Part shown: positions 1 to 64,000 of the stretch, one piece after another | Numbering within the stretch: the stretch's first letter is position 1 | Layout: each line of letters starts with the position of its first letter | Source: Nitrospira sp. | Lineage (GTDB): Bacteria; Nitrospirota; Nitrospiria; Nitrospirales; Nitrospiraceae | Assembly (NCBI GenBank): GCA_018242725.1 | Contig: JAFEBI010000007.1 | Location: 62,001 to 126,000 of the forward strand | Reading direction: 5' to 3' | Length of the DNA stretch: 64,000 nucleotides | Program-made: the position numbers and the translations under genes | Notes under the pieces: model-generated | Told to the model about the DNA's origin: nothing | The model's database searches: none | Seen by the model: the letters and a program-made list of their open reading frames with translations, nothing else

Positions 1-114
1 GTCCCGCGTAGTGTCGCGAATGAAGGACACACGGTCTTGGGCCAAGAACGCGTTGATCAAGCCTACCGAGTATTGATTCGGCGAGAGGATAGCGACTGAG
101 GGGGTGTCGACCAT
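1..114 (-). CDS. N-terminal part of an unrecognised protein, cut by the window edge
   Basis: Reading the minus strand from the ATG at 114-112 gives an open frame of 38 codons that runs off the window start. It begins MVDTPSVAILSPNQYS and contains no stop. A Shine-Dalgarno-like AAAGGA lies about 10 bases upstream of the ATG, and the frame is closed by a stop a few codons upstream, which supports this start. It lies downstream of the RsmI-like gene in the same direction with a 50-bp gap, so the two may be co-transcribed. No family can be named from so short a piece. Confidence 0.5.
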   Translation of the reverse strand, partial: MVDTPSVAILSPNQYSVGLINAFLAQDRVSFIRDTTRD

Positions 115-164
115 CCCGAAGACATCCTTTGGTCGTCATGACTCCATGAGAGTTTCTGCCCCGC

Positions 165-905
165 CTACCGCTGTTTTCTCCCCGACACAACAATCGTGAT
201 GTCTTCTCTTTGTACGCCGCATAGTCGTCGGCTTACCTGACGCGCGGTTCCACGAAAAATCACCTCATTCGGTTTGGTCAGGTTGCAGGCCGCTACGACC
301 AGCCGTCTCGGTGCAAGGCGAACAAGGGTGCTGAGGGCACGTGTGGCTGTCATTTGAGTGCCATAGGCGACAGTTGGAACCTCTTTCTTCAGTGCGGCAG
401 TCACGCTTCTTGAGAGATGCAGGCCGGTGCTCGGGAGTTGGCCAAGGAAATGGAACGACTCACAAGGAAAGCCTGCAACAGTCAGCGCAGCAATCCCTGC
501 AGACGGTCCAGGGAGCGGAATCACTGGAATGCCCAGGGCGTGGGCTCCCGCCACCAATCGAGCGCCTGGATCCACAATAAGAGGAGAGCCTCTGTCTGCA
601 ACGAGCGCAATCCTGGCTCCCTGTCGTACGCGTTGGAGTAATACCGCTACTTTTTCCTTCACATTCACAGGACCATAACTCGTCACCGTCGTTGAGATCC
701 GATGATGCACGAGCAGCTGCTGTGTCAGCATAGGATCTTCAGAGGCAATAAGATCAACAGATTTCAAGATCGCCAGGGCACGGAGGGTCAGATCATCAGC
801 GTGTCCAATAGGGACGGCGACCACATACACCGCTCCTCTCTCATCCGATGACGTAGCCGAAGCCATTGACTGGCCAGCGTTTTCTTGACTCTGTTTAGGC
901 GGCAC
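165..905 (-). CDS. rsmI: RsmI-like tetrapyrrole-methylase-fold SAM methyltransferase
   Basis: A 246-residue protein with the tetrapyrrole methylase fold used by RsmI, which 2'-O-methylates C1402 of 16S rRNA. After a 25-residue low-complexity start it shows YVVAVPIGHADDLTLRAL, matching the family's N-terminal P-x-GN-x-x-D-x-T-x-RA block, then DRGSPLIVDPG for the usual DAGTPxISDPG, and the well-kept PGPSAGIAAL block. Several signature residues differ: GN is GH, the usual EDTR is EDPM, and DAGTP is DRGSP. It may therefore be a divergent paralogue with another target. It could also start at the internal Met preceding ASATSSDE. It is divergent from the haem operon, with 62 bp between the two starts. 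Confidence 0.75.
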   Translation of the reverse strand: MPPKQSQENAGQSMASATSSDERGAVYVVAVPIGHADDLTLRALAILKSVDLIASEDPMLTQQLLVHHRISTTVTSYGPVNVKEKVAVLLQRVRQGARIALVADRGSPLIVDPGARLVAGAHALGIPVIPLPGPSAGIAALTVAGFPCESFHFLGQLPSTGLHLSRSVTAALKKEVPTVAYGTQMTATRALSTLVRLAPRRLVVAACNLTKPNEVIFRGTARQVSRRLCGVQREDITIVVSGRKQR

Positions 906-967
906 CGATATAATTTCCTTTCAATCTGTTCGAATGTCGCGCCGGGTATCCTACTGGAACATTCCCA

Positions 968-1771
968 ATGGCAGTCGTCTGTTTCATGATCGCCCTTATC
1001 CTGTACATCGCGGCCACCGTGTCGTTTCTGTCCTACTCGCTACGGCGTTCCGAAGCCCTTTCAAATGTGTCGCTGGGCATCACCGCAGTCGGATTCGCGT
1101 TCCACACGATCACCCTTATCATGAGAATGACGGGAGCGTCATCTTCGGCTCCGCCAAGTTTTTCCGATGCCTTGTCATTTTTCTCCTGGATGATCATCCT
1201 GGTGTTGCTCATCGTCGAGTTTCGTCATCGCATTCATGTGCTGGGATCCTTCATGGTCCCCTTGGCGATTGTCTCGCTCATCTCGGCGGCAGCCCTTCCG
1301 GAAAGCGAGCCGACGCTTCAACCCGTCTTCAAAACGTTATGGTTCCATGTCACTCTCAGCATGCTGGGCACTGTAGGGTTTGCCGTCGCATTTGTCGCAG
1401 GAGTGATGTATCTCATTCAAGATCGGCTCCTCAAGTCGAAACAATTCAACGTGCTCTATAGTAAGCTACCGGCGCTCGATTTTCTCGATCATCTGAATCA
1501 GCAGTCAATCGTCTTGGGGTTCCCATTGCTGACGTTGGGAATCGTGACCGGTGCCATCTCCGCCGAGCTCGCTCGTGGGTCGTACGTCAGCTGGAATCCT
1601 GAGCAAACATGGGCCGTTGTGACCTGGCTCTTTTATTTCGTCGTCCTTCTGGGAAGACTGACCATCGGCTGGAGAGCCAAACGGGCAGCCTATCTCACAG
1701 TAGTCGGATTTGCCTGTGTCATCCTGACATTGGTCGGCGTACTGCTCAAAGGGCATAGCGCCTTGTCGTAG
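968..1771 (+). CDS. HemX/CcsA-like inner-membrane cytochrome c assembly protein
   Basis: A 267-residue, very hydrophobic protein with about eight predicted membrane helices, starting with the segment MAVVCFMIALILYIAATVSF. Its size, topology and the tryptophan-containing loop before the late helices (SYVSWNPEQTWAVVTWLFY) fit the CcsA/CcmC/HemX family. Members handle haem or influence glutamyl-tRNA reductase levels. It lies 20 bp upstream of hemA, the classic position of hemX, so a role in haem supply or cytochrome c maturation is inferred. The ribosome-binding site is weak. Which of the two functions applies cannot be told from sequence alone. Confidence 0.8.
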   Translation: MAVVCFMIALILYIAATVSFLSYSLRRSEALSNVSLGITAVGFAFHTITLIMRMTGASSSAPPSFSDALSFFSWMIILVLLIVEFRHRIHVLGSFMVPLAIVSLISAAALPESEPTLQPVFKTLWFHVTLSMLGTVGFAVAFVAGVMYLIQDRLLKSKQFNVLYSKLPALDFLDHLNQQSIVLGFPLLTLGIVTGAISAELARGSYVSWNPEQTWAVVTWLFYFVVLLGRLTIGWRAKRAAYLTVVGFACVILTLVGVLLKGHSALS

Positions 1772-1791
1772 TAGATGGAAGTGATCGTGTC

Positions 1792-3183
1792 ATGCATCTG
1801 ATCGTCGTAGGCTTGAGCCATAAGACGGCTCCGGTGGAAATCCGAGAGCGTCTGGCTGTTCCAGGAAGCCGTCTGGGCGAAGCGCTCATTCGTCTCTGTT
1901 CTTATCCGGGTGTGAAGGAAGGGATTTTACTGTCGACCTGCAACCGAGTCGAAGTCTACTCCGTGGTTGATGATGTCGATACCGGGTATGGCCGTATCCA
2001 GGAATTTCTGGCCGACACGCATCTTTCTCTCTCGTCCGAACAGTTGACCCCACATTTGTATTGGCATACCGGGGATCGGGCGATTGCCCACCTGTTTCGC
2101 GTGGCGTCCAGTTTGGATTCCATGATCATCGGCGAGTCTCAAATCTTGGGACAACTGAAAGACGCCTTCGAGGTCGCCCTGGCACACAAAACCACCGGTG
2201 TGATCATGAACAAAGTGGTGAAGAAGGCGATCTCCGTGGCCAAACGCGTGCGCACGGAGACCAAGATTGCCGAGATGGCAGTCTCCGTGAGTTATGCCGC
2301 CGTTGAGCTTGCGAAGAAAATCTTTTCGAATTTGCACGAAAAAACGGTGTTGCTGGTCGGGGCCGGTGAAATGGCCAAGCTGGCGGCGAAACATTTGATT
2401 GCGAACGGCGTGGGGCATGTGCGGATTACCACCAGGACTCCGCAACACGCCGTTGATCTCGCCGAGAAATTTGGTGGCACAGCGGTCCCGTTCGATCAGT
2501 TCAAGGATGACATGGCCTCAGCCGACATCGTGTTGGTGTCTACCGGCGCGGCCCATTACCTGGTCGGGGCTGAAGATGTGCATCGAGCCGTCCAGGAACG
2601 AATGAATCGTCCGATGTTTCTGATCGATATTTCCGTGCCGAGGAATATCGACCCCGCAGTTCGCCACGTCGACAACGCGTTCCTCTTCGATATCGACGAT
2701 CTCAAGCATCGGGTTGAGCAGAACCGCGCCGAACGGGTGCAGGAGGCGGAGAAAGCCGAGCGCATGGTGATTGAAGAAGTGACGATGATCCTCGACTGGA
2801 TGAAATCGTTGGAAGTCACACCGACCATCGTGGCTCTTCGCAACCGAGTAGAGGACATTAAGCGGGCGGAGGTCGAGAAAGTGCTGGGACGATTGGGACA
2901 CCTCTCCGCACAGGATCGTGAACTTGTCGAAGGTCTCGCCTCATCGATCGTCAATAAATTGATACATCGGACGATGGTGACGTTGAAAAACGAGGTGAAT
3001 TCGTCGAGTGGGCCGGCGTTCGTCGAGGCAGCCCGGCAATTCTATGCCCTCGATCGGCCAACTCCGTCTACTCAACAGACAGAGCCCTATACTGAGTCAT
3101 CTCGTTACCTCACGGACGGTCGCCGGCAATCAGAAGCCGACGTGCCAACCCCGGAACCCTCCGTTCCTAAACGAGCCCGCTAG
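1792..3183 (+). CDS. hemA: Glutamyl-tRNA reductase
   Basis: A 463-residue enzyme for the first committed step of C5-pathway tetrapyrrole synthesis, reducing glutamyl-tRNA to glutamate-1-semialdehyde with NADPH. The N-terminal catalytic domain has GLSHKTAPVEIRERL and LLSTCNRVEVY, whose Cys50 is the expected thioester nucleophile. ASSLDSMIIGESQILGQ follows. The NADPH domain carries VLLVGAGEMAKLAAKHL. The C-terminal helical dimerisation domain ends near residue 415. After it comes a 45-residue Pro/Ser-rich tail that is longer than usual and probably disordered. Start and length match the family. It is the first of a chain of tetrapyrrole genes on this strand. Confidence 0.97.
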   Translation: MHLIVVGLSHKTAPVEIRERLAVPGSRLGEALIRLCSYPGVKEGILLSTCNRVEVYSVVDDVDTGYGRIQEFLADTHLSLSSEQLTPHLYWHTGDRAIAHLFRVASSLDSMIIGESQILGQLKDAFEVALAHKTTGVIMNKVVKKAISVAKRVRTETKIAEMAVSVSYAAVELAKKIFSNLHEKTVLLVGAGEMAKLAAKHLIANGVGHVRITTRTPQHAVDLAEKFGGTAVPFDQFKDDMASADIVLVSTGAAHYLVGAEDVHRAVQERMNRPMFLIDISVPRNIDPAVRHVDNAFLFDIDDLKHRVEQNRAERVQEAEKAERMVIEEVTMILDWMKSLEVTPTIVALRNRVEDIKRAEVEKVLGRLGHLSAQDRELVEGLASSIVNKLIHRTMVTLKNEVNSSSGPAFVEAARQFYALDRPTPSTQQTEPYTESSRYLTDGRRQSEADVPTPEPSVPKRAR

Positions 3184-3211
3184 CCTAGAAGTACAGAGAA
3201 AGGATCACCCT

Positions 3212-4159
3212 GTGTCGACATCGAACAGTCAACGATCAACCCTGGTACTTGGGACAAGGGGGAGTAAGTTGGCGCTCTGTCAGAGTGAATGGTTTCAATC
3301 AAAAGTCCACGAGGTTGCACCCGAGGTTCGCGTCACGCTCAAAAAGATTCAGACGTCAGGAGACAAGATCGTTGACGTCCCGCTGGCCAAAATTGGAGGA
3401 AAAGGGCTCTTCGTCAAAGAGATTGAAGATGCCTTGCTTGCCGGTGACATTGACTTCGCCGTTCACAGTATGAAAGACGTCCCCGCGCAACTGCCGGCAG
3501 GACTCGACATTCTCTGCGTTCCTCCACGCGAAGATGCCCGTGATGCTCTCATCAGCCGAACCGGCTGTTCGTTCCAAGACCTTCCCGTGAGTGCAACGGT
3601 CGGGACGGCCAGTCTCCGCCGCCAAGCACAACTGTTACAGGCCAGACCAGACCTCACAATCACCATGCTGCGAGGAAATCTTGACACCAGGCTGCGAAAG
3701 CTCAAGGAGGGCCAGTTTGACGCGATTGTCCTGGCCGCAGCGGGTTTGCATCGATTGGCTTGGACTCAGACTATCACTGAATATCTTTCTCCCGTTCTCA
3801 GTCTTCCTGCCATTGGGCAAGGCGCGCTGGGTATTGAAGGCCGAGCCAACGACGAATTTGTCCGCTCAATTCTGTTGCGGCTCAATCACCAAGAAACCCA
3901 GACGACGGTCACGGCAGAGCGAGCATTTTTACAACGATTGGAGGGCGGCTGTCAGGTGCCGATTGCCGCGCATGCCACCTTGTCCGGTGACCGGGTGGTT
4001 CTGGAGGGACTTGTGGCGAGCATCGACGGGAAAACCATCATTCGCGATCAGATAGCAGGCACAGGTCAGCAAGCCCATGCCCTTGGGGTACAGTTAGCTG
4101 AACGGCTGTTGACACGAGGAGGAGACAAGATTCTTCGCGAGATTTACGGATCCGCATGA
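3212..4159 (+). CDS. hemC: Porphobilinogen deaminase (hydroxymethylbilane synthase)
   Basis: Polymerises four porphobilinogens into hydroxymethylbilane. The frame is open far upstream inside hemA, but the family N-terminus (STLVLGTRGSKLALCQSEW) shows that translation begins at the GTG at 3212, preceded by AAAGGA. This gives 315 residues, the normal length. Visible family blocks are KIQTSGDKIVDVPL, KGLFVKEIEDALL, HSMKDVP, GTASLRRQAQL and LRGNLDTRLRKL. The dipyrromethane-cofactor cysteine is Cys247 in EGGCQVPIAAHA. It sits 28 bp after hemA and overlaps the next gene by ATGA, so coupled translation with cobA-hemD is likely. Confidence 0.97.
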   Translation: MSTSNSQRSTLVLGTRGSKLALCQSEWFQSKVHEVAPEVRVTLKKIQTSGDKIVDVPLAKIGGKGLFVKEIEDALLAGDIDFAVHSMKDVPAQLPAGLDILCVPPREDARDALISRTGCSFQDLPVSATVGTASLRRQAQLLQARPDLTITMLRGNLDTRLRKLKEGQFDAIVLAAAGLHRLAWTQTITEYLSPVLSLPAIGQGALGIEGRANDEFVRSILLRLNHQETQTTVTAERAFLQRLEGGCQVPIAAHATLSGDRVVLEGLVASIDGKTIIRDQIAGTGQQAHALGVQLAERLLTRGGDKILREIYGSA

Positions 4160-5724
4160 ACAGGCTGAGACAACGCACAGGAAAGGTCTATCTCGTCGGA
4201 GCCGGCCCTGGAGATCCAGGTCTCCTGACGCTCCGCGGTCGAGACTGTCTTGCTCAGGCCGATGTTATCCTGTACGACTATCTTGCCAATCCTGCACTGC
4301 TGACCCATGCGCCTGAGCATGCAGAGCGCCTGTATGTCGGACGGCGTGGAACAGGGAAATATCCAGAACAAGCGTCCATCAATCGGCTGCTGATCGAACG
4401 CGCCCAAGCCGGGAACATGGTGGTGCGGCTGAAAGGCGGAGACCCCTTTGTGTTTGGTCGCGGTGGAGAAGAAGCGGAGGCGCTCGCGACTGCGGGGATT
4501 GCCTTTGAAGTGGTCCCCGGTGTCACGGCCGCTGTCGCGGTACCGGCCTATGCGGGAATTCCTATTACCCACCGCACCTTGGCCTCTACCGTGACGATCG
4601 TCACCGGGCATGAAGATCCCACCAAATCTGCCACTGCGTTGGATTGGTCGAGGCTCGCGGCAACCCGTGGGACACTCGTCTTTCTGATGGGCATGAAACA
4701 GCTCTCCACGATCGCGGCCCAGCTCATGCAGGAAGGGTTGTCTCCATCCACACCTGTCGCGATTACCCGTTGGGGGACCAAAGCGTGTCAGCAGACGCTC
4801 GTAGGGACATTGTCGGACATTGTGTCAAAGGCGGACTCCATTGGAATGGAACCACCCACCGTGATTGTGGTGGGTGAGGTGGTTCAACTCAGATCAACGC
4901 TCAACTGGTTCGAGCGACGTCCTCTGTTCGGGAAACGTGTACTGATGACGCGAGCCAAAGAACAGGCGCACGAGTTGGCCACGCACCTCGCCAGTTATGG
5001 AGCTGAACCGGTCGAGGGCTCAACGATCACCATCGTTCCGCCTCTCGACTGGACCGTGGTCGATCGCGCTATTTCTGAGATCGGCACATATGATTGGGTC
5101 ATCTTCACCAGTGTGAACGGCGTGGACCGTTTTATGACTCGCCTCTGGGCGAAGGGACTGGACGCACGATGTCTGGGCGGACGACGGTTGTGCTGCATTG
5201 GACCTCGGACCGCTCAGGAATTGGAGCGTTTCGGGGTTCGAGCCGATCTGGTTCCGGCTGAGTATCAAGCAGAGGGCGTCTTAGCCGCACTGAATCAGCA
5301 GACGGGCAGAACGTCACGCATCCTGATTCCTCGAGCCGAAGTGGCGAGGGAGATTTTGCCGAAAGAGCTTCGCGCCGGTGGGGCTCACGTCGACGTGGTT
5401 CCAGTCTACCGAACACTGGCTCCCGACCTGAATGCCGGTGGCTGGTGGCAGGACCTCAGAGACCATCGCCTTGATATCGTGACCTTCACAAGTTCTTCCA
5501 CAGTCCGGAACTTTGTTGATATGCTGGGAGGAATGGAAGCCGTGCGTCCGCTCTTGCAATCCGTCACCATTGCGTGCATCGGCCCGATCACCGCCAAGAC
5601 GGCGGAGGAATATGGTCTGACGGTCTCCATCATGCCGAGTCAAAATACAATTCCTGCGCTGGTGGATGCAATCGCCCACCATTATGAGAGCCGCGAGCCA
5701 TATGCTGCGGGTGTCGTTCCGTAA
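4156..5724 (+). CDS. cobA-hemD: Fused uroporphyrinogen-III C-methyltransferase / uroporphyrinogen-III synthase
   Basis: A 522-residue bifunctional protein. Residues about 8-250 are a SUMT/CobA domain, which adds methyls at C2 and C7 of uroporphyrinogen III to make precorrin-2 and so feeds sirohaem, cobalamin or haem d1. It shows VYLVGAGPGDPGLLTLRG, VVRLKGGDPFVFGRGGEE, VVPGVTAA and PITHR. Residues about 255-515 are a HemD domain, which cyclises hydroxymethylbilane to uroporphyrinogen III, with GKRVLMTRAKEQAHEL, VIFTSVNGV and VTFTSSSTVRNF. The ATG overlaps the hemC stop. The fusion links ring closure with the branch to sirohaem. Such fusions are known in several phyla. Confidence 0.95.
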   Translation: MNRLRQRTGKVYLVGAGPGDPGLLTLRGRDCLAQADVILYDYLANPALLTHAPEHAERLYVGRRGTGKYPEQASINRLLIERAQAGNMVVRLKGGDPFVFGRGGEEAEALATAGIAFEVVPGVTAAVAVPAYAGIPITHRTLASTVTIVTGHEDPTKSATALDWSRLAATRGTLVFLMGMKQLSTIAAQLMQEGLSPSTPVAITRWGTKACQQTLVGTLSDIVSKADSIGMEPPTVIVVGEVVQLRSTLNWFERRPLFGKRVLMTRAKEQAHELATHLASYGAEPVEGSTITIVPPLDWTVVDRAISEIGTYDWVIFTSVNGVDRFMTRLWAKGLDARCLGGRRLCCIGPRTAQELERFGVRADLVPAEYQAEGVLAALNQQTGRTSRILIPRAEVAREILPKELRAGGAHVDVVPVYRTLAPDLNAGGWWQDLRDHRLDIVTFTSSSTVRNFVDMLGGMEAVRPLLQSVTIACIGPITAKTAEEYGLTVSIMPSQNTIPALVDAIAHHYESREPYAAGVVP

Positions 5725-5786
5725 CGAGACGGCCCTAAGGCACGGGCCAGTCCGATCATTTCCGATGATTAAGGAGGGAGGATACG

Positions 5787-6179
5787 ATGGTTCCAGTGAA
5801 GTCATTCATGATTCCCCGAGACAAGTTTGTAACCGTCCCACGTGACACCGACACACAGACGGCGGCGAGGATCATGCGCGATCGCGGGATCGGCAGTTTA
5901 TTCGTCACGAATGACCGTGAAATTATCGGCATCATCACGGATACGGATATGATGCGCCGAGTCGTCGCCGCCGGGGCCGATGCAACCAAAACCACGGTTG
6001 AACAAATTATGTCGGCTCCGATCATGACAATCGAAGAAAATAAGACGTTGTTGGATGCCAATGATCTCATGGCCCAATCACACCTTCGTCATTTAGGTGT
6101 GACACGTGATGGCGAGTTGGTCGGAATCATCTCAGTCCGAGACCTTGTGGTCTTCTTGACCAATCTCCCGAGGAAATAG
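5787..6179 (+). CDS. Two-CBS-domain protein
   Basis: A 130-residue protein made almost entirely of a tandem pair of CBS domains (Bateman module). The first is around residues 1-60 (VTVPRDTDTQTAARIMRDRGIGSLFVTN) and the second around residues 65-128 (IMTIEENKTLLDANDLMAQSHLRHLGVT). CBS pairs bind adenine nucleotides or related ligands and act as sensors or regulatory subunits. No catalytic domain is attached. A very good Shine-Dalgarno (AAGGAGGGAGG) precedes the ATG. It lies between cobA-hemD and hemB, so a regulatory link with tetrapyrrole synthesis is possible but only inferred from position. Confidence 0.9.
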   Translation: MVPVKSFMIPRDKFVTVPRDTDTQTAARIMRDRGIGSLFVTNDREIIGIITDTDMMRRVVAAGADATKTTVEQIMSAPIMTIEENKTLLDANDLMAQSHLRHLGVTRDGELVGIISVRDLVVFLTNLPRK

Positions 6180-6188
6180 GAATACACT

Positions 6189-7169
6189 ATGGGGTTTCCA
6201 ATCCATCGCCTTCGTCGACTCAGGCAACAGGAACCGTTGCGGCGCATGGTGCGAGAGACACATCTCTCGTCGGCGGACTTGATCGCCCCGCTATTTGTGG
6301 TTGAAGGACAGGATCGTCGTGAATCGATCGGGTCGATGCCCGGTCAATTCAGACTTTCTATTGATTGGCTGATCAAGGAAGGGACAGAGCTGCTTGCGCT
6401 TGGTATTCCAGCCATCATTTTGTTCGGCATTCCAGACTCCAAAGACGAACGAGGCAGCTCCGGCTTAGATCCAAACGGGATCGTGCAACGAGCGATCAAA
6501 GCCGTCAAACAGCAGGTGCCGGAGTTGATGGTAATTACCGATGTGTGTATCGACGAATATACCAGCCATGGCCATTGTGGAATCGTCCGAGATGGAAAAA
6601 TTCTCAATGATGAGACGCTGGACTGCCTGACAACCATGGCACGGACCCATGCGGAAGCAGGAGCCGATATGGTAGCGCCGTCCGATATGATGGACGGACG
6701 TGTCGCCGCAATACGAAAAGAGCTCGATCGATCCGGATTCCACGATCTACCCATTATGGCGTATGCCGCCAAGTTCTCGTCCTGCTTCTATGCCCCGTTT
6801 CGCGATGCCGCCTTCTCGACGCCGCACTTTGGTGATCGACAGTCCTATCAAATGGACCCGGCCAATGCGCGGGAAGCGCTGCGCGAAATCGATCTTGATA
6901 TAAAGGAGGGCGCCGACATCATCATGGTGAAACCGGCCTTGCCGTACCTCGATATCATTGCCACCGCCCGCCGCCGCATGCTTCTGCCGCTGGCAGCCTA
7001 TCAAGTGAGTGGTGAATACAGCATGATCAAAGCGGCGGCACAGGCGGGATGGCTCGATGAGTCGCGCGCAATGATGGAGTCACTGTTAGCCATCAAGCGG
7101 GCAGGGGCCGACCTGATCCTGACCTATTTTGCCAAAGACGCGGCTCAGCTGCTTCGTTCATTACGATGA
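6189..7169 (+). CDS. hemB: Delta-aminolevulinic acid dehydratase (porphobilinogen synthase)
   Basis: Condenses two 5-aminolevulinates to porphobilinogen. It is 326 residues, the usual length. The N-terminus RLRRLRQQEPLRRMVRETHLS, the lysine block MAYAAKFSSCFYAPFRDA and the active-site block IIMVKPALPYLDII are all typical. The metal-binding block reads TDVCIDEYTSHGHCG. Zinc-type enzymes have C-x-C-x7-C here and magnesium-type enzymes have aspartates, while this one has C-x-D-x7-C, a mixed site. It sits 9 bp after the CBS gene and its stop overlaps the ribF start (ATGA). Confidence 0.97.
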   Translation: MGFPIHRLRRLRQQEPLRRMVRETHLSSADLIAPLFVVEGQDRRESIGSMPGQFRLSIDWLIKEGTELLALGIPAIILFGIPDSKDERGSSGLDPNGIVQRAIKAVKQQVPELMVITDVCIDEYTSHGHCGIVRDGKILNDETLDCLTTMARTHAEAGADMVAPSDMMDGRVAAIRKELDRSGFHDLPIMAYAAKFSSCFYAPFRDAAFSTPHFGDRQSYQMDPANAREALREIDLDIKEGADIIMVKPALPYLDIIATARRRMLLPLAAYQVSGEYSMIKAAAQAGWLDESRAMMESLLAIKRAGADLILTYFAKDAAQLLRSLR

Positions 7170-8110
7170 AAGTCACCCGCGGATATTCGGACAAGGCCGC
7201 GCGACCCTATCCCGTGGGCACCATCGGGAACTTTGACGGGCATCATCGTGGGCACCAGGCTCTCCTGCAACAAGTCGTTGAGACGGCGCGCAAGAACGAA
7301 GGCACTGCGGTGGTGCTCACCTTTGATCCGCATCCAGTGAAAATCTTGGCGCCGCACGTCGATTTCAGATTTCTGACCGACGAACGCGAAAAACTGGCTC
7401 GTTTCAACCAAGCAGGCATCGATGAGGTCATGCTTGTCGAGTTCACGCCAACGTTTGCGTCGCTGACTCCCGACCTATTCGCTGAACAGGTGCTCGCCCA
7501 CGGACTGGGGCTCAAAGAGATTTTTGTCGGACAGCATTTTGCGTTCGGACATAAGCGGGCCGGCAAGATCGACGACCTCCGGCGCTTCGGTGAGCGGGTT
7601 GGCTTCATCGTCCATCCAACACCTCCCGTCACCCTTGATGGGGGCGTCGTCAGCTCAACAAGAATCAGACAGCTCATTATGGCCGGAGACATGGCCCGCG
7701 CCTCGCGGTTACTCGGACGACCCTATGCACTGAGCGGAATTGTCGTTCCTGGAGAGGGTAGGGGTCGAACATTAGACTGTCCGACTGCAAATGTGCCACT
7801 CCCGCCAGACCGTGTGACTCCTGCCGACGGTATATATGCCTCGGTCACGATCCTGGGAACCGATCGGCACGACTCCGTCACCTATATTGGGAACAGGCCG
7901 ACCTTTCACGGAGGAGTACGAGGATTAGAAGTCTCCATCCTTGATGGACAATATGACCTCTACGGGCACAGAATCACGGTCGAATTGATCGATCGGATCC
8001 GTGGTGATGCGCGGTTCGAGAGTGAGGAAGCCTTGAGCCGACAAATCGTACTCGATGTCGAATCAGCACGACAGGTCCTCCGTCGCTATCACGACCGCAT
8101 GGAAACGTGA
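7166..8110 (+). CDS. ribF: Bifunctional riboflavin kinase / FAD synthetase
   Basis: A 314-residue two-domain enzyme that phosphorylates riboflavin to FMN and adenylates FMN to FAD. The N-terminal nucleotidyltransferase domain (about 15-185) shows GNFDGHHRGHQALLQ and the C-terminal block of that domain, VVSSTRIRQLIMAGDMARAS. The riboflavin kinase domain (about 190-310) shows GRGRTLDCPTANV (usually GRxLGFPTAN) and YIGNRPTF. Start and length fit the family. It is translationally coupled to hemB by an ATGA overlap, which places cofactor synthesis in the haem operon. Confidence 0.96.
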   Translation: MKVTRGYSDKAARPYPVGTIGNFDGHHRGHQALLQQVVETARKNEGTAVVLTFDPHPVKILAPHVDFRFLTDEREKLARFNQAGIDEVMLVEFTPTFASLTPDLFAEQVLAHGLGLKEIFVGQHFAFGHKRAGKIDDLRRFGERVGFIVHPTPPVTLDGGVVSSTRIRQLIMAGDMARASRLLGRPYALSGIVVPGEGRGRTLDCPTANVPLPPDRVTPADGIYASVTILGTDRHDSVTYIGNRPTFHGGVRGLEVSILDGQYDLYGHRITVELIDRIRGDARFESEEALSRQIVLDVESARQVLRRYHDRMET

Positions 8111-8141
8111 TGGATTGTTGCAACCACCTGTGCCTCATTCC

Positions 8142-9587
8142 ATGAACAGGACGGCTTGGCCTCCTCTCTTGCATCGCGTCATTCGAACGGTTCGATCCAG
8201 AAGCCTCATTCAACCAGGACAGCATGTATTAGTGGCCATTTCCGGCGGTCCGGATTCCGTCGCCTTATTATCGCTCCTGCATCATCTCCGGTCTCATTGG
8301 AGCCTGACCCTGACGGCTGTCCATTTCAACTATGGGTTACGAGGGGCGGAGTCCGAGGGGGACCAACGGTTTGTCGAAAGCTATTGCCGCAACCTGGATG
8401 TTCCCCTCCATGTGCGCGCGGTGCGAATTGACGCTCATCCTCGTCACAACTCTCTGCAAGCCGAAGCCCGTGACATTCGCTATCGCTTGATGCAAGAGAT
8501 CAGAACGAGTTGCGGAGCGGATCGCATCGCAGTCGGCCATACGGCCGATGACCAGGCAGAGACCGTCTTATTATGGATACTACGCGGAGCGGGGCTAGCC
8601 GGCCTTTCCGGCATGCCGGCCGTCCGCAACGATAGTATTGTCCGACCGTTGTACGAGACTACGCGGAAGGAGATTTTGACACACCTGCGCACGGCAGGTC
8701 TGTCCTACCGGGAAGACTCAAGCAATACCAACCCGCGCTACCTCCGAAACCGAATGAGACGAGAAGTCATTCCAGTGCTCACTCAGGTGGTTCCATCAAG
8801 CATCAAGGCCCTCTGCAGACTCGCGGATCTCTGTCGGGCCGATGATCAGCACCTAGACCAAGAAGCTGCGGCCCGCATGGCTGTTGCTGTGACGTGGGAC
8901 TCAACCGGAGCATGGATCCTCGATCGCCGGATTCTTGTAAAGCTTCCACTGCCTCTGCAACGACGCTGTCTTCGACTGCTGCTTCGACGATCTGACCCTC
9001 AGCAGCATCCCCCCAGTCTTCATATGATCGAGCGAGTGCTGCGTCTCGCATCAACTCCGGAGTCGGTCTCTCGAGTGGATATGAAGGCTGGGCATATTGT
9101 CGTTACCACTCAGTCTCTCCGGTTTCTTCCGTTTCCGATAAAGCATCAAGGTTCTAGACGACACTGGGATGATGACACGCCTCGGGCCCCCTTCCCAGTC
9201 CCAGGAGAACTCATATGGTCTGGAACAGGGCAACGACTTCAGGTACAACTGCAGAAATACGACGGAAGAGACGCCATCCAGGGGCAGGAACGGATCTTGG
9301 TGGATGCCGATCGAGTCACCCACGCGTTGACCATCCGAAACTGGTTACCGGGCGATCGCTTTTGTCCCCGTGGTATGGGTGGACATTCGAAAAAATTGCA
9401 GGATTTTTTTACGGATTTGAAGATTCCGGTGGCACGGCGATTTCGTATTCCCCTGGTGGTGGCTCCCGAGGGCATTCTCTGGATCGTTGGGTATCGGCAA
9501 GATGAACGCTGGGTGCCGACGTCTTCGACAGCACACTGCTTAGTGATCACGGTAAATCCTCCACCTCTCACAGAAGGAACCGCCTGA
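8142..9587 (+). CDS. tilS: tRNA(Ile)-lysidine synthase
   Basis: Modifies C34 of tRNA-Ile(CAU) to lysidine so that it reads AUA and is charged with isoleucine. The N-type ATP pyrophosphatase P-loop is SGGPDS at residues 34-39. HFNYGLRGAESEGDQRFV and GHTADDQAETVLLWILRGAGL follow. The C-terminal TilS domain is present (NWLPGDRFCPRGMGGHSKKLQDFF). The frame is open back to 8055 inside ribF. The ATG at 8142 was chosen because it comes just before the conserved region and gives 481 residues, but it has no strong ribosome-binding site and an upstream start remains possible. Confidence 0.93.
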   Translation: MNRTAWPPLLHRVIRTVRSRSLIQPGQHVLVAISGGPDSVALLSLLHHLRSHWSLTLTAVHFNYGLRGAESEGDQRFVESYCRNLDVPLHVRAVRIDAHPRHNSLQAEARDIRYRLMQEIRTSCGADRIAVGHTADDQAETVLLWILRGAGLAGLSGMPAVRNDSIVRPLYETTRKEILTHLRTAGLSYREDSSNTNPRYLRNRMRREVIPVLTQVVPSSIKALCRLADLCRADDQHLDQEAAARMAVAVTWDSTGAWILDRRILVKLPLPLQRRCLRLLLRRSDPQQHPPSLHMIERVLRLASTPESVSRVDMKAGHIVVTTQSLRFLPFPIKHQGSRRHWDDDTPRAPFPVPGELIWSGTGQRLQVQLQKYDGRDAIQGQERILVDADRVTHALTIRNWLPGDRFCPRGMGGHSKKLQDFFTDLKIPVARRFRIPLVVAPEGILWIVGYRQDERWVPTSSTAHCLVITVNPPPLTEGTA

Positions 9588-9588
9588 G

Positions 9589-10131
9589 ATGGAACGTATG
9601 TTTGGACGTCCGATCGTCACCCAAGAGCAGATGCGGAATCGGATCCGCGAGTTAGGACGGCAGATCAGCGCCGACTACGCCGGCAAGGACCTGGTGCTTG
9701 TCGGTGTCTTAAAGGGAGCGTATGCGTTCTTTGCCGACCTCGCTCGAGCCATTCGAATTCCTGTGCGAGTTGATTTTATCGTCGTGACGAGTTATGGGGC
9801 AGGAGCCAAGACATCGGGAAAAGTGAAGCTGGTGACGGAGTTGACCGAACAGATTAAGAATAAAGACGTCCTCTTGATTGAGGACATTGTCGATTCAGGA
9901 TTGACGGTCCAATATCTCATGAAGGCGTTGGCCAAACGAAAGCCGAAGAGTATCCAGGTCTGCACCTTGTTGAGTAAACCTGATCGGCGTGTGGTCGATG
10001 TCCACGTGCAATACATCGGGTTCAAAATTCCCGATCAGTACGTCATTGGATATGGTCTTGATTACCAACAGAAGTATCGCAACCTTCCCTACCTCGCGGT
10101 GCTCGATCAAGCAAGTAAGAAAGACGCGTAG
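9589..10131 (+). CDS. hpt: Hypoxanthine phosphoribosyltransferase
   Basis: A 180-residue purine-salvage enzyme that joins hypoxanthine or guanine to PRPP. The PRPP-binding loop is VLLIEDIVDSGLTVQYLMKAL. VGVLKGAYAFFADL supplies the PPi-binding loop, and IPDQYVIGYGLDYQQKYRNLPY is the C-terminal nucleotide-binding region. Length and ends match the family. It starts directly after the tilS stop. The tilS-hpt-ftsH order is widely conserved in bacteria and supports all three calls. Confidence 0.96.
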   Translation: MERMFGRPIVTQEQMRNRIRELGRQISADYAGKDLVLVGVLKGAYAFFADLARAIRIPVRVDFIVVTSYGAGAKTSGKVKLVTELTEQIKNKDVLLIEDIVDSGLTVQYLMKALAKRKPKSIQVCTLLSKPDRRVVDVHVQYIGFKIPDQYVIGYGLDYQQKYRNLPYLAVLDQASKKDA

Positions 10132-10148
10132 CATTTTCCCGCGAGCTG

Positions 10149-10177
10149 TTGTCAATATGCGCAAGCCTGTGTTAACA
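10149..10177 (+). promoter_or_regulatory. Possible sigma70-type promoter for ftsH
   Basis: TTGTCA at 10149-10154 and TTAACA at 10172-10177 are separated by 17 bp in the 99-bp gap between hpt and ftsH, about 55 bp before the ftsH start. The -35 element is good, but the -10 element is only a partial match. Confidence 0.35.
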
Positions 10178-10230
10178 TCACTTCAGTTCCTAAACATTTT
10201 CCATCCAACGTTATCGCCAAGGAGAACTGG

Positions 10231-12042
10231 ATGAATTCCCGGGTCAAGAACCTGCTTTTCTGGGTCGTCGTCGGCTTGTTCATGATTCTCCTATTCAACT
10301 TATTCAGTGTTCCGACGCATGCGCCGGAAGAAGAAGTGATCTTCAGCGACTTCATGTCGAAGCTCGATAAAGGTGATTTTGAAAAAGTCATTATCAAGGG
10401 TAATCACATCAGCGGAGTGTTAAAAGACAAAACTCGTATCCGCACCTATTCAGCCGACTATCCCGATTTTGTGAAAGTGCTTCGGGAAAGAGAGGTGCAG
10501 ATCGAGGTCAAACCACCCGATGAGAGTCCCTGGTACATTACATTTCTCGTCACATGGGGACCGTTTATTCTGTTCCTCGGCCTCTGGTTTTTTCTCATGC
10601 GGCAGATGCAGATCGGTGGAAACAAAGCGCTGTCGTTTGGTAAGAGTCGGGCGCGGATGCTGACGGAAGAACGAAAGAAAGTCACATTCTCCGATGTGGC
10701 CGGCGTGGATGAGGCAAAAGAAGAAGTGCTTGAGATTATCGAGTTCCTAAAGGATCCCAGAAAGTTTCAGAAACTTGGGGGGCGTATTCCGAAAGGCGTG
10801 CTGGTTGTCGGCCCCCCTGGAACAGGGAAAACTCTATTGGCCAAAGCAATCGCCGGAGAGGCTGGGGTGCCGTTCTTCAGCATCAGTGGATCTGATTTCG
10901 TCGAGATGTTTGTCGGCGTCGGGGCTTCACGCGTACGCGATCTCTTCGAGCAAGGGAAGAAACATGCTCCCTGCATCATTTTCATTGATGAGATTGATGC
11001 CGTTGGTCGTCTGCGTGGCGCAGGACTTGGCGGTGGTCATGATGAACGGGAACAAACGCTCAATCAATTACTTGTTGAAATGGACGGATTTGATACGACC
11101 GAGGGAGTCATTTTGGTCGCAGCCACCAATCGTCCGGATGTGCTCGATCCTGCCTTGCTGCGACCGGGGCGCTTCGATCGCCAGGTTGTCGTGAATCGGC
11201 CGGATCTCAAGGGGCGCTCTGAAATCCTGAAAGTTCATACCAAAAAGGTTCCTATCTCAGGGAATGTTGAGTTGGAGAAGATTGCTCGGGGAACCCCAGG
11301 GTTTTCAGGTGCTGACCTTGAGAATCTCGTGAATGAGGCCGCGCTGTGGGCTGCCCGTCAAAACAAGAAAGAAGTCGAAAACATCGACTTTGAGATGGCG
11401 AAAGACAAGGTCATGATGGGTGCGGAACGGAAAAGCATGATTCTGACCGATGAGGAAAAGCGTATTACGGCCTATCATGAAGCCGGCCACGCCTTGATGG
11501 CCAAACTCCTCCCCGGCACGGATCCGGTTCATAAAGTCACGATTATCCCGAGAGGCCGTGCGCTCGGTGTGACGATGCAATTGCCGACAGACGATCGGCA
11601 CAACTATTCCAAGGAATTTCTCTATAATACGTTGGCCATTCTCATGGGTGGACGTGTGGCCGAGGAGCTTGTCTTTCAGCATATTACGACGGGAGCAGGC
11701 AACGATCTGGAGCGTGCCACCGACCTGGCACGTAAGATGGTCTGCGAATGGGGTATGAGCGAAAAACTAGGGCCATTGACATTTGGGCAGAAGGAAGACT
11801 CCGTATTTCTTGGCCGGGATTTCGCGACGAAGCGGGATGTGAGCGACCAAGTCGCTCTTGAAATCGATCTTGAGATCAAGCGTTTCGTCACGGAGAACTA
11901 TGAACGCGCGCGCCGTGTACTGACTGAACAGATGACCAGTCTTAAGGCCTTGGCAGAGGCTTTGCTTGAAAAAGAAGTGTTAGACGCTCCGGAAATCGAT
12001 CAGATTTTATTGCAATCTTCCTCTCAAACTGTTCCTGCCTAA
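10231..12042 (+). CDS. ftsH: ATP-dependent zinc metalloprotease FtsH
   Basis: A 603-residue hexameric AAA+ protease anchored in the inner membrane. It degrades misfolded membrane proteins and regulators. Two N-terminal membrane helices (about residues 5-24 and 103-125) flank the periplasmic domain. The AAA domain has Walker A GPPGTGKT at 194-201, Walker [13 protein letters not shown], the pore-loop segment [20 protein letters not shown] and the SRH region [18 protein letters not shown]. The zinc motif HEAGH is at 416-420. All catalytic residues expected are present. It follows hpt with a 99-bp gap and is followed by a strong hairpin. Confidence 0.98.
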
Positions 12043-12047
12043 GTTAC

Positions 12048-12077
12048 AACCCGGCTCCCTTTATGAGGAGCCGGGTT
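12048..12077 (+). terminator. Hairpin after ftsH, likely terminator
   Basis: A perfect 11-bp stem (AACCCGGCTCC at 12048-12058 and GGAGCCGGGTT at 12067-12077) with an 8-base loop begins 5 bp after the ftsH stop. It lacks a long T-run, so termination may be incomplete or need Rho. From here to folP (12215) nothing else was recognised. Confidence 0.6.
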
Positions 12078-12215
12078 GATATTGACCAACATATGGAGAC
12101 TGATCCTGATCTACGCATGAGCATTGACTCGTGTGGACAGAGTGCTAGCTTTGTACTTACCCCTGGTGATGGTCTCGTTGCAACAGATATTCGGACAATC
12201 GGTACCCTCTGAACA

Positions 12216-13079
12216 GTGTGGTTTGTAGCGAAAGGTCACAAGATTGATTGTCGGACTCGCCCACTCATTATGGGCGTCGTCAACGTTACGGCAGATTCGT
12301 TTTACGACGGTGGACGCTATCTCAAGCCTGAACAAGCCATTGCGCACGCGATGGAACTCGTCGAACAAGGCGCTGATCTGATCGATATCGGCGGAGAGTC
12401 GACCCGGCCCGGCTCATATCCCGTCAGCGAGCAGGACGAACTCGACCGTGTGCTTCCGGTCGTTGAAGAACTGGCCCACCGGATATCCATTCCGATTTCC
12501 GTCGATACTACGAAATCACGAGTCGCTCAACGCGCTTTGGATCATGGGGCCTCGATCATTAATGATGTGAGCGCGATGACGCAGGATCCGGCAATGGCCT
12601 CGGTGATAGCACGCTCAGGCGCCGCTGTCGTTCTCATGCATATGCAAGGAACACCTCAAACCATGCAGCTGGCGCCGAGCTATGCGGATGTACTCAGCGA
12701 AGTGACGCAGTTTCTTGAAATGCGTATTCGAGATGCCGTCCAGTCGGGGATTGCACGAACGAATATCGTGCTTGATCCAGGATTCGGTTTTGGTAAGCTG
12801 GTGTTTCATAACCTCGAACTCCTTCGAAGGTTATCATCGTTGTCGACTCTGAATCGTCCGCTGCTGGTTGGCCTGTCACGGAAGGCATTTATCGGAACGA
12901 TCGTCGAGAAATCGGTCGAATATCGAGAATGGGGGACGGCCGCTGCAGTCGCATTAGCCGTGGACCGAGGCGCTCGGATTATTCGTGTTCATGATGTCGC
13001 CATGATGCTGGATGTCGTGAAGGTGGCCTCGGCAGCAAGCCGTGGTTGGCCATCGAATGGAGAGGGGAAAGATGCGTAG
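12216..13079 (+). CDS. folP: Dihydropteroate synthase
   Basis: Joins p-aminobenzoate to the pterin pyrophosphate in folate synthesis. The 287-residue protein has [19 protein letters not shown] (the family's NVTPDSFSDGG block), [65 protein letters not shown] and [12 protein letters not shown]. Proline in NVTPDSF is replaced by alanine. The GTG at 12216 is the only start that keeps the whole domain, and its ribosome-binding site is weak. It overlaps glmM by 8 bases. The folP-glmM pair is common in bacteria. Confidence 0.95.
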
Positions 13080-14421
13080 ATTATTTGGAACGGACGGTGT
13101 GCGTGGGGTCGCCAATCTCGATCCGATGACGAGTGAGACAGCCATGCAGCTGGGGCGAGCCGCCGCTCATATTTTTATGCGACGAGCGGGACGTCATCAG
13201 ATCGTCATCGGGAAAGATACGAGAGTTTCCGGCTATATGTTGGAATCCGCTCTCACGGCAGGCATCTGCTCCATGGGCGTCGATGTTCTCTTAGTAGGGC
13301 CGATGCCGACACCGGCTATTGCCTTCTTGACCAGGAGTCTCCGTGCCGATGCAGGTGTCGTCATCTCCGCCTCGCACAATCCCTACCAGGATAACGGCAT
13401 TAAGTTTTTCTCAGGCGATGGATTCAAATTGCCCGATGAGGTCGAAGCGCGTATCGAGGAGCTCATCGTTTCCGATGAGATCAATCATCTCAGACCGACT
13501 GCCGATCTGATCGGGAAAGCTTATCGCATCGACGATGCCGACGGGCGATACATTGAATTTGCCAAACGGTCCTTGCCGAAAGAGTTGGATTTCCAGGGGA
13601 TCAAGCTGGTGGTGGACTGTGCCAACGGTGCAGGATACAAAGTGGCTCCGACCGTCTTGAGAGAATTGGGAGCCACGGTGGAGATCATTGGGAATAAACC
13701 GAACGGCATGAATATCAATAAGGGATGTGGAGCCGTTCATCCCGAAGTCCTTCAAGAGACTGTTCGTCTCCAACAAGCCGATCTGGGAATCGCGCTGGAC
13801 GGAGATGCCGATCGAGCCATTTTTGTTTGCGAGCAGGGAACGGTCATTGATGGAGACCATGTGATGGCGGCGCTCGGCCTCGATCTCCACCACCAGGGTC
13901 TTCTTGCCAACCGTACGTTAGTCGGTACGGTCATGAGTAATTTCGGTCTGGAGTTGTCGATGGCCAAAGCCGGCATCAAACTGATTCGCACGCCGGTCGG
14001 GGATCGCTACCTGCTCGAACGTATGTTGGCGGAGGGATATAACTTCGGCGGCGAACAGTCGGGGCATTTCATCTTTCTCGATCACAACACGACCGGAGAT
14101 GGGCTGATTTCGGCTCTGCAAGTCTTGTCGTTGATGAAACGCAGGAAGAAGCCATTGTCCGAACTGGCCAGGGCGATGACTGCTGTGCCGCAGATTCTGG
14201 TCAATATCCGAGTCAACCAGAAGCCGGTTCTGGAATCGATTCCTGAGATTGACCAGGCTATTCAAGAAAACAACCGTCGTCTCAATGGAAGCGGTCGTGT
14301 GCTCATCCGTTACTCCGGCACCGAACCGTTGTTACGCATCATGGTCGAAGGCGAGCACGCGTCGATCGTCAAAGAAGTCGCCGACGATCTTGCCCGCGTG
14401 GTACAAGCACATATCGGCTGA
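13072..14421 (+). CDS. glmM: Phosphoglucosamine mutase
   Basis: Converts glucosamine-6-phosphate to glucosamine-1-phosphate for UDP-GlcNAc, and hence for peptidoglycan and for the amino-sugar glycans of the downstream locus. The start at 13072 gives [15 protein letters not shown], the standard N-terminus, after AGAGGGGAAAG. The phosphoserine loop is [18 protein letters not shown] with Ser101. The metal loop is [11 protein letters not shown], the sugar-binding loop [10 protein letters not shown] and the phosphate loop [15 protein letters not shown]. The protein is 449 residues, the normal length. The start lies inside the end of folP, which indicates coupling. Confidence 0.97.
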
Positions 14422-14449
14422 GCGTTCCCGACGCGCATGAGGAACGCTC

Positions 14450-14596
14450 ATGCTTCCATCCCTTACCGTTGCCTTTCTCATCGGGCTTGTGTGCGGAGCA
14501 CAGGCTCCTTTTTTTCCCCTCTCGATCCTGACGGCTCTCGTGGCGGCAGCTGTTGCGCTCACGCTGGTCGAACGAACCGGTAGTGCATCATTTTGA
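14450..14596 (+). pseudogene. comEC: 5' fragment of comEC, cut by a transposon
   Basis: An ATG at 14450 with GAGGAA upstream starts a hydrophobic reading frame (MLPSLTVAFLIGLVCGAQAP...) typical of the first two membrane helices of ComEC. It reaches the codons for LVERTG and then enters the inverted repeat of the inserted element, where it stops after four foreign codons at 14596. The frame continues exactly in the downstream comEC part after the second target duplication (ERTG-CLTTRST). The fragment is therefore the true N-terminus of comEC and lost its connection by insertion at 14579. Confidence 0.88.
14571..14578. repeat. Target-site duplication, left copy
   Basis: AACGAACC lies directly outside the left inverted repeat. 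The same eight bases lie directly outside the right one at 16812-16819. Confidence 0.9.
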
Positions 14597-14599
14597 AAT
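14579..14599. repeat. Left terminal inverted repeat of the transposon
   Basis: This 21-bp repeat begins GGTAGTGCATCATTTTGAAA and pairs without mismatch with 16791-16811. Similarity ends immediately inside. The transposase stop codon (14588-14590) lies within it. Confidence 0.93.
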
Positions 14600-15433
14600 C
14601 GCCTCAGCCTGTTCAACTAATCCCACGATCTCGTTAATCGACCAGACATGATCGGTCACGCCAGCGGCCATAGCCGGAGTAACCCGAAGCGTCTTATGGA
14701 TACGGCAGAAGTTGTAATGCATATAGTGCAGGGCAACCGATAACGCGTGGTTCTCGATCTTCTTCGAGAACGCATTGGTGAGCCTGGTGAATCGTCGGAT
14801 ACTCATCCGCATGGTGAGGTTTTGACGCTCCACGTACGATGTGCTTACACAGCACATATCAGGATTACCAACCACCACCGATTTCTTGGTTCCCACACAA
14901 GCCGCAGGGCTATACCGCTTCTGTCCTTCTACGGTATCCCCATAGAGCTTGATCAGCTGGGCGAAGTCCACATCAGCACCAAAAGCCTTCTCAACGGCCT
15001 CAAGGTAAGGCTTATGCCCGTCAGCGGTAAGTTGTACGCGGTTAGATAGGCGACTCGCCAAATCATCGATAAACTCACATGCCGTAGTAGCGTCACGATT
15101 GCCAATCCTCCAAGAGGGAACCAGCTTGCTATCTGCATCAATGGCTACCCATGTCCACACATCACCAGCTTGCCCTAGCTTCCCATCTGGAACATTCTTG
15201 GCCTTGGCGTATACGAAGCTCCAGATTTCGTCTAGCTGCAGCCGTTTACATGGCAGATTCGTAAAAGTCCTATCCTGATACTCAGCGCACATCCTGGACG
15301 TATCGACAAACAGCTTAGCCACAGTATTGAATGCCACATCCGCAATGCGAGCCGTGGCCCGCATGCTGTTGCCTTCAACCAGCAAATTGATGATTTGGAC
15401 TCGCTTGGCATGGGTTAGTTTGTTCATGCCCAT
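14588..15433 (-). CDS. IS1-family-type DDE transposase
   Basis: A 281-residue protein that would cut and join the transposon ends. The N-terminal HTH is KLTHAKRVQIINLLVEGNSM followed by ATARIADVAFNTVAKL. The catalytic core starts with LQLDEIWSFVYAKAKN (first Asp), continues with VAIDADSKLVPSWRIGNRD and LTADGHKPYLEAVE (second Asp region), and ends near SYVERQNLTMRMSIRRFTRLTNAFSKK (Glu). The terminal HYNFCRIHKTLRVTPAMAAGV is typical of this group. It is a single intact ORF with no frameshift, unlike the two-frame InsA/InsB of classic IS1. Its stop lies in the left inverted repeat. Confidence 0.9.
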   Translation of the reverse strand: MGMNKLTHAKRVQIINLLVEGNSMRATARIADVAFNTVAKLFVDTSRMCAEYQDRTFTNLPCKRLQLDEIWSFVYAKAKNVPDGKLGQAGDVWTWVAIDADSKLVPSWRIGNRDATTACEFIDDLASRLSNRVQLTADGHKPYLEAVEKAFGADVDFAQLIKLYGDTVEGQKRYSPAACVGTKKSVVVGNPDMCCVSTSYVERQNLTMRMSIRRFTRLTNAFSKKIENHALSVALHYMHYNFCRIHKTLRVTPAMAAGVTDHVWSINEIVGLVEQAEAISK

Positions 15434-15576
15434 ACAATACTATTCTTTAGTTCTTAACGTCAAGCATGAAAATTCAGTTTAGATAATAGCCGATCGCAGC
15501 ATCGAGATGTCTTCTACTGTAAAGTGGTTGACAGGAGATAACTGGTTGGTATAGTAAAGACAGCTCCTAAAGATGG

Positions 15577-15673
15577 TGGAGACGGGGGCGGGAATCGAAC
15601 CCGCTCATGTGTGCATCACCACACAGTGACAGGGGGTTGCGAGCCCCCTACCTTGCCGGTCAGTCACCCCGTC
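15577..15673 (-). tRNA. Class-II, SelC-like tRNA gene with CGC anticodon and encoded CCA, inside the transposon
   Basis: The minus strand folds as a tRNA. The acceptor stem is GACGGGG/CCCCGTC (7 bp), then a T discriminator and encoded CCA (15577-15579). The T-arm is GCGGG-TTCGATT-CCCGC with a canonical loop. The anticodon stem is five G-C pairs plus an A-T pair, with loop CTCGCAA, giving anticodon CGC after U33 (reads GCG, alanine by the standard code). A long variable region of about 26 bases holds a TGTGTG/CACACA stem. The D-arm is compact and irregular (ACC-GGCAA-GGT core). Long variable arms are normal for Ser, Leu, Tyr and Sec tRNAs but not Ala, and the Ala identity pair G3:U70 is absent (C3:G70). 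Whether it is charged, and with what, is unknown. Confidence 0.7.
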
Positions 15674-15701
15674 TAAGTTTCTTATAGGTTTTGGGCTCAC
15701 C

Positions 15702-15745
15702 AAGAGCCGCCTCTTCTCCGCCTAGTAAGCAGAGAGGCGGCTCTT
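15702..15745 (-). other. 13-bp perfect hairpin between small ORF and tRNA-like gene
   Basis: AAGAGCCGCCTCT at 15702-15714 pairs perfectly with 15733-15745 around an 18-base loop. On the minus strand it overlaps the last codons and stop of the 27-codon ORF and ends about 28 bases before the tRNA-like 5' end. No T-run follows, so a processing signal or attenuator is as likely as a terminator. Confidence 0.65.
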
Positions 15746-15805
15746 GTGGTTATAGATCCAAACGCCGGTGAGCGTGGTCGCTGGATCTACAATTCTTCTC
15801 ACCAT
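15722..15805 (-). CDS. 27-residue small ORF with perfect Shine-Dalgarno
   Basis: On the minus strand AAGGAGGTGATTT, a full complement to the 16S rRNA 3' end, stands directly before an ATG (15805). The ATG opens 27 codons beginning MVRRIVDPATTL and ending in SRLSAY before TAG at 15722. It starts 18 bases after the stop of the winged-helix-like gene and its end lies inside the hairpin stem, so translation could change the folding upstream of the tRNA-like gene. The peptide is not recognised. The ribosome-binding site is the best in this element, which argues for real translation, but its length leaves doubt. Confidence 0.5.
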   Translation of the reverse strand: MVRRIVDPATTLTGVWIYNHKSRLSAY

Positions 15806-15822
15806 AAATCACCTCCTTACAC

Positions 15823-16311
15823 TTAATTAGCAAGACCGTTAGATTCTTCAACTGAGTCCTCTTGTTGAGAGGTTCTGTACTGATCTTCTAGGATGTTTAA
15901 GCCCGTATTAGTAAGCCGGTATTGCCGCACAATATTTTCATTGTCAATTCGCTTGGACCATTCAATCATATCCTCGAATTCGACTCCCCACCTTTTGAAT
16001 AAGACTCTTATTCCAACTACGACCGCAGGAATCCCTTTAGGTGTTGTTCCAAGTCGTTCAGCTATTTCCTCTGATGTGAGTGGGCTTGGGTAAGCATCCT
16101 TCAAAGCAAACAAGAACTCCGTTACGCGATTGCTGACCCTCGGCTCTCGCCTTGAGCTCATGGCGTGAGTCCGCATTGAAACAGGCTCCTCACTGATTAC
16201 GGAAAGGGGGGGGTGCGCAATAGATAGACGGGTAATATTGAGCAGTTCCATCGCCTCACTGGCAGTGTCACACTCCACCACAGCTTGATCGATTTTCACC
16301 CTGTAAGGCAT
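15823..16311 (-). CDS. Uncharacterised winged-helix-like protein, transposon passenger
   Basis: A 162-residue protein of unrecognised family. Residues about 60-150 look like a winged-helix DNA-binding domain: VSNRVTEFLFALKDAYPSPL, then SEEIAERLGTTPKGIPAVVVG as a helix-turn-helix with strong resemblance to regulator folds, then YRLTNTGLNILEDQ as the wing and last helix. The N-terminus MPYRVKIDQAVVECDTASEA resembles a short beta-alpha module. The start is supported by CCGGAGAATTAA before the ATG. It lies within the transposon, upstream of the 27-codon ORF and tRNA-like gene on the same strand, so it may regulate the element. The function is inferred. Confidence 0.75.
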   Translation of the reverse strand: MPYRVKIDQAVVECDTASEAMELLNITRLSIAHPPLSVISEEPVSMRTHAMSSRREPRVSNRVTEFLFALKDAYPSPLTSEEIAERLGTTPKGIPAVVVGIRVLFKRWGVEFEDMIEWSKRIDNENIVRQYRLTNTGLNILEDQYRTSQQEDSVEESNGLAN

Positions 16312-16492
16312 TTAATTCTCCGGTACACTTCCAGTTGTGCAATGCAAAACCGCCACACACAAGCCCATTCTAGACGGAGTACTCAGGCGTGTCAAATTGA
16401 ATTGCGAGCGTGGAGCGTGGGTATAACTTATAAACGGGAAGTACTGTGCATATCTTGCATGTAACAAGATAAACTGTCATATATTTCAATGA

Positions 16493-16744
16493 CTAACGAG
16501 CATTTTTATTTTTACCAATTTCCCATCTTGACTGAGCAGCTTTCCTGGCGATCAATTTTCTCTGCTTGGCTGTAAGTTTTGCGGCTCTCGCTTCCCCCCC
16601 CTTCTTCCCTAACGCCACCGCCGCCGGATCTTTCTTACTGTCGTCTGGCAGGTTCTTCGAGTCGTCGGCCTCGCCCACGCTGATGTCTACTATGAGCTTG
16701 CCGAGTTGGTTGGGATCTCGCGGTCTTTTAGGTTTCTTCTGCAT
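16493..16744 (-). CDS. Small basic KGG-type protein, transposon passenger
   Basis: An 83-residue, lysine-rich protein. It starts MQKKPKRPRDPNQLGKLIVD and ends with a basic helix block, LGKKGGEARAAKLTAKQRKL followed by IARKAAQSRW. This C-terminal pattern (GxKGGxARAxxLTxxxR...IAxxAAxxRW) occurs in many short, poorly studied bacterial proteins often thought to bind nucleic acid. The frame is open to 16780, but the internal Met at 16744 fits the usual N-terminus of the family. It is the first gene inside the right end of the transposon. The role in transposition or maintenance is unknown. Confidence 0.7.
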   Translation of the reverse strand: MQKKPKRPRDPNQLGKLIVDISVGEADDSKNLPDDSKKDPAAVALGKKGGEARAAKLTAKQRKLIARKAAQSRWEIGKNKNAR

Positions 16745-16790
16745 ACCGCTAAGCATGGCACAGGTGGGACCGCTTTTCAATTACCCTCCA

Positions 16791-16811
16791 ATTTCAAAAT
16801 GATGCACTACC
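16791..16811. repeat. Right terminal inverted repeat of the transposon
   Basis: This is the exact reverse complement of 14579-14599. It contains two adjacent in-frame ATG codons (16799 and 16802) that can serve as a restart for the downstream part of comEC. Confidence 0.93.
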
Positions 16812-19198
16812 AACGAACCGGTTGCCTAACGACACGATCAACCCTCGCTCTATACTTCGGAGTTCTGTCTGGGATTATCTACTGGTCCATGGTCACCGCA
16901 CCACCGTCCCGCCACCCATCGCCAGTGGTCCAGTCCGTTGAGGAAACCGTTCAGACCGGTCGTGTGATCGTCCCGGTTCAGCATGGTGTGAGTCGTCAAA
17001 CACTTCTACTGCAGACAGATGATGGAACCATGCGCCTACGCCTAGTATGGCGCAGTTCAGGACTTACCTTACATCATGGCGACCGTGTGGCCGTCCACGG
17101 TCGCTATCATCCCCCACGAGGAACGCTGAACCCTGGTGGATTCGACTATGCCGCCTATCTTGAACATCAAGGGATCGATCTTGTCGGGACTATTGTTGGA
17201 GCTCAGGCAGTCACCTTGTTGGAGTCCGGAGCCGTGAGTCTCCGATGGCGCGGATGGAACCAGATCGATCGGTGGCGAACCAGCATCCGAGAGGCTTCGA
17301 TTCGTAGTATACGGCAACCGGCACTGGGACTTGTACTTGGCATGATCATTGGGGAACGGGGCTATCTCGAACAAGAGCTTCAAGATTGGTTCATGGCCAC
17401 AGGCACGATTCACTTGCTGTCGATCTCCGGATCACATCTCGGGCTGGTAGCGGCAGTCGTCTATTGGGTCGTGAGATTCTTGATCGTGCGGATGCCGACC
17501 ATCTTCATACTGACCATCACCAGAAGCCTGACCATTTCACAACTTGCGATACTATTCACCTGGCCCGCTGTCGCACTATACGCCCTTCTTGCGGGGGCCG
17601 AATTGGCTACTGTTCGATCACTTGTCATGATCACGATGGCGATGGTTGCCGTCTGGTTGGGGCACGACCGGCATCTGAACCATACCATGGCAGTCGCCTT
17701 GCTCCTGATTGTTTGCCATGATCCCCATGCCATCTTCGACATTTCTTTTCAGCTGTCATTTCTCTCCGTATTCGCGATGATTCAGATGATCAGCCTCATC
17801 CCGTCAGGGGACAAGGAGTCAACCCAGAGTGAGTCTGGATGGATTTCTCGCGCCACCGGCTATGGGGTTAACGCGTTGTCATTCAGCGTAGTCCTCACCG
17901 TGACCACATTCCCGTTAGTCGCATTCTATTTCAATCAGGTGCCGTGGCTTGGGATCTTTACGAATCTTGCCGCCATCCCGTTAACCGGTTTCGTTCTCGT
18001 TCCCTTTGGGCTTTGTATGGCAATCTGGGCCATGCTGACCGGTGCCGATAGTTTGGTCTGGGGAGCAGGATTGGAATATGCCTTCATGTGGTTAGTCGAT
18101 GGTGTTCACTGGTTCGCCACTATTCCGAGAGCTCAATGGCCTATCGCCGCGCCATCAATTCCGGCCATGATGCTGTTCTATGCCGGAGCCTTTGTCGCAA
18201 GCATACCGACCTTCTCAACGCGATGGCGAATGGTAGGGACCGGCTTGGCACTCGCTCTGACGATGTGGTGGCTGGTGCCTCCCGGTCATCGAGGCGACAG
18301 CGATCACTGGCGTGTCACCTTTCTTGACGTGGGACAGGGAGATAGCGCCCTCCTCGAACTCCCTGATGGACACACAGTCTTGATCGACGGTGGTGCGCGC
18401 CATGAGCGGTTCGACATGGGACGAAGTGTGATCGCGCCATTTCTCTGGAACAGAGGCATTTCGCATATCGACCATGTCCTCGGCACACATCAGCAGATGG
18501 ACCACGTCGGCGGGTTGATCTGGATCCTCCAACATCTCTCCGTGGGACAGTTCTGGGACCAAGGGGTAGAGCGGCAGGAGCAGTTCGTGACAGACCTGAC
18601 ATCGGCCATTCAGTCGGGCGGCATTCCGAAGCAAGCGGCTGTGCAAGGACAGGAAGTCTTAGACTCAGGTCCTTGTCGGCTGAGCATTCTTAATCCGCAG
18701 CAGGATGTGAGGCCTACAGGGTCCACTTCGTTGCATACAGGGACCGAGCTGAACAATCGCTCGATCGTGTCCCGATTGGACTGTGGGGCCCATTCTATTC
18801 TCTTTGCCGCCGATATTGAGGCCGGCGGGCTGCGCCAGTTGCCTGAGAGCGGACATCAGCCTGTGACGGTTCTGAAGGTGCCGCACCATGGAGCGAGGAG
18901 CTCCTTGGATCAAGGCTGGATTCGGCTGATTCATCCCCAATATGCCATTATTTCTGTTGGAGCGACCAATCCCTATGGACATCCCGCTCCAGCCGTGCTC
19001 AGGACGTACGAAGAGCAGGGGACGACGGTCTATCGCACTGATCGTGATGGAGCCGTCTGGGTGCAAGGTCGATTATCCAGTACCGAGCTTACAGTGAACA
19101 GTATGCGCGAACTTGTGATCCAACCCATCGACCTGTTCACATGCCCCTGGCGTTGTGAACAACAGAACTGGCAACGATTGTTTGCCCGATTCAGATAA
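16799..19198 (+). pseudogene. comEC: comEC main part (DNA uptake channel and nuclease-like domain), lacking its N-terminus
   Basis: ComEC carries single-stranded DNA across the inner membrane in natural competence. This 799-codon part keeps the OB-like periplasmic domain (LHHGDRVAVHGRYHPPRGTLN), the Competence membrane core (LLSISGSHLGLVAAVVYWV, then many helices to about residue 480) and the C-terminal metallo-beta-lactamase-like domain (FLDVGQGDSALLELPDGHTV, IDGGAR). The usual HxHxDH motif reads THQQMDHVGG, so one His is Gln. The first 44 or so residues are on the other side of the transposon. A shortened protein could start at ATGATG in the right inverted repeat (16799), with no clear ribosome-binding site. 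Whether that is functional is uncertain. Confidence 0.88.
16812..16819. repeat. Target-site duplication, right copy
   Basis: This is the second copy of AACGAACC. Deleting the element plus one copy joins comEC codons for LVERTG to those for CLTTRS in frame. Confidence 0.9.
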
Positions 19199-19295
19199 TT
19201 AAAGACTTGCTCTCAGATTGGCTTGGATCGGTGTGCCGACAGTCGTATGCAAGAGGGCTTGCACTTCGATCGTATTCTCGCTACAAGATCAGGTC

Positions 19296-20330
19296 ATGGT
19301 CTCAACAGTTGAATGGGAAAAGGGGGCCGTCCGTCTCTTGGACCAAAGTCGGCTTCCCGAGACGGTTGAGTTTATCGACTGTAATGACTATAAAACGGTT
19401 GCCGATGCCATTCGAACCTTGAAAGTTCGCGGAGCGCCGGCCATCGGAGTGACTGCAGCCATGGGGGTGGCCTTAGGCGCACAGACGATTGCCACAACGG
19501 ACTACCCAGCCTTTTCACGAGCCGTGTTCGCCATTTGTGATGAACTGGCGGCGACCAGACCGACTGCGGTCAATCTCTTCTGGGCGATTGGGCGAATGAG
19601 GAGGAAGTTGGAGTCCTTGCAAGGACAACCGGTTTCAACGATCAAGCAAATCCTTATTGCTGAATCTCAAGCAATCCTAGAAGAAGACATTACGCTGTGC
19701 AAGACCATGGGGCGCCATGGAGCAAGGCTCATCCAAGACGGACAGACGATCCTCACGCACTGTAACGCCGGGTCACTCGCAACGGCAGGGTATGGAACGG
19801 CGCTGGGCGTTATTCGAGCAGCATGGGAACAGGGGAAGAAAATCAATGTGATCGCGGATGAAACTCGCCCGGTTCTTCAAGGAGCTCGTCTGACGGCATG
19901 GGAGCTCATGCAGGATCATATTCCTGTCACCTTGATCACCGACAATATGGCTGGGTCGCTCATGAAACAAGGGAAGATTCATCTCTGCGTCGTCGGAGCG
20001 GATCGTATTGCAGCCAATGGGGATGTGGCCAACAAAATCGGGACGTACTCCGTGGCTGTCTTAGCGAGAGCCCATCACATTCCCTTCTATGTTGCAGCTC
20101 CTTATTCGACCATCGATCTGAAGACAAAAACCGGAGATGATATTCCCATCGAACAGCGCACTCCATCAGAAGTCACAACCATCCACGGCAGTCATCCCGT
20201 CGCCCCCAAAGGGGTGGCCGTCTACAATCCAGCCTTTGACATCACGCCAGCAGAACTCATTACGGGTATCATCACCGAGCGCGGAGTCTTCAAATCTGGC
20301 GAGATCTCGTCGCAGTTCCAGTTTCAATAG
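19296..20330 (+). CDS. mtnA: S-methyl-5-thioribose-1-phosphate isomerase
   Basis: Isomerises methylthioribose-1-phosphate to methylthioribulose-1-phosphate in methionine salvage. The 344-residue protein starts at ATG 19296 (AGG close upstream), just before [17 protein letters not shown]. Family blocks are [40 protein letters not shown] with catalytic Cys156, [20 protein letters not shown] and [20 protein letters not shown] with catalytic Asp236. It ends with a normal C-terminus before a terminator. No other salvage gene is nearby. Confidence 0.96.
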
Positions 20331-20390
20331 CCTCCTTGAGGTTTCTTCTCACGCAGAGACTGTCCTCCGTAGCACTGTGAAAAAAGTAGG

Positions 20391-20416
20391 CTGGGCTCAA
20401 GCCCGGTTTCTTTTTT
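20391..20416 (+). terminator. Rho-independent terminator after mtnA
   Basis: A short G-C hairpin (GGGCT at 20393-20397, AGCCC at 20400-20404, extended outward by two pairs) is followed by GGTTTCTTTTTT. It lies 60 bp after the mtnA stop. Confidence 0.75.
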
Positions 20417-20534
20417 ACCTAACCAGTCATTTTGGTTCAGGAGAGGAGGCTCCTGAAATTCTGACAGCGTGATCAGTGAAAGCCTGGCTTCACGTATGCC
20501 ACCGAGTGGTGGTGAACCCAAGGAGCAAGAGGCG

Positions 20535-20693
20535 ATGAAACGAATGAGACGGAACCACGGAGCGACGTTCAAGGCGAAGGCAGCGCGCTATCTCACGTTC
20601 TATAACCAGCAACGCCCTCATCGAGCGATTGATGGACACACGCCTGATCGCGTGTATTGGGGAGCCCGGCCCACACAGTCTGTCGCTGCGTAG
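20535..20693 (+). pseudogene. Internally deleted IS3-family transposase remnant
   Basis: The 52-codon frame joins the first residues of an IS3-type OrfA (MKRMRRNHGATFKAKAA) directly to the last residues of an IS3-type OrfB (FYNQQRPHRAIDGHTPDRVY, WG). Everything between, including the DDE residues, is missing. It is therefore a deletion relic and not a gene. It is preceded by AAGGAG. It sits just after the mtnA terminator and abuts the end of the LPP20-like fragment on the other strand. Confidence 0.75.
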
Positions 20694-20736
20694 GCCTCAA
20701 CTGCCAGGCACCACTTATGAACTGGCAAAGACTGTC

Positions 20737-20958
20737 AAACCCTTCGATGTGCGTTCGAACCTCATCATTGGTCGTGACGAAATTACTGACGGCTGTCGTC
20801 GAATCAATATGCACATCCTTCACCAGTTTCATCAGGTTCCGCAACGCCACACTCCATGCCCCTTCCCTGGTCATTTCTTTCGCTTGCAGTGAGCTGACCG
20901 CATTGTTGGGAGAAATGCCGATGCCGTGAGCTGTCGCGATCCCCGTTGTCCAATCCAC
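20737..20958 (-). pseudogene. Fragment of an LPP20-like lipoprotein gene
   Basis: About 74 codons on the minus strand read TAHGIGISPNNAVSSLQAKE, WSVALRNLMKLVKDVHIDST, VSNFVTTNDEVRTHIEGF. This resembles the middle of LPP20-family lipoproteins (repeated helices, then V-x-I-D-S/T-x-T-x-V-x-x-F-V-T-x-x-D-x-[VI]-x-T). Both the signal peptide and the rest of the domain are missing. After EGF the frame runs into the IS3 remnant. It is most likely a gene destroyed by the IS3 event. The family call is by pattern recognition only. Confidence 0.5.
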
Positions 20959-21255
20959 TTTGCCATCGGGTGTGGTTGATCCAAAATTCCCTAATCACTT
21001 GCTGGAGCCTTTCTGAAAAGCCTGCGAGACATCCAGATCTTGTCGGCCACCATCCAAATCCCCTCTGAAATGTCTGCGACTCACTCATTAGTAGGATGTC
21101 ATTCCCGTTTTCACTCCATTCGCCAAGAACGACTCTGCCTTTACGACCACATCATCGTTCCGAGCAGCCCGACTTTACAGCACTGCCCCATTACGCAAGC
21201 TCAAGATTGTGACTTGGGATGAAATGCGTACCTCGTACATGCACTATCGAAAAGG

Positions 21256-21290
21256 AAACTGTATTCACGGAACAATACAGGGAACAGTTT
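21256..21290. promoter_or_regulatory. Nested inverted repeats, operator-like
   Basis: AAACTGT (21256-21262) and ACAGTTT (21284-21290) form the outer repeat. CTGTATT (21259-21265) and AATACAG (21274-21280) form an inner one. Mutually exclusive pairing is possible. The site lies about 510 bp before the antiterminator gene in a gene-free region. Confidence 0.4.
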
Positions 21291-21590
21291 TCAAGCAAGG
21301 GTATCAAGTAATATCAGGTATATATATTTAAGTTTATACACTTTACTCTCGGAAATGCCAACCTCTCAAATGTGTGGTGAAGATGCTCGATGCACTCAAA
21401 CTACAGCTCCTGAAGCCTATCTATTTGCCATGACATGCTCCATATCAGCTAGATCCAAGGTTATCATTGGTACTCTGATAGAGGGAGCAAGCTCGTCCAA
21501 CTCAGCTCGATGCTTATACTACCGACTTCTCTTTTTCCTTCTTCGCTTCGCAGATACTTTGTGGAATCAGTGATTCCGACATCTACGCCC

Positions 21591-21607
21591 CCCCCTAAAG
21601 TAGGGGG
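21591..21607. promoter_or_regulatory. Perfect palindrome CCCCCT-AAAGT-AGGGGG
   Basis: A 6-bp perfect inverted repeat with a 5-base centre lies about 190 bp upstream of the antiterminator start. It is not followed by a T-run, so a dimeric regulator's operator is more likely than a terminator. It was seen only once in this window. Confidence 0.45.
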
Positions 21608-21797
21608 TCGCTTTCACTCTTACCTCTTACGAAGCCAAATAGAAGATCCACCTTTTGTACTATATCATCCTTCTAAACGGACTCACTATAAAGTACTGCC
21701 GAATGGCTCTGGCTCAAGCGAGGCTGTGACTTGCGGGGCGAAGCTGTATTTCGTACATGTTTATAAGAAATACAAGATCGTATTCAGAGGATAACAC

Positions 21798-22355
21798 GTG
21801 GTAACAATCCTAGGACAAGACCAAAAAATATTCCTAAAACAAGACCAGGAAACCGCACACAAAACCCTGGGTGAATGGTATGCTCTGCAGACACATTTTC
21901 GTCACGAGAAACAGGTACGGGACCGGCTATTGGCAGTCGGGCTTGAACCCTTCCTTCCATTGAGTAAACAATGCCGTCAGTGGTCAGACCGCAAAGTATG
22001 GATGAACCTCCCTCTCTTTGCAGGCTACTGCTTCGCAAGGCTCACGGTGGACAACAGCCCTGTCGTCCTGCGAACAGCGGGGGTTCTCCGCATCGTTGGC
22101 ACCCCGAAACCTGAACCCATTCCGGCTGAAGAAATCGCTGCAATTCAGCAGATGTGCTCTGTCAATCGTATCGTAGAACCATGCGACTACTTGATAGAAG
22201 GCTCCTGGGTGGAAGTAGCACGAGGCCCACTCACCGGTCTTCGCGGGCAACTTGTGAGGAAAGCCAATCATCATGCCATCGTCATCCGCGCCAACCTCAT
22301 TCATCAGGCCGCTCTCGTCCACATCGACGCAGATGAGGTTGTCTCCTTACAGTAA
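21798..22355 (+). CDS. NusG/RfaH-family transcription antiterminator
   Basis: A 185-residue specialised NusG paralogue. The NGN domain starts at GEWYALQTHFRHEKQVRDRL (residues about 25-110) and includes PLFAGYCFARL. The KOW domain follows (VEVARGPLTGLRGQLVRKAN, about 140-175). Such proteins (RfaH, UpxY, LoaP types) keep RNA polymerase going through long polysaccharide operons. Its place as the first gene of the long locus supports this. The start is a GTG with AGAGG 9-13 bases upstream. The first 22 residues are unusual and encoded by a short imperfect direct repeat (ACAAGACCA twice), so a later start is possible. Confidence 0.9.
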   Translation: MVTILGQDQKIFLKQDQETAHKTLGEWYALQTHFRHEKQVRDRLLAVGLEPFLPLSKQCRQWSDRKVWMNLPLFAGYCFARLTVDNSPVVLRTAGVLRIVGTPKPEPIPAEEIAAIQQMCSVNRIVEPCDYLIEGSWVEVARGPLTGLRGQLVRKANHHAIVIRANLIHQAALVHIDADEVVSLQ

Positions 22356-22613
22356 ACCTTCCAGACTCCGTTACATTCCCACATCTTTTTAGCGCGGTAG
22401 CTGCTAGGATGGTGTCTGCCCAAGCCTGTATTGCGGGAAGGGTCGTAGACCCTGCACGCGCGGAATTGAACACCGGTTGAGTCCTGAAAGATGCCTCTCC
22501 CAGGGAACTTACACCTGCAATCAAATCGTGGGCCGACATGAGTCACTGATGGTTACCCCAATTTTTAGAGTACCCACGCGGTGCATTCAACAAGCAGATC
22601 GCAGGGACGATAC

Positions 22614-23252
22614 ATGATATCTATCACCTGGAGCAGGGAGAGGTTCTACGCCTTGCTTACTGTGACTCTCATCACGACCATGACATTGGGCATGGCGGCA
22701 TGTGCCGAAAATCGGATGGATTACAAAGTCCACCTGACTGAACCATCTGACTTCTTCCTCGGACCAGAAGACGTGCTCAAAGTAACGGTCTGGAAGAGCC
22801 CTGACCTCTCAGGTGAGGTGGCAATTCGTCCAGATGGCACGATCACCTTGCCGCTTATTGGGGACGTGCCGGCTGCTGGCCTGACAGCGAACGTACTAGC
22901 AAAACGCATCAGCGAGCGACTCACAGAATACGTATCATCACCGATCGTCACGGTTCAAGTCAAAGAAGTGAACAGCTACTTCATTTACGTCATGGGAGAG
23001 GTCTTAAAGCCAGGGAAGTATCCACTGAAATCTTATACCAATGTCATGCAAGGGGTTGCACTGGGAGGCGGCTTCGCACCCTTTGCGAACAAAAACAAGA
23101 TCAAGGTATTGCGCAATGTGAGTACTGGGGCTGTGGGGCACGAAGAGAAACATCAGATCGAAATTCCGGTCCGATATGACGATATCTTAAAAGGCATTGC
23201 GGTACCGGGAAACTTTATTCTCCTGAGTGGCGATGTCATCGTGGTGCCATAA
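22614..23252 (+). CDS. Wza-type polysaccharide export lipoprotein
   Basis: A 212-residue outer-membrane or periplasmic export protein. The start at 22614 follows GGGACG and gives an N-terminal helix ending in the lipobox LGMAAC, so Cys is probably lipidated. The Poly_export domain is FFLGPEDVLKVTVWKSPDLS to IVTVQVKEV, and an SLBB domain follows (FIYVMGEVLKPGKYPLKSYT). Proteins of this type form the outer-membrane channel for exopolysaccharide with the Wzc-like protein encoded at 25466. It is shorter than Wza of Escherichia coli and resembles the short EpsE/XrtA-associated form. It abuts the next gene. Confidence 0.92.
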   Translation: MISITWSRERFYALLTVTLITTMTLGMAACAENRMDYKVHLTEPSDFFLGPEDVLKVTVWKSPDLSGEVAIRPDGTITLPLIGDVPAAGLTANVLAKRISERLTEYVSSPIVTVQVKEVNSYFIYVMGEVLKPGKYPLKSYTNVMQGVALGGGFAPFANKNKIKVLRNVSTGAVGHEEKHQIEIPVRYDDILKGIAVPGNFILLSGDVIVVP

Positions 23253-24608
23253 TTGAAACTAGGATGGCTGTTTGTTTGGGTGACAGGCATCATTCTTGGG
23301 GTGGGTATTGGATGGTATTCGCTCAGTCACGCGCAGATGGGTGGAGGAATCGGTGGTGCGATGAGTGGAGGAATGCCGGCCGTTCCTGGAACAGCATTTG
23401 GCGGGGCGACAGACCCCAGTTCGATTCGAGTCGGAACGGGGTTGAACGTTGTTCCCTCGGTCCAAATTTCCGAGCGATACGACAGCAATGTGTTTTTTGC
23501 ACCGAAGAGCAGGCTCCAGGGTCTGACACCGGAAGATGTTGTGACTACGGTCGCACCTCAAGTCAGAGGGCTATATACCGATCATGAACATCTGGTGAAG
23601 GTCAACGCAGTGGTGGGGGCCGTCGGCAGTTATTATGTGAACAATACCGGACTCAGCTATGTGGGGGCCGATGCGGGTGCAGTCCTGGATATGAGCGATC
23701 TATTGAGTCAATGGAGGCCTGGAGCAAAACTGACGGTTTCTGATACATTTTTTTACAGCCCTCAGCCTCCTGCCTTTCTTACGGGAGGCCAATCAGGCGA
23801 ACAAGTGAATCCGTTGGTGGCAGGGTTTCAAGCATTTCGGAATAATACAAAATCTAATAGCGTCCACACTGTGTTTGAGCTTCCACTCAACAGTACTGTC
23901 AAATTGAGCGGGAGCTACACGAATAGTTTCATTCGGTATGGGACATCGCAAGTTCCGGGTGCTCCCACTCTCATTAGCCAAGACCTTCACGCCTATACCG
24001 CTGGTCTCGTAAAGGAGGTTTCCCTGTACGATACGGTAAGAGCAGTCTTCACTGATAACGAATTTGATCTAGGCGGACTAGGATCTTTGAGTGCAAGGGG
24101 CGGAACCTTAGGCTGGACTCACAGGTTTACCTCTACCATGAGTCTCAACGCTACCGGTGGTGTGCAGATGCTGTCGGGAGAATTGAGTGGAGTGCCCTTC
24201 TCCTCGACGATTGCACCAGTTAGTAGCCTTGCCTTCGATTGGAAGGATTCTACGACGTCTATTGTCCTTGCATATCGGTCCGCTATAACACCATCCTTTC
24301 AGTCCCAAGCAGGGGCCATGCTCAATCACACAATATCGTTCAACATGACTCAGAATACCTCGATTCGTGACTTGGCTGCCCTGGTTGGAGCCAACTATAG
24401 TATCGCCAACGAGTACGGATCAAAGTCAGGAAGTGCCCTCTCCTGGACCACAGTGGGAGGAACGGCTGGATTGCGGTATCGAGCCACCCAAAAAATGTAT
24501 CTTACCATGACCTATAGCTACCAAAATATTGACAACATATTTGGAGGGACGCGCTTTGCATTCGACAGGCACTTCGCTCAGCTGAGTCTAGCCCAAGCCT
24601 TTTACTAA
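23253..24608 (+). CDS. Outer-membrane beta-barrel protein of the exopolysaccharide system
   Basis: A 451-residue secreted protein. The N-terminal helix (WLFVWVTGIILGVGIGWYSL) ends in SHAQM, a likely signal peptidase site. After a glycine-rich stretch come many alternating beta strands, many ending in aromatic residues, with the last being FDRHFAQLSLAQAFY, ending in an aromatic residue as in Bam-assembled barrels. PSVQISERYDSNVFF resembles the start of the outer-membrane proteins found beside PEP-CTERM/exosortase polysaccharide loci (TIGR03016-like). The start is TTG directly at the preceding stop. The exact role (porin or export accessory) is unknown. Confidence 0.8.
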   Translation: MKLGWLFVWVTGIILGVGIGWYSLSHAQMGGGIGGAMSGGMPAVPGTAFGGATDPSSIRVGTGLNVVPSVQISERYDSNVFFAPKSRLQGLTPEDVVTTVAPQVRGLYTDHEHLVKVNAVVGAVGSYYVNNTGLSYVGADAGAVLDMSDLLSQWRPGAKLTVSDTFFYSPQPPAFLTGGQSGEQVNPLVAGFQAFRNNTKSNSVHTVFELPLNSTVKLSGSYTNSFIRYGTSQVPGAPTLISQDLHAYTAGLVKEVSLYDTVRAVFTDNEFDLGGLGSLSARGGTLGWTHRFTSTMSLNATGGVQMLSGELSGVPFSSTIAPVSSLAFDWKDSTTSIVLAYRSAITPSFQSQAGAMLNHTISFNMTQNTSIRDLAALVGANYSIANEYGSKSGSALSWTTVGGTAGLRYRATQKMYLTMTYSYQNIDNIFGGTRFAFDRHFAQLSLAQAFY

Positions 24609-24614
24609 AAAATA

Positions 24615-25430
24615 TTAGGGTCCAAACTCAATTGAGCCACCAGTACACGATTGCCACAAGGCATATGGCATTGAGGACTGTTTGAGCGAATGTATCGTCG
24701 CGGGTGGCGATGCGTCTTGCATCTTTGAGACGGCTGAACACCTGCTCGATCTTGTTGCGCTGGCGGTCGCGGCGTGTTTTGAACTGATATATGGTTTCTT
24801 GCAGGTTTTCTTGTTGGGAATAATTGCCTCGGTATTACGTTTTTTAGACACGCCCGCAGCGCGTCGCGGTCATACGCGTTGCCGGCAAGAGGTTGTTGTT
24901 GTGGTGCCTTGATGTCGGACGTATTGCCTGCTGTCAGCAAAAAGGCTATCGGGAGGCCGTTGCGGTGCTTCGCCGCATGAATTCTCGTTGTACGCCAACC
25001 CTGGCTCCGGCCAATCGCTTCCGATCCGCCCACTTTTTCCCGCTCGCCGAGCAGTGTGGCTTGATGATCATAGAATCAATGCTATTCTCGTAATGCGTGC
25101 CGACGATCGATGTCAGATCACGGAATATATCTTCTCAGATCTCGCGTATTGCCCAGCGATGCTCGCGGTTGTACACTGTCGTCGAAGGCCTATATTCCGG
25201 TTGGCAATCCTGCTACCGGCAGCCCGATTGTCGCACAGGAATGATCCCCCTGATGATCCGGCGGTCATCCATGCGTTTCGGACCGGTCTGCCTTGTCGGC
25301 AAATGCGGCTGTAACATAGACAATAGATGGTGTGCTCTCGATTGCTTCAAGGTCATGCGCTCCCGTCGTCGCATGCATAATCATTGAATCATCAATAACT
25401 TGCCGCTCGATAATTGAGTTTGGTCTCTAA
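24615..25430 (-). mobile_element. Decayed IS5-family element
   Basis: Minus-strand frames contain broken parts of an IS5-type transposase: SEAIGRSQGWRTTRIHAAKH, GLPIAFLLTAGNTSDIKAPQ, GNAYDRDALRACL, then out of frame upstream DSMIIKPHCSASGKK. Inverted ends can be seen: CCAAACTCAATT at 24622-24633 and its complement at 25412-25423, with TTAG-like bases outside each. The transposase is broken by frameshifts and stops, and the C-terminal part does not match any family block, so it is inactive. It separates the barrel gene from the Wzc-like gene and ends 36 bp before the latter's start. Confidence 0.8.
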
Positions 25431-25465
25431 GATCGTTCGCATACAACTCAACTTAGTGCTTAAAA

Positions 25466-27820
25466 ATGAGTTTGCACGAAATCGACACACAAACGGAACC
25501 CAATGTACAGGCGGAGCCGTTATCGGTGCTCATACAGCAATATTGGGGCAACATTGTCAGCCGAAAATGGGTCGTGCTGTGCTCCGCTGCAGCAGGGCTC
25601 ATGATTGCCGCTATTTTGTGTGTTGTCCTGCCAAAAAGTTATCGTTCCAATACCCTGATCCTGATAGAAAATCAGAAGATCCCAGAGGACTACGTCAAGG
25701 GTATCGGAGGGGCGAACATCGAACAACGCCTGACGATGATTCACCAACAGGTGATGAGCAGGACCTTTCTGAGCCAGATTAGGGACGAATACAAGCTTTA
25801 TGAGGAACTGGTTCGGAGAGAAGGGCTCGAACCGGCCATTGAAACCTTGCGCAAACTGATCAAGGTGGAAACCGTCGGCACCCCGGGGGTATCAGGTAAG
25901 AGTGTTGAGGCGATCACACTTTCATTTGCCCACGAAGATCCGACAACTGCCATGAACGTGACGGCAAAACTGGCTTCCTTGTTCATCCAAGAAAACATCA
26001 GATCGCGCGAGCAGCTCGTGACAGGTGTCATGGTCTTTCTGGAGCAAGAACTACATGATGCTAAAAAATCATTGGAGACTAAAGAGCGCACCATCAGCGA
26101 ATTTAAGACACGCTATGTGAACGAGCTTCCTGAGCAGAAGGAAGCGAACCTCCGGACCTTGGATCGACTACAGACAGAGCTCAATACAACCGTAGAAGCA
26201 TACCATAGTCTCACTGCACGGCAGAGCTTGTCTGAAAAGGCTGTGGCTAAGTATGAGCAATATGAATCGATACAGAGCTCTTCAAGTCAGCCGATGCCTC
26301 GGATGGGGAATCAGCCCATTCAGAATCCTCTGGTCATTCGCTTAAGCGAGCTTCAAAAGCAACTTGCGACATTAATGGGCACCTACAAGGAGACGTACCC
26401 GGATGTCGTTTACTTAAAAGACGAAATCAAACAACTAGAAGCTCAAATAGTTGAACAGACTCAGATCACTGAGCAAAATAAACATTCCCAGGCCGAAGAA
26501 TCCCAACCAGATTCTAATGGGAGAGCCGGGAGACTGTTTGACCCACAGTTGCAGAATCTTTTGGCGCAGAGAGACGAAGCCAAACTCGAGATCTTGAATC
26601 TCAAGACGAAAGAAGCTCGAATCATTCGAGAAATGAAGGAGATTGAAGGAAGGGTCCAACGGACGCCCTCGCGCGAACAAGAATTGATGATCCTGGTCCG
26701 CGACTACGACAACATGCAGAGCAATTACCAAGCATTGCTGAACAAACGATTGAACGCCCACGTGGCGGAAAATCTTGAAAAGCGGCAACAAGGGGAACAG
26801 ATTCGTGTACTGGATCCAGCTAACCTACCGCAAAAACCAGAAAAGCCGAATCAATTGTTGATACTGCTGCTGGGCTTGATAGGAGGGGCTGGACTTGGGG
26901 TAGGTTTGGCGTTGGGAATCGATCAATTGAATCCGACGTTTAAGCGGCGAGAAGAGGTGGAGGTCTTACCCGACATTAACGTGTTGGCGACCATACCCCA
27001 GTTCTTCACGTTGAGCTCTCCAGTTAGTGTGATGCCGATGTCTACCCCTCGGATAACGGGCAGCGATAGTCACCGTGTGCTTGAGGGAAAGAGCGGCAAT
27101 AGGAACGGGCTCAATCCGGAAAACTTCAACTTGATCGCAAAGTGGCAGCCCCGCTCCGTTGCAGCTGAACAGTATCGAATGGCCGCGACAAAACTGACCC
27201 TCTCTACCGAGGGGCGCAATTCCACGGTAGTCGAAATCACTAGTGCATTGATGGGCGAGGGGAAGACGACCACGGTGGTGAATCTAGGTTACACTATTGC
27301 CCGAGACCTAGGAAAAAAGACTCTGCTCATCGATTGTGACTTTCAACGGCCGGCCCTCCACCATTATGCTATGCTGCCCGCTCGAGCGGGATTGATCGAG
27401 TTCTTGGATGGGCAGGCATCACTCGATGAATGTTTGTCTGTGATCGATGAATCCCCCTGCGCAATCTTGGCGACCGGTGGAGGGGGCGGTGAAAAGAATG
27501 AATTTGCGAGGATTCAACAGTTGAAAGCGATGTTGCCTCAGCTTCGTGTGCAATTTGAGTATCTCATCATCAATACACCGCCTGTCTTATCCAACGCGAC
27601 AATGGGTATCTTGGCTAGTCTGGCCGACGAGCTTGTATGGGTAATCCGAGCAGGGCACTCGCCCAAGCACTTGGTGCAAAAAGCCTTCATAATGCTTGGG
27701 TTGACTGGGCAACGGAATGTGATACTCAACGGAGTTGATGCGCAGAGCATGTCACACCACATATACGGGTATACCCTACCCTATGGAGGAGATCGTGCAA
27801 TCGAGAGTGTGAGGCGGTAG
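25466..27820 (+). CDS. Wzc/GumC-like polysaccharide co-polymerase with tyrosine-kinase-like ATPase domain
   Basis: A 784-residue inner-membrane protein controlling chain length and export. A Wzz domain and first membrane helix lie around residues 20-60 (VVLCSAAAGLMIAAILCVVL). Long coiled coils cover about 190-450, a G-rich PEKPNQ motif and the second helix (LILLLGLIGGAGLGVGLALG) lie near 470. The C-terminal P-loop domain has Walker A MGEGKTTT with Lys600 and the Walker A' motif LLIDCDFQRPALH. The C-terminus has only two tyrosines (IYGY), fewer than the Tyr cluster of classic BY-kinases, so autophosphorylation is uncertain. It lacks a good ribosome-binding site because the IS5 end lies just upstream. 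Confidence 0.93.
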   Translation: MSLHEIDTQTEPNVQAEPLSVLIQQYWGNIVSRKWVVLCSAAAGLMIAAILCVVLPKSYRSNTLILIENQKIPEDYVKGIGGANIEQRLTMIHQQVMSRTFLSQIRDEYKLYEELVRREGLEPAIETLRKLIKVETVGTPGVSGKSVEAITLSFAHEDPTTAMNVTAKLASLFIQENIRSREQLVTGVMVFLEQELHDAKKSLETKERTISEFKTRYVNELPEQKEANLRTLDRLQTELNTTVEAYHSLTARQSLSEKAVAKYEQYESIQSSSSQPMPRMGNQPIQNPLVIRLSELQKQLATLMGTYKETYPDVVYLKDEIKQLEAQIVEQTQITEQNKHSQAEESQPDSNGRAGRLFDPQLQNLLAQRDEAKLEILNLKTKEARIIREMKEIEGRVQRTPSREQELMILVRDYDNMQSNYQALLNKRLNAHVAENLEKRQQGEQIRVLDPANLPQKPEKPNQLLILLLGLIGGAGLGVGLALGIDQLNPTFKRREEVEVLPDINVLATIPQFFTLSSPVSVMPMSTPRITGSDSHRVLEGKSGNRNGLNPENFNLIAKWQPRSVAAEQYRMAATKLTLSTEGRNSTVVEITSALMGEGKTTTVVNLGYTIARDLGKKTLLIDCDFQRPALHHYAMLPARAGLIEFLDGQASLDECLSVIDESPCAILATGGGGGEKNEFARIQQLKAMLPQLRVQFEYLIINTPPVLSNATMGILASLADELVWVIRAGHSPKHLVQKAFIMLGLTGQRNVILNGVDAQSMSHHIYGYTLPYGGDRAIESVRR

Positions 27821-27953
27821 GATTTACGAGTCGTCTTCACATTACTTGGCACCGCCTACAATTGCTTCTCACTTCCTACCCTCCCCTCCTAACTGAACCG
27901 TTGTCAATGCGCTGTGCCGCACCGCATCAATGATTATCATTACGGAGAATGCG

Positions 27954-28553
27954 ATGGAACAAATATCCGAACGAGCCAACAGCCAGACGATCCTACCCAC
28001 CAAGTCTGACGACCTAACGGCTCCCCAGTTGCCGCCTTGCGCGGTGGAGTCGAAAATGAGTACACCGCCGACCAACGAGTATCTTTGTATCGCCCAGGAT
28101 GTGAAGGTTGGAAACAATGTGAAATTTTCAAAATTCGTCAACCTCTATGGATGTGAGGTGGGGGACGACACCAAGATCGGGGCCTTTGTTGAGATTCAGA
28201 AGAATGCCAAGGTGGGCAAACGGTGCAAAATTTCTAGCCATACCTTCATTTGTGAGGGTGTCACGATCGAAGACGAAGTCTTTATCGGACACAACGTCAC
28301 ATTCGTCAACGACACATTTCCTCGGGCAACCACTGAGACGGGCTCCCTACAGACCGAAGCAGATTGGAAAGTTGAGACCACATTGGTGAAGCGGGGGGCA
28401 TCAATTGGGTCCGGCGCAACGATCCTTGCTAATGTGGTGGTCGGGGAACAGGCGCTGATCGGGGCTGGTGCAGTTGTGACAAAGGACGTACCAGCTCGTG
28501 CGATTGTCGCAGGTAATCCTGGCAGAGTGGTGCGGTATGCCCACGAGGGCTAG
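27954..28553 (+). CDS. WbpD/WlbB-like sugar N-acetyltransferase (left-handed beta-helix)
   Basis: A 199-residue hexapeptide-repeat acetyltransferase. After a 30-40 residue variable start comes YLCIAQDVKVGNNVKFSKFV, then repeated [LIV]-G-x4 hexads such as IGAFVEIQKNAKVGKRCKIS, and the WbpD-type segment IGHNVTFVNDTFPRATT. The last part is IGAGAVVTKDVPARAIVAGN. WbpD/WlbB acetylate the 3-amino group of UDP-2-acetamido-3-amino-2,3-dideoxyglucuronate. The aminotransferase encoded next (28716) fits the preceding step. The start at 27954 has GGAG 8 bases upstream, and a later Met before STPPTNEYL is possible. Confidence 0.85.
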   Translation: MEQISERANSQTILPTKSDDLTAPQLPPCAVESKMSTPPTNEYLCIAQDVKVGNNVKFSKFVNLYGCEVGDDTKIGAFVEIQKNAKVGKRCKISSHTFICEGVTIEDEVFIGHNVTFVNDTFPRATTETGSLQTEADWKVETTLVKRGASIGSGATILANVVVGEQALIGAGAVVTKDVPARAIVAGNPGRVVRYAHEG

Positions 28554-28715
28554 TGACGGACACCGGCTTGACGTTTCGAGAGAAGATTCAGGTTCCACAG
28601 TTTAAGTAGAACGTGCCACCTGCTACTCACAACTTGAAATCCAAAACTCGAAACATGACAGCATTACAGTTGAAGCACTCAGGAATAATGTGGGGAAGAA
28701 ATCAAGGGGGCAACA

Positions 28716-29921
28716 ATGACAAACGAGCATATTCCGTTTCTGGATTTGGTCACGGTTCATCGTGAGTTACAAGATGAATTGGTTGAGGTACTGACGACCA
28801 CACTCAAGAACGCCGGCTTTATCGGCGGGCCGATGGTCCAAGGGTTCGAGAAGGACTTTGAACGATTCTGTGAAGCGCGATTCTGCGTTGGTTTAGCCAG
28901 CGGCACTGATGCACTTCGATTTGCCCTCATCGCTATTGGTGTGAAATCTGGTGACATCGTCGTCACGGTGCCCAATACATTCATTGCCACGACCGAGGCG
29001 ATATCTCAGGCAGGTGCCCGCCCCGACTTTGTCGACATCGATCCCAGAACCTACACCATGGATCCTGGAAAATTGCGGGAGTATATAGAACACACCTGCA
29101 AGTGGAATGCAAAAACACGACAAGTTATTCACAATGCCACGGGTAAGCCAGTCACAGCCGTCGTTCCGGTCCATCTCTATGGCCAGATGGCTGATATGGA
29201 CCCCATTCTTGATTTGGCGACCCAATACAACCTCAAAGTAGTCGAAGATGCCTGCCAAGCGCAGGGAGCGGAGTACTTCTCACAGAAAGACAATCGGTGG
29301 CACAGGGCTGGCTCAATGGGACATGCCGCGGCATTTAGTTTTTATCCCGGCAAGAACTTGGGAGCCTGCGGTGAAGCAGGTGCGATGACGACCAACGACG
29401 AACAGCTTGCCCAGACCTGCCGGCTCTTGCGGGATCATGGACAGTCGAAGAAGTATTTTCACGACATCGAAGGCTACAATGGTCGCCTGGATGCGATTCA
29501 AGCCGGCTTTCTGCGCGTCAAACTACGCCATTTGGAGAAATGGAATGAGCAGCGCCGAGAGGCGGCGGAACGGTACGATAAATTGTTTGCTGGAGCAGAG
29601 AGGCTCGTTACGACACCTCATCAGCCGAGCTGGGCGCGGTCGGTGTATCATCTCTACGTGGTGCAGGTCGAGGACCGTGCGCGTCTCCAACAAAAACTGA
29701 GCGACGTTGGTATTGGGACGGGGATTCATTATCCAGTCGCTTTGCACCTGACGAAAGCCTATGAAGGGCTCGGTTTCAAAACTGGAGATTTTTCGGTCGC
29801 GGAGAAAGCAGCGGCTCATATCCTCTCACTTCCGATGTTCCCCGGACTGACTGTTGATCAGCAGCGGAGAGTGGTAACGGAAGTTCTGAAGTCTCATTCC
29901 ATAACCACGACGGTGAGCTGA
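28716..29921 (+). CDS. DegT/DnrJ/EryC1 sugar aminotransferase, WbpE-like
   Basis: A 401-residue PLP enzyme that aminates a keto-sugar nucleotide. It opens IPFLDLVTVHRELQDELVEV, a WbpE/DegT start. FCVGLASGTDALRFALIAIG and VPNTFIATTEAISQAGARPDFVDID follow. The PLP lysine is in SFYPGKNLGACGEAGAM. The segment YPVALHLTKAYEGLGF is typical of the C-terminal part. The ribosome-binding site is AAGGGGGCAACA. With the WbpD-like acetyltransferase and the WbpB-like oxidoreductase at 60286 it could make a 2,3-diacetamido sugar acid. That pathway is inferred from neighbours. Confidence 0.9.
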   Translation: MTNEHIPFLDLVTVHRELQDELVEVLTTTLKNAGFIGGPMVQGFEKDFERFCEARFCVGLASGTDALRFALIAIGVKSGDIVVTVPNTFIATTEAISQAGARPDFVDIDPRTYTMDPGKLREYIEHTCKWNAKTRQVIHNATGKPVTAVVPVHLYGQMADMDPILDLATQYNLKVVEDACQAQGAEYFSQKDNRWHRAGSMGHAAAFSFYPGKNLGACGEAGAMTTNDEQLAQTCRLLRDHGQSKKYFHDIEGYNGRLDAIQAGFLRVKLRHLEKWNEQRREAAERYDKLFAGAERLVTTPHQPSWARSVYHLYVVQVEDRARLQQKLSDVGIGTGIHYPVALHLTKAYEGLGFKTGDFSVAEKAAAHILSLPMFPGLTVDQQRRVVTEVLKSHSITTTVS

Positions 29922-30013
29922 GAGAAAACGGACCTTATACCATCAGAATTCGTTATTCCCATGGAAATCATTTTTGATGAGAAACCTGTCGCACCTGGTT
30001 CGAAGGAGTAATC

Positions 30014-30985
30014 ATGGAAATCAAGGGAAATAGGTTTTTGATAACAGGCGGCGCAGGATTAATGGGATCCCATATTACGGATCGGCTGCTGTCGGGAGGG
30101 GCTTCGGAAGTTATCCTATTGGATAATTTTGTTCGTGGAAGCTTGCGCAATATCGAGGATTCGCTGAAAGATAAGCGTGTACGGCTTGTAGAAGGTGACA
30201 TCCGCAATCTAGACCTCCTGCGCGATCTTGCGACTGGAATCGATGGCCTGTTTCATATGGCCGCCTTGAGAATCACAGCCTGTGCCGACGATCCGCGGGG
30301 AGCGATGGAAGTAATGCTGGTAGGGACTCTCAATGTCCTTCAAACGATGGTGGAAAAGAAGGTAGGAAGATTAGTCTATGCGTCATCCGCTTCCGTCTAT
30401 GGATTAGCGGACGTGTTCCCCACCAACGAAAACCATCATGCGTTCAACAACCGCACCCTGTATGGGACTGCTAAAATGGCCGGGGAAGGGATGGCCCGTT
30501 CGTTTGCAGATATGTATGGCCTGCAATATGTTGCGCTACGCTATTTCAATGTGTACGGACCACGCATGGATATTCACGGGAAATATACCGAAGTCCTTAT
30601 TCGCTGGCTGGAAAGGATCGCGACTGGAGAGGCTCCCGTCATTTATGGTGATGGTCTACAAACCATGGATATGGTGTACATCGATGATGTGACTGATGCA
30701 AATATCACGGCCATGGAATCGGATGTGACGGACGAAGTATTTAACGTTGCGAGTGGGAGCGAGACCAGTCTGTTAGACCTGCTTCAAGCCGTGCTGAAGG
30801 TCACGGGATCGACCCTTACGCCGCGGTTCTTGCCTGCCCGTTCGATCAATCCCGTTCCGCGACGACTTGCCGACACGGGGAAAGCGGAAAACCTACTGGG
30901 ATTCCGAGCTAAAGTCGATATCGAGGAAGGATTGAGACGTCTCATTGACTGGCGGGAATCGGTCCTCGCCCGTCAAGAAGCCTGA
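30014..30985 (+). CDS. NAD-dependent epimerase/dehydratase (extended SDR), 4-epimerase-like
   Basis: A 323-residue SDR enzyme acting on sugar nucleotides. The Rossmann motif is FLITGGAGLMGSHITDRLL (GGAGFIG usual, here GLMG). VRLVEGDIRNLDLL and GLFHMAALRI follow, and the catalytic residues are Ser in YASSASVYG and Y-x3-K in LYGTAKMAGEG. ALRYFNVYGPRMD and MVYIDDVTDANITAM match UDP-glucose/GlcNAc 4-epimerase relatives. The ribosome-binding site GAAGGAG is good. A UDP-sugar C4-epimerase or dehydratase is likely; the exact substrate is not deducible. Confidence 0.88.
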   Translation: MEIKGNRFLITGGAGLMGSHITDRLLSGGASEVILLDNFVRGSLRNIEDSLKDKRVRLVEGDIRNLDLLRDLATGIDGLFHMAALRITACADDPRGAMEVMLVGTLNVLQTMVEKKVGRLVYASSASVYGLADVFPTNENHHAFNNRTLYGTAKMAGEGMARSFADMYGLQYVALRYFNVYGPRMDIHGKYTEVLIRWLERIATGEAPVIYGDGLQTMDMVYIDDVTDANITAMESDVTDEVFNVASGSETSLLDLLQAVLKVTGSTLTPRFLPARSINPVPRRLADTGKAENLLGFRAKVDIEEGLRRLIDWRESVLARQEA

Positions 30986-31023
30986 CTCGTTGTGCCACAC
31001 ACATCCGCCTGAGGTTTCTCGCC

Positions 31024-32271
31024 ATGATTCCTATCGCCAAACCGTTCATCGGAGAAGAAGAAGCTGCTGCAGTCAGAGAGGTCCTTCTCTCGGGATGGCT
31101 GACGCAAGGCCCAAAGGTCAAACAGTTCGAGGAGGCTTTCGCTGCGTATGTTGGGGCGCCGTACGCCTGTGCTGTGTCAAGTTGCACGACCGCCTTGCAC
31201 CTGGCGCTTCTTGTTGCTGGTGTAAAACCTGGGAATGTCGTCATCACAGTCAGTCACTCGTTCATCGCGACTGCCAATGCGATTCGCTACTGTTCCGCCG
31301 AACCGGTGTTCATCGATATCGATCCGCTGACATACAATATGTCTCCGAAGGATCTTGAGCTGTGCCTGCGCGAGCAATGCGATTTGATCCAAGGAAACCT
31401 TTATTATCGTGACATCGCACGACTCGCTGCAGGTGAATCTCCTTTACGGCATCTCGTCGCTACGGAGCCTGGTGGCACTCGAGGTGAGCTGGGGCGAGTG
31501 GCTGCTATTCTGCCTGTGCACCAAATGGGAATGCCCTGCGATCTTCCCCCCATTCTGTCCATTGCCGACCAGTTTCAGCTGCCTCTGATCGAAGATGCCG
31601 CCTGTGCCATAGGGAGTGAAGTTCAGATCGCTGACCAGTGGGAACGAATCGGGAAACCACACGGTGATATCGCCTGCTTTTCGTTTCATCCGCGGAAGCT
31701 TGTTGCTACCGGTGACGGCGGAATGATCACGACAGACAACCCTGAGTATGATGCAAAGTTACGTCTGCTCCGCCAGCATGCCATGAGCGTCCCAGATACA
31801 GTGCGGCATAGTGCCAACAAGATCATATTTGAAGACTATGTCACGACGGGATTTAACTACAGAATGACCGACATTCAGGCTGCCATAGGGATCGAACAAC
31901 TCAAGCGGTTACCCGGATTTTTAGAACAGCGGAAACAGCTTGCCGCTTTGTACTGTGAAAAATTGAAGACTATCCCTTGGCTGGCCCACCCCCATAAGCC
32001 GTCTTATTGCAGAAGCAATTGGCAGAGCTATCCCATCAAGGTGTTAAACCATGCGCCCGTCAGTCGCGATGAGTTGATGCAGTACCTGCTTGATTCCGGC
32101 ATCTCTTCACGCCGCGGCATTATGAACGCGCACCAAGAACCTCCCTATAGCACTCACCCTTCATTGAAGGAGTCAGAAAAGGCGAGAGATTCGGTAGTTC
32201 TTCTGCCCCTTTTTACAGGTATGACGGAGACAGAAGTCGAATCCGTTGTCCAGAAACTCAAGGATGTCTAA
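31024..32271 (+). CDS. DegT/DnrJ/EryC1 sugar aminotransferase, PglE/PseC-like
   Basis: A 415-residue PLP-dependent aminotransferase with the start IPIAKPFIGEEEAAAVREVL and LSGWLTQGPKVKQFEEAFAA. The PLP lysine lies in ACFSFHPRKLVATGDGGMI, and FNYRMTDIQAAIGIEQLKRL is the subunit contact region. It differs clearly from the aminotransferase at 28716, so it probably acts on another sugar (a 4-keto-6-deoxy type). The next gene is a PglD-like acetyltransferase that overlaps it by 8 bases. This pair recalls bacillosamine or related 4-amino sugar synthesis, but the 4,6-dehydratase is not obvious nearby. The middle has an insertion near residues 118-155 relative to short relatives. Confidence 0.9.
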   Translation: MIPIAKPFIGEEEAAAVREVLLSGWLTQGPKVKQFEEAFAAYVGAPYACAVSSCTTALHLALLVAGVKPGNVVITVSHSFIATANAIRYCSAEPVFIDIDPLTYNMSPKDLELCLREQCDLIQGNLYYRDIARLAAGESPLRHLVATEPGGTRGELGRVAAILPVHQMGMPCDLPPILSIADQFQLPLIEDAACAIGSEVQIADQWERIGKPHGDIACFSFHPRKLVATGDGGMITTDNPEYDAKLRLLRQHAMSVPDTVRHSANKIIFEDYVTTGFNYRMTDIQAAIGIEQLKRLPGFLEQRKQLAALYCEKLKTIPWLAHPHKPSYCRSNWQSYPIKVLNHAPVSRDELMQYLLDSGISSRRGIMNAHQEPPYSTHPSLKESEKARDSVVLLPLFTGMTETEVESVVQKLKDV

Positions 32272-32926
32272 ACAACTGCTGCTTTTCCCATTTGGTGGCA
32301 ACGCAAGGGAAGCACTCCTGTCCATCTTTGCGATCAACAGCATTCGACCAGAATGGGAGATCATAGGCTTTTTGGACGATGATCCCGTTGCTCAGGGTAA
32401 AAATTGTTGCGGCATAACCGTATTGGGTGGCCGGGAACTGCTCGGCGCGTATGACGGTGCATACGTCCTCGCAGTCCCCGGTAGTCCCAAAGGGTACTTG
32501 AAGCGTAAGACCATCATCGACGGCTTGTGTCTTGACAAATCTCGCTTTGCGACCATTCTTCATCCTTCGGTCGTGCGCGCACCTGACGCTACAATCGGAC
32601 ATAACACATTGCTGATGTCCAATGTCGTCGTTAGTTGCGGAAGTCAAATTGGGCATCACTGTATCGTTCTGCCAAATACAGTTCTCGCACACGATAGCAA
32701 CATAAGCGACTATTGTTGCATTGGCTCTAATGTGTCGATTTCTGGTTCGGTCGGTATAGGATCCGAGTGTTATATCGGCTCTGGTGTCAAGATTCGTGAA
32801 AATGTTCTGATCGGAGAACGCTCGCTTGTCGGATTAGGAGCAAATGTAGTTTCAAATATCGAAAAAGAGACAGTCGCGATCGGAAATCCAGCACGATCCG
32901 TTAGGAAATCGGTGCAAGCTGTATGA
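32264..32926 (+). CDS. PglD/NeuD-family sugar O- or N-acyltransferase
   Basis: A 220-residue protein with the two-part PglD/NeuD build. A Rossmann-like N-terminus (LLLFPFGGNAREALLSIFAI and WEIIGFLDDDPVAQGKNCCG) runs to about residue 100. A left-handed beta-helix follows (FATILHPSVVRAPDATIGHN, then many [IV]-G repeats) and ends VGLGANVVSNIEKETVAIGN. The family acetylates amino-sugar nucleotides. The ATG at 32264 overlaps the end of the aminotransferase gene, so the two probably act in one step sequence. The sugar is unknown. Confidence 0.88.
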   Translation: MSKQLLLFPFGGNAREALLSIFAINSIRPEWEIIGFLDDDPVAQGKNCCGITVLGGRELLGAYDGAYVLAVPGSPKGYLKRKTIIDGLCLDKSRFATILHPSVVRAPDATIGHNTLLMSNVVVSCGSQIGHHCIVLPNTVLAHDSNISDYCCIGSNVSISGSVGIGSECYIGSGVKIRENVLIGERSLVGLGANVVSNIEKETVAIGNPARSVRKSVQAV

Positions 32927-33244
32927 GCAAGGTAGGTACCGTAGGACACTGCTCTATCTCCATTCGGTTGGTGGTATTAGGTGGTCACATCACGTCAATC
33001 AGATGATCCAAGAGGCGACCATTTGTGTTGCATGGTGCCTCGTATTCCACACCTCCTTCAGTAGATGACTGAATGATCCGCGATTCTTCTGTCCGTTGGC
33101 AGGTGGATATTGCTACAAATTCAAGCACAGCAGACCCTCTACGAATTCTCCACAACTAGACTAATTCAATTAGACTAGCTCAAGATCGCTCCCCGTCAAG
33201 AAGAAAAACTCTTCCATTATGAAAAAAGGGAAACTCCTTCCATT
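32927..33244 (+). other. Intergenic region with a tandem duplication around the next start codon
   Basis: The 318-bp gap has no gene of ordinary length. Near its end, CTTCCATTATGAAAAAA occurs twice, at 33211-33227 and 33237-33253. The first copy opens a 9-codon ORF (33219-33248) whose TGA overlaps the ATG of the large secreted-protein gene. No clear ribosome-binding site stands before either ATG. Confidence 0.55.
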
Positions 33245-36200
33245 ATGAAAAAACAGTATAGCCATCCTAGGGCATCGCTGCTCACAGTGTTGTTCATCAC
33301 CTGTATGGCGTCGCTATTTTCTGCGAGAGAAGCGGCAAGCTCCTGCACATCACCCGCAAATCAGATTGAAGCAGAAAACTGTCTGCCTGGCACCCCTAGC
33401 AGTACCTGGGATCTCGACAATGCCGATCAAGGGGACACTACCATTCAGGGTTTCGCAACAGAAATAAGTACGAATGTGGGAGGCACGGTCCACTTCAAAG
33501 TCAGCTCGAACACCTCGAATTACAAACTTGATATTTACCGAATGGGGTACTACGGCGGGATGGGAGCTCGCAAAGTTACCACCGTCAATCCTGTTGCATT
33601 CACTCAGCAACCGCCCTGCATCTATCAAGCGCCCACGGGATTGACGGATTGCGGCAACTGGACAGAAACCGCATCATGGGCCATACCAGCCAATGCGACG
33701 TCAGGGATTTATTTTGCTAAAGCCATCCGGAATGACACCGGCGGGGCCAGTCATATTTTTTTCATCGTTCGTAACGATGCCAGTCATTCCGATATCCTCT
33801 TTAAGACCGCAGATGCTACGTGGCAGGCATACAATAACTATTCACAGAGCTTCTATGGCTGTAGCAACGGAAATTTCATCAACGAATGCCGGGCCTTTAA
33901 GATCAGCTACAACCGACCCTTGTATTCACGAGTGGGTGAGATCGATAGCTGGGTATTCAACGCCGATTATCCAATGGTGCGCTGGCTGGAAGCGAATGGC
34001 TACGATGTCACTTATTTTACCGACGTGGACGCAGACCGTCGCGGCTTGTTGATCCGGAATCACAAGTTGTTTCTGTCAAACGGCCACGACGAATACTGGT
34101 CGGCGAACCAGCGGGCCAATGTCGAAGCCGCGCGCGACGCTGGGGTTCACCTGGCTTTCTTTAGCGGAAATACGGTCTACTGGAAGACGCGATGGGAGAA
34201 TAGCATCGATAGTGCAGGTGTGCCGTATCGCACTCTTGTCTGCTACAAGGAAACCTGGGCCAACGCAGTAATCGATCCGGAAGATCCCCCAACCTGGACC
34301 GGCACCTGGCGTGACCCGCGCTTCAGCCCTCCGGCCGATGGCGGGCGCCCAGAAAATGCGCTGACGGGGACATGGACCAGAATCGCTGGTGAAACTATTA
34401 GCACCATGACTGTCCCCCAGGCCGACGGCAAGATGCGCTTCTGGCGCAATACCAACATTGCGACACTGAATCCAGGGCAGACCGCTACCTTAGCTCCCGG
34501 CTCCCTTGGGGCAGAGATGGACGCTGATGAAGACAACGGCTTTCGCCCGGCAGGCCTGTTACACATGAGTACTACTACAGTCACCTCGGATCAGATTCTG
34601 TTGGACTACGGGCGCAACGTCGGTTCGGGCACCATGGTTCACCACTTGACCTTGTATCGCCACTCGAGTGGGGCACTGGTGTTCAGCGCTGGGACTTATC
34701 GCTGGGCTTGGGGGCTGGACGCCAACCATGATCTCGGTGGGCTTGGCAACACAACTGACATCCGTATGCAGCAGGCTACGGTCAACCTTTTTGCCGATAT
34801 GGGTGTGCAGCCCACAACCATGCAACCAGGACTTGTACCAGCTACCGCTTCTACCGACCATACTGCGCCAACCTCCACCATCACGGCTCCGTCGGGTGGT
34901 TCCTCTGTCACAAGCGGTACGATCGTCACAATCACCGGTACGGCAACAGACAGCGGAGGAGGAGTTGTAGGTGGAGTCGAAGTTTCGACCGACGGAGGAA
35001 CGACATGGCACCCAGCATCGGGGCGTGAGAGTTGGAGCTATAGCTGGCAGCCGAAAATTGTGGGTTCCACAGTCATTAGAAGTCGAGCCGTTGACGATAG
35101 CGGCAATCTGGAGAGTCCTTTGGCGGGGCGGGGAGTGACGGTCGCTCCATGCACATCATGTGGCGGTTTCTGGCCTAACACGGAGATTCCTACTGTTGTG
35201 GACTCGGGACCCGACAGTCCGGTGGAGTTGGGAATGCAGTTCCGCTCCGATGTGAACGGGACCATTACCGGCGTCCAATTCTACAAGGCGACCACCAATA
35301 TAGGCACCCACGTAGCCAACCTCTGGTCGAGCACCGGCACTTTGTTGGCGACAGCCACGTTCACAGCGGAAACTGCTTCAGGCTGGCAGCAGGTGGTCTT
35401 CTCAACCCCAGTGTCCATCACTGCCAATACCGTCTACACGGTGTCCTACCACAGCTACTATGGTCACTACAGCGCCGATCCGAACTACTTCACCGCGGCT
35501 GGTGCGGATAACTCACCGCTTCACATCATCAACGGCGCCTACCGGTATGGAACGACCAGCAGCGCTCCGACCACAACGTCTAACGGTACAAACTATTGGG
35601 TGGATGTGATGTTCACCTCTGGAGCACCTTCCTCCATTGTCGTGACCCCAGTCGCCTCCACGATTTCGACGGGGACCACGCAGTCATTCACCGCCACTGG
35701 AAACTATGCCAGTGGCGCCACGCAGAATCTGACGAGCCAAGTCGCATGGACGTCCTCCAGCACAAGTGTGGCTACGATTACTAGTACGGGCCTGGCCACC
35801 GCCGGCAATCCTGGGAACACCACTATCTCGGCTACGTTGGGGACGGTGACCGGCAGCACGACCCTAACTGTACAGATTACGCCATTGACGATTGTCACAT
35901 CCTCCTTACCCGGTGGTGTCTTGAATGTGGCCTACACAACTACGCTGGTAGCCAGTGGCGCATTGACACCCTATACCTGGTCGATCGACAGTGGGGCGCT
36001 GCCGACGGGTCTGTCGCTCGCTAGCAGCACCGGGATTATCTCTGGAACACCCACGGATACCGGTACGTTTAGTTTCACCGCCAGGGTAACGGCTGCGAAT
36101 GGGCAATCGGTCACCAAGCTCCTGAGCATCGGCAGTAGCACTCTTGTCACACTCTGGCCCAACACGACGGTCCCTGCCGTTGTAGATTCAGGACCCGACA

Positions 36201-37639
36201 GTCCGGTGGAGTTAGGGGTGAAATTCCGCTCTGATGTGAACGGGACCGTTACAGGCATCCGTTTCTATAAGGCCAGCACGAATACGGGCACTCACATCGC
36301 CAATCTCTGGACGAGCACCGGCACCAAACTGGCCACGGCAACCTTCACGGGAGAAACCGCTTCCGGCTGGCAGCAGGTGCTGTTCTCGAGCCCGGTCCCC
36401 ATCACCGCTAACACGGTCTATGTTGCGTCCTACCAAGCGCTCAAAGGCCACTACAGTGCGAGCGTGAACTACTTTGCAACAGGTGTGGATAGCCCACCAC
36501 TCCACGCTCTTGCCAACGGGGTCTCCGGTGGGAACGGGGTCTATGCGTACGGAGCTACCAGTGTCTTCCCCACCCAGACATATGAGAGGGCCAACTACTG
36601 GGTGGATGTCGCGTTCTCTCCTGACCCACCACCGGCACTGTGGTCTATAGCAGTGACACCGACCGCCTCCACAATTTCCACGGGGACCACGCAGGCCTTC
36701 ACTGCTACCGGGACCTATTCCAATAGCAGTACCCAGAACCTGACGGGCCAAGTCACGTGGACGTCCTCCAGCGCAAGCGTGGCCACGATCAACAGTGCCG
36801 GCTCTGCCACTGCCGGTACTGCCGGTAGCACTACCATCTCGGCTACGTTCGGGACGGTCATCGGCAGCACGACCTTGACCGTCCAAGCGACCCCACTGAC
36901 AATTACCACCACCGCCTTGCCATCTGGAAACCTGAATGCTGCCTATACGGCCACTCTGGCAGCCAGTGGCGCATTGACACCCTACACCTGGTCGATCGAA
37001 AGTGTGCCGCTGCCGACGGGTCTGTCGCTCGCTAGCGGCACAGGGGTCATCTCCGGAACACCCACGGCGACTGGTACGTTCAACTTCACCGTACGAGTAA
37101 CGGCTGCGAACGGGCAATCAGTCACCAAGGCCTTGAGCATCTTCATCGGCAATGTTCTCTCGATCTGGCCCAGCACGACGGTCCCTGCCGTAGTGGATGC
37201 AGGGCCAGACAGTCCTGTGGAGCTGGGGATGAAATTCCAGTCTGATCTGAACGGGAGTATAACCGGCGTCCGATTCTACAAGGCGAGCACCAATACTGGT
37301 ACTCATGTGGCCAACCTCTGGACGAGTAGCGGCACTTTACTGGCGACCGCCACCTTCACGGGAGAGACCGCGTCCGGCTGGCAGCAAGTGTTGTTTTCGA
37401 GCCCGGTCCCGATTACCGCCAATACGGTCTACGTCGCGTCCTACCATGCACTTAACGGCCACTACAGCTTCAATGGGAACTACTTCGTAACAGGGGTAGA
37501 CAGCCCACCGCTCCATGGCTTGGCCAGCAGTGTCTCTGGCGGGAACGGGGTCTATGCGTATGGAACGACCAGTCTCTTTCCTGCCCAGAGCTATAACGCG
37601 TCCAATTACTGGATTGATGTGCTGTTTCAACAACAATGA
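33245..37639 (+). CDS. Large secreted protein: dimethylformamidase-like domain plus repeated DUF4082 and Ig-like modules
   Basis: 1464 residues. The signal peptide is LLTVLFITCMASLFSAREAA. Residues about 55-540 resemble the large-subunit C-terminal domain of N,N-dimethylformamidase (LDIYRMGYYGGMGARKV, LFKTADATWQAYNNYSQSFY, LFLSNGHDEYWSANQRANVE). An Ig-like stretch follows (TITGTATDSGGGVVGGVEVS). Then come DUF4082 (WPNT/S-x-x-P-x-VVDSGPDSPVELG), Big2-like and putative-Ig (ALTPYTWSI...LPTGLSLASSTGIISGTP) units: DUF4082 three times, the Ig pair twice. It is probably extracellular and sugar- or matrix-binding. The enzymatic activity is unproven. It has no PEP-CTERM or other sorting tail. Confidence 0.85.
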   Translation: MKKQYSHPRASLLTVLFITCMASLFSAREAASSCTSPANQIEAENCLPGTPSSTWDLDNADQGDTTIQGFATEISTNVGGTVHFKVSSNTSNYKLDIYRMGYYGGMGARKVTTVNPVAFTQQPPCIYQAPTGLTDCGNWTETASWAIPANATSGIYFAKAIRNDTGGASHIFFIVRNDASHSDILFKTADATWQAYNNYSQSFYGCSNGNFINECRAFKISYNRPLYSRVGEIDSWVFNADYPMVRWLEANGYDVTYFTDVDADRRGLLIRNHKLFLSNGHDEYWSANQRANVEAARDAGVHLAFFSGNTVYWKTRWENSIDSAGVPYRTLVCYKETWANAVIDPEDPPTWTGTWRDPRFSPPADGGRPENALTGTWTRIAGETISTMTVPQADGKMRFWRNTNIATLNPGQTATLAPGSLGAEMDADEDNGFRPAGLLHMSTTTVTSDQILLDYGRNVGSGTMVHHLTLYRHSSGALVFSAGTYRWAWGLDANHDLGGLGNTTDIRMQQATVNLFADMGVQPTTMQPGLVPATASTDHTAPTSTITAPSGGSSVTSGTIVTITGTATDSGGGVVGGVEVSTDGGTTWHPASGRESWSYSWQPKIVGSTVIRSRAVDDSGNLESPLAGRGVTVAPCTSCGGFWPNTEIPTVVDSGPDSPVELGMQFRSDVNGTITGVQFYKATTNIGTHVANLWSSTGTLLATATFTAETASGWQQVVFSTPVSITANTVYTVSYHSYYGHYSADPNYFTAAGADNSPLHIINGAYRYGTTSSAPTTTSNGTNYWVDVMFTSGAPSSIVVTPVASTISTGTTQSFTATGNYASGATQNLTSQVAWTSSSTSVATITSTGLATAGNPGNTTISATLGTVTGSTTLTVQITPLTIVTSSLPGGVLNVAYTTTLVASGALTPYTWSIDSGALPTGLSLASSTGIISGTPTDTGTFSFTARVTAANGQSVTKLLSIGSSTLVTLWPNTTVPAVVDSGPDSPVELGVKFRSDVNGTVTGIRFYKASTNTGTHIANLWTSTGTKLATATFTGETASGWQQVLFSSPVPITANTVYVASYQALKGHYSASVNYFATGVDSPPLHALANGVSGGNGVYAYGATSVFPTQTYERANYWVDVAFSPDPPPALWSIAVTPTASTISTGTTQAFTATGTYSNSSTQNLTGQVTWTSSSASVATINSAGSATAGTAGSTTISATFGTVIGSTTLTVQATPLTITTTALPSGNLNAAYTATLAASGALTPYTWSIESVPLPTGLSLASGTGVISGTPTATGTFNFTVRVTAANGQSVTKALSIFIGNVLSIWPSTTVPAVVDAGPDSPVELGMKFQSDLNGSITGVRFYKASTNTGTHVANLWTSSGTLLATATFTGETASGWQQVLFSSPVPITANTVYVASYHALNGHYSFNGNYFVTGVDSPPLHGLASSVSGGNGVYAYGTTSLFPAQSYNASNYWIDVLFQQQ
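35161..37636 (+). repeat. Tandem coding repeat of about 1 kb, two and a half units
   Basis: Units start near 35161, 36151 and 37162. Each starts with the DUF4082 codons. The first two continue with a Big2-like and a putative-Ig module, and the third stops after DUF4082. Long stretches are nearly identical in DNA: GCCAGTGGCGCATTGACACC occurs in both Ig modules, and GACGTCCTCCAGC in both Big2 modules. This indicates recent duplication or gene conversion, so the copy number may vary. Confidence 0.85.
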
Positions 37640-37718
37640 CCTAGAAAATGTAGCAAGATCCGATCATATGAGTCTTTGCCGGAGCGTAGCCTCCCAGGAA
37701 GGAGGGTTATAAGTCCAA

Positions 37719-39332
37719 TTGAAATCGATCGTTATTAAATTGGGCTTACCAGTGACATTGCTGATAATGGTACTGTCAGCTGTTTCGGTGAGGGCTCCGG
37801 GTATCATTAATGGCCACGGTGTGGTGCTGGATAGCAGCGGTAAGATCATCCCGTGGACGCCTGATCCGACCCAAGGCTATGACCAGGTGATGAATCTCGC
37901 CTGGAATTACTTGGTCGATGCTGTGCCAAGTGACAGCCGAAACGGTAAACCAGCCTACTACAGCCACAGTTACACAGTTCCGGACACACAGGAGCCATCG
38001 GACTGGCCTCACAATCCAACTGGCTTGTACGGTATGTTGATCGAGTCGGCATTGAAGTATTATGGCTATTCAGGAAATATCGCTCCTGTTCGGATAGCGG
38101 AGAATGTGGCTACTGCCATGATCAGTCATGGAATGACGCCAAAGAGCTCAGATTGGCCTAACGTTCCTTACGCGAGCGGGGATGCTGGCTCTCTCACCTA
38201 CCGTGGTGCGGCTTATGGAGAGGCCGATGGAGTGGGAGATGGTACGGGTGTCATTGAGCCAGACAAGGTCGGTGAAATGGGTGATGCCTGGCTACAGTTG
38301 TATCGATTTGGCCGTAATACTGACTTCCGAGACGTTGCCATTGCAGCGGCCGATGCTCTGGCACGTCACGTACGTACAGGAAACTCGAGCCAGTCACCCT
38401 GGCCGTTTCGGGTGTATGCCGATAGCGGCCTGGTGCGCGAAGATTACTGTGCGAATGTGATTGGTCCGATCAAGTTATTTGACGGGCTCATCAGCCTTGG
38501 CTTGGGCGATACAGAAGCCTATCAAGTAGCACGACAGACCGCCTGGAACTGGCTGATGACCTATCCCATGAAAAATAACATCTGGTCCAATTACTTTGAG
38601 GATGTCCCCATTCAGCCAGATACGAACAACTTCAATCAGTATAGCCCCATGATGACAGCGCGTTATCTTTTGGAGCATCCAGAGCTTGACCCCGACTGGG
38701 AAAGACATGTTCGCGATTTGATCGGGTGGGTTGAGGGTAACTTTGCGATATCATCATACGGGGCCAATACAATCCGTGAGCAGAAAAGTTTTTGGTATCC
38801 GATGGGTAGCCATACCGCGAGATATGCATCTGTGAATGCCCTCCTGTACGAAAAAACCGGCGATGTAATTGCCAAAGAAATAGCCTACCGATCACTCAAC
38901 TGGGCAACCTATATGGCGCGGCCAAACGGCGTCGTGATCGATGGCCCGGAGGTGAACAACCAGTGGTTTACGGACGGGTATGGTGATTACATTCGCCACT
39001 TTATGACCAGTCTTGGTGCAGTACCAACCTGGGCGCCAAATCGGCAAAGCCACCTGGTCAGGTCAACCTCGCTCGTGAACAATATCACGTACTCACTGTC
39101 GGAGATCAACTACAGCACCACCGACGCTGCCTCGACAGAAATATTGCGAACCAATTTTATCCCTGCGAGTGTGGCAGTTGATGGCCTGGAACTGAGTCAA
39201 CGGCCTGACTTGACTCAGCCTGGTTGGATATTTGATCCCCTCCAAAGTGTTCTGCGGATTCGGCATGATGTCGGTACGAAGATACAGGTCTTATCGGTGA
39301 ACACGTTGCCGAACATCACCACGACCTTCTAG
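37719..39332 (+). CDS. Secreted, probably alpha/alpha-toroid protein of unknown function
   Basis: A 537-residue protein with a hydrophobic start (LGLPVTLLIMVLSAVSVRAP) that suggests export. The body contains repeated helical segments around WxxL/Y: YDQVMNLAWNYLVDA, PTGLYGMLIESALKYYGYSG, VGEMGDAWLQLYRFG, NVIGPIKLFDGLISLGLGDT, SHTARYASVNALLYEKTGD. Such spacing is common in (alpha/alpha) toroids of polysaccharide lyases, glycosidases or epimerases. The last 100 residues look beta-rich. No catalytic motif is certain. The start is TTG with GGAGGG 12 bases upstream. Its location between the formamidase-like protein and Wzx suggests work on the secreted glycan. Confidence 0.7.
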   Translation: MKSIVIKLGLPVTLLIMVLSAVSVRAPGIINGHGVVLDSSGKIIPWTPDPTQGYDQVMNLAWNYLVDAVPSDSRNGKPAYYSHSYTVPDTQEPSDWPHNPTGLYGMLIESALKYYGYSGNIAPVRIAENVATAMISHGMTPKSSDWPNVPYASGDAGSLTYRGAAYGEADGVGDGTGVIEPDKVGEMGDAWLQLYRFGRNTDFRDVAIAAADALARHVRTGNSSQSPWPFRVYADSGLVREDYCANVIGPIKLFDGLISLGLGDTEAYQVARQTAWNWLMTYPMKNNIWSNYFEDVPIQPDTNNFNQYSPMMTARYLLEHPELDPDWERHVRDLIGWVEGNFAISSYGANTIREQKSFWYPMGSHTARYASVNALLYEKTGDVIAKEIAYRSLNWATYMARPNGVVIDGPEVNNQWFTDGYGDYIRHFMTSLGAVPTWAPNRQSHLVRSTSLVNNITYSLSEINYSTTDAASTEILRTNFIPASVAVDGLELSQRPDLTQPGWIFDPLQSVLRIRHDVGTKIQVLSVNTLPNITTTF

Positions 39333-39388
39333 CCCAGCGAAAGTTGCAGATGGCCCCTACACGGCCACGCTGGCTCTGCCCTTCAGCT

Positions 39389-40975
39389 ATGAGCAGCTCT
39401 GATAGAAATCACGCGATGTCTCCTGCACACGTTTTAACAGAAACGGCGAAGGTGGCCACGGCCGATAATAAAGAGAGTTATGGCCAGATTCTGAAGTCGT
39501 CGGCCTTAATCGGCGGTTCATCGGCCATCAACATCGTCATCGGAATTATTCGAACCAAGGCGATGGCGGTGCTCTTGGGCCCGTCGGGATTCGGATTAAT
39601 GGGCGTTTATGGGTCAATTCTCGATCTGGCTCAAAGTATTGCAGGCATGGGGATCAGCAGCAGTGGTGTTCGCCAGATTGCCTCAGCCACAGGATCGGGA
39701 GATACAAATCATATTGCACGAACAGTGGTCGTTTTAAGGCGAACATCCATTGTGCTGGGGATAGTCGGTGCAGTTCTTCTGACAGCCTTATCTTGGTCGA
39801 TTTCTGACTTCACCTTTGGTACCCACGAACGTGCGACTGCGGTGGCGCTCTTATCCCTTGCCTTATTGTTCCGATTAATCTCCGCCGGTCAGGGCGCTCT
39901 GCTACAGGGAATGCGGCACATCTCCGATCTTGCCAAGATGAACATGCTTGGCGCTGCCTTCGGAGCGATCGCGAGTATCGCTTTCGTATACTTCTGGCAG
40001 GAAGACGGGGTGGTGCTCGCTCTCGTGGCTATCGCAGCGATGTCTGTCATCACCTCATGGTGGTTCAGCCGGAAGGTGCAGATTCAGTCTCCTGCAATGT
40101 CAATGTCAGAGATAAAAGAGGAGACGGCCGCACTTTTGAAACTAGGGTTCGCGTTCATGGCAAGCGGATTGCTAACGATGGGCGCGGCCTACGCTGTGAG
40201 GATGATGGTTATCCGCATGGTCAGTCTTGAAGCAGCCGGATACTACCAGGCTGCCTGGACGTTAGGTGGACTTTATGTGGGATTCATCCTTCAGGCCATG
40301 GGAGCGGACTTCTACCCACGTCTCACCGCAGTCGCTCAAGACAATGATTTATGTAACCGTCTGGTGAACGAACAAACACAAATCGGTTTGTTGTTGGCGG
40401 GACCTGGTGTCATTGCCACTCTCGTCTTCACTCCTCTCGTGACTACGGTGTTTTATAGTTCCCAATTTGAGGCGGCAGTAGAAGTACTCCGCTGGATCTG
40501 TGTCGGTGTGGCACTCAGAGTGATCACCTGGCCGATGGGTTACATCATCATTGCCAAAGGTGAACAAACGATTTTCTTCTTGGCTGAACTGGCCTGGACG
40601 ATCGTAAACATCGGTCTTTCGTGGGTCTGTCTGAACTATTTTGGTTTGACCGGCGCTGGCATTGCGTTTTTGGGATCGTACGTTTTTCACTGGCTTCTGG
40701 TTAATTCGATCGTTCGACGGATCAGTGGATTTCGATGGGCGGTCACGAACAGGAATACTGGCCTGCTCTTTCTTTTCATGGTCTCAGTAGTTTTTGGTGG
40801 GCTCCATCTGTTGCCACCCTTGGTAGCAATTGGCATCGGGGCCTTAGCTGTAATGTTGAGTGGTGTGTACTCACTTCGTGTTCTTCTTAATCTCATATCG
40901 ATGGACCGGATTACGTGTTCCATGAAGCATGTGGTGGGGAAATTCCGTTTCGTACGCTCCGCTTTTAAACTGTGA
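39389..40975 (+). CDS. Wzx-type O-antigen/exopolysaccharide flippase
   Basis: A multi-spanning membrane protein of about 528 residues in the MOP superfamily that flips lipid-linked repeat units to the periplasm. Residues from about 35 on show SALIGGSSAINIVIGIIRTK, AVLLGPSGFGLMGVYGSILD, then about 12-14 helices. GISSSGVRQIASATGSGD is typical for Wzx relatives similar to WzxE. No start has a clear ribosome-binding site; ATGs at 39350, 39389 and 39416 are all possible and differ only in a polar lead. It is the partner of the Wzy-like protein at 51099 and the Wzc-like protein at 25466. Confidence 0.88.
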   Translation: MSSSDRNHAMSPAHVLTETAKVATADNKESYGQILKSSALIGGSSAINIVIGIIRTKAMAVLLGPSGFGLMGVYGSILDLAQSIAGMGISSSGVRQIASATGSGDTNHIARTVVVLRRTSIVLGIVGAVLLTALSWSISDFTFGTHERATAVALLSLALLFRLISAGQGALLQGMRHISDLAKMNMLGAAFGAIASIAFVYFWQEDGVVLALVAIAAMSVITSWWFSRKVQIQSPAMSMSEIKEETAALLKLGFAFMASGLLTMGAAYAVRMMVIRMVSLEAAGYYQAAWTLGGLYVGFILQAMGADFYPRLTAVAQDNDLCNRLVNEQTQIGLLLAGPGVIATLVFTPLVTTVFYSSQFEAAVEVLRWICVGVALRVITWPMGYIIIAKGEQTIFFLAELAWTIVNIGLSWVCLNYFGLTGAGIAFLGSYVFHWLLVNSIVRRISGFRWAVTNRNTGLLFLFMVSVVFGGLHLLPPLVAIGIGALAVMLSGVYSLRVLLNLISMDRITCSMKHVVGKFRFVRSAFKL

Positions 40976-41132
40976 CCATGGATCACAGTGCCGACAGCAA
41001 CTGCTAGTGAGAAACCTGATTCGTTGGATTACAGAAACGGAAAAAAGTAGGAACATGTTTCCTTAGAACGGTTATAAAAGTTACGGTAGGCTCGTATTGC
41101 TTATCACTCAGGCTCTCGGTCGAGCAGACAAC

Positions 41133-42353
41133 ATGAAAATTCTCATCTTTGCCCATAGACTGGAGATAGGTGGTACCCAAACGAATGCGATCGAGCTCGC
41201 CGCAGCGCTTCGCGATTTCCATGGCCATGAAGTAGTACTCTTTGCAACGCCGGGACCGATGGCCAAGCTGGTCGAGGAGAAGGGGATACGCTTTCTGCCG
41301 GCTCCTCACGACTTCGGGGGTCATCCGTCGTTTTCCAGAATGCGCGCCTTGCGTGACGTGGTACGTCGCGAACGACCTGACCTCCTCCACGTCTGGGACT
41401 GGTGGCAGTGCCTCGATGCTTACTATGCCGTGTACCTTCCGATGCGGGTTCCGATGGTTGTGACAGACATGATGATGAGCCTTACCCGTGTGCTGCCCAA
41501 GGAGCTACCGACGACTTTTGGGACACCAGAAGTACTGGACCAGGCAAAGGCTGCAGGCCGACGGCAAGTGGAACTCCTCCTGCCGCCGGTAGATATCCAT
41601 CTGAATGCACCGGATGCTGTGGATCCGCTCCCCTTCCGCGAGCGATACGGAGTCAAAGATGGCGATATCACTTTAGTGACTGTCTCCCGCCTAGCTGATT
41701 CGATGAAGGCAGAGAGTCTGGTCCGGACCGTTCATGCTGTCCGTAAATTGGGCCGTGAGTTGCCGCTGCGGTTCGTGATCGTAGGAGATGGTGCGATCCG
41801 TCAAAAACTCGAACAGTTAGCTGACCAAGTCAATATGGAACTCGGACGGTCTTCCATAGTGTTGGCTGGGGAGCTCCTTGATCCTCGGCCGGCTTATGCC
41901 GCGGCCGACATCGTCATCGGTATGGGTGGTTCAGCCTTGCGTGGGATGGCATTCGGCAAATCGGTTATCATTGTAGGTGAGGAGGGCTTCTCCTCTCCGC
42001 TAACCCCGGAAACAGCAGAGTCCTTCTATTATAAGGGAATCTATGGCTTAGGGAACGGTAGCCACAGCATTGAGCGTCTCGTGGCGGACATCCGTGGGTT
42101 CTCGGAACATCCCGCCCAGCGTTTAGTACTGGGACAGTTCTCTCGCCAGTTCGTCGTGCGTCATTTTTCCCTAGAGGTGGTCTGCGCAAAACTTGAGAGG
42201 TTCTGTCACCGTGCCGCTAGACAAGTGCCGAAACTCCACGTCGTTATGACAGACGGACTCAGAACCGCCGCTGTCTGCTTGAGAGAAAGAAAATTCCTAC
42301 CCCATGGGCATGTCCTCGGGCGGCGAATCAGAGCACGCAGAGTTAAAGTGTAG
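41133..42353 (+). CDS. GT-B glycosyltransferase (GT4-like)
   Basis: About 406 residues. The N-terminal domain opens MKILIFAHRLEIGGTQTNAI, the typical GGT/GG-x-x-x loop of family 4, and continues with RPDLLHVWDWWQCLDAYYAV. The C-terminal domain has DITLVTVSRLADSMKAESLV, LRFVIVGDGAIRQKLEQLAD and YAAADIVIGMGGSALRGMAF (in place of the EPFGxxxxE motif), so donor binding may differ. The start at 41133 was selected because it gives the standard N-terminus; no clear ribosome-binding site is seen. Donor and acceptor are unknown. Confidence 0.85.
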   Translation: MKILIFAHRLEIGGTQTNAIELAAALRDFHGHEVVLFATPGPMAKLVEEKGIRFLPAPHDFGGHPSFSRMRALRDVVRRERPDLLHVWDWWQCLDAYYAVYLPMRVPMVVTDMMMSLTRVLPKELPTTFGTPEVLDQAKAAGRRQVELLLPPVDIHLNAPDAVDPLPFRERYGVKDGDITLVTVSRLADSMKAESLVRTVHAVRKLGRELPLRFVIVGDGAIRQKLEQLADQVNMELGRSSIVLAGELLDPRPAYAAADIVIGMGGSALRGMAFGKSVIIVGEEGFSSPLTPETAESFYYKGIYGLGNGSHSIERLVADIRGFSEHPAQRLVLGQFSRQFVVRHFSLEVVCAKLERFCHRAARQVPKLHVVMTDGLRTAAVCLRERKFLPHGHVLGRRIRARRVKV

Positions 42354-42607
42354 AGATCACATTCGTTCATCCCCACCAAGGAACACCCTGGTCCCCAAAG
42401 GTATAGTTGGAAGAGGGTTAATCAAAAGACCATAAGTTATTTTGAAGAGTTGCTTGGACCTCGATCACAAAAAAGCAAGTGACAAAGGTGAGAGACCTGC
42501 AGCTGTAAGTGATCACGACAGCCAATGTGGGCGACGGTAAATTGTTGGCCGTACTGGAAGTCAATGCGGATATACCAGACAGAATAAGGGCCTAACAGCA
42601 GTCAGCC

Positions 42608-44158
42608 ATGAAGAGCCATAGACATACTCCAGATAGGCCGTTGTCTCCCGATTCGGAGGTGGAGGTTTTGCCCGCACTAGGAGCGAGTAGTTCTCCCCAA
42701 AATCTCCATCGGGTTCGAGTCTTGGTTGCCATTGCAAGTTTCGGAGAAAAGAACCTTGAATTTCTAAAGAAGATTATACGCGACTATCGCGGTATGGCGA
42801 TGGATATCCACCTGGTTGTCAACTCCGAAGCTTCGAAAAGTCTCGATCCGGGGGTGGAGGTTATCGTTGGTCTTCCTGGGCGGAATCCTCATTCGCTCCC
42901 ATTTGCGCACAAACGAATCTTTGCAGAAAACATGGAGCGATACGATCTTTTTGTGTATTCGGAGGATGACATAGGGGTTACGGAGCAAAGCATTCATGCA
43001 TTCTTGCGTGTTGCTGCCGATTTAGAACCTGATGAGATTGCAGGTCATGTTCGTTTCGAACGTGGGCAAGACGGAACGGTCTATCTTCCCGACGTCCATG
43101 GACCATTTCACTGGAGACCTGAATCGGTGCGATGCCGCGGCAGCTACACCATCGCAGAATTCACGAACGAGCACGCAGGCTTCTACATCATGACCCAGGC
43201 ACAGCTGCGACGGGCAATTGCTTCGGGTAAGTATCTTCGTGCCCCATATGAAAGTCGGTACAGCATGCTGGAAACTGCTGCCACGGATCCTTACACATGC
43301 TGCGGCTTTCGGAAAGTCATCTGTATATCGGCGCTTGAGGAATTCCTGATTCACCACATGCCCAATCGCTACATCGGTGTGATGGGCCTTCCACTTGCCG
43401 TGGTTAATGAACAAATTCAAACCCTGCGAATGATCCAAGATGGCCATTACCGATCTACCAGACTTTGCGAAGTAGAGCCCAAGATCCTTCAACGGAACTG
43501 GTCTAAGAGCTATTATGAGGAGCCACATCAGGAACTCTTGCGCATGGTGCCTAGAGATGCAGAAACCATTCTTTCAATTGGATGTGGCTGGGGAGCAACT
43601 GAAGTCATCCTGACGCAGCGCGGATACCATGTCACGGCATTGCCGTTGGACTCAGTCATTGGAGCATCGGTAGCACGTCAGGGCATCGAAGTGGTTAACG
43701 GAACATTGGCTGAGTGTTTAAGAAGCCTAAGTGGACGCAAGTTTGATTGCGTCCTGATGTCTAATCTCTTACATTTGCTTCGGGACCCGTGGTCTGTTCT
43801 CCGAGAGTACAACAAGTTAGTTAAGAATGATGGTATTCTTATTATTTCCGGCTACAACTTTGATTTTCTTCCACATCTACTCCAACGTCGACTTGGCAGA
43901 GGGGATTATCGAATATTGGGCGATTACGATCAAAGCGGAGTTTCCCCTCAAGGCATCAGTTCTGTCGAATGGGGACTTCAGCATGCTGGCTTCGGAGTCG
44001 AATCTACGCATTGGTTTAATCCTTTTGTGCCGAAGCGTCTACCGTACCTCAGGCACTGGCCTGGCCAGCTGGTGAAGCGAAACTGGGCAATCAGAGCACG
44101 TCGAGTCGGCTCGTGCGACACCCACCTCAGTAACGATCCGTTCTCCCTTTCCCATTGA
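42608..44158 (+). CDS. Two-domain glycosyltransferase-like / SAM methyltransferase protein
   Basis: 516 residues. The N-terminal half (about 35-290) looks like a nucleotide-sugar transferase fold: RVRVLVAIASFGEKNLEFLK, IHLVVNSEASKSL and YDLFVYSEDDIGVTEQ, where the acidic EDD could be the metal site. The C-terminal half (about 310-440) is a class-I SAM methyltransferase: ETILSIGCGWGATEVILTQR (glycine-rich SAM loop) and FDCVLMSNLLHLLRDPWSVL. One protein could thus add a sugar and then methylate it to end or decorate a chain. The 254-bp gap before it contains nothing recognised. Both activities are inferred from folds. Confidence 0.75.
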   Translation: MKSHRHTPDRPLSPDSEVEVLPALGASSSPQNLHRVRVLVAIASFGEKNLEFLKKIIRDYRGMAMDIHLVVNSEASKSLDPGVEVIVGLPGRNPHSLPFAHKRIFAENMERYDLFVYSEDDIGVTEQSIHAFLRVAADLEPDEIAGHVRFERGQDGTVYLPDVHGPFHWRPESVRCRGSYTIAEFTNEHAGFYIMTQAQLRRAIASGKYLRAPYESRYSMLETAATDPYTCCGFRKVICISALEEFLIHHMPNRYIGVMGLPLAVVNEQIQTLRMIQDGHYRSTRLCEVEPKILQRNWSKSYYEEPHQELLRMVPRDAETILSIGCGWGATEVILTQRGYHVTALPLDSVIGASVARQGIEVVNGTLAECLRSLSGRKFDCVLMSNLLHLLRDPWSVLREYNKLVKNDGILIISGYNFDFLPHLLQRRLGRGDYRILGDYDQSGVSPQGISSVEWGLQHAGFGVESTHWFNPFVPKRLPYLRHWPGQLVKRNWAIRARRVGSCDTHLSNDPFSLSH

Positions 44159-44203
44159 AAATAAATACATTGTCCGATTCGAAGAGCGGGACAGAAAGTG
44201 CAA

Positions 44204-45271
44204 ATGGATAGTCTGAGGAAAAGAAGTAAGCTGATCTGGATCGATCTGGATAATTCTCCGCATGTGCCGCTCTTTGTTCCTATTATCAAAGAACTTCAGG
44301 CAAGAGGGCATACCATCGTTTTGACGGCTCGCGATACTTTCCAAGTGCTTGGTCTTGCTGATCGCTACAAGTTGCAATATGAGAAAGTGGGGAAACATTA
44401 CGGGGCAAATAAGCTGCTCAAGATTCTTGGTACCCTATGGAGAGCGGTGCAACTGACGCGTGTGATTCTCAAGCACAAACCCGACGTATCCTTATCTCAT
44501 GGCTCACGCCCTCTGATACTCGCCTCCTGGATTTTCAGAACCCCCACGATTCTCATGTTTGATTACGAGCATGCCGCATTTCTTCCATTCATCAAGCCTT
44601 CGATTGGGATCGCCCCTGAGAGCATCGATGATTCCTCCCTGGCCTGCACTTTCAAACACGGCCTGCATTTCTATTCTGGCATCAAAGAAGATGTTTATGT
44701 GCCTAGCTTTCGGCCTGATTCATCCATCTTAGGGCACCTCAATCTCCGAGAGTCGGATATCATCGTTACGATCCGTCCGCCCGCCAATGAGGCGCACTAT
44801 CATAACCCCGATAGCGACAGACTCTTTGCTAAGGTCGTCGACGTCTTAGGCCAGACACCAGGAATTCGAATGGTCATATTACCGCGAAATGAAAAGACTC
44901 AGAAGGATTACATCTATCAGACTTGGCCTGCGTGGTGTCAGGAGCAGAGAATAATCATTCCTGATCAAGTGATTGATGGTCTCAATCTAATTTGGCATTC
45001 AGATTTGGTAATCAGTGGCGGCGGGACCATGAATAGGGAAGCGGCTGCATTGGGTATCCCCGTGTACAGTATTTTTCGAGGACCTCTCGGTGCGGTAGAC
45101 AAGTACTTGGTTCAGTCCCGCCGTCTAGTGATGATTGAGACCTCGGCAGATGTGGAGTCTAAAATGCGCTTGGTCAAAAGGCCCAACAAAATGGACACGG
45201 GTATTGGCGACCGTATGGCTTTGAAACAGATACTGACTGCCATTCAAGAAGTGCTAAATAATCTGCCATAG
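44204..45271 (+). CDS. DUF354 protein, GT-B/UDP-GlcNAc-epimerase-like
   Basis: A 355-residue protein with the DUF354 opening KLIWIDLDNSPHVPLFVPII and KELQARGHTIVLTARDT, then KPDVSLSHGSRPLILASWIF, MFDYEHAAF and, late, LIWHSDLVISGGGTMNREAA, which is the family's donor-binding-like loop. The fold is related to MurG and UDP-GlcNAc 2-epimerase. Members often occur in surface-glycan loci and may be glycosyltransferases. A GTG two codons upstream (44198) is an alternative start. The function is unproven for the family. Confidence 0.85.
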   Translation: MDSLRKRSKLIWIDLDNSPHVPLFVPIIKELQARGHTIVLTARDTFQVLGLADRYKLQYEKVGKHYGANKLLKILGTLWRAVQLTRVILKHKPDVSLSHGSRPLILASWIFRTPTILMFDYEHAAFLPFIKPSIGIAPESIDDSSLACTFKHGLHFYSGIKEDVYVPSFRPDSSILGHLNLRESDIIVTIRPPANEAHYHNPDSDRLFAKVVDVLGQTPGIRMVILPRNEKTQKDYIYQTWPAWCQEQRIIIPDQVIDGLNLIWHSDLVISGGGTMNREAAALGIPVYSIFRGPLGAVDKYLVQSRRLVMIETSADVESKMRLVKRPNKMDTGIGDRMALKQILTAIQEVLNNLP

Positions 45272-45290
45272 CGCAGTCCTGTGGCCAACC

Positions 45291-46160
45291 ATGGACAGAT
45301 ACGTCATCATTACGCCCGCTCACAATGAAGAGGCGTTTATTACGAAAACTATAGAATCGATCATCAACCAGACGCTCCGGCCGGTGATGTGGATTGTTGT
45401 GAATGATGGGTCTTCCGATTCAACGGCGGAACTCGTTGAGAGCTACAGAGCACGACACGGTTTCATAAGGCTAATCAACGTCGAACGCTCTGGCAACCGC
45501 AACTTCGGGAACAAAGTACGTGCATTTAATCAGGGCCTTGAATTGGCAAGGCACGTTGAGTATGACTTCATCGGTAATCTCGACGCCGATATCTCATTTG
45601 AGCGTGATTATTTTCAAAGGCTCCTTGCCGAGTTTCAGAAGGACCCCGTTCTGGGGTTAGCAGGAGGGATGATCGCTTCATTTATTGATGGAAAGTTTGT
45701 GAAGCAGAACGTCTCTCCCGACAGCGTCGCGGGAGCGGTCCAGTTGTTCAGGCGGAGTTGTTTTGAAGAGGTTGGAGGGTATGTGGCATTGCCACTCGGT
45801 GGGATTGATGCAGCCGCCGAAATCCTGGCTAGGATGAGGGGATGGATGGTTCGTACAGTCCCTGAGCTATCCGTTCTAGAACACCGTCGAACCGGTTCTG
45901 CCACGGCGAGTCCTCTGGGATCAAGAATACGGGAAGGGCGACGGCTTTATTCACTTGGGTATAACTGGTGGTTCTTCCTTCTACGATGCATATATCGTTC
46001 GATGGCGAGGCCCCGAATTATCGGGAGCGGTGCAGCCATTGCCGGATTCTTACTTGGAGTGCTGAGGCGCGAGCCTCTTGTCTTGCCGCCTGAGGCTGTT
46101 CGTTTTCTAAGGACTGAGCAGCGGGAGAAGTTTATGCGGAATTTGAGGCTCCCGCATTGA
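45291..46160 (+). CDS. Family 2 glycosyltransferase
   Basis: 289 residues with GT-A fold. It starts YVIITPAHNEEAFITKTIES, then WIVVNDGSSDSTAELVESY, and has the DxD-like FIGNLDADISFERDYFQRLL. RSCFEEVGGYVALPLGGIDA and a positively charged membrane-near C-terminus follow. It is shorter than many members of the group and has no clear membrane helix. It is 20 bp after the DUF354 gene and is followed by the first asnB after 38 bp. Confidence 0.9.
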   Translation: MDRYVIITPAHNEEAFITKTIESIINQTLRPVMWIVVNDGSSDSTAELVESYRARHGFIRLINVERSGNRNFGNKVRAFNQGLELARHVEYDFIGNLDADISFERDYFQRLLAEFQKDPVLGLAGGMIASFIDGKFVKQNVSPDSVAGAVQLFRRSCFEEVGGYVALPLGGIDAAAEILARMRGWMVRTVPELSVLEHRRTGSATASPLGSRIREGRRLYSLGYNWWFFLLRCIYRSMARPRIIGSGAAIAGFLLGVLRREPLVLPPEAVRFLRTEQREKFMRNLRLPH

Positions 46161-46198
46161 TCCATCGGACTCTCTAGCAGACTGAATAGGCACCTTGC

Positions 46199-48073
46199 AT
46201 GTGTGGAATTGCTGGAATATATGACCGGACCGGTCAACCTATTGACCGAGAGCTGCTTCAGCGCATGACCTCGTCAATGCACCATCGTGGTCCTGATGGT
46301 CAAGGATTTTTTATTGATGGAGCAATTGGATTCGGGCATCGTCGACTGAGCATCATCGATGTCCAGGGTGGGGCGCAGCCGATTTCGAACGAGGATGGTA
46401 CGCTGCAAGTCGTATTCAACGGTGAAATCTATAATTACGTCGAGTTGCGGAATGAATTGGCAGCACTCGGCCATCTCTTCAAGACAGCTGCCGACACTGA
46501 AGTGATCCTGCATGCATATGAACAGTGGGGGGCAGGCTGCGTCAATCGCTTTAACGGAATGTTTGCATTCGCGATCGTCAATATCCATGACAACACGATG
46601 TTTCTGGCAAGAGATCATCTCGGTATTAAGCCGCTCTATTATGTCATCATTGGGAAACTGCTGCTGTTCGCATCGGAGATTAAAGCACTGATCCAATATG
46701 TGGCTTGCCCGCGCGAAGTCGACCCGGACTCTCTCGCTGAGCTATTCACTTTTCGATATGTTCCGTCACCTAAGACGCTGTTTAAGGGTATTTTGAAACT
46801 TCCGCCCGGACACGTCATGTACGTTAGCGCGACCGGTGCTCGAGTCGAGCGGTTTTGGAAATGGACACCGCGATTGAGAACGAGATGGACTGAAGAAGAG
46901 CTGATCGAGGAATACCAATCTGTGCTTGAAGACGCTGTTCGCCTTCAACTGAGAAGTGATGTTCCGCTGGGTCTGTTTCTAAGTTCTGGCATAGACTCTG
47001 GGGTATTACTGGCCATCATGAGTCAATATTCGTCCGGGAAGGTCCAGGCTTTTACGATGGGATTTGAAGGAGGCGAAAGAACGAATGAAGTCGCGGATGC
47101 ACGGCTTTTGGCTGACATGTTTGGTGCGGATCACTACTTCGAGATGGTGGGGCCAAAGGACTATTTGGATTATTTCGAGCGGTACCTCAGGGACTTAGAA
47201 GAGCCTGTCGGACACGAAGCCGCAAGTGCGTTCTACTTTCTCGCCAAGGGAACGAGCAGGCATGTGAAAGTGGCTCTGACCGGTCAGGGAGCAGATGAAC
47301 CATGGGCGGGTTACGATCGCTACCTCGGTGTCAAACTTTCAAATATCTATAACCGGCTCCCAATGATGGTCACAGGCCTGCTTGCAGGCTTGGTGACTCA
47401 AATGCCAGGGCGGTTTGAGCGTCTGAAACGAGGTGTCGTTTCCCTAAGCGAGCCCGACGTGCTGACACGGTTCACTAAAGTGTACTCATTCTTCAGCGCA
47501 GAAATGAAAGAGAAGCTTTTTATAGCACATTTAAGAGAACGATCCGGCGACGGATACCAGACAAAAGAGGCGATTCGTCGACTTCAGTCCGACGTCCAAT
47601 GTCTTGATCCGGTAACCCAGATGCTCTATATCGACACACGATCGAGCCTCCCTGACGATCTCCTCATGGTCGGGGATAAAACATCAATGGCCAATTCCCT
47701 CGAAGTCCGTGTTCCCTTCCTCGACTATCGGCTGGTGGAGTTCATCGAGAGTCTTCCCCTGGACCTGAAGTTAAATGGTCTAACGGGGAAGTATCTCCAC
47801 AAGAAAGCTTTGGAGAAATGGCTTCCCAAAGACGTGATCTATCGGAAAAAGAAGGGGTTCGACAATCCTCTTGCAGAATGGTTTAGAACAGGGATGCGAT
47901 CATTCGTGGAAGAGGCGCTCTTGAGTAAAGATGCGGCCGTCGGCCGGTATTTCAACCAGCAATATATCGGTCAGATGCTAGAGCGAGATCGCAACGGATC
48001 GGAACAGTTTCGCCGTCACATTCACCTTCTGGTCTCGTTCGAATTGTGGCACCAAGAATTTATCAGGATTTGA
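46199..48073 (+). CDS. asnB: Asparagine-synthase-like glutamine amidotransferase (first copy)
   Basis: 624 residues. MCGIAGIYDRTG fixes the start, as Cys2 is the nucleophile of the N-terminal glutaminase. MHHRGPDGQGFF and GFGHRRLSIIDVQGGAQPI follow. The C-terminal synthetase has the ATP motif LSSGIDSGVLL at 261-271 (usually SGGxDS). In exopolysaccharide loci such enzymes are thought to amidate uronic acids or sugar carboxyls. The sequence is close to true AsnB, so asparagine synthesis cannot be excluded. A second, different copy lies at 49114. Confidence 0.9.
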   Translation: MCGIAGIYDRTGQPIDRELLQRMTSSMHHRGPDGQGFFIDGAIGFGHRRLSIIDVQGGAQPISNEDGTLQVVFNGEIYNYVELRNELAALGHLFKTAADTEVILHAYEQWGAGCVNRFNGMFAFAIVNIHDNTMFLARDHLGIKPLYYVIIGKLLLFASEIKALIQYVACPREVDPDSLAELFTFRYVPSPKTLFKGILKLPPGHVMYVSATGARVERFWKWTPRLRTRWTEEELIEEYQSVLEDAVRLQLRSDVPLGLFLSSGIDSGVLLAIMSQYSSGKVQAFTMGFEGGERTNEVADARLLADMFGADHYFEMVGPKDYLDYFERYLRDLEEPVGHEAASAFYFLAKGTSRHVKVALTGQGADEPWAGYDRYLGVKLSNIYNRLPMMVTGLLAGLVTQMPGRFERLKRGVVSLSEPDVLTRFTKVYSFFSAEMKEKLFIAHLRERSGDGYQTKEAIRRLQSDVQCLDPVTQMLYIDTRSSLPDDLLMVGDKTSMANSLEVRVPFLDYRLVEFIESLPLDLKLNGLTGKYLHKKALEKWLPKDVIYRKKKGFDNPLAEWFRTGMRSFVEEALLSKDAAVGRYFNQQYIGQMLERDRNGSEQFRRHIHLLVSFELWHQEFIRI

Positions 48074-48093
48074 AGGTGGGAGCTGAATCGACG

Positions 48094-49050
48094 ATGGAGC
48101 TTTCGATAATTATCGTCAATTGGAACTCCAAAGATTATCTTCAAAAGTGCATGGCGTCGATCCTGAGTTCGAAGAGCAAGGTCAGATATGAGATCGTTGT
48201 GATCGACAACGGGTCGTTCGACGGATCCGGTGAAATGCTAAAACAATATTATCCGCACGTGAGGTTTATCCAGAATGACAAAAATGTCGGTTTTGCGAAG
48301 GCGAACAATATAGCTTTTAAGGACTCAAGCGGCAATCATATCCTGTTCTTGAATCCAGATACCGAGATCATCGATTCAGCTATAGACATTCTGTTCGAAC
48401 AGATACAGAAGTTGCCCCAAGCAGGTGCAATTGGCTGCAAGCACCTCAATGCTGGAGGATCAGTCCAAACCGATTGCATTCAGTCGTTCCCAACAATCCT
48501 GAACCAGCTCTTGAACTCAGAGTTCTTGAGAGGTCTATTTCCAACTGCTCAGCTTTGGGGGATGGCATCGCTTTTCGGCGCCACGAAGGGGGCTACGGAA
48601 GTGGAAGTGATTTCGGGGGCGTGTATCATGATGAAGAGGTCTATTTTTGAACGAATTGGGCAGTTCAGTATGGATTACTTTATGTACGCCGAAGATTTGG
48701 ATCTCTGCTACAAATTGAGACAAGCTGGTTATAGGAATTACTACGTTCCGAACGCGGCCATTTTCCACTTTGGCGGTACAAGTACGCAACAGAGACCAAG
48801 TGACTTCGCCATAGTCATGATGCGGGCATCGGTTTGGCGTTTTCTGCAAAAAACTAGAGGAAAGATGTACGGTTGGGGCTATCGGTGTTCGATGCTGATC
48901 TCAGCCATTGGACGGATTCTCTGTTTACTGGCTCTTTCGCCTCTTTTTCTCACCCGTGGTAGTTTCTCCGCGTGGGTGGCGTCACTGCGAAAGTGGTGGG
49001 CTATTTCGTCCTGGAGCATAGGTCTCAAAGAGACCGGGGTGAAATTATGA
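48094..49050 (+). CDS. Family 2 glycosyltransferase, rhamnosyltransferase-like
   Basis: About 318 residues. It opens MELSIIIVNWNSKDYLQKCM, then IVVIDNGSFDGSGEMLKQYY, FLNPDTEIID (metal-binding DxD equivalent), VISGACIMMKRSIFERIGQF and DYFMYAEDLDLCYKLRQAGY. This order is that of WbbL-type rhamnosyl and related transferases. The presence of rmlA and rmlC in the locus fits a dTDP-sugar donor, by inference. A C-terminal hydrophobic segment may anchor it. Start 48094 removes an upstream frame inside asnB that has no conserved residues. Confidence 0.88.
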   Translation: MELSIIIVNWNSKDYLQKCMASILSSKSKVRYEIVVIDNGSFDGSGEMLKQYYPHVRFIQNDKNVGFAKANNIAFKDSSGNHILFLNPDTEIIDSAIDILFEQIQKLPQAGAIGCKHLNAGGSVQTDCIQSFPTILNQLLNSEFLRGLFPTAQLWGMASLFGATKGATEVEVISGACIMMKRSIFERIGQFSMDYFMYAEDLDLCYKLRQAGYRNYYVPNAAIFHFGGTSTQQRPSDFAIVMMRASVWRFLQKTRGKMYGWGYRCSMLISAIGRILCLLALSPLFLTRGSFSAWVASLRKWWAISSWSIGLKETGVKL

Positions 49051-49113
49051 AGAGGAGAACCAATCGTTCCGAAACACATGGCCTAAGTTTGGGCAATCGT
49101 TTGCTGGCATAAG

Positions 49114-51021
49114 ATGTGTGGCATCGTTGGAAAACTGAATCTGGACGGGATCGAGTCGGTTCCTCCTCAACTCATCGCTCGGATGAAAGATGAAATCGTC
49201 CATCGCGGTCCGGATGGGGACGGCGATTTCTTTTCAGGTCCCATTGGATTAGGTCACAGACGGCTTTCAATCATCGGTTTGGCGAGTGGCGCCCAGCCAA
49301 TGAGCAACGAAGACCATAGCGTTTGGGTGGTCTATAATGGAGAGATTTATAATTTCAAAGAGCTTCGAAGCGAACTTGAGTCCTGCGGCCATATCTTTAA
49401 GTCCAATTCAGATACGGAGGTTATTGTCCACCTCTACGAGGAGTTCGGGGTTGAATTGGTCAAGCGGCTTCGTGGAATGTTTGCTTTTGCTCTTTGGGAC
49501 GAACGCAAGCAATTCCTTCTTCTTGCTCGGGATCGAGTCGGAATCAAGCCACTTTATTATATTAATACCGGGCAGGCACTTGTATTCAGTTCTGAAATCA
49601 AGTCGTTACTGATGGATCCCTCCGTTGAACGCAGAATAAATAGGCGGTCGATCGACCGTTTTCTGACCTATTACTATCTTCCAGGGGAGGACACTCTATT
49701 CGAGGGAATTCACAAGCTTGCTCCCGGCCACTTTATGACTGTTCATAACGGTCGGATAGAAAAATACCAGTATTGGGATTTGCATTTTGAGATTTCTCCG
49801 CGATGGACACGTTTTGAAGATGCGGTCGAAGAGCTGAAAGTACTGCTGCGTGATACAGTCAGAGATCATATGATCAGCGATGTGCCTATCGGCGTCCTAT
49901 TGAGCGGCGGTGTCGACTCAACCGGCGTGTTGCGCTATGCCTCGGAACAGGCGCATAAGCGGATCAACACTTTTACTGTCGGCTTTTCCGGGGAAGAGTT
50001 CGCCGATGAACGGCCGTATGCACGGCTAGCAGCACAGTATTATAACTCGCTGCATCACGAAATCACGATTACCGCAAAAGACTTTTGTGATTTTCTTCCG
50101 CAATATGTTTGGCATATGGAAGAGCCTGTTTGCGAGCCTCCCGCCATAGCTCTTTACTATGTGTCTCGTTTGGCCCGTGAATCGGCGGTCAAGGTGTTGT
50201 TGTCAGGAGAAGGGGGTGACGAGGCGTTCGGAGGATACATTAAGTACCGTAATCTGCTCGCACTGGAAGGATTGAAGTCGGCCTTTGGTCCTGCAAGAGG
50301 CATGTTACGTTTTGTGTTTGAGCAGATGGGATCGATTGGGTCAGAGGGATTCCAGAAGTACGCGAGACTTGTTGACCGGCCGATGTCGCAATACTACTTC
50401 AGTTGTACGGCAACACCCGATACCCTATTTAACCGGCTCAAGCATGTTCTTTATAAGAGAGACTTTGCTGAATCTTTCGTGGAGAGGTCCGATGAGCCGA
50501 CCGGACAACTCTTTCGGCAATTAGATGGCCTCCCATTGCTTCATCAACTGCTGTATGTGGATACCAAAACGTGGCTTCCAGATGACTTGCTAGTCAAAGC
50601 GGATAAAATGACTATGGCGACCTCCGTTGAGCTACGGGTACCACTACTTGACCATCAAATCCTCGAATTTTCAGCGTCGCTTCCACCGCACTTTAAGGTC
50701 CAAGGATGGTCCACCAAACGCATTCTGAAGGCAGCCTTAAAGGATTCCGTTCCACCAGCAATTCTTAAACGAAAGAAAACTGGTTTCCCTGTTCCGTATG
50801 AGGGATGGCTCAGAAATGAACTAAAAGAATTTGTTTTTGAGACGATTTTGGATAAGAACAGCGCGTTAAGTGCGTATTTTCACAAAGAGACACTTCTTAA
50901 ACTGCTCCAGATCCACCAGAGAGGGGAAGGAGGATCGCAAGAAGTTTTCTCTCTCCTCATGCTGGAATTATGGCATCAGCAATTCGCCAAAGGCCACCTT
51001 CAGCCGCAGAGAGTCCACTGA
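49114..51021 (+). CDS. asnB: Asparagine-synthase-like glutamine amidotransferase (second copy)
   Basis: 635 residues with MCGIVGKLNLDGIES (Cys2), IVHRGPDGDGDFF, GLGHRRLSIIGLASGAQPMS and the ATP loop GVLLSGGVDSTGVLRYASEQ. LLSGEGGDEAFGGYIKY and DDLLVKADKMTMATSVELRV complete the synthetase domain. It differs widely from the first copy, so this is no recent duplication. The type resembles the amidotransferases found in exosortase-type and other polysaccharide loci. Probably it transfers ammonia from glutamine to a carboxyl group of a sugar. Confidence 0.92.
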   Translation: MCGIVGKLNLDGIESVPPQLIARMKDEIVHRGPDGDGDFFSGPIGLGHRRLSIIGLASGAQPMSNEDHSVWVVYNGEIYNFKELRSELESCGHIFKSNSDTEVIVHLYEEFGVELVKRLRGMFAFALWDERKQFLLLARDRVGIKPLYYINTGQALVFSSEIKSLLMDPSVERRINRRSIDRFLTYYYLPGEDTLFEGIHKLAPGHFMTVHNGRIEKYQYWDLHFEISPRWTRFEDAVEELKVLLRDTVRDHMISDVPIGVLLSGGVDSTGVLRYASEQAHKRINTFTVGFSGEEFADERPYARLAAQYYNSLHHEITITAKDFCDFLPQYVWHMEEPVCEPPAIALYYVSRLARESAVKVLLSGEGGDEAFGGYIKYRNLLALEGLKSAFGPARGMLRFVFEQMGSIGSEGFQKYARLVDRPMSQYYFSCTATPDTLFNRLKHVLYKRDFAESFVERSDEPTGQLFRQLDGLPLLHQLLYVDTKTWLPDDLLVKADKMTMATSVELRVPLLDHQILEFSASLPPHFKVQGWSTKRILKAALKDSVPPAILKRKKTGFPVPYEGWLRNELKEFVFETILDKNSALSAYFHKETLLKLLQIHQRGEGGSQEVFSLLMLELWHQQFAKGHLQPQRVH

Positions 51022-51098
51022 AAACACACGTGGTGTGGCTCCGAGAATTGTAATGGGGCTTCAGCTTATGGCGATCGCAATCTCTCTGGGGCAGTAAC

Positions 51099-52430
51099 AT
51101 GAATGGTATTGCAGTCGCGTTCGTACTCGTAAATGCGATCGCGTTAGTAGGCCTTCCCCGGCGATGGGCTCCCCTTCCTCTCTTGATAGGGGCATGTTAC
51201 ATGACGCTAGGGTCTGGACTTGAAATTGGACCGTTTCACTTTCAGGTAATTCGAATATTGGTGGCTGTGGGTGTCGCTCGTGTAATTGTTAGATCGGAAC
51301 GTTTTCCAGAGAAAATGAACACTCTCGATTGGCTCATGGTGGCCTGGGCTACCTGGGCACTGATGAGCAGCGTATTTCACAAAGAGGTGTCCGAAGTATT
51401 AGTGAATCGACTTGGTCTTGTGTATAACGGCTGTGGCATCTATTTCCTTCTTCGTGTGTTCTGCAGATCGCTCAAAGACTTGGTGGGCCTATGCAGGATC
51501 ATTGCCATCCTTCTGATTCCACTTTCCATCGTAATGGGATTGGAACAAGCGACAGGGCGGAACGTATTTTCCGTATTGGGAGGGGTCGAAGAACTTTCTG
51601 AGGTTCGGAACGGAAGAATTCGCGCGCAAGGGCCCTTCTCGCATTCGATTCTTGCCGGGACGGTTGGTGCGGTCTGCCTTCCCTTAATGACTGTTCTCTG
51701 GCAGCACCATCGAAAGACCGCGATTGCAGGAATAGGGGCTTGTCTCACAATAGTTTTAGCATCTGCTTCAAGCGGGCCGATTCTAACCACCTTGTTCGGC
51801 ATTGGAGCGTTGCTCATGTGGCATTCGCGTAACCAAATGCGGGTTGTCCGTTGGGTTGCGGTGCTGGGTTATATCGGACTGGATCTGGTTATGAATGCGC
51901 CAGCGTATTATCTTCTAGCACGAATTGATCTTACAGGCAGTAGCACCGGCTGGCATCGAGCAGCGTTAATCGAATCAGCTATTCAGCACATCTCTGAATG
52001 GTGGTTGGCAGGTACGGATGTTACCCGCCACTGGATGCCTTATGGCGTTGCATGGAGTCAGGATCAGGCAGACATTACGAATTATTATTTGAATATGGGT
52101 GTATGGGGGGGACTGCCTTTGATGTTCTTGTTTATAGCCGTCTTGGCAACAGCCTTTTCCCTTATAGGACGAACTCTTCGGCAAACACCAAAGTTGTCGC
52201 TGCAGTCTCAGTTCATGATCTGGGCACTTGGGGCATCACTTTTTGCACACAGCGCCACCTTTGTATCAGTTACGTATTTCGACCAGTCCGTTGTATTCAT
52301 TTACCTAACTCTTGCCCTGATCGGCTCAGTGGGGTCTCATCTGATTAAATTGAGAGTGCCCGCAAAAGTCGTGCATAGGCCAAAAATCTCAGAAAGGTCT
52401 GTATCCAACGCAGTGCACTGCCGTCTATAA
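51099..52430 (+). CDS. O-antigen ligase/polymerase-like membrane protein (Wzy or WaaL type)
   Basis: 443 residues with about ten to twelve membrane helices. The region LDWLMVAWATWALMSSVFHK and the long loop with RIRAQGPFSHSILAGTVGAV is the Wzy_C/WaaL-like signature (GPFxHxNxxG pattern). A second loop carries WWLAGTDVTRHWMPYGVAWS near the His/Arg residues needed by the family. It probably polymerises repeat units flipped by the Wzx protein. Polymerase and ligase cannot be separated by sequence. Start after GGGGCAGTAAC. Confidence 0.88.
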   Translation: MNGIAVAFVLVNAIALVGLPRRWAPLPLLIGACYMTLGSGLEIGPFHFQVIRILVAVGVARVIVRSERFPEKMNTLDWLMVAWATWALMSSVFHKEVSEVLVNRLGLVYNGCGIYFLLRVFCRSLKDLVGLCRIIAILLIPLSIVMGLEQATGRNVFSVLGGVEELSEVRNGRIRAQGPFSHSILAGTVGAVCLPLMTVLWQHHRKTAIAGIGACLTIVLASASSGPILTTLFGIGALLMWHSRNQMRVVRWVAVLGYIGLDLVMNAPAYYLLARIDLTGSSTGWHRAALIESAIQHISEWWLAGTDVTRHWMPYGVAWSQDQADITNYYLNMGVWGGLPLMFLFIAVLATAFSLIGRTLRQTPKLSLQSQFMIWALGASLFAHSATFVSVTYFDQSVVFIYLTLALIGSVGSHLIKLRVPAKVVHRPKISERSVSNAVHCRL

Positions 52431-52770
52431 GATAGCCATGACCTAATGGCAGCACACATCACGATTGTGCCGCAGGATGTGGGCGCGCGAACTCTTACTG
52501 CACGGAGGATCACTATGGTCTGGCTTCCACAATTGCTCCGACAAGGGGCAGGAGAACATCATCGGAAACTCATGCTGCTGGCTGAAGACCATCTTGATCA
52601 AGCCGCGCTAGATCGAAAGCGGCTCGCCAAGGCGAAAGATGCTGATTCAGTTTCTCAACGACGGCCTCTGCTATACACTGAAAGTTAACGTTAGTCTGTG
52701 AAGACTGCTGTTAAATTCTACGTTAGTACACTGTGATCGCTTTCTCGGTAAATGTTAAATGACGACATCG
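52431..52770 (+). other. Gene-poor gap between two convergent genes
   Basis: 340 bp. An 80-codon frame (52446-52688) is open but lacks a ribosome-binding site, recognisable domain and typical codon pattern, so it is not called. No hairpin with T-run was identified, although two converging genes end here. Confidence 0.4.
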
Positions 52771-54198
52771 TTAGTTGACAATTAGATTTGTGGGTGCCGG
52801 CGGAGCCTGGGCCGCAGAGCTCCCAACACAGGAGGGATACTCTAAGGCACCACGGTCCCACAAGCCATCTGCCCCACGAATACATCCGAACATATCGACG
52901 TTGAGTAATCCACCATCCGGTGCATTTTCGGTGATGGCAATACCTGCTGCGGTAGGTCCTGTTAAATTATAATTGTCGTTGGTATAACTCACAAAGATGG
53001 AGAGGGGAACATTGTTCTGAGCGCTGCTACCTGATCCGTTACCACCGGTACCGTAGGCTTGATGTGAATTGATAGCACCTGATCCCAGGTCAAGGGATGG
53101 CGTATCGCCTGCTGAGCGGCCGCGCGTGCCGCTCATGAACAGATTATTGTGTGCAATATTTCCAGTTCCTTGGGGGAACTGAATGCCCCAGCCACCATTG
53201 AACTGCATATTACCATCAACGAGGGTGTTATTATAGACGCGACAGTTGGTACAGTTTCCGCCATTGACCGAGTTGCCCAGAAAGCCAAAGGCACCATCTC
53301 CACCGCTAAAGCGATAGGCCAGGTTGCCATATATCCACGTGTTTGGCTTCGTTGAGGAATTGAGCGCATCGGCGATCGAGATAATATTTGTTACGCCTGA
53401 CCACCCCGGACTCCCGATGTCCCGCCATTGATTGAAACGGATAATACTATTCTCGGCGGAGTAGTAAAGGTTGATGGAATTACCATGATTAGTATCATCA
53501 CCAGTCATACGATCTGCCGCACTGTATTCGATTGTGGCCCTATTGGTATTGCGGATAAACCAGTGCTGATTGCTATCTGTCACGAGCATTCGGTGAAACA
53601 AGAGATTGGTCGATGTGCCACTGGTCTCGCAGTCAATTGCGTAGCGCCGTTCGGCGCCACTATACGACCCAGTCCGTCCCTGCACCCAGGTGTATTTGAC
53701 GACCAGATTACTGAGCGGCGATCCAAAGATGATTTGTCTCTGCGCAGCGTTCGCGTTGTTAGAGATTTGAAATCCGTAGGCGGTGGTATTAAACCAACTG
53801 CTTTCATTGCGGGTCGACCCATCCAACGTCCAATAACTGCTGGAAAAAGTGACGGGCGAGTTGAAGATTGCTTGGCCGTCTCCATAGTTGCTAGTCCATC
53901 CTGACTCTGTGCCGTGATTGGCCACGGTTGCTTTCTTAATGGTGATCACTAAAGTTCCACTAGTCGCGCTGTTAAACGTAACCGATCCATAACTGCCATC
54001 TGCAATGTAGTAGGTATCACCACGTACCATTGTCGAGGGGGCGCAAGCACCTGTAAAACCAGTGCAGGCATTTGTCCAGTCGTTGCCGGTGCCGTTTCCA
54101 GTGGCGTCCGCACGGATGTAATGATTAGCTGCCTCGATGCTTGCAGTGTTAAGGAAAGGCATTGAAAAAAGTAATGCTGAAACTATCAGAGTTCTCAT
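52771..54198 (-). CDS. Secreted right-handed beta-helix protein
   Basis: 475 residues on the minus strand, opposite to the whole locus. The signal peptide is MRTLIVSALLFSMPFLNTAS-IEA. The start at 54198 follows GGAGG. The body has repeated beta coils with N/S-rich turns such as YIADGSYGSVTFNSATSGTL, NSIIRFNQWRDI and NCRVYNNTLVDGNMQFNGGW, the pattern of pectate-lyase-like or Pel/C-type helices. Possible roles are glycan cleavage, epimerisation or binding. It ends after PPAPTNLIVN, which looks like the entry of a fibronectin-III domain, so the tail may have been lost. Confidence 0.78.
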   Translation of the reverse strand: MRTLIVSALLFSMPFLNTASIEAANHYIRADATGNGTGNDWTNACTGFTGACAPSTMVRGDTYYIADGSYGSVTFNSATSGTLVITIKKATVANHGTESGWTSNYGDGQAIFNSPVTFSSSYWTLDGSTRNESSWFNTTAYGFQISNNANAAQRQIIFGSPLSNLVVKYTWVQGRTGSYSGAERRYAIDCETSGTSTNLLFHRMLVTDSNQHWFIRNTNRATIEYSAADRMTGDDTNHGNSINLYYSAENSIIRFNQWRDIGSPGWSGVTNIISIADALNSSTKPNTWIYGNLAYRFSGGDGAFGFLGNSVNGGNCTNCRVYNNTLVDGNMQFNGGWGIQFPQGTGNIAHNNLFMSGTRGRSAGDTPSLDLGSGAINSHQAYGTGGNGSGSSAQNNVPLSIFVSYTNDNYNLTGPTAAGIAITENAPDGGLLNVDMFGCIRGADGLWDRGALEYPSCVGSSAAQAPPAPTNLIVN

Positions 54199-54920
54199 TT
54201 CTGTGCCTCCAGGAGTAGATGAATTCAACATGCGTAATAAATGTAGCCCAACATCAGATTGAAGCTGTTGAGCCAATAGGAAAAAGTAAAAAATAAGTGT
54301 GCCGCCTGTTCTGCAGAGCGGCGTTTCGTCGAGTTAAGCATGGCTGTAATAAGCAAAACGAATGCCAGACATTATTTTTTAGGCATGTGCAAATCGCCTC
54401 AAATTTCGATGGATCTTCTACTCTAAGATTTGAGCAAGTGGCCTTATAGGTTCTAAAGTGTACGTTTTTTCCTTCAGTAGGTGCCTCCCACGGAAACAAA
54501 ATATCGTGTTAGCAGTTTGTAGGAGGACGCAGGCGAGGCCTCGGTGTCTGGCTGTACACATTGTGCCGTGCCGGTCACCCCAACCGAAAGGGCATTCGAA
54601 TATCTTGTACCAGATCTGCAACATACCGTAACTGTTTTGCCGTGTTGCGCTGGCATCGATCGCGTTTTGGCAGTGGTGGCCTGTTTTGGTTTTGGCATTG
54701 CGTTCTTCCACATGTGGTGCCACGTCGAGCATGCGTAGCGGCTACATTGGTCCTTCGTATCATATAGTCCTTGTGCCTTGCGATACAGGAGGCGGTTGGG
54801 TCGATTGTGCTAACATGCGTGTCATTTTTTCGCTTCTGAGTTGTGAAGATCCACGCCGTCGTTGCCAGAACGTCTTGGGCTGAAGCTTTTATAGCTGGCC
54901 CATGGGTTTTCAGCAAATTG
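54199..54920 (+). other. Gene-free stretch before an IS5 element
   Basis: 720 bp with several short overlapping frames on both strands, none with a domain or ribosome-binding site. The part next to the beta-helix gene (54200-54420) is AT-rich and could hold its promoter. The rest resembles decayed coding DNA but nothing could be identified. Confidence 0.4.
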
Positions 54921-54924
54921 CTAG

Positions 54925-55760
54925 GATCTGTTGACATTCAGCTCTCCCCGAGGCATTGGGGTGGCATGGTTCAACGCCCACAGGAGGGGGATGGCAAGAC
55001 GAGAGCTACGGGATGATCAATGGAAGCAGATTGAGGAGTTGTTACCAAGCAAGGTAAGTGATCCCGGACAGACCGCCACCAATAACCGGATATTCGTGGA
55101 TGCTGTGCTATGGATTGCACGAACCCGTGCACACTGTCGGGATCTGTCGGAACAGTTCGGCCCCTGGAACAGCGTGTTCCAGCGCTATAATCGGATAAGC
55201 TAAGGCAGGGGTCTGGGAGTGCGTGTTCCGGACCCTGTCAGGTGAGCCCGACTTTGAATATGTGATGATTGACTCGACGAGTGTTCGCGCCCACCAGCAT
55301 GCTGCGGGCGCAAAAGGGGGGCTCAAGAAACGGAAGCCCTTGGCCGCTCGAGAGAGAGAACTAACCGCCAAGATCCACACCGCAGTCAATGTCTTGAGTA
55401 ATTCATTGCGCTTTATCCTGACACCAAGGCAGGCATCTGACTATGCGCAGGCGATGCCGTTGCTGACAGGATGGTCCGCACACTACGTGATCGCCGACAA
55501 AGGGTACAATAGTCGCACGATCGAGAAAACGATTGAACGGTCCGGAGCAATTACTATAATTCCGCTGCGTGCCTGCCTCAACAATCCGCGCGAGACGGAT
55601 TTCGCCCTGTACGCCGAGCGCTACCGCATCGAGGGCTTCTTCAACCGACTCAAGCACTACCGTGCCGTCGCGACTCACTACGCCAAACGCGCCCGTAACT
55701 TCGCCAGTCTCATCGATCTTGCCGCAACCATGCTCTGGATGAAAGGAATGTCCACAGCCC
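54925..55760 (+). mobile_element. IS5-family element inserted at CTAG
   Basis: The ends read GATCTGTTGACATTC on the left and, reversed, GGGCTGTGGACATTC on the right, matching at 12 of 15 positions. CTAG stands outside each end (54921-54924, 55761-55764), the 4-bp target typical of IS5. It is 836 bp and contains a two-frame transposase. It lies between the beta-helix gene and rmlA and separates the second block of the locus. Confidence 0.78.
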
Positions 55761-55786
55761 CTAGAGCGTGTATTGCAAATTCCTGA
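54991..55786 (+). pseudogene. IS5-type transposase split by a +1 frameshift
   Basis: The first frame starts at ATG 54991 after AGGAGGGGG and gives MARRELRDDQWKQIEELLPS to VFQRYNRIS, then TAA near 55203. The second frame continues with GVWECVFRTLSGEPDFEYVM and holds the DDE parts (MIDSTSVRAHQHAAGA, YVIADKGYNS, YRIEGFFNRLKHYRAVATHY). One extra base near 55200 puts AAG-GCA-GGG (KAG, expected here) out of frame. The Trp expected before the Ser is Ile. Some IS5 relatives use programmed shifting, so it could still be active, but the changed residue favours decay. The frame runs past the right end. Confidence 0.8.
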
Positions 55787-55929
55787 TTTGAACGCATTGA
55801 AACATCTGGTATGCAGAAAAAGGTCACGCGTGAGGACACCTTTCTCATGATGACGCTATACCTCTCAAAAATAGATGCAACCGAGAATCCCATATCCAGA
55901 GCAAAGATAGATTCCTACCGAGTTTGCGA

Positions 55930-56826
55930 ATGAGGAAATGTGTGAGGAAAGGCATTATTCTAGCTGGAGGTTCAGGTTCTCGTCTCTATCCGCTTACGGC
56001 TGGTACGAGTAAACAGCTCATGCCGGTGTATGACAAACCCATGATCTATTATCCGCTTTCCACTCTGATGCTTGCTGGGATTCGCGAAATCCTTGTCATC
56101 ACAACTCCCCAGGACCGGGAAGCATTTGTTCGACTCCTTGGTGATGGTGCTCATCTTGGCCTGACAATTCATTATGCCGTACAGCCACGACCAGAAGGCT
56201 TGGCGCAAGCCTTCATCATCGGTAAGAAGTTTATCGGACAGGACTCTGTAACCCTAATCTTAGGGGACAATATCTTCTATGGCCATGGATTCCCTGAAGC
56301 GCTTCTAGAGGCGGCTCAATCCGAAACAGGAGCGACGGTCTTCGCCTATCACGTCCGCGACCCAGAACGCTACGGAGTTGTCGAATTTGCTGAAACCGGT
56401 CAAGCGCTGACGCTGGAAGAAAAACCGGTCAACCCGCGATCGAATTACGCTGTCACAGGACTCTACTTTTACGATAATGATGTCGTGAATATCGCAGCCG
56501 AGTTGAAGCCATCAAAGCGAGGCGAATTAGAGATCACTGATGTCAATTCCGCATATTTGGCTCGTGGGAGTCTGAGAGTACAAAAACTTGGGCGAGGAAT
56601 TGCCTGGCTCGATACGGGAACGCATGCGTCTCTTCAGCAAGCATCTAACTTTGTTCAAACACTTCAAGAGAGGCAAGGAGTCATGGTCTCCTGTCCGGAA
56701 GAAATAGCCTTTCGCATGGGCTATATCACGAGCGACGATCTGATAAGGCAAATGGTTCCAATAAGAAAAAGCCAATACGGTGATTGCTTGCTCCGCCTGC
56801 TTCAACAAGAAGGATTACACGCGTGA
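55930..56826 (+). CDS. rfbA: Glucose-1-phosphate thymidylyltransferase
   Basis: About 298 residues. Makes dTDP-glucose from glucose-1-phosphate and dTTP, the first step to dTDP-rhamnose. It has [56 protein letters not shown] and [13 protein letters not shown], all as in Rml[21 protein letters not shown] and the normal C-terminus are intact. The ATG at 55930 has no strong ribosome-binding site. A GTG four codons later follows GAGGAAAT and may be the true start. It overlaps rfbC by four bases. Confidence 0.96.
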
Positions 56827-57425
56827 AAGTTGAGACAACTAAGTTGCCAGGCGTGCTCATTATTGATCCGGTGGTCCATCGCGATCCGAGAGGTTTTTTT
56901 GTGGAAAGGTATCAGGCTCGGGCCTATTCGGAATACGCTCTCCCCAAGGAGTTTGTCCAGGATAATCATAGTCAATCCGTAAAGGGAACATTGCGTGGCA
57001 TGCATCTCCAACTGTCGCAACCGCAGGGGAAATTGGTATATGTGCTCGAAGGATCTATTTTCGACGTGGCTATGGATGTACGCGTTGGTTCCCCTACTTT
57101 TGGTCAGTGGGTCGGTGTTGAACTGACCAGAGACAATTTTAGACAGCTGTACATTCCTCCTGGATTTGCGCATGGCTTTTGTGTCACCAGCGAGCGGGCA
57201 GATGTCCTGTATAAGTGTACAGACTATTATCTACCAGGCGACGAGATCACCATCCCCTGGAATGATCCGGAGATAGCAATTCAATGGCCAATCTCGAACC
57301 CGCTTCTCTCGCAGAAGGATGCCACTGCTCTACGGCTCCAGCACGTGTTGAGTCGGCTTCCTAGATATAAAACGGAAGAGCACAGCGTCCACCCTGTGGA
57401 AGCTATGAGAAGGGTAATTCCATGA
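56823..57425 (+). CDS. rfbC: dTDP-4-dehydrorhamnose 3,5-epimerase
   Basis: 200 residues. Epimerises dTDP-4-keto-6-deoxyglucose. Family blocks are [40 protein letters not shown] (catalytic His in LRGMHLQ), [32 protein letters not shown] and [12 protein letters not shown]. The GTG at 56823 overlaps the rfbA stop (GTGA) and fits the standard beginning [16 protein letters not shown]. The gene is intact. The next gene, rfbB, overlaps it by ATGA but is broken. Confidence 0.95.
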
Positions 57426-58508
57426 TTACGGCAATAGGAACAGGTGCAACAGGGTTTATCGGCAGCAACTTTGTCAGATTGCTTTTTAAAGAAACAAACG
57501 TTCACGTTGTGATTGTGGACCAGCTGACCTACGCAGGTCATCCAGCCACGTTAATCGATATTCAAAATGATGGGCGCGTAACAGTTCTTCAAGAAGACAT
57601 CACCGGTGAGCAGACCATCTAGGGCATTTTCAAAAGGTAGATGCCGACCTGGATCGTGAATTTTGATGCGGAGTCGCACGTCGATCGGTCGATTGATAAT
57701 CCAAAGCCATTTCTGGAAAACAATAGGTCCGTCACATACGTACTTTTTGAAGCAGCGCGTCGACTCCTCGCAGAGACCGATGCGCACATGAAGACGAATT
57801 TAGATTTCTGCACGTTTCAACGGATGAGGTGTGTGGCTCACTCGGGGCAGAGGGAAAGTTTAGCGAGTCGTCTCCTTACGCTCCCAATTCACCGTATGCT
57901 GCCTCAAAAGGTGCCGCTGACTATTTTGTCCTGGCCTATTGGCATACGTACAAAGTTCCAACTCTGATTATGAACTGTTCAAATAACTATGGTCAGTATC
58001 AATTTCCTGAAAAGCTGATTCCTCTCACAATCCTAAACGCCCTTGATTGCAAGCCATTGCGCATCTGTGGCGATGGGCTCCAAGTTCGAGACTGGCTTCA
58101 TGTGGAAGACATTGTCGAGCCATCTTGCTGGTCCTTCGTGACGGGAGAGTAGACGAAAATTACAACATTGGAGGCGAGGAAGAAAGGACTACTCGAGGGA
58201 TTGTCGACGGAATCTGTTCCATTCTCGAAGAATTGATGCCGGCTAGCAAGAATGCATGCTGCATGGAGAAAAATCTTGGTCTGTATACCGACCGGAAACA
58301 GTTTGTTGAGAACCGTCCAGGTCATGACCGACGCTACACTATCAACTCCGGAAAGATCAGATCTGAGTTGAAATGGTCTCCACAGCATACATTCAAAATT
58401 GGATTGCAAAAAATCGTTGAGTGGTATTTTCCAAATCGTGAATGGTGCCAACAGGTGTTGGGAGATCGCTACGAGAGACAGCGGTTAGGGATCTTGGCGA
58501 ATGACTAG
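57422..58508 (+). pseudogene. rfbB: Decayed dTDP-glucose 4,6-dehydratase
   Basis: The RmlB sequence can be followed along the whole span but in several frames. The NAD motif TGATGFIGSNFVRLLF starts at 57422. A stop TAG lies near 57620. WIVNFDAESHVDRSIDNPKP continues in another frame, then [20 protein letters not shown] (Tyr usual for Cys), [13 protein letters not shown] with the YxxxK residues and [10 protein letters not shown]. After a stop at 58152, DENYNIGGEE and INSGKIRSELKWSPQHTF lie in a third frame. At least three frameshifts are needed, so no functional enzyme is made from here. The Met start overlaps the rfbC stop. No rmlD gene is present. Confidence 0.88.
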
Positions 58509-58619
58509 GCTCAGGACTCATTCTTTCAGATAGAAGGTGATATGGCTTCATGGTGTCAGACGGCTTCAAGACTGATGCAATTCAGTTTGCTACAACTGTA
58601 GCCATAGGGATCAGAGGGG

Positions 58620-59564
58620 ATGATTACATTCTGTACGTCAAAGCTATACTATTTCCTGAAACCTGCTATTCCATGGCCAATCAGAATACGAGCACGGCGT
58701 CTGCTTGCTGATCATCTACGGAAGCAGATCAGGAATTCTTGGCCGATTCTCCCGTCTTCGGCTAAACCTCCCAAAGGCTGGCCAGGGTGGCCGAACAGCA
58801 AACAATTTGCCTTCGTCGTGACTCATGACGTCGAGGGCGTACGTGGATTGGCACGATGCAGGAAGCTGGCCGATCTGGACCAGGCGTTGGGCATTCGTTC
58901 AGCGTTCAACTTCGTACCGGAAGGGGAGTACCGCGTACCCGATACCATTCGAGCAAAGCTTGATCAGGATGGCTTTGAAGTTGGCATCCATGATCTGCAT
59001 CATGATGGATCGTTGTATCGATCATCACGGCACTTTTCGGAGCAGGCTCCGAGAATCAATCGTTACCTTAACGCATGGGTGGCATCGGGCTTCCGGTCTG
59101 GGTTCATGTTCCATAACCTTGATTGGGTCCACAGACTCAACATGCTCTATGATTCTTCCACCTTCGATACCGATCCGTTCGAACCGCAACCGGATGGAGT
59201 CGGGACGATTTTCCCCTTCTGGGTACAGGACGGGGACAGGAAAGGGTACGTCGAGCTCCCCTATACGCTTCCACAGGACTTCACCCTGTTCGTGCTCCTC
59301 AAGGAAAGGACGATCGATTTGTGGACACAAAAGCTTGATTGGGTGGCGTCACACGGTGGCATGGCATTGGTAATTGTCCATCCGGACTATATTTCATTTG
59401 ATGGAAAGCCGAATGACTCAGAGTATCCGGCCGATTTGTACAAACGCCTGCTTAAATATGTCATCTCCCGCTACGGTGATATCTGTTGGGTTGCCCTTCC
59501 GCGTGAGGTGGCAACCTATGCCGCGCAGTTTAGACCTTCACTCGTTCCCAGTACATATACCTGA
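58620..59564 (+). CDS. NodB/CE4-type polysaccharide deacetylase-like protein
   Basis: 314 residues. The region from about 65 shows FAFVVTHDVEGVRGLARCRK, with the Asp of the NodB motif 1 in THDVEG, and FEVGIHDLHHDGSLYRSSRH, with the metal-binding H-x3-H/D pattern of motif 2. FRSGFMFHNLDWVHRLNMLY and GGMALVIVHPDYISFDG follow. This arrangement is known for deacetylase-like proteins in exosortase-type polysaccharide loci. It could de-N-acetylate amino sugars of the glycan. GAGGGG lies immediately before the ATG. The N-terminal 30 residues are basic, without a clear signal peptide. Confidence 0.85.
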   Translation: MITFCTSKLYYFLKPAIPWPIRIRARRLLADHLRKQIRNSWPILPSSAKPPKGWPGWPNSKQFAFVVTHDVEGVRGLARCRKLADLDQALGIRSAFNFVPEGEYRVPDTIRAKLDQDGFEVGIHDLHHDGSLYRSSRHFSEQAPRINRYLNAWVASGFRSGFMFHNLDWVHRLNMLYDSSTFDTDPFEPQPDGVGTIFPFWVQDGDRKGYVELPYTLPQDFTLFVLLKERTIDLWTQKLDWVASHGGMALVIVHPDYISFDGKPNDSEYPADLYKRLLKYVISRYGDICWVALPREVATYAAQFRPSLVPSTYT

Positions 59565-59751
59565 GGTCTTCGCGTCGCTTCTCTGCCATGTGGCCGATAT
59601 CAGACATTGAAACCATATGACTGATGTGCCAGGGCCCTCACTCTCTTATATACCCAGGCACGCTGACCTTCGCGTCATATAAGTACCTGTTCAAAGAGCC
59701 CTCACCTCAAGCATCCGACCTAGGACTGTAATCTCCTTACACGACGTGCAT

Positions 59752-60264
59752 ATGAGACCAGCAAATCGATGGTGGGAGAGGCTTGCTTGCTTCCTTGCTA
59801 TGAGACGGAGCAATCAGCCCCCAACTTCACCAAACATCTATTCTGAAACGGTATACCGAGAGCTGATTCATAGAGAATTCAAGCGTTCCGAGCGAACAGG
59901 GCAGCTCTGCCGGATTCTGCTTATCTACCGCACTAACGAGCAAAACCTGATCGTACCTCTGGGGTCGGAGTTTACCAAAAACGCAGCGTCCGTATTGTTC
60001 AATCATGTTCGTGAGACCGATTACATCGGGTGGTATCGGCATGGGCGGATCATGGGAATTCTGTTGACTGCGTTACGGCCAAACTCTGCTAGCTATGGGC
60101 GTGACGGTCTGAAGGACCGTTTGGTGGACAGGTTCTCTAGTGTCTTCACTCTCGTGAATAATCATGCGCTTCAGATAGAGGTGCTCGGGCAGGATGAGCT
60201 GAGAGCAATCGACGCAGCCGACCATCCTGCTCCGTTTTCTGCTTCCGATGGCGAGATTCTCTAA
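59752..60264 (+). CDS. Degenerate GGDEF-like domain protein
   Basis: About 170 residues. Residues from about 30 read YRELIHREFKRSERTGQLCR-ILLI, then VRETDYIGWYRHGRIMGILL, similar in layout to a GGDEF domain (E-x-x-R-x-x-R, D-x-[LIV]-x-R-x-G-x-[DE]E), but without the GGDEF signature, so no cyclase activity is expected. The same pattern appears in the N-terminal part of the sugar transferase at 61310 (FEEMITRERKWTERSGMVMA, LDILGWFEPSHVLGVI). A GTG at 59746 is an alternative start; no ribosome-binding site is clear. The 181 bp before it contain nothing recognised. Confidence 0.7.
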   Translation: MRPANRWWERLACFLAMRRSNQPPTSPNIYSETVYRELIHREFKRSERTGQLCRILLIYRTNEQNLIVPLGSEFTKNAASVLFNHVRETDYIGWYRHGRIMGILLTALRPNSASYGRDGLKDRLVDRFSSVFTLVNNHALQIEVLGQDELRAIDAADHPAPFSASDGEIL

Positions 60265-60285
60265 CCTTTTGCAAGGAGTGTCACA

Positions 60286-61287
60286 ATGATACGACTCGGT
60301 GTGATTGGGTATGGATACTGGGGTCCGAATGTGGTGCGTAACTTTCTTGGACATCACGACTGCCAAGTCGTCATGGTCTGTGACAAATCTTCCACAGCAT
60401 TGACCCGTGTCATGACGGCACATCCTGGTATCGGGATGACGAGCAACCCGGATGCGGTGCTGCTCGCCACGGACATCGACGCCGTCGCGATCGTGACGCC
60501 GGTATCGTACCACTACGAATTAGCCAAAAAGGCGCTTGAGAACGGGAAACATGTGTTCGTCGAGAAACCATTTACCGCGACCTCTGCCGAGGCCGAGGAA
60601 TTGGTCCAACTGGCAGATCGTCGCGGGCTGCAGATCATGGTGGACCACACGTTTCTCTTTACCGGAGCGGTCCGCAAGATCAAGCAACTCATTGATGAGG
60701 GCACGTTGGGTCGGCTGTACTACTACGACTCAACGCGCGTGAATCTCGGGCTCTTTCAGCACGACGTGAATGTGCTCTGGGACCTTGCGCCGCACGACTT
60801 GTCGATTATGGATTACTTGATCGGGGCCGAGCCCGAGCTGGTCGTGGCGACCGGGGGAGCTCACGTGAATAATCTCGAAAATATAGCCTACCTCACCGTC
60901 TATTTCCCAGACAATGTTCTGGCGCACGTCAACGTGAATTGGCTCTCCCCTGTGAAAGTACGTACGACGCTGGTCGGAGGCCAGAAACGCATGCTGGTCT
61001 GGAACGACCTTGACATGGCAGAAAAGCTCCGCATTTACGACAAGGGTGCCGACATCAAAAGTGAATCGGGGGTGCATGCGGCCTTGGTCAGTTACAGGAC
61101 CGGCGATATGTACGCACCGAAGATTGAAGAGGCCGAAGCGCTGAAGATGGAAACGCGCTATTTCTTGGACTGTGTCATGAATGGGACGAAACCGATCAAC
61201 GATGGGCTGGCCGGGTTGAGGGTCGTGCGTATCCTTGAAGCAGCCGAACAGTCTCTCAATCAACATAAAGAGATTGTGTTGGCTTAA
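60286..61287 (+). CDS. Gfo/Idh/MocA oxidoreductase, WbpB/WlbA-like
   Basis: 333 residues. The NAD-binding start is IRLGVIGYGYWGPNVVRNFL. AVAIVTPVSYHYELAKKALE and GKHVFVEKPFTATSAEAEEL carry the EKP motif with catalytic Lys. NVLWDLAPHDLSIMDYLIGA is the conserved H-D/S region of the C-terminal domain. The best-known homologues oxidise the 3-OH of UDP-GlcNAc-uronate (WbpB/WlbA), which would supply the WbpE/WbpD-like pair at 27-30 kb. The substrate is inferred. The ribosome-binding site is AAGGAG. The gene ends 22 bp before the sugar transferase gene. Confidence 0.9.
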   Translation: MIRLGVIGYGYWGPNVVRNFLGHHDCQVVMVCDKSSTALTRVMTAHPGIGMTSNPDAVLLATDIDAVAIVTPVSYHYELAKKALENGKHVFVEKPFTATSAEAEELVQLADRRGLQIMVDHTFLFTGAVRKIKQLIDEGTLGRLYYYDSTRVNLGLFQHDVNVLWDLAPHDLSIMDYLIGAEPELVVATGGAHVNNLENIAYLTVYFPDNVLAHVNVNWLSPVKVRTTLVGGQKRMLVWNDLDMAEKLRIYDKGADIKSESGVHAALVSYRTGDMYAPKIEEAEALKMETRYFLDCVMNGTKPINDGLAGLRVVRILEAAEQSLNQHKEIVLA

Positions 61288-61309
61288 TCGATCGAAGAGG
61301 AGACGACAC

Positions 61310-62431
61310 ATGACCGCGACACTCACCGATGGCCGCAGAGCGGCAACTCACACGAGCATCCACGGCAAGAGTTTTTTTGAGGAGATGATTACCAGAGAGC
61401 GCAAATGGACAGAGCGCTCTGGGATGGTGATGGCGCTGTTATTAATCAGCCTTCCGAATAGGTTGAGCGAGGGGAGGACCGCTGACAGCGCTATCGTGGC
61501 CAATACTCTCTTAGCAGTGACCTCGGAGCTGGACATTCTTGGCTGGTTTGAACCTTCACATGTCCTCGGTGTGATTGTGCCTGAGATCACCCTGGCTAAC
61601 CTAACCAGCAGGTGTGATCGACTCGAAGCCGAACTTCGGAATGCAATTACGCTTCATGGTGATCAAGAGCTAGCGCAACATCTCTCAATTACCATGCACG
61701 TGTATCCGGAGCCGACTATATCCATTGAGCAACAGATGCCCCCCTCGCTAAATCAACTGCTGTATCCAGAACTCTTGATAAATCGGCGATCTATTCAGAA
61801 TTATCAAACCCTCAAGCGAGGCATAGACATTATGCTCAGTGCCATTCTGTTGTTCTTGCTCTTGCCGGTGTTCGCCCTTATCGCTGTCCTTGTCAGGATG
61901 TCGTCGCCAGGGCCGGTTTTCTTCAAGCAGACGCGGGTAGGGCATCTGATGAAGCCCTTCACGATGTATAAGTTCCGAACAATGCACACTGCTGCTGATC
62001 ATCAGGTTCACCACGATTATGTGAGCTGGTTCATTACCGCCAGCGATCAGGCACTGTCGCAGCAGAAGCCGGCGGTCTTTAAGCTCACTCATGATAGTAG
62101 GGTGACATCGATCGGCCGATTTCTCCGACGAACGAGTCTGGATGAGCTGCCTCAGCTGTGGAATGTGCTGATCGGTAACATGTCCTTGGTGGGACCACGG
62201 CCGCCGCTCCCGTATGAGGTGCAACAATACAAGCCTTGGCATCGAAGGCGTGTGTTAGAGGCCAGGCCTGGCATAACCGGTATCTGGCAGGTCGTCGGCC
62301 GGAGTCGCACGACGTTTGATGAAATGGTTCGCTTGGATCTTCAGTACACGCGGACCATGTCTCTGTGGTTGGATATCAAGATTCTGCTGGCGACGCCGAC
62401 TGCCGTAATTACTGGGAAAGGAGCCTGTTGA
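61310..62431 (+). CDS. Initiating sugar-phosphate transferase (WcaJ/ExoY-type) with GGDEF-like N-terminus
   Basis: 373 residues. The N-terminal 150 residues look like a degenerate GGDEF domain related to the protein encoded at 59752. From about 165 the bacterial sugar transferase domain begins: YQTLKRGIDIMLSAILLFLL (membrane hairpin), SPGPVFFKQTRVGHLMKPFT, MYKFRTMHTAAD, SIGRFLRRTSLDELPQLWNV, LIGNMSLVGPRPPLPYEVQQ and ARPGITGIWQVVGRS. It transfers a sugar phosphate onto undecaprenyl phosphate to start the repeat unit. Having a regulatory-like domain at the N-terminus in place of membrane helices is unusual. GAGGAG is just before the ATG. Confidence 0.92.
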   Translation: MTATLTDGRRAATHTSIHGKSFFEEMITRERKWTERSGMVMALLLISLPNRLSEGRTADSAIVANTLLAVTSELDILGWFEPSHVLGVIVPEITLANLTSRCDRLEAELRNAITLHGDQELAQHLSITMHVYPEPTISIEQQMPPSLNQLLYPELLINRRSIQNYQTLKRGIDIMLSAILLFLLLPVFALIAVLVRMSSPGPVFFKQTRVGHLMKPFTMYKFRTMHTAADHQVHHDYVSWFITASDQALSQQKPAVFKLTHDSRVTSIGRFLRRTSLDELPQLWNVLIGNMSLVGPRPPLPYEVQQYKPWHRRRVLEARPGITGIWQVVGRSRTTFDEMVRLDLQYTRTMSLWLDIKILLATPTAVITGKGAC

Positions 62432-62498
62432 CGTTAGACATATTCTCTGATCTTCGGCTGTTAGTAATGATGGCATTGCCTACCTTAATGTCAGATGG

Positions 62499-63486
62499 TG
62501 ATCTTTCCCCGATCTGATATACATCAAAGGATGTCCTGGGTCGCTTCGCTCCGCGTCGTGTACTGTCGGTGATACACGAGCTCGCGCTTCAGGGTTCCGA
62601 AGAAACTCTCCACACAGGCGTTATCCCAGCAATTCCCTGTGCGGCTGGGGGATGCCGGGTTTTGATCGCCATGCGGCGGGCTTGGTGGGTTAAATCTCCG
62701 GTCAAGCGAGGGCCCATCGCCCAGCCGATGACGGCACGCGAGTATAGATCCAACAACACGGCCAGATACAACCACCCTGCCATGGTCCATGCCGTAGGTA
62801 ATATCGATGGCCCAGACCTGGTTAGGGTGCGACCCCGTAAATTGGCGTTGAAGCGTGTGCCACCACGGGTAAGCCGTGTGACGAATGCGTGGGGTCTCCC
62901 ACCTGCTGGCCCTGTGCGCGGAGCGCCCGCCAGAGGCTCGGACTGTCATAGGTCTGGCGACTGTCTTGATGGAGCCCCCGGATGGTGGCAAGCAGCATCC
63001 GATTGGCAGCCGCCCACCGCCTCTCGGGACGCCCACGCCGTGCGTATACCCCACCGGGGAGACCGCCAGTGCGCAGTACATGAGGCGGATCGGATCGCGA
63101 GGGTCCTCTTCCTGGATCACCCGATATCTCATCGGGACTCCTTCGCGAAGAAGGCCGCCGCACGTCGCAAAAATCCCGCTCTTGCTTCAGAACAGTATGT
63201 TCTCGCACGCAGCCGTGCGAGCTCCTCTTGTTTCACCTGCATCGACTGACTGGTGCGGCCGTGGCGCTCAGCCTGCTGGTCTGCCCGCCAGAGATACCTC
63301 AAATGGTCGGCAACACCCAGGTCTCGGACCACTTCCGCGACAGCGCCGTAGAGGGTCGCATATCAAGCGCACGGCTTCTACCTTAAATTCTTCTGTGTCC
63401 CGTCGTCGAGTCTTCGTGGTCATGCGATCCTCCGATTGCATCATTCTCCTCCTTCGTGATGCGTCTGTACAATCGGGGAAAAGTCA
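62499..63486 (-). mobile_element. Decayed IS3-family element
   Basis: End sequences TGATCTTTCCCCGATC (62499) and, reversed from the right, TGACTTTTCCCCGATT (63486) match at 13 or 14 of 16 positions and start with TG, as in IS3. About 988 bp lie between them and hold both orfA and orfB of an IS3 element on the minus strand. No clear target duplication was found. It closes the polysaccharide locus. Confidence 0.75.
62524..63423 (-). pseudogene. IS3-type transposase, orfA and orfB, frameshifted
   Basis: OrfA starts at 63423 (MTTKTRRRDTEEFKVEAVRL), is out of frame after about 25 codons, and returns with VRDLGVADHLRYLWRADQQA to FLRRAAAFFAKESR. OrfB shows the N-terminal MRYRVIQEED, then a region with wrong frame, then HPNQVWAIDITYGMD (first Asp) and TGNCWDNACVESFFGTLKRE (final Glu). 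Multiple shifts are needed to restore either, and the central D-x35-E region has been scrambled. It is inactive. Confidence 0.8.
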
Positions 63487-63534
63487 GCCTCCGCTACGTT
63501 GCTGCGAAACAAGGTTCAGGATTGGTCACTCAAG

Positions 63535-63996
63535 ATGTTGGTTATAAGAGGTTTTGTTAATCTAGGTGTCTTGCTACGTAGCCTGTTGCATGATCTAGGA
63601 TTCGTCAATGGTCATGGTTGGTCAGTTGCCGTGAGTTTGATAGCCCTATCACTCGCAAGTTGCGGATCTGATGGTGCGCCAGAGCCAATGATTTCTACAG
63701 GCTCTTCCTCTAGCGACGCAACGGTCAGATTGGCTTGGAACCCTGTCAACGATTCAAGCATCATGGGCTATTACATTCATTACGGAAAGCGATCTCCCAA
63801 CCGGTCAGGCTCGTGCGTATATGATCAAGAACAATTTGTAGTCTCGAACCAAGGAACCGTGACCAACCTAGACTGGGGATGGACGTACTACTTTGCAGTG
63901 AGTGCCTATAATGGACTTGAAAGTGAGTGTTCAAACGAGGTCTTCACGCACACTCCTCCTCGTAGATTGTCGCCCCTTCTGGAGATGGCGAGGTGA
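63535..63996 (+). CDS. Small lipoprotein with a fibronectin-III-like domain
   Basis: 153 residues. After a 25-residue lead comes the hydrophobic stretch WSVAVSLIALSLASCGSDGA with lipobox LASC, so it is probably lipidated at that Cys. The remainder is one FN3-like domain: ATVRLAWNPVNDSSIMGYYI, HYGKRSP, and WGWTYYFAVSAYNGLESECS ending in NEVF. Such domains bind sugars or proteins at the cell surface. It has a complete stop before the window end. Its start is close to the IS3 right end (about 50 bp), so promoter sequences may have been lost or supplied by the IS. A TTG at 63499 is an alternative start. Confidence 0.78.
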   Translation: MLVIRGFVNLGVLLRSLLHDLGFVNGHGWSVAVSLIALSLASCGSDGAPEPMISTGSSSSDATVRLAWNPVNDSSIMGYYIHYGKRSPNRSGSCVYDQEQFVVSNQGTVTNLDWGWTYYFAVSAYNGLESECSNEVFTHTPPRRLSPLLEMAR

Positions 63997-64000
63997 GATA

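Follow-up and report, generated by a model that had tools for sequence, protein, structure and literature searches.

Comparison of insertion sequences of the IS1 type shows a tRNA gene to be an occasional, recurring cargo of this family, located on the transposase strand, a short way upstream of that gene. The copy that lies in the window (the whole stretch of Nitrospira sp. DNA here analysed, 64,000 nucleotides long) is confirmed as a real tRNA gene by its sequence and its fold. Regarding its role, the reading here preferred, possible rather than probable, is that of a mis-decoding cargo tRNA that would be restrained by an antisense RNA and would act as a translation toxin or as defence cargo.

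The tRNA gene of the window

15577..15673, minus strand: tRNA gene of 97 nt with CGC anticodon, U73, encoded CCA and a long variable arm (ARAGORN, Rfam, stem parsing)

This gene was the single tRNA called by ARAGORN in the whole window, and the Rfam tRNA model scored it at 43.9 bits (cut-off 29) in both a region-focused and a whole-genome search; a fast Rfam scan of the whole window did not pick it up. Its acceptor (7 bp), anticodon (5 bp) and T (5 bp) stems are formed exclusively by Watson-Crick pairs (17/17), its D arm is compact, and its variable arm, of 26-27 nt, includes a 6-bp stem. A TTCRA T-loop, U33 in the anticodon loop CUCGCAA and the encoded CCA complete the features expected of a tRNA. 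The anticodon, CGC, is of the alanine type (NGC), while the G3:U70 identity pair and A73 of tRNA-Ala are absent, C3:G70 and U73 being present instead. The original prediction of a genuine tRNA fold, of a long, class-II-like variable arm and of an alanine-type anticodon on a body without the alanine identity pair is thus borne out. The covariance support on which it had made the tRNA depend is present in the Rfam score, and the compensatory stem changes that it proposed to look for in homologous copies were found: when the tRNA was aligned with two relatives, both sides had changed in 4 of the 29 pairs with the stems kept, and 95% of the cells were paired, against only 42-59% in slid controls of the same three-tRNA alignment. 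The serine charging then envisaged, which would place serine at GCG codons, is on the contrary doubtful; the long arm is present, but SerRS is described as recognising this arm and as needing G73 (PMC7609411), and the window tRNA has U73.

The host genome contains 42 tRNAs according to ARAGORN, tRNA-Ala(CGC) and tRNA-Ala(GGC) among them. Since identity to any of them reaches about 60% at best, the window tRNA is, as judged by sequence, not a copy of a host gene. A supplementary decoding tRNA, such as those of many phages, here a normal alanine tRNA for the GCG codons of element or host, would agree with the CGC anticodon and the well-formed molecule. It is nevertheless highly improbable, given that the host already possesses both of those alanine tRNAs, that G3:U70 is absent, and that relatives at 76-92% identity carry CGC or GGU. 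Moreover, recoding of the transposase by the tRNAs of these insertion sequences (IS tRNAs) could be ruled out, the codons concerned being found at ordinary conserved Ala, Ser or Thr positions.

An IS1-family element within comEC

14571..14578, no strand: left target-site duplication AACGAACC
14579..16811, no strand: IS1-family element, 2233 bp, carrier of the tRNA; TIRs GGTAGTGCATCATTTTGAA / TTCAAAATGATGCACTACC, of a TIR family common to relatives
14588..15433, minus strand: IS1-like transposase, 281 aa (Pfam DDE_Tnp_IS1, E 2e-8; relatives 65-84% identical)
15434..15463, minus strand: transposase promoter-like site TTGACG-18-TATTGT (consensus scan only)
15722..15805, minus strand: leader ORF (M)VRRIVDPATTLTGVWIYNHKSRLSAY, short and preceded by AGGAGG; conserved also in L003 and L004, and similar to an ORF of L079 that begins with MRR
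15823..16311, minus strand: cargo ORF, 162 aa, weak winged-helix resemblance (HTH matches all sub-threshold)
16367..16395, minus strand: promoter-like site TTGACA-17-TAGAAT, candidate start of a cargo/leader/tRNA transcript (consensus scan only)
16493..16780, minus strand: cargo ORF, small, basic and of the KGGEARA type, probably starting at 16741; homologous ORF at the corresponding end of the element in L003, L004, L236, L268 and others
16812..16819, no strand: right target-site duplication AACGAACC

That the tRNA is borne by a transposon, as had been proposed, is upheld by the TIRs (GGTAGTGCATCATTTTGAA at 14579 and, up to 16811, its complement), by the 8-bp duplication on both sides, and by the interruption of comEC. 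This gene, unsplit in relatives, is here divided into an N-terminal piece from 14450 (14450-14578) and a remainder at 16812-19198, and the host probably represents a natural mutant for this gene. A 14-nt inverted repeat at 14483/16353 was rejected as the bounds of the element, one of its arms falling in comEC beyond the TIRs. The element is present once in its own genome. Along the minus strand it displays the basic KGGEARA-type ORF, the 162-aa ORF, the leader ORF, a hairpin, the tRNA and finally the transposase, whose start in relatives is the second Met (15427 in the window).

A small basic ORF of the KGGKARA type stands at the left end of most elements (window 16493-16780; L003 526-804; L236 2575-2700). 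In some copies its promoter and that of the transposase share a palindrome like TGCTTGAGCGCTCAAGC, so this ORF may encode the repressor of the element. A minimal element was also observed (L236 2517-3845), with the basic ORF truncated and the hairpin, tRNA and transposase kept. The gene before hairpin and tRNA often encodes a coiled-coil plus winged-helix-like protein (L003 997-1338, L064, L185, L213 and L309); three elements with related small winged-helix cargo and no tRNA (L019, L334 and L355) were checked and contained no hidden one.

Close relatives and frequency of tRNA cargo

A covariance-model search for tRNAs of the window type in 175 Nitrospiraceae genomes yielded two further ones of the same kind, in L003 (CGC, 92% identity) and L004 (GGU, 76%). 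These alone scored above 100 bits, all other matches remaining below 60 bits and resembling ordinary host tRNAs. Both lie inside IS1-type elements with gene order, leader peptide and hairpin as in the window, the L003 element showing GAGATGCA on each flank. Host Thr tRNAs also have U73, so the L004 tRNA (GGU, U73) may simply be a normal tRNA-Thr. The transposases of these two tRNA carriers are only 65-70% identical to that of the window, while the closer ones (77-84%, L005-L010) mostly come from elements without a tRNA, which indicates at the sequence level that tRNA module and transposase have separate histories. No window tRNA was found in plasmids, nor its exact 3' half in viral contigs.

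Transposase searches of GTDB genomes, Nitrospirota genomes and IMG/VR provided a set of 253 distinct IS1-like elements; a distant IS1 subgroup (A5) gave no matches in viral contigs. When these elements were explored with ARAGORN and with a cloverleaf scan that left the anticodon itself unconstrained, 20 of them (~8%), from several phyla, were found to carry 21 tRNAs of several body types. A tRNA-Glu 788 nt away in L325 was excluded as probably belonging to the host, and the tRNA of L024, poorly parsed in the stem analysis, is the weakest of the 21. All 21 are on the transposase strand, at a distance of 60-280 nt upstream of that gene in 20 cases and of 639 nt in L064. A left TIR outside the tRNA was located in 15 of the 20 tRNA elements, none being found in the other five by that search within the stretch covered. 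Control sequence (reverse strand and downstream) contained five tRNAs, with ordinary anticodons, in 402 kb, a density from which about 0.9 tRNAs would be expected within 300 nt upstream of some 250 transposases. As 20 were observed, the placement of tRNAs beside the transposase is not due to chance. In the literature searched no description of tRNA cargo in IS1-type elements was found, which is not proof of absence.

The low share of carriers would suit captured host tRNA genes decaying without function. Such decay is very unlikely, however, with stems kept through compensatory changes, place and strand fixed, no close host parent and non-random anticodons.

Among individual loci, L191 (1142-1347) contains a tandem tRNA pair in one element, a long-armed tRNA with anticodon AGC (C33, U73) followed by a Leu-type one with AGA, and a raiA RNA (157.6 bits) lies just outside an IS1-type element in L063 (4009-4226).

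Anticodons and tRNA bodies

The anticodons of the 21 IS tRNAs are GCU in five, ACU in four, CGC in three, UGC and UUA in two each, and AGC, GGU, CGU, AGU and AGA in one each; they are thus of Ala, Ser or Thr in 19 cases and ochre (UUA) in the other two. The 21 tRNAs form roughly nine lineages, judged by eye, so that the bias rests on fewer independent events, and by lineage about seven of nine are of Ala, Ser or Thr (p about 2e-4 relative to host frequencies). A34 is present in 7/21 IS tRNAs versus 1/42 host tRNAs, the latter being tRNA-Arg(ACG).

Nine short-armed IS tRNAs exhibit Arg-type bodies, with A20 after GG, a feature displayed in the host by all five Arg tRNAs and by one Ser tRNA. Each of the nine carries ACU or GCU; among non-Arg anticodons only these two keep C35 and U36, both of which ArgRS is known to read. 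Three further tRNAs are of the Leu type (A73), with anticodons UUA, UUA and AGA, and LeuRS does not read the anticodon. Altogether, the anticodon fits the body in none of the 12 recognisably Arg- or Leu-bodied IS tRNAs. The remaining long-armed, non-Leu ones show a Ser-like layout, that of L062 being 67% identical to a host tRNA-Ser, and six of seven, including the window tRNA, have U73. The two Leu-type UUA tRNAs, at L236 2775 and L289 2780, lie in IS1-type elements on viral contigs and are predicted to be natural ochre suppressors.

Hairpin and antisense strand

15528..15555, plus strand: antisense promoter-like site over the tRNA, TTGACA-16-TATAGT with TG (11/12 consensus positions)
15701..15746, no strand: GC-rich hairpin of 14 bp, 27 nt before the tRNA on its 5' side (z 8.0 relative to shuffles)

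Hairpins with z above 3 were detected in 13/20 tRNA elements against 0/40 matched windows of tRNA-less elements, in most cases 5-50 nt before the tRNA. Together, hairpin and tRNA might constitute an RNA-processing or insulating module, in which RNase P plus RNase Z/E would cleave the read-through transcript between cargo and transposase, the hairpin would shield the 3' end thus created on the cargo mRNA, and the anticodon would be irrelevant. This is the strongest rival to the mis-decoding reading, although itself rather doubtful. It agrees with the constant location of the tRNA between cargo and transposase, with the position of the hairpin, with acceptor stems in which 139/140 pairs are Watson-Crick (20 well-parsed IS tRNAs), and with the lack of an encoded CCA in several of them, but it leaves unexplained both the predominance of Ala, Ser and Thr anticodons and the ArgRS-compatible, non-Arg anticodons on Arg-type bodies.

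The tails of the hairpins are T-rich on the antisense side (92 vs 31 T of 160 positions). In many relatives the hairpin is terminator-like on that strand, the one in the window having no clear U-run; a terminator on the tRNA strand was ruled out, as U-runs are missing there. The antisense promoter-like site TTGACA-16-TATAGT is found in the window, L004 and L009, with near-consensus versions in L003, L064 and L079, and those of L003, L004, L009 and L079 occupy the matching position between tRNA and transposase. In a sigma-70-like consensus scan, scores of at least 10 were reached in 8/20 tRNA elements versus 24/224 others (Fisher p 0.0015), and the promoter looks convincing in no more than about half of them. 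Because it points back over the tRNA, and because the hairpin tends to end in antisense U-runs, these consensus features suggest an antisense RNA gene that would run across the tRNA and end at the hairpin.

Regarding which strand folds, G-U pairs occur six times in the T stems of the IS tRNAs and A-C pairs never, which marks the tRNA strand as the folded one; these counts argue against the complement of the tRNA being the functional RNA. Both strands fold far better than shuffled sequences (z -4.2 and -5.5). This last observation, the back-to-back arrangement of the antisense and transposase promoter-like sites, and the leader stop codon located in the hairpin loop in the window, L003, L004 and L079 would all be consistent with a tRNA-like regulatory element, the next rival in strength and an unlikely one. 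Leader, hairpin, tRNA and antisense RNA would then control transposase or cargo expression by attenuation or by antisense control of transposition, the tRNA serving as structure or sensor and not as decoder. Nonetheless, the leader ORF is absent from many elements, and matches in the element that could pair with the anticodon loop exceed expectation only weakly (7 vs 3.5), for which reason the loop was also discarded as an antisense to the element. Leader codons matching the anticodon were considered as well and set aside: GCG occurs in the leaders of the window and of L003, and ACC in that of L004, AGC and AGU being missing from the L079 leader.

Defence genes in the cargo slot and proposed mechanism

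The slot that the tRNA occupies in some elements is often filled with anti-phage defence genes in those that lack one. Cargo proteins were compared with PADLOC models in two sets, one hand-picked and one random, and in the latter 5 of the 10 tested gave a match. The matches comprise RmrA (L006, L197 and L377), BstA (L012, E 3e-119), SoFic (L041), PD-Lambda-2_B (L065, L210, L302 and L363), HEC-04 (L018), HEC-09 (L056) and a type II methyltransferase (L381). L197 holds RmrA-like cargo and a tRNA in one element; the protein cargo of the window element did not match any defence model. Judging from their gene content, IS1-type elements of 2-3.5 kb with defence genes between TIR and transposase are a family of small defence transposons.

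Since the same slot often holds such genes, the IS tRNAs may interfere with protein synthesis. In the preferred, mis-decoding reading, the RNA would be matured like other tRNAs (RNase P, CCA end), its body would recruit one synthetase, and its anticodon would read the codons of another amino acid (Ala, Ser or Thr) or a stop. The antisense RNA, starting between tRNA and transposase and ending at the hairpin, would keep the tRNA level down. Being unstable, it would decay, for instance during phage infection, and the tRNA would be freed to act as a toxic RNA or as a mistranslation module. At GCG codons, the window tRNA is predicted to bring in the wrong amino acid, or else to stall or compete there. 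As counterpoints, several IS tRNAs have no encoded CCA, and the effect of Ser-like bodies that read Ala or Thr codons would be mild rather than strongly toxic. The broader proposal of a mobile class of mis-decoding tRNAs, each with its antisense RNA, that on release would misread Ser, Ala, Thr or stop codons and so serve as toxin-antitoxin or anti-phage cargo is considered unlikely.

If these tRNAs are charged and used, insertion sequences would move missense and ochre suppressors between phyla, and the fidelity of the genetic code would be partly controlled by mobile elements. The link to the defence-gene slot turns natural mistranslation, as defence or addiction, into a testable proposal. 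Even if no decoder is involved, few readers will have met a transposon in which a tRNA is a standard component for regulation or processing. For annotation, a warning follows that some tRNA-Ala, tRNA-Ser and tRNA-Thr calls in such genomes are transposon cargo. The recurring pattern of various bodies, Ala, Ser, Thr or ochre anticodons, a possible antisense unit and the defence slot is more interesting than the single copy.

Comparison with known systems

The window element resembles the IS1 family in its DDE_Tnp_IS1 transposase, its TIRs and the length of its target duplication (8 bp, 8-9 bp being expected). In comparison with single-ORF IS1 relatives, the elements with cargo here described are longer (2-3.5 kb) and have a cargo slot.

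With the class II tRNA-Ser and tRNA-Sec the window tRNA shares the long variable arm and the compact D arm. However, tRNA-Ser has G73 and 7/5 arms, and bacterial tRNA-Sec has 8/5 arms and a UCA anticodon; the SelC likeness noted at first does not hold for a molecule with 7/5 arms, U73 and CGC. The selC* tRNA-Cys, reported from Nitrospirae among others, likewise combine a long variable arm with U73, but are set apart by an extended acceptor arm and by their anticodons, which are GCA or UCA.

Engineered Leu-tRNAs with Ser anticodons make cells virus-resistant. The Leu-type tRNA with AGA in L191 resembles them, being instead natural, located on an insertion sequence and known from sequence alone. 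RNA toxin-antitoxin systems such as CreTA consist of a small RNA that acts on translation under the control of its partner, in association with defence genes; no homology to these was noticed, and the toxin here proposed would be the tRNA itself.

Finally, allo-tRNAs (Mukai et al. 2017, as reviewed in PMC7609411) are long-armed bacterial tRNAs whose anticodons are at odds with their identity elements, and for irregular ones a link to transposons or toxin-antitoxin systems has been hypothesised (PMC7609411). They have 8/4 or 9/3 arms and SerRS or Ala identity elements, and the allo-tRNA likeness first suggested for the window tRNA is not sustained by its sequence and Rfam alignment, which reveal 7/5 arms together with U73 in a tRNA that resides in a delimited IS1-type element.
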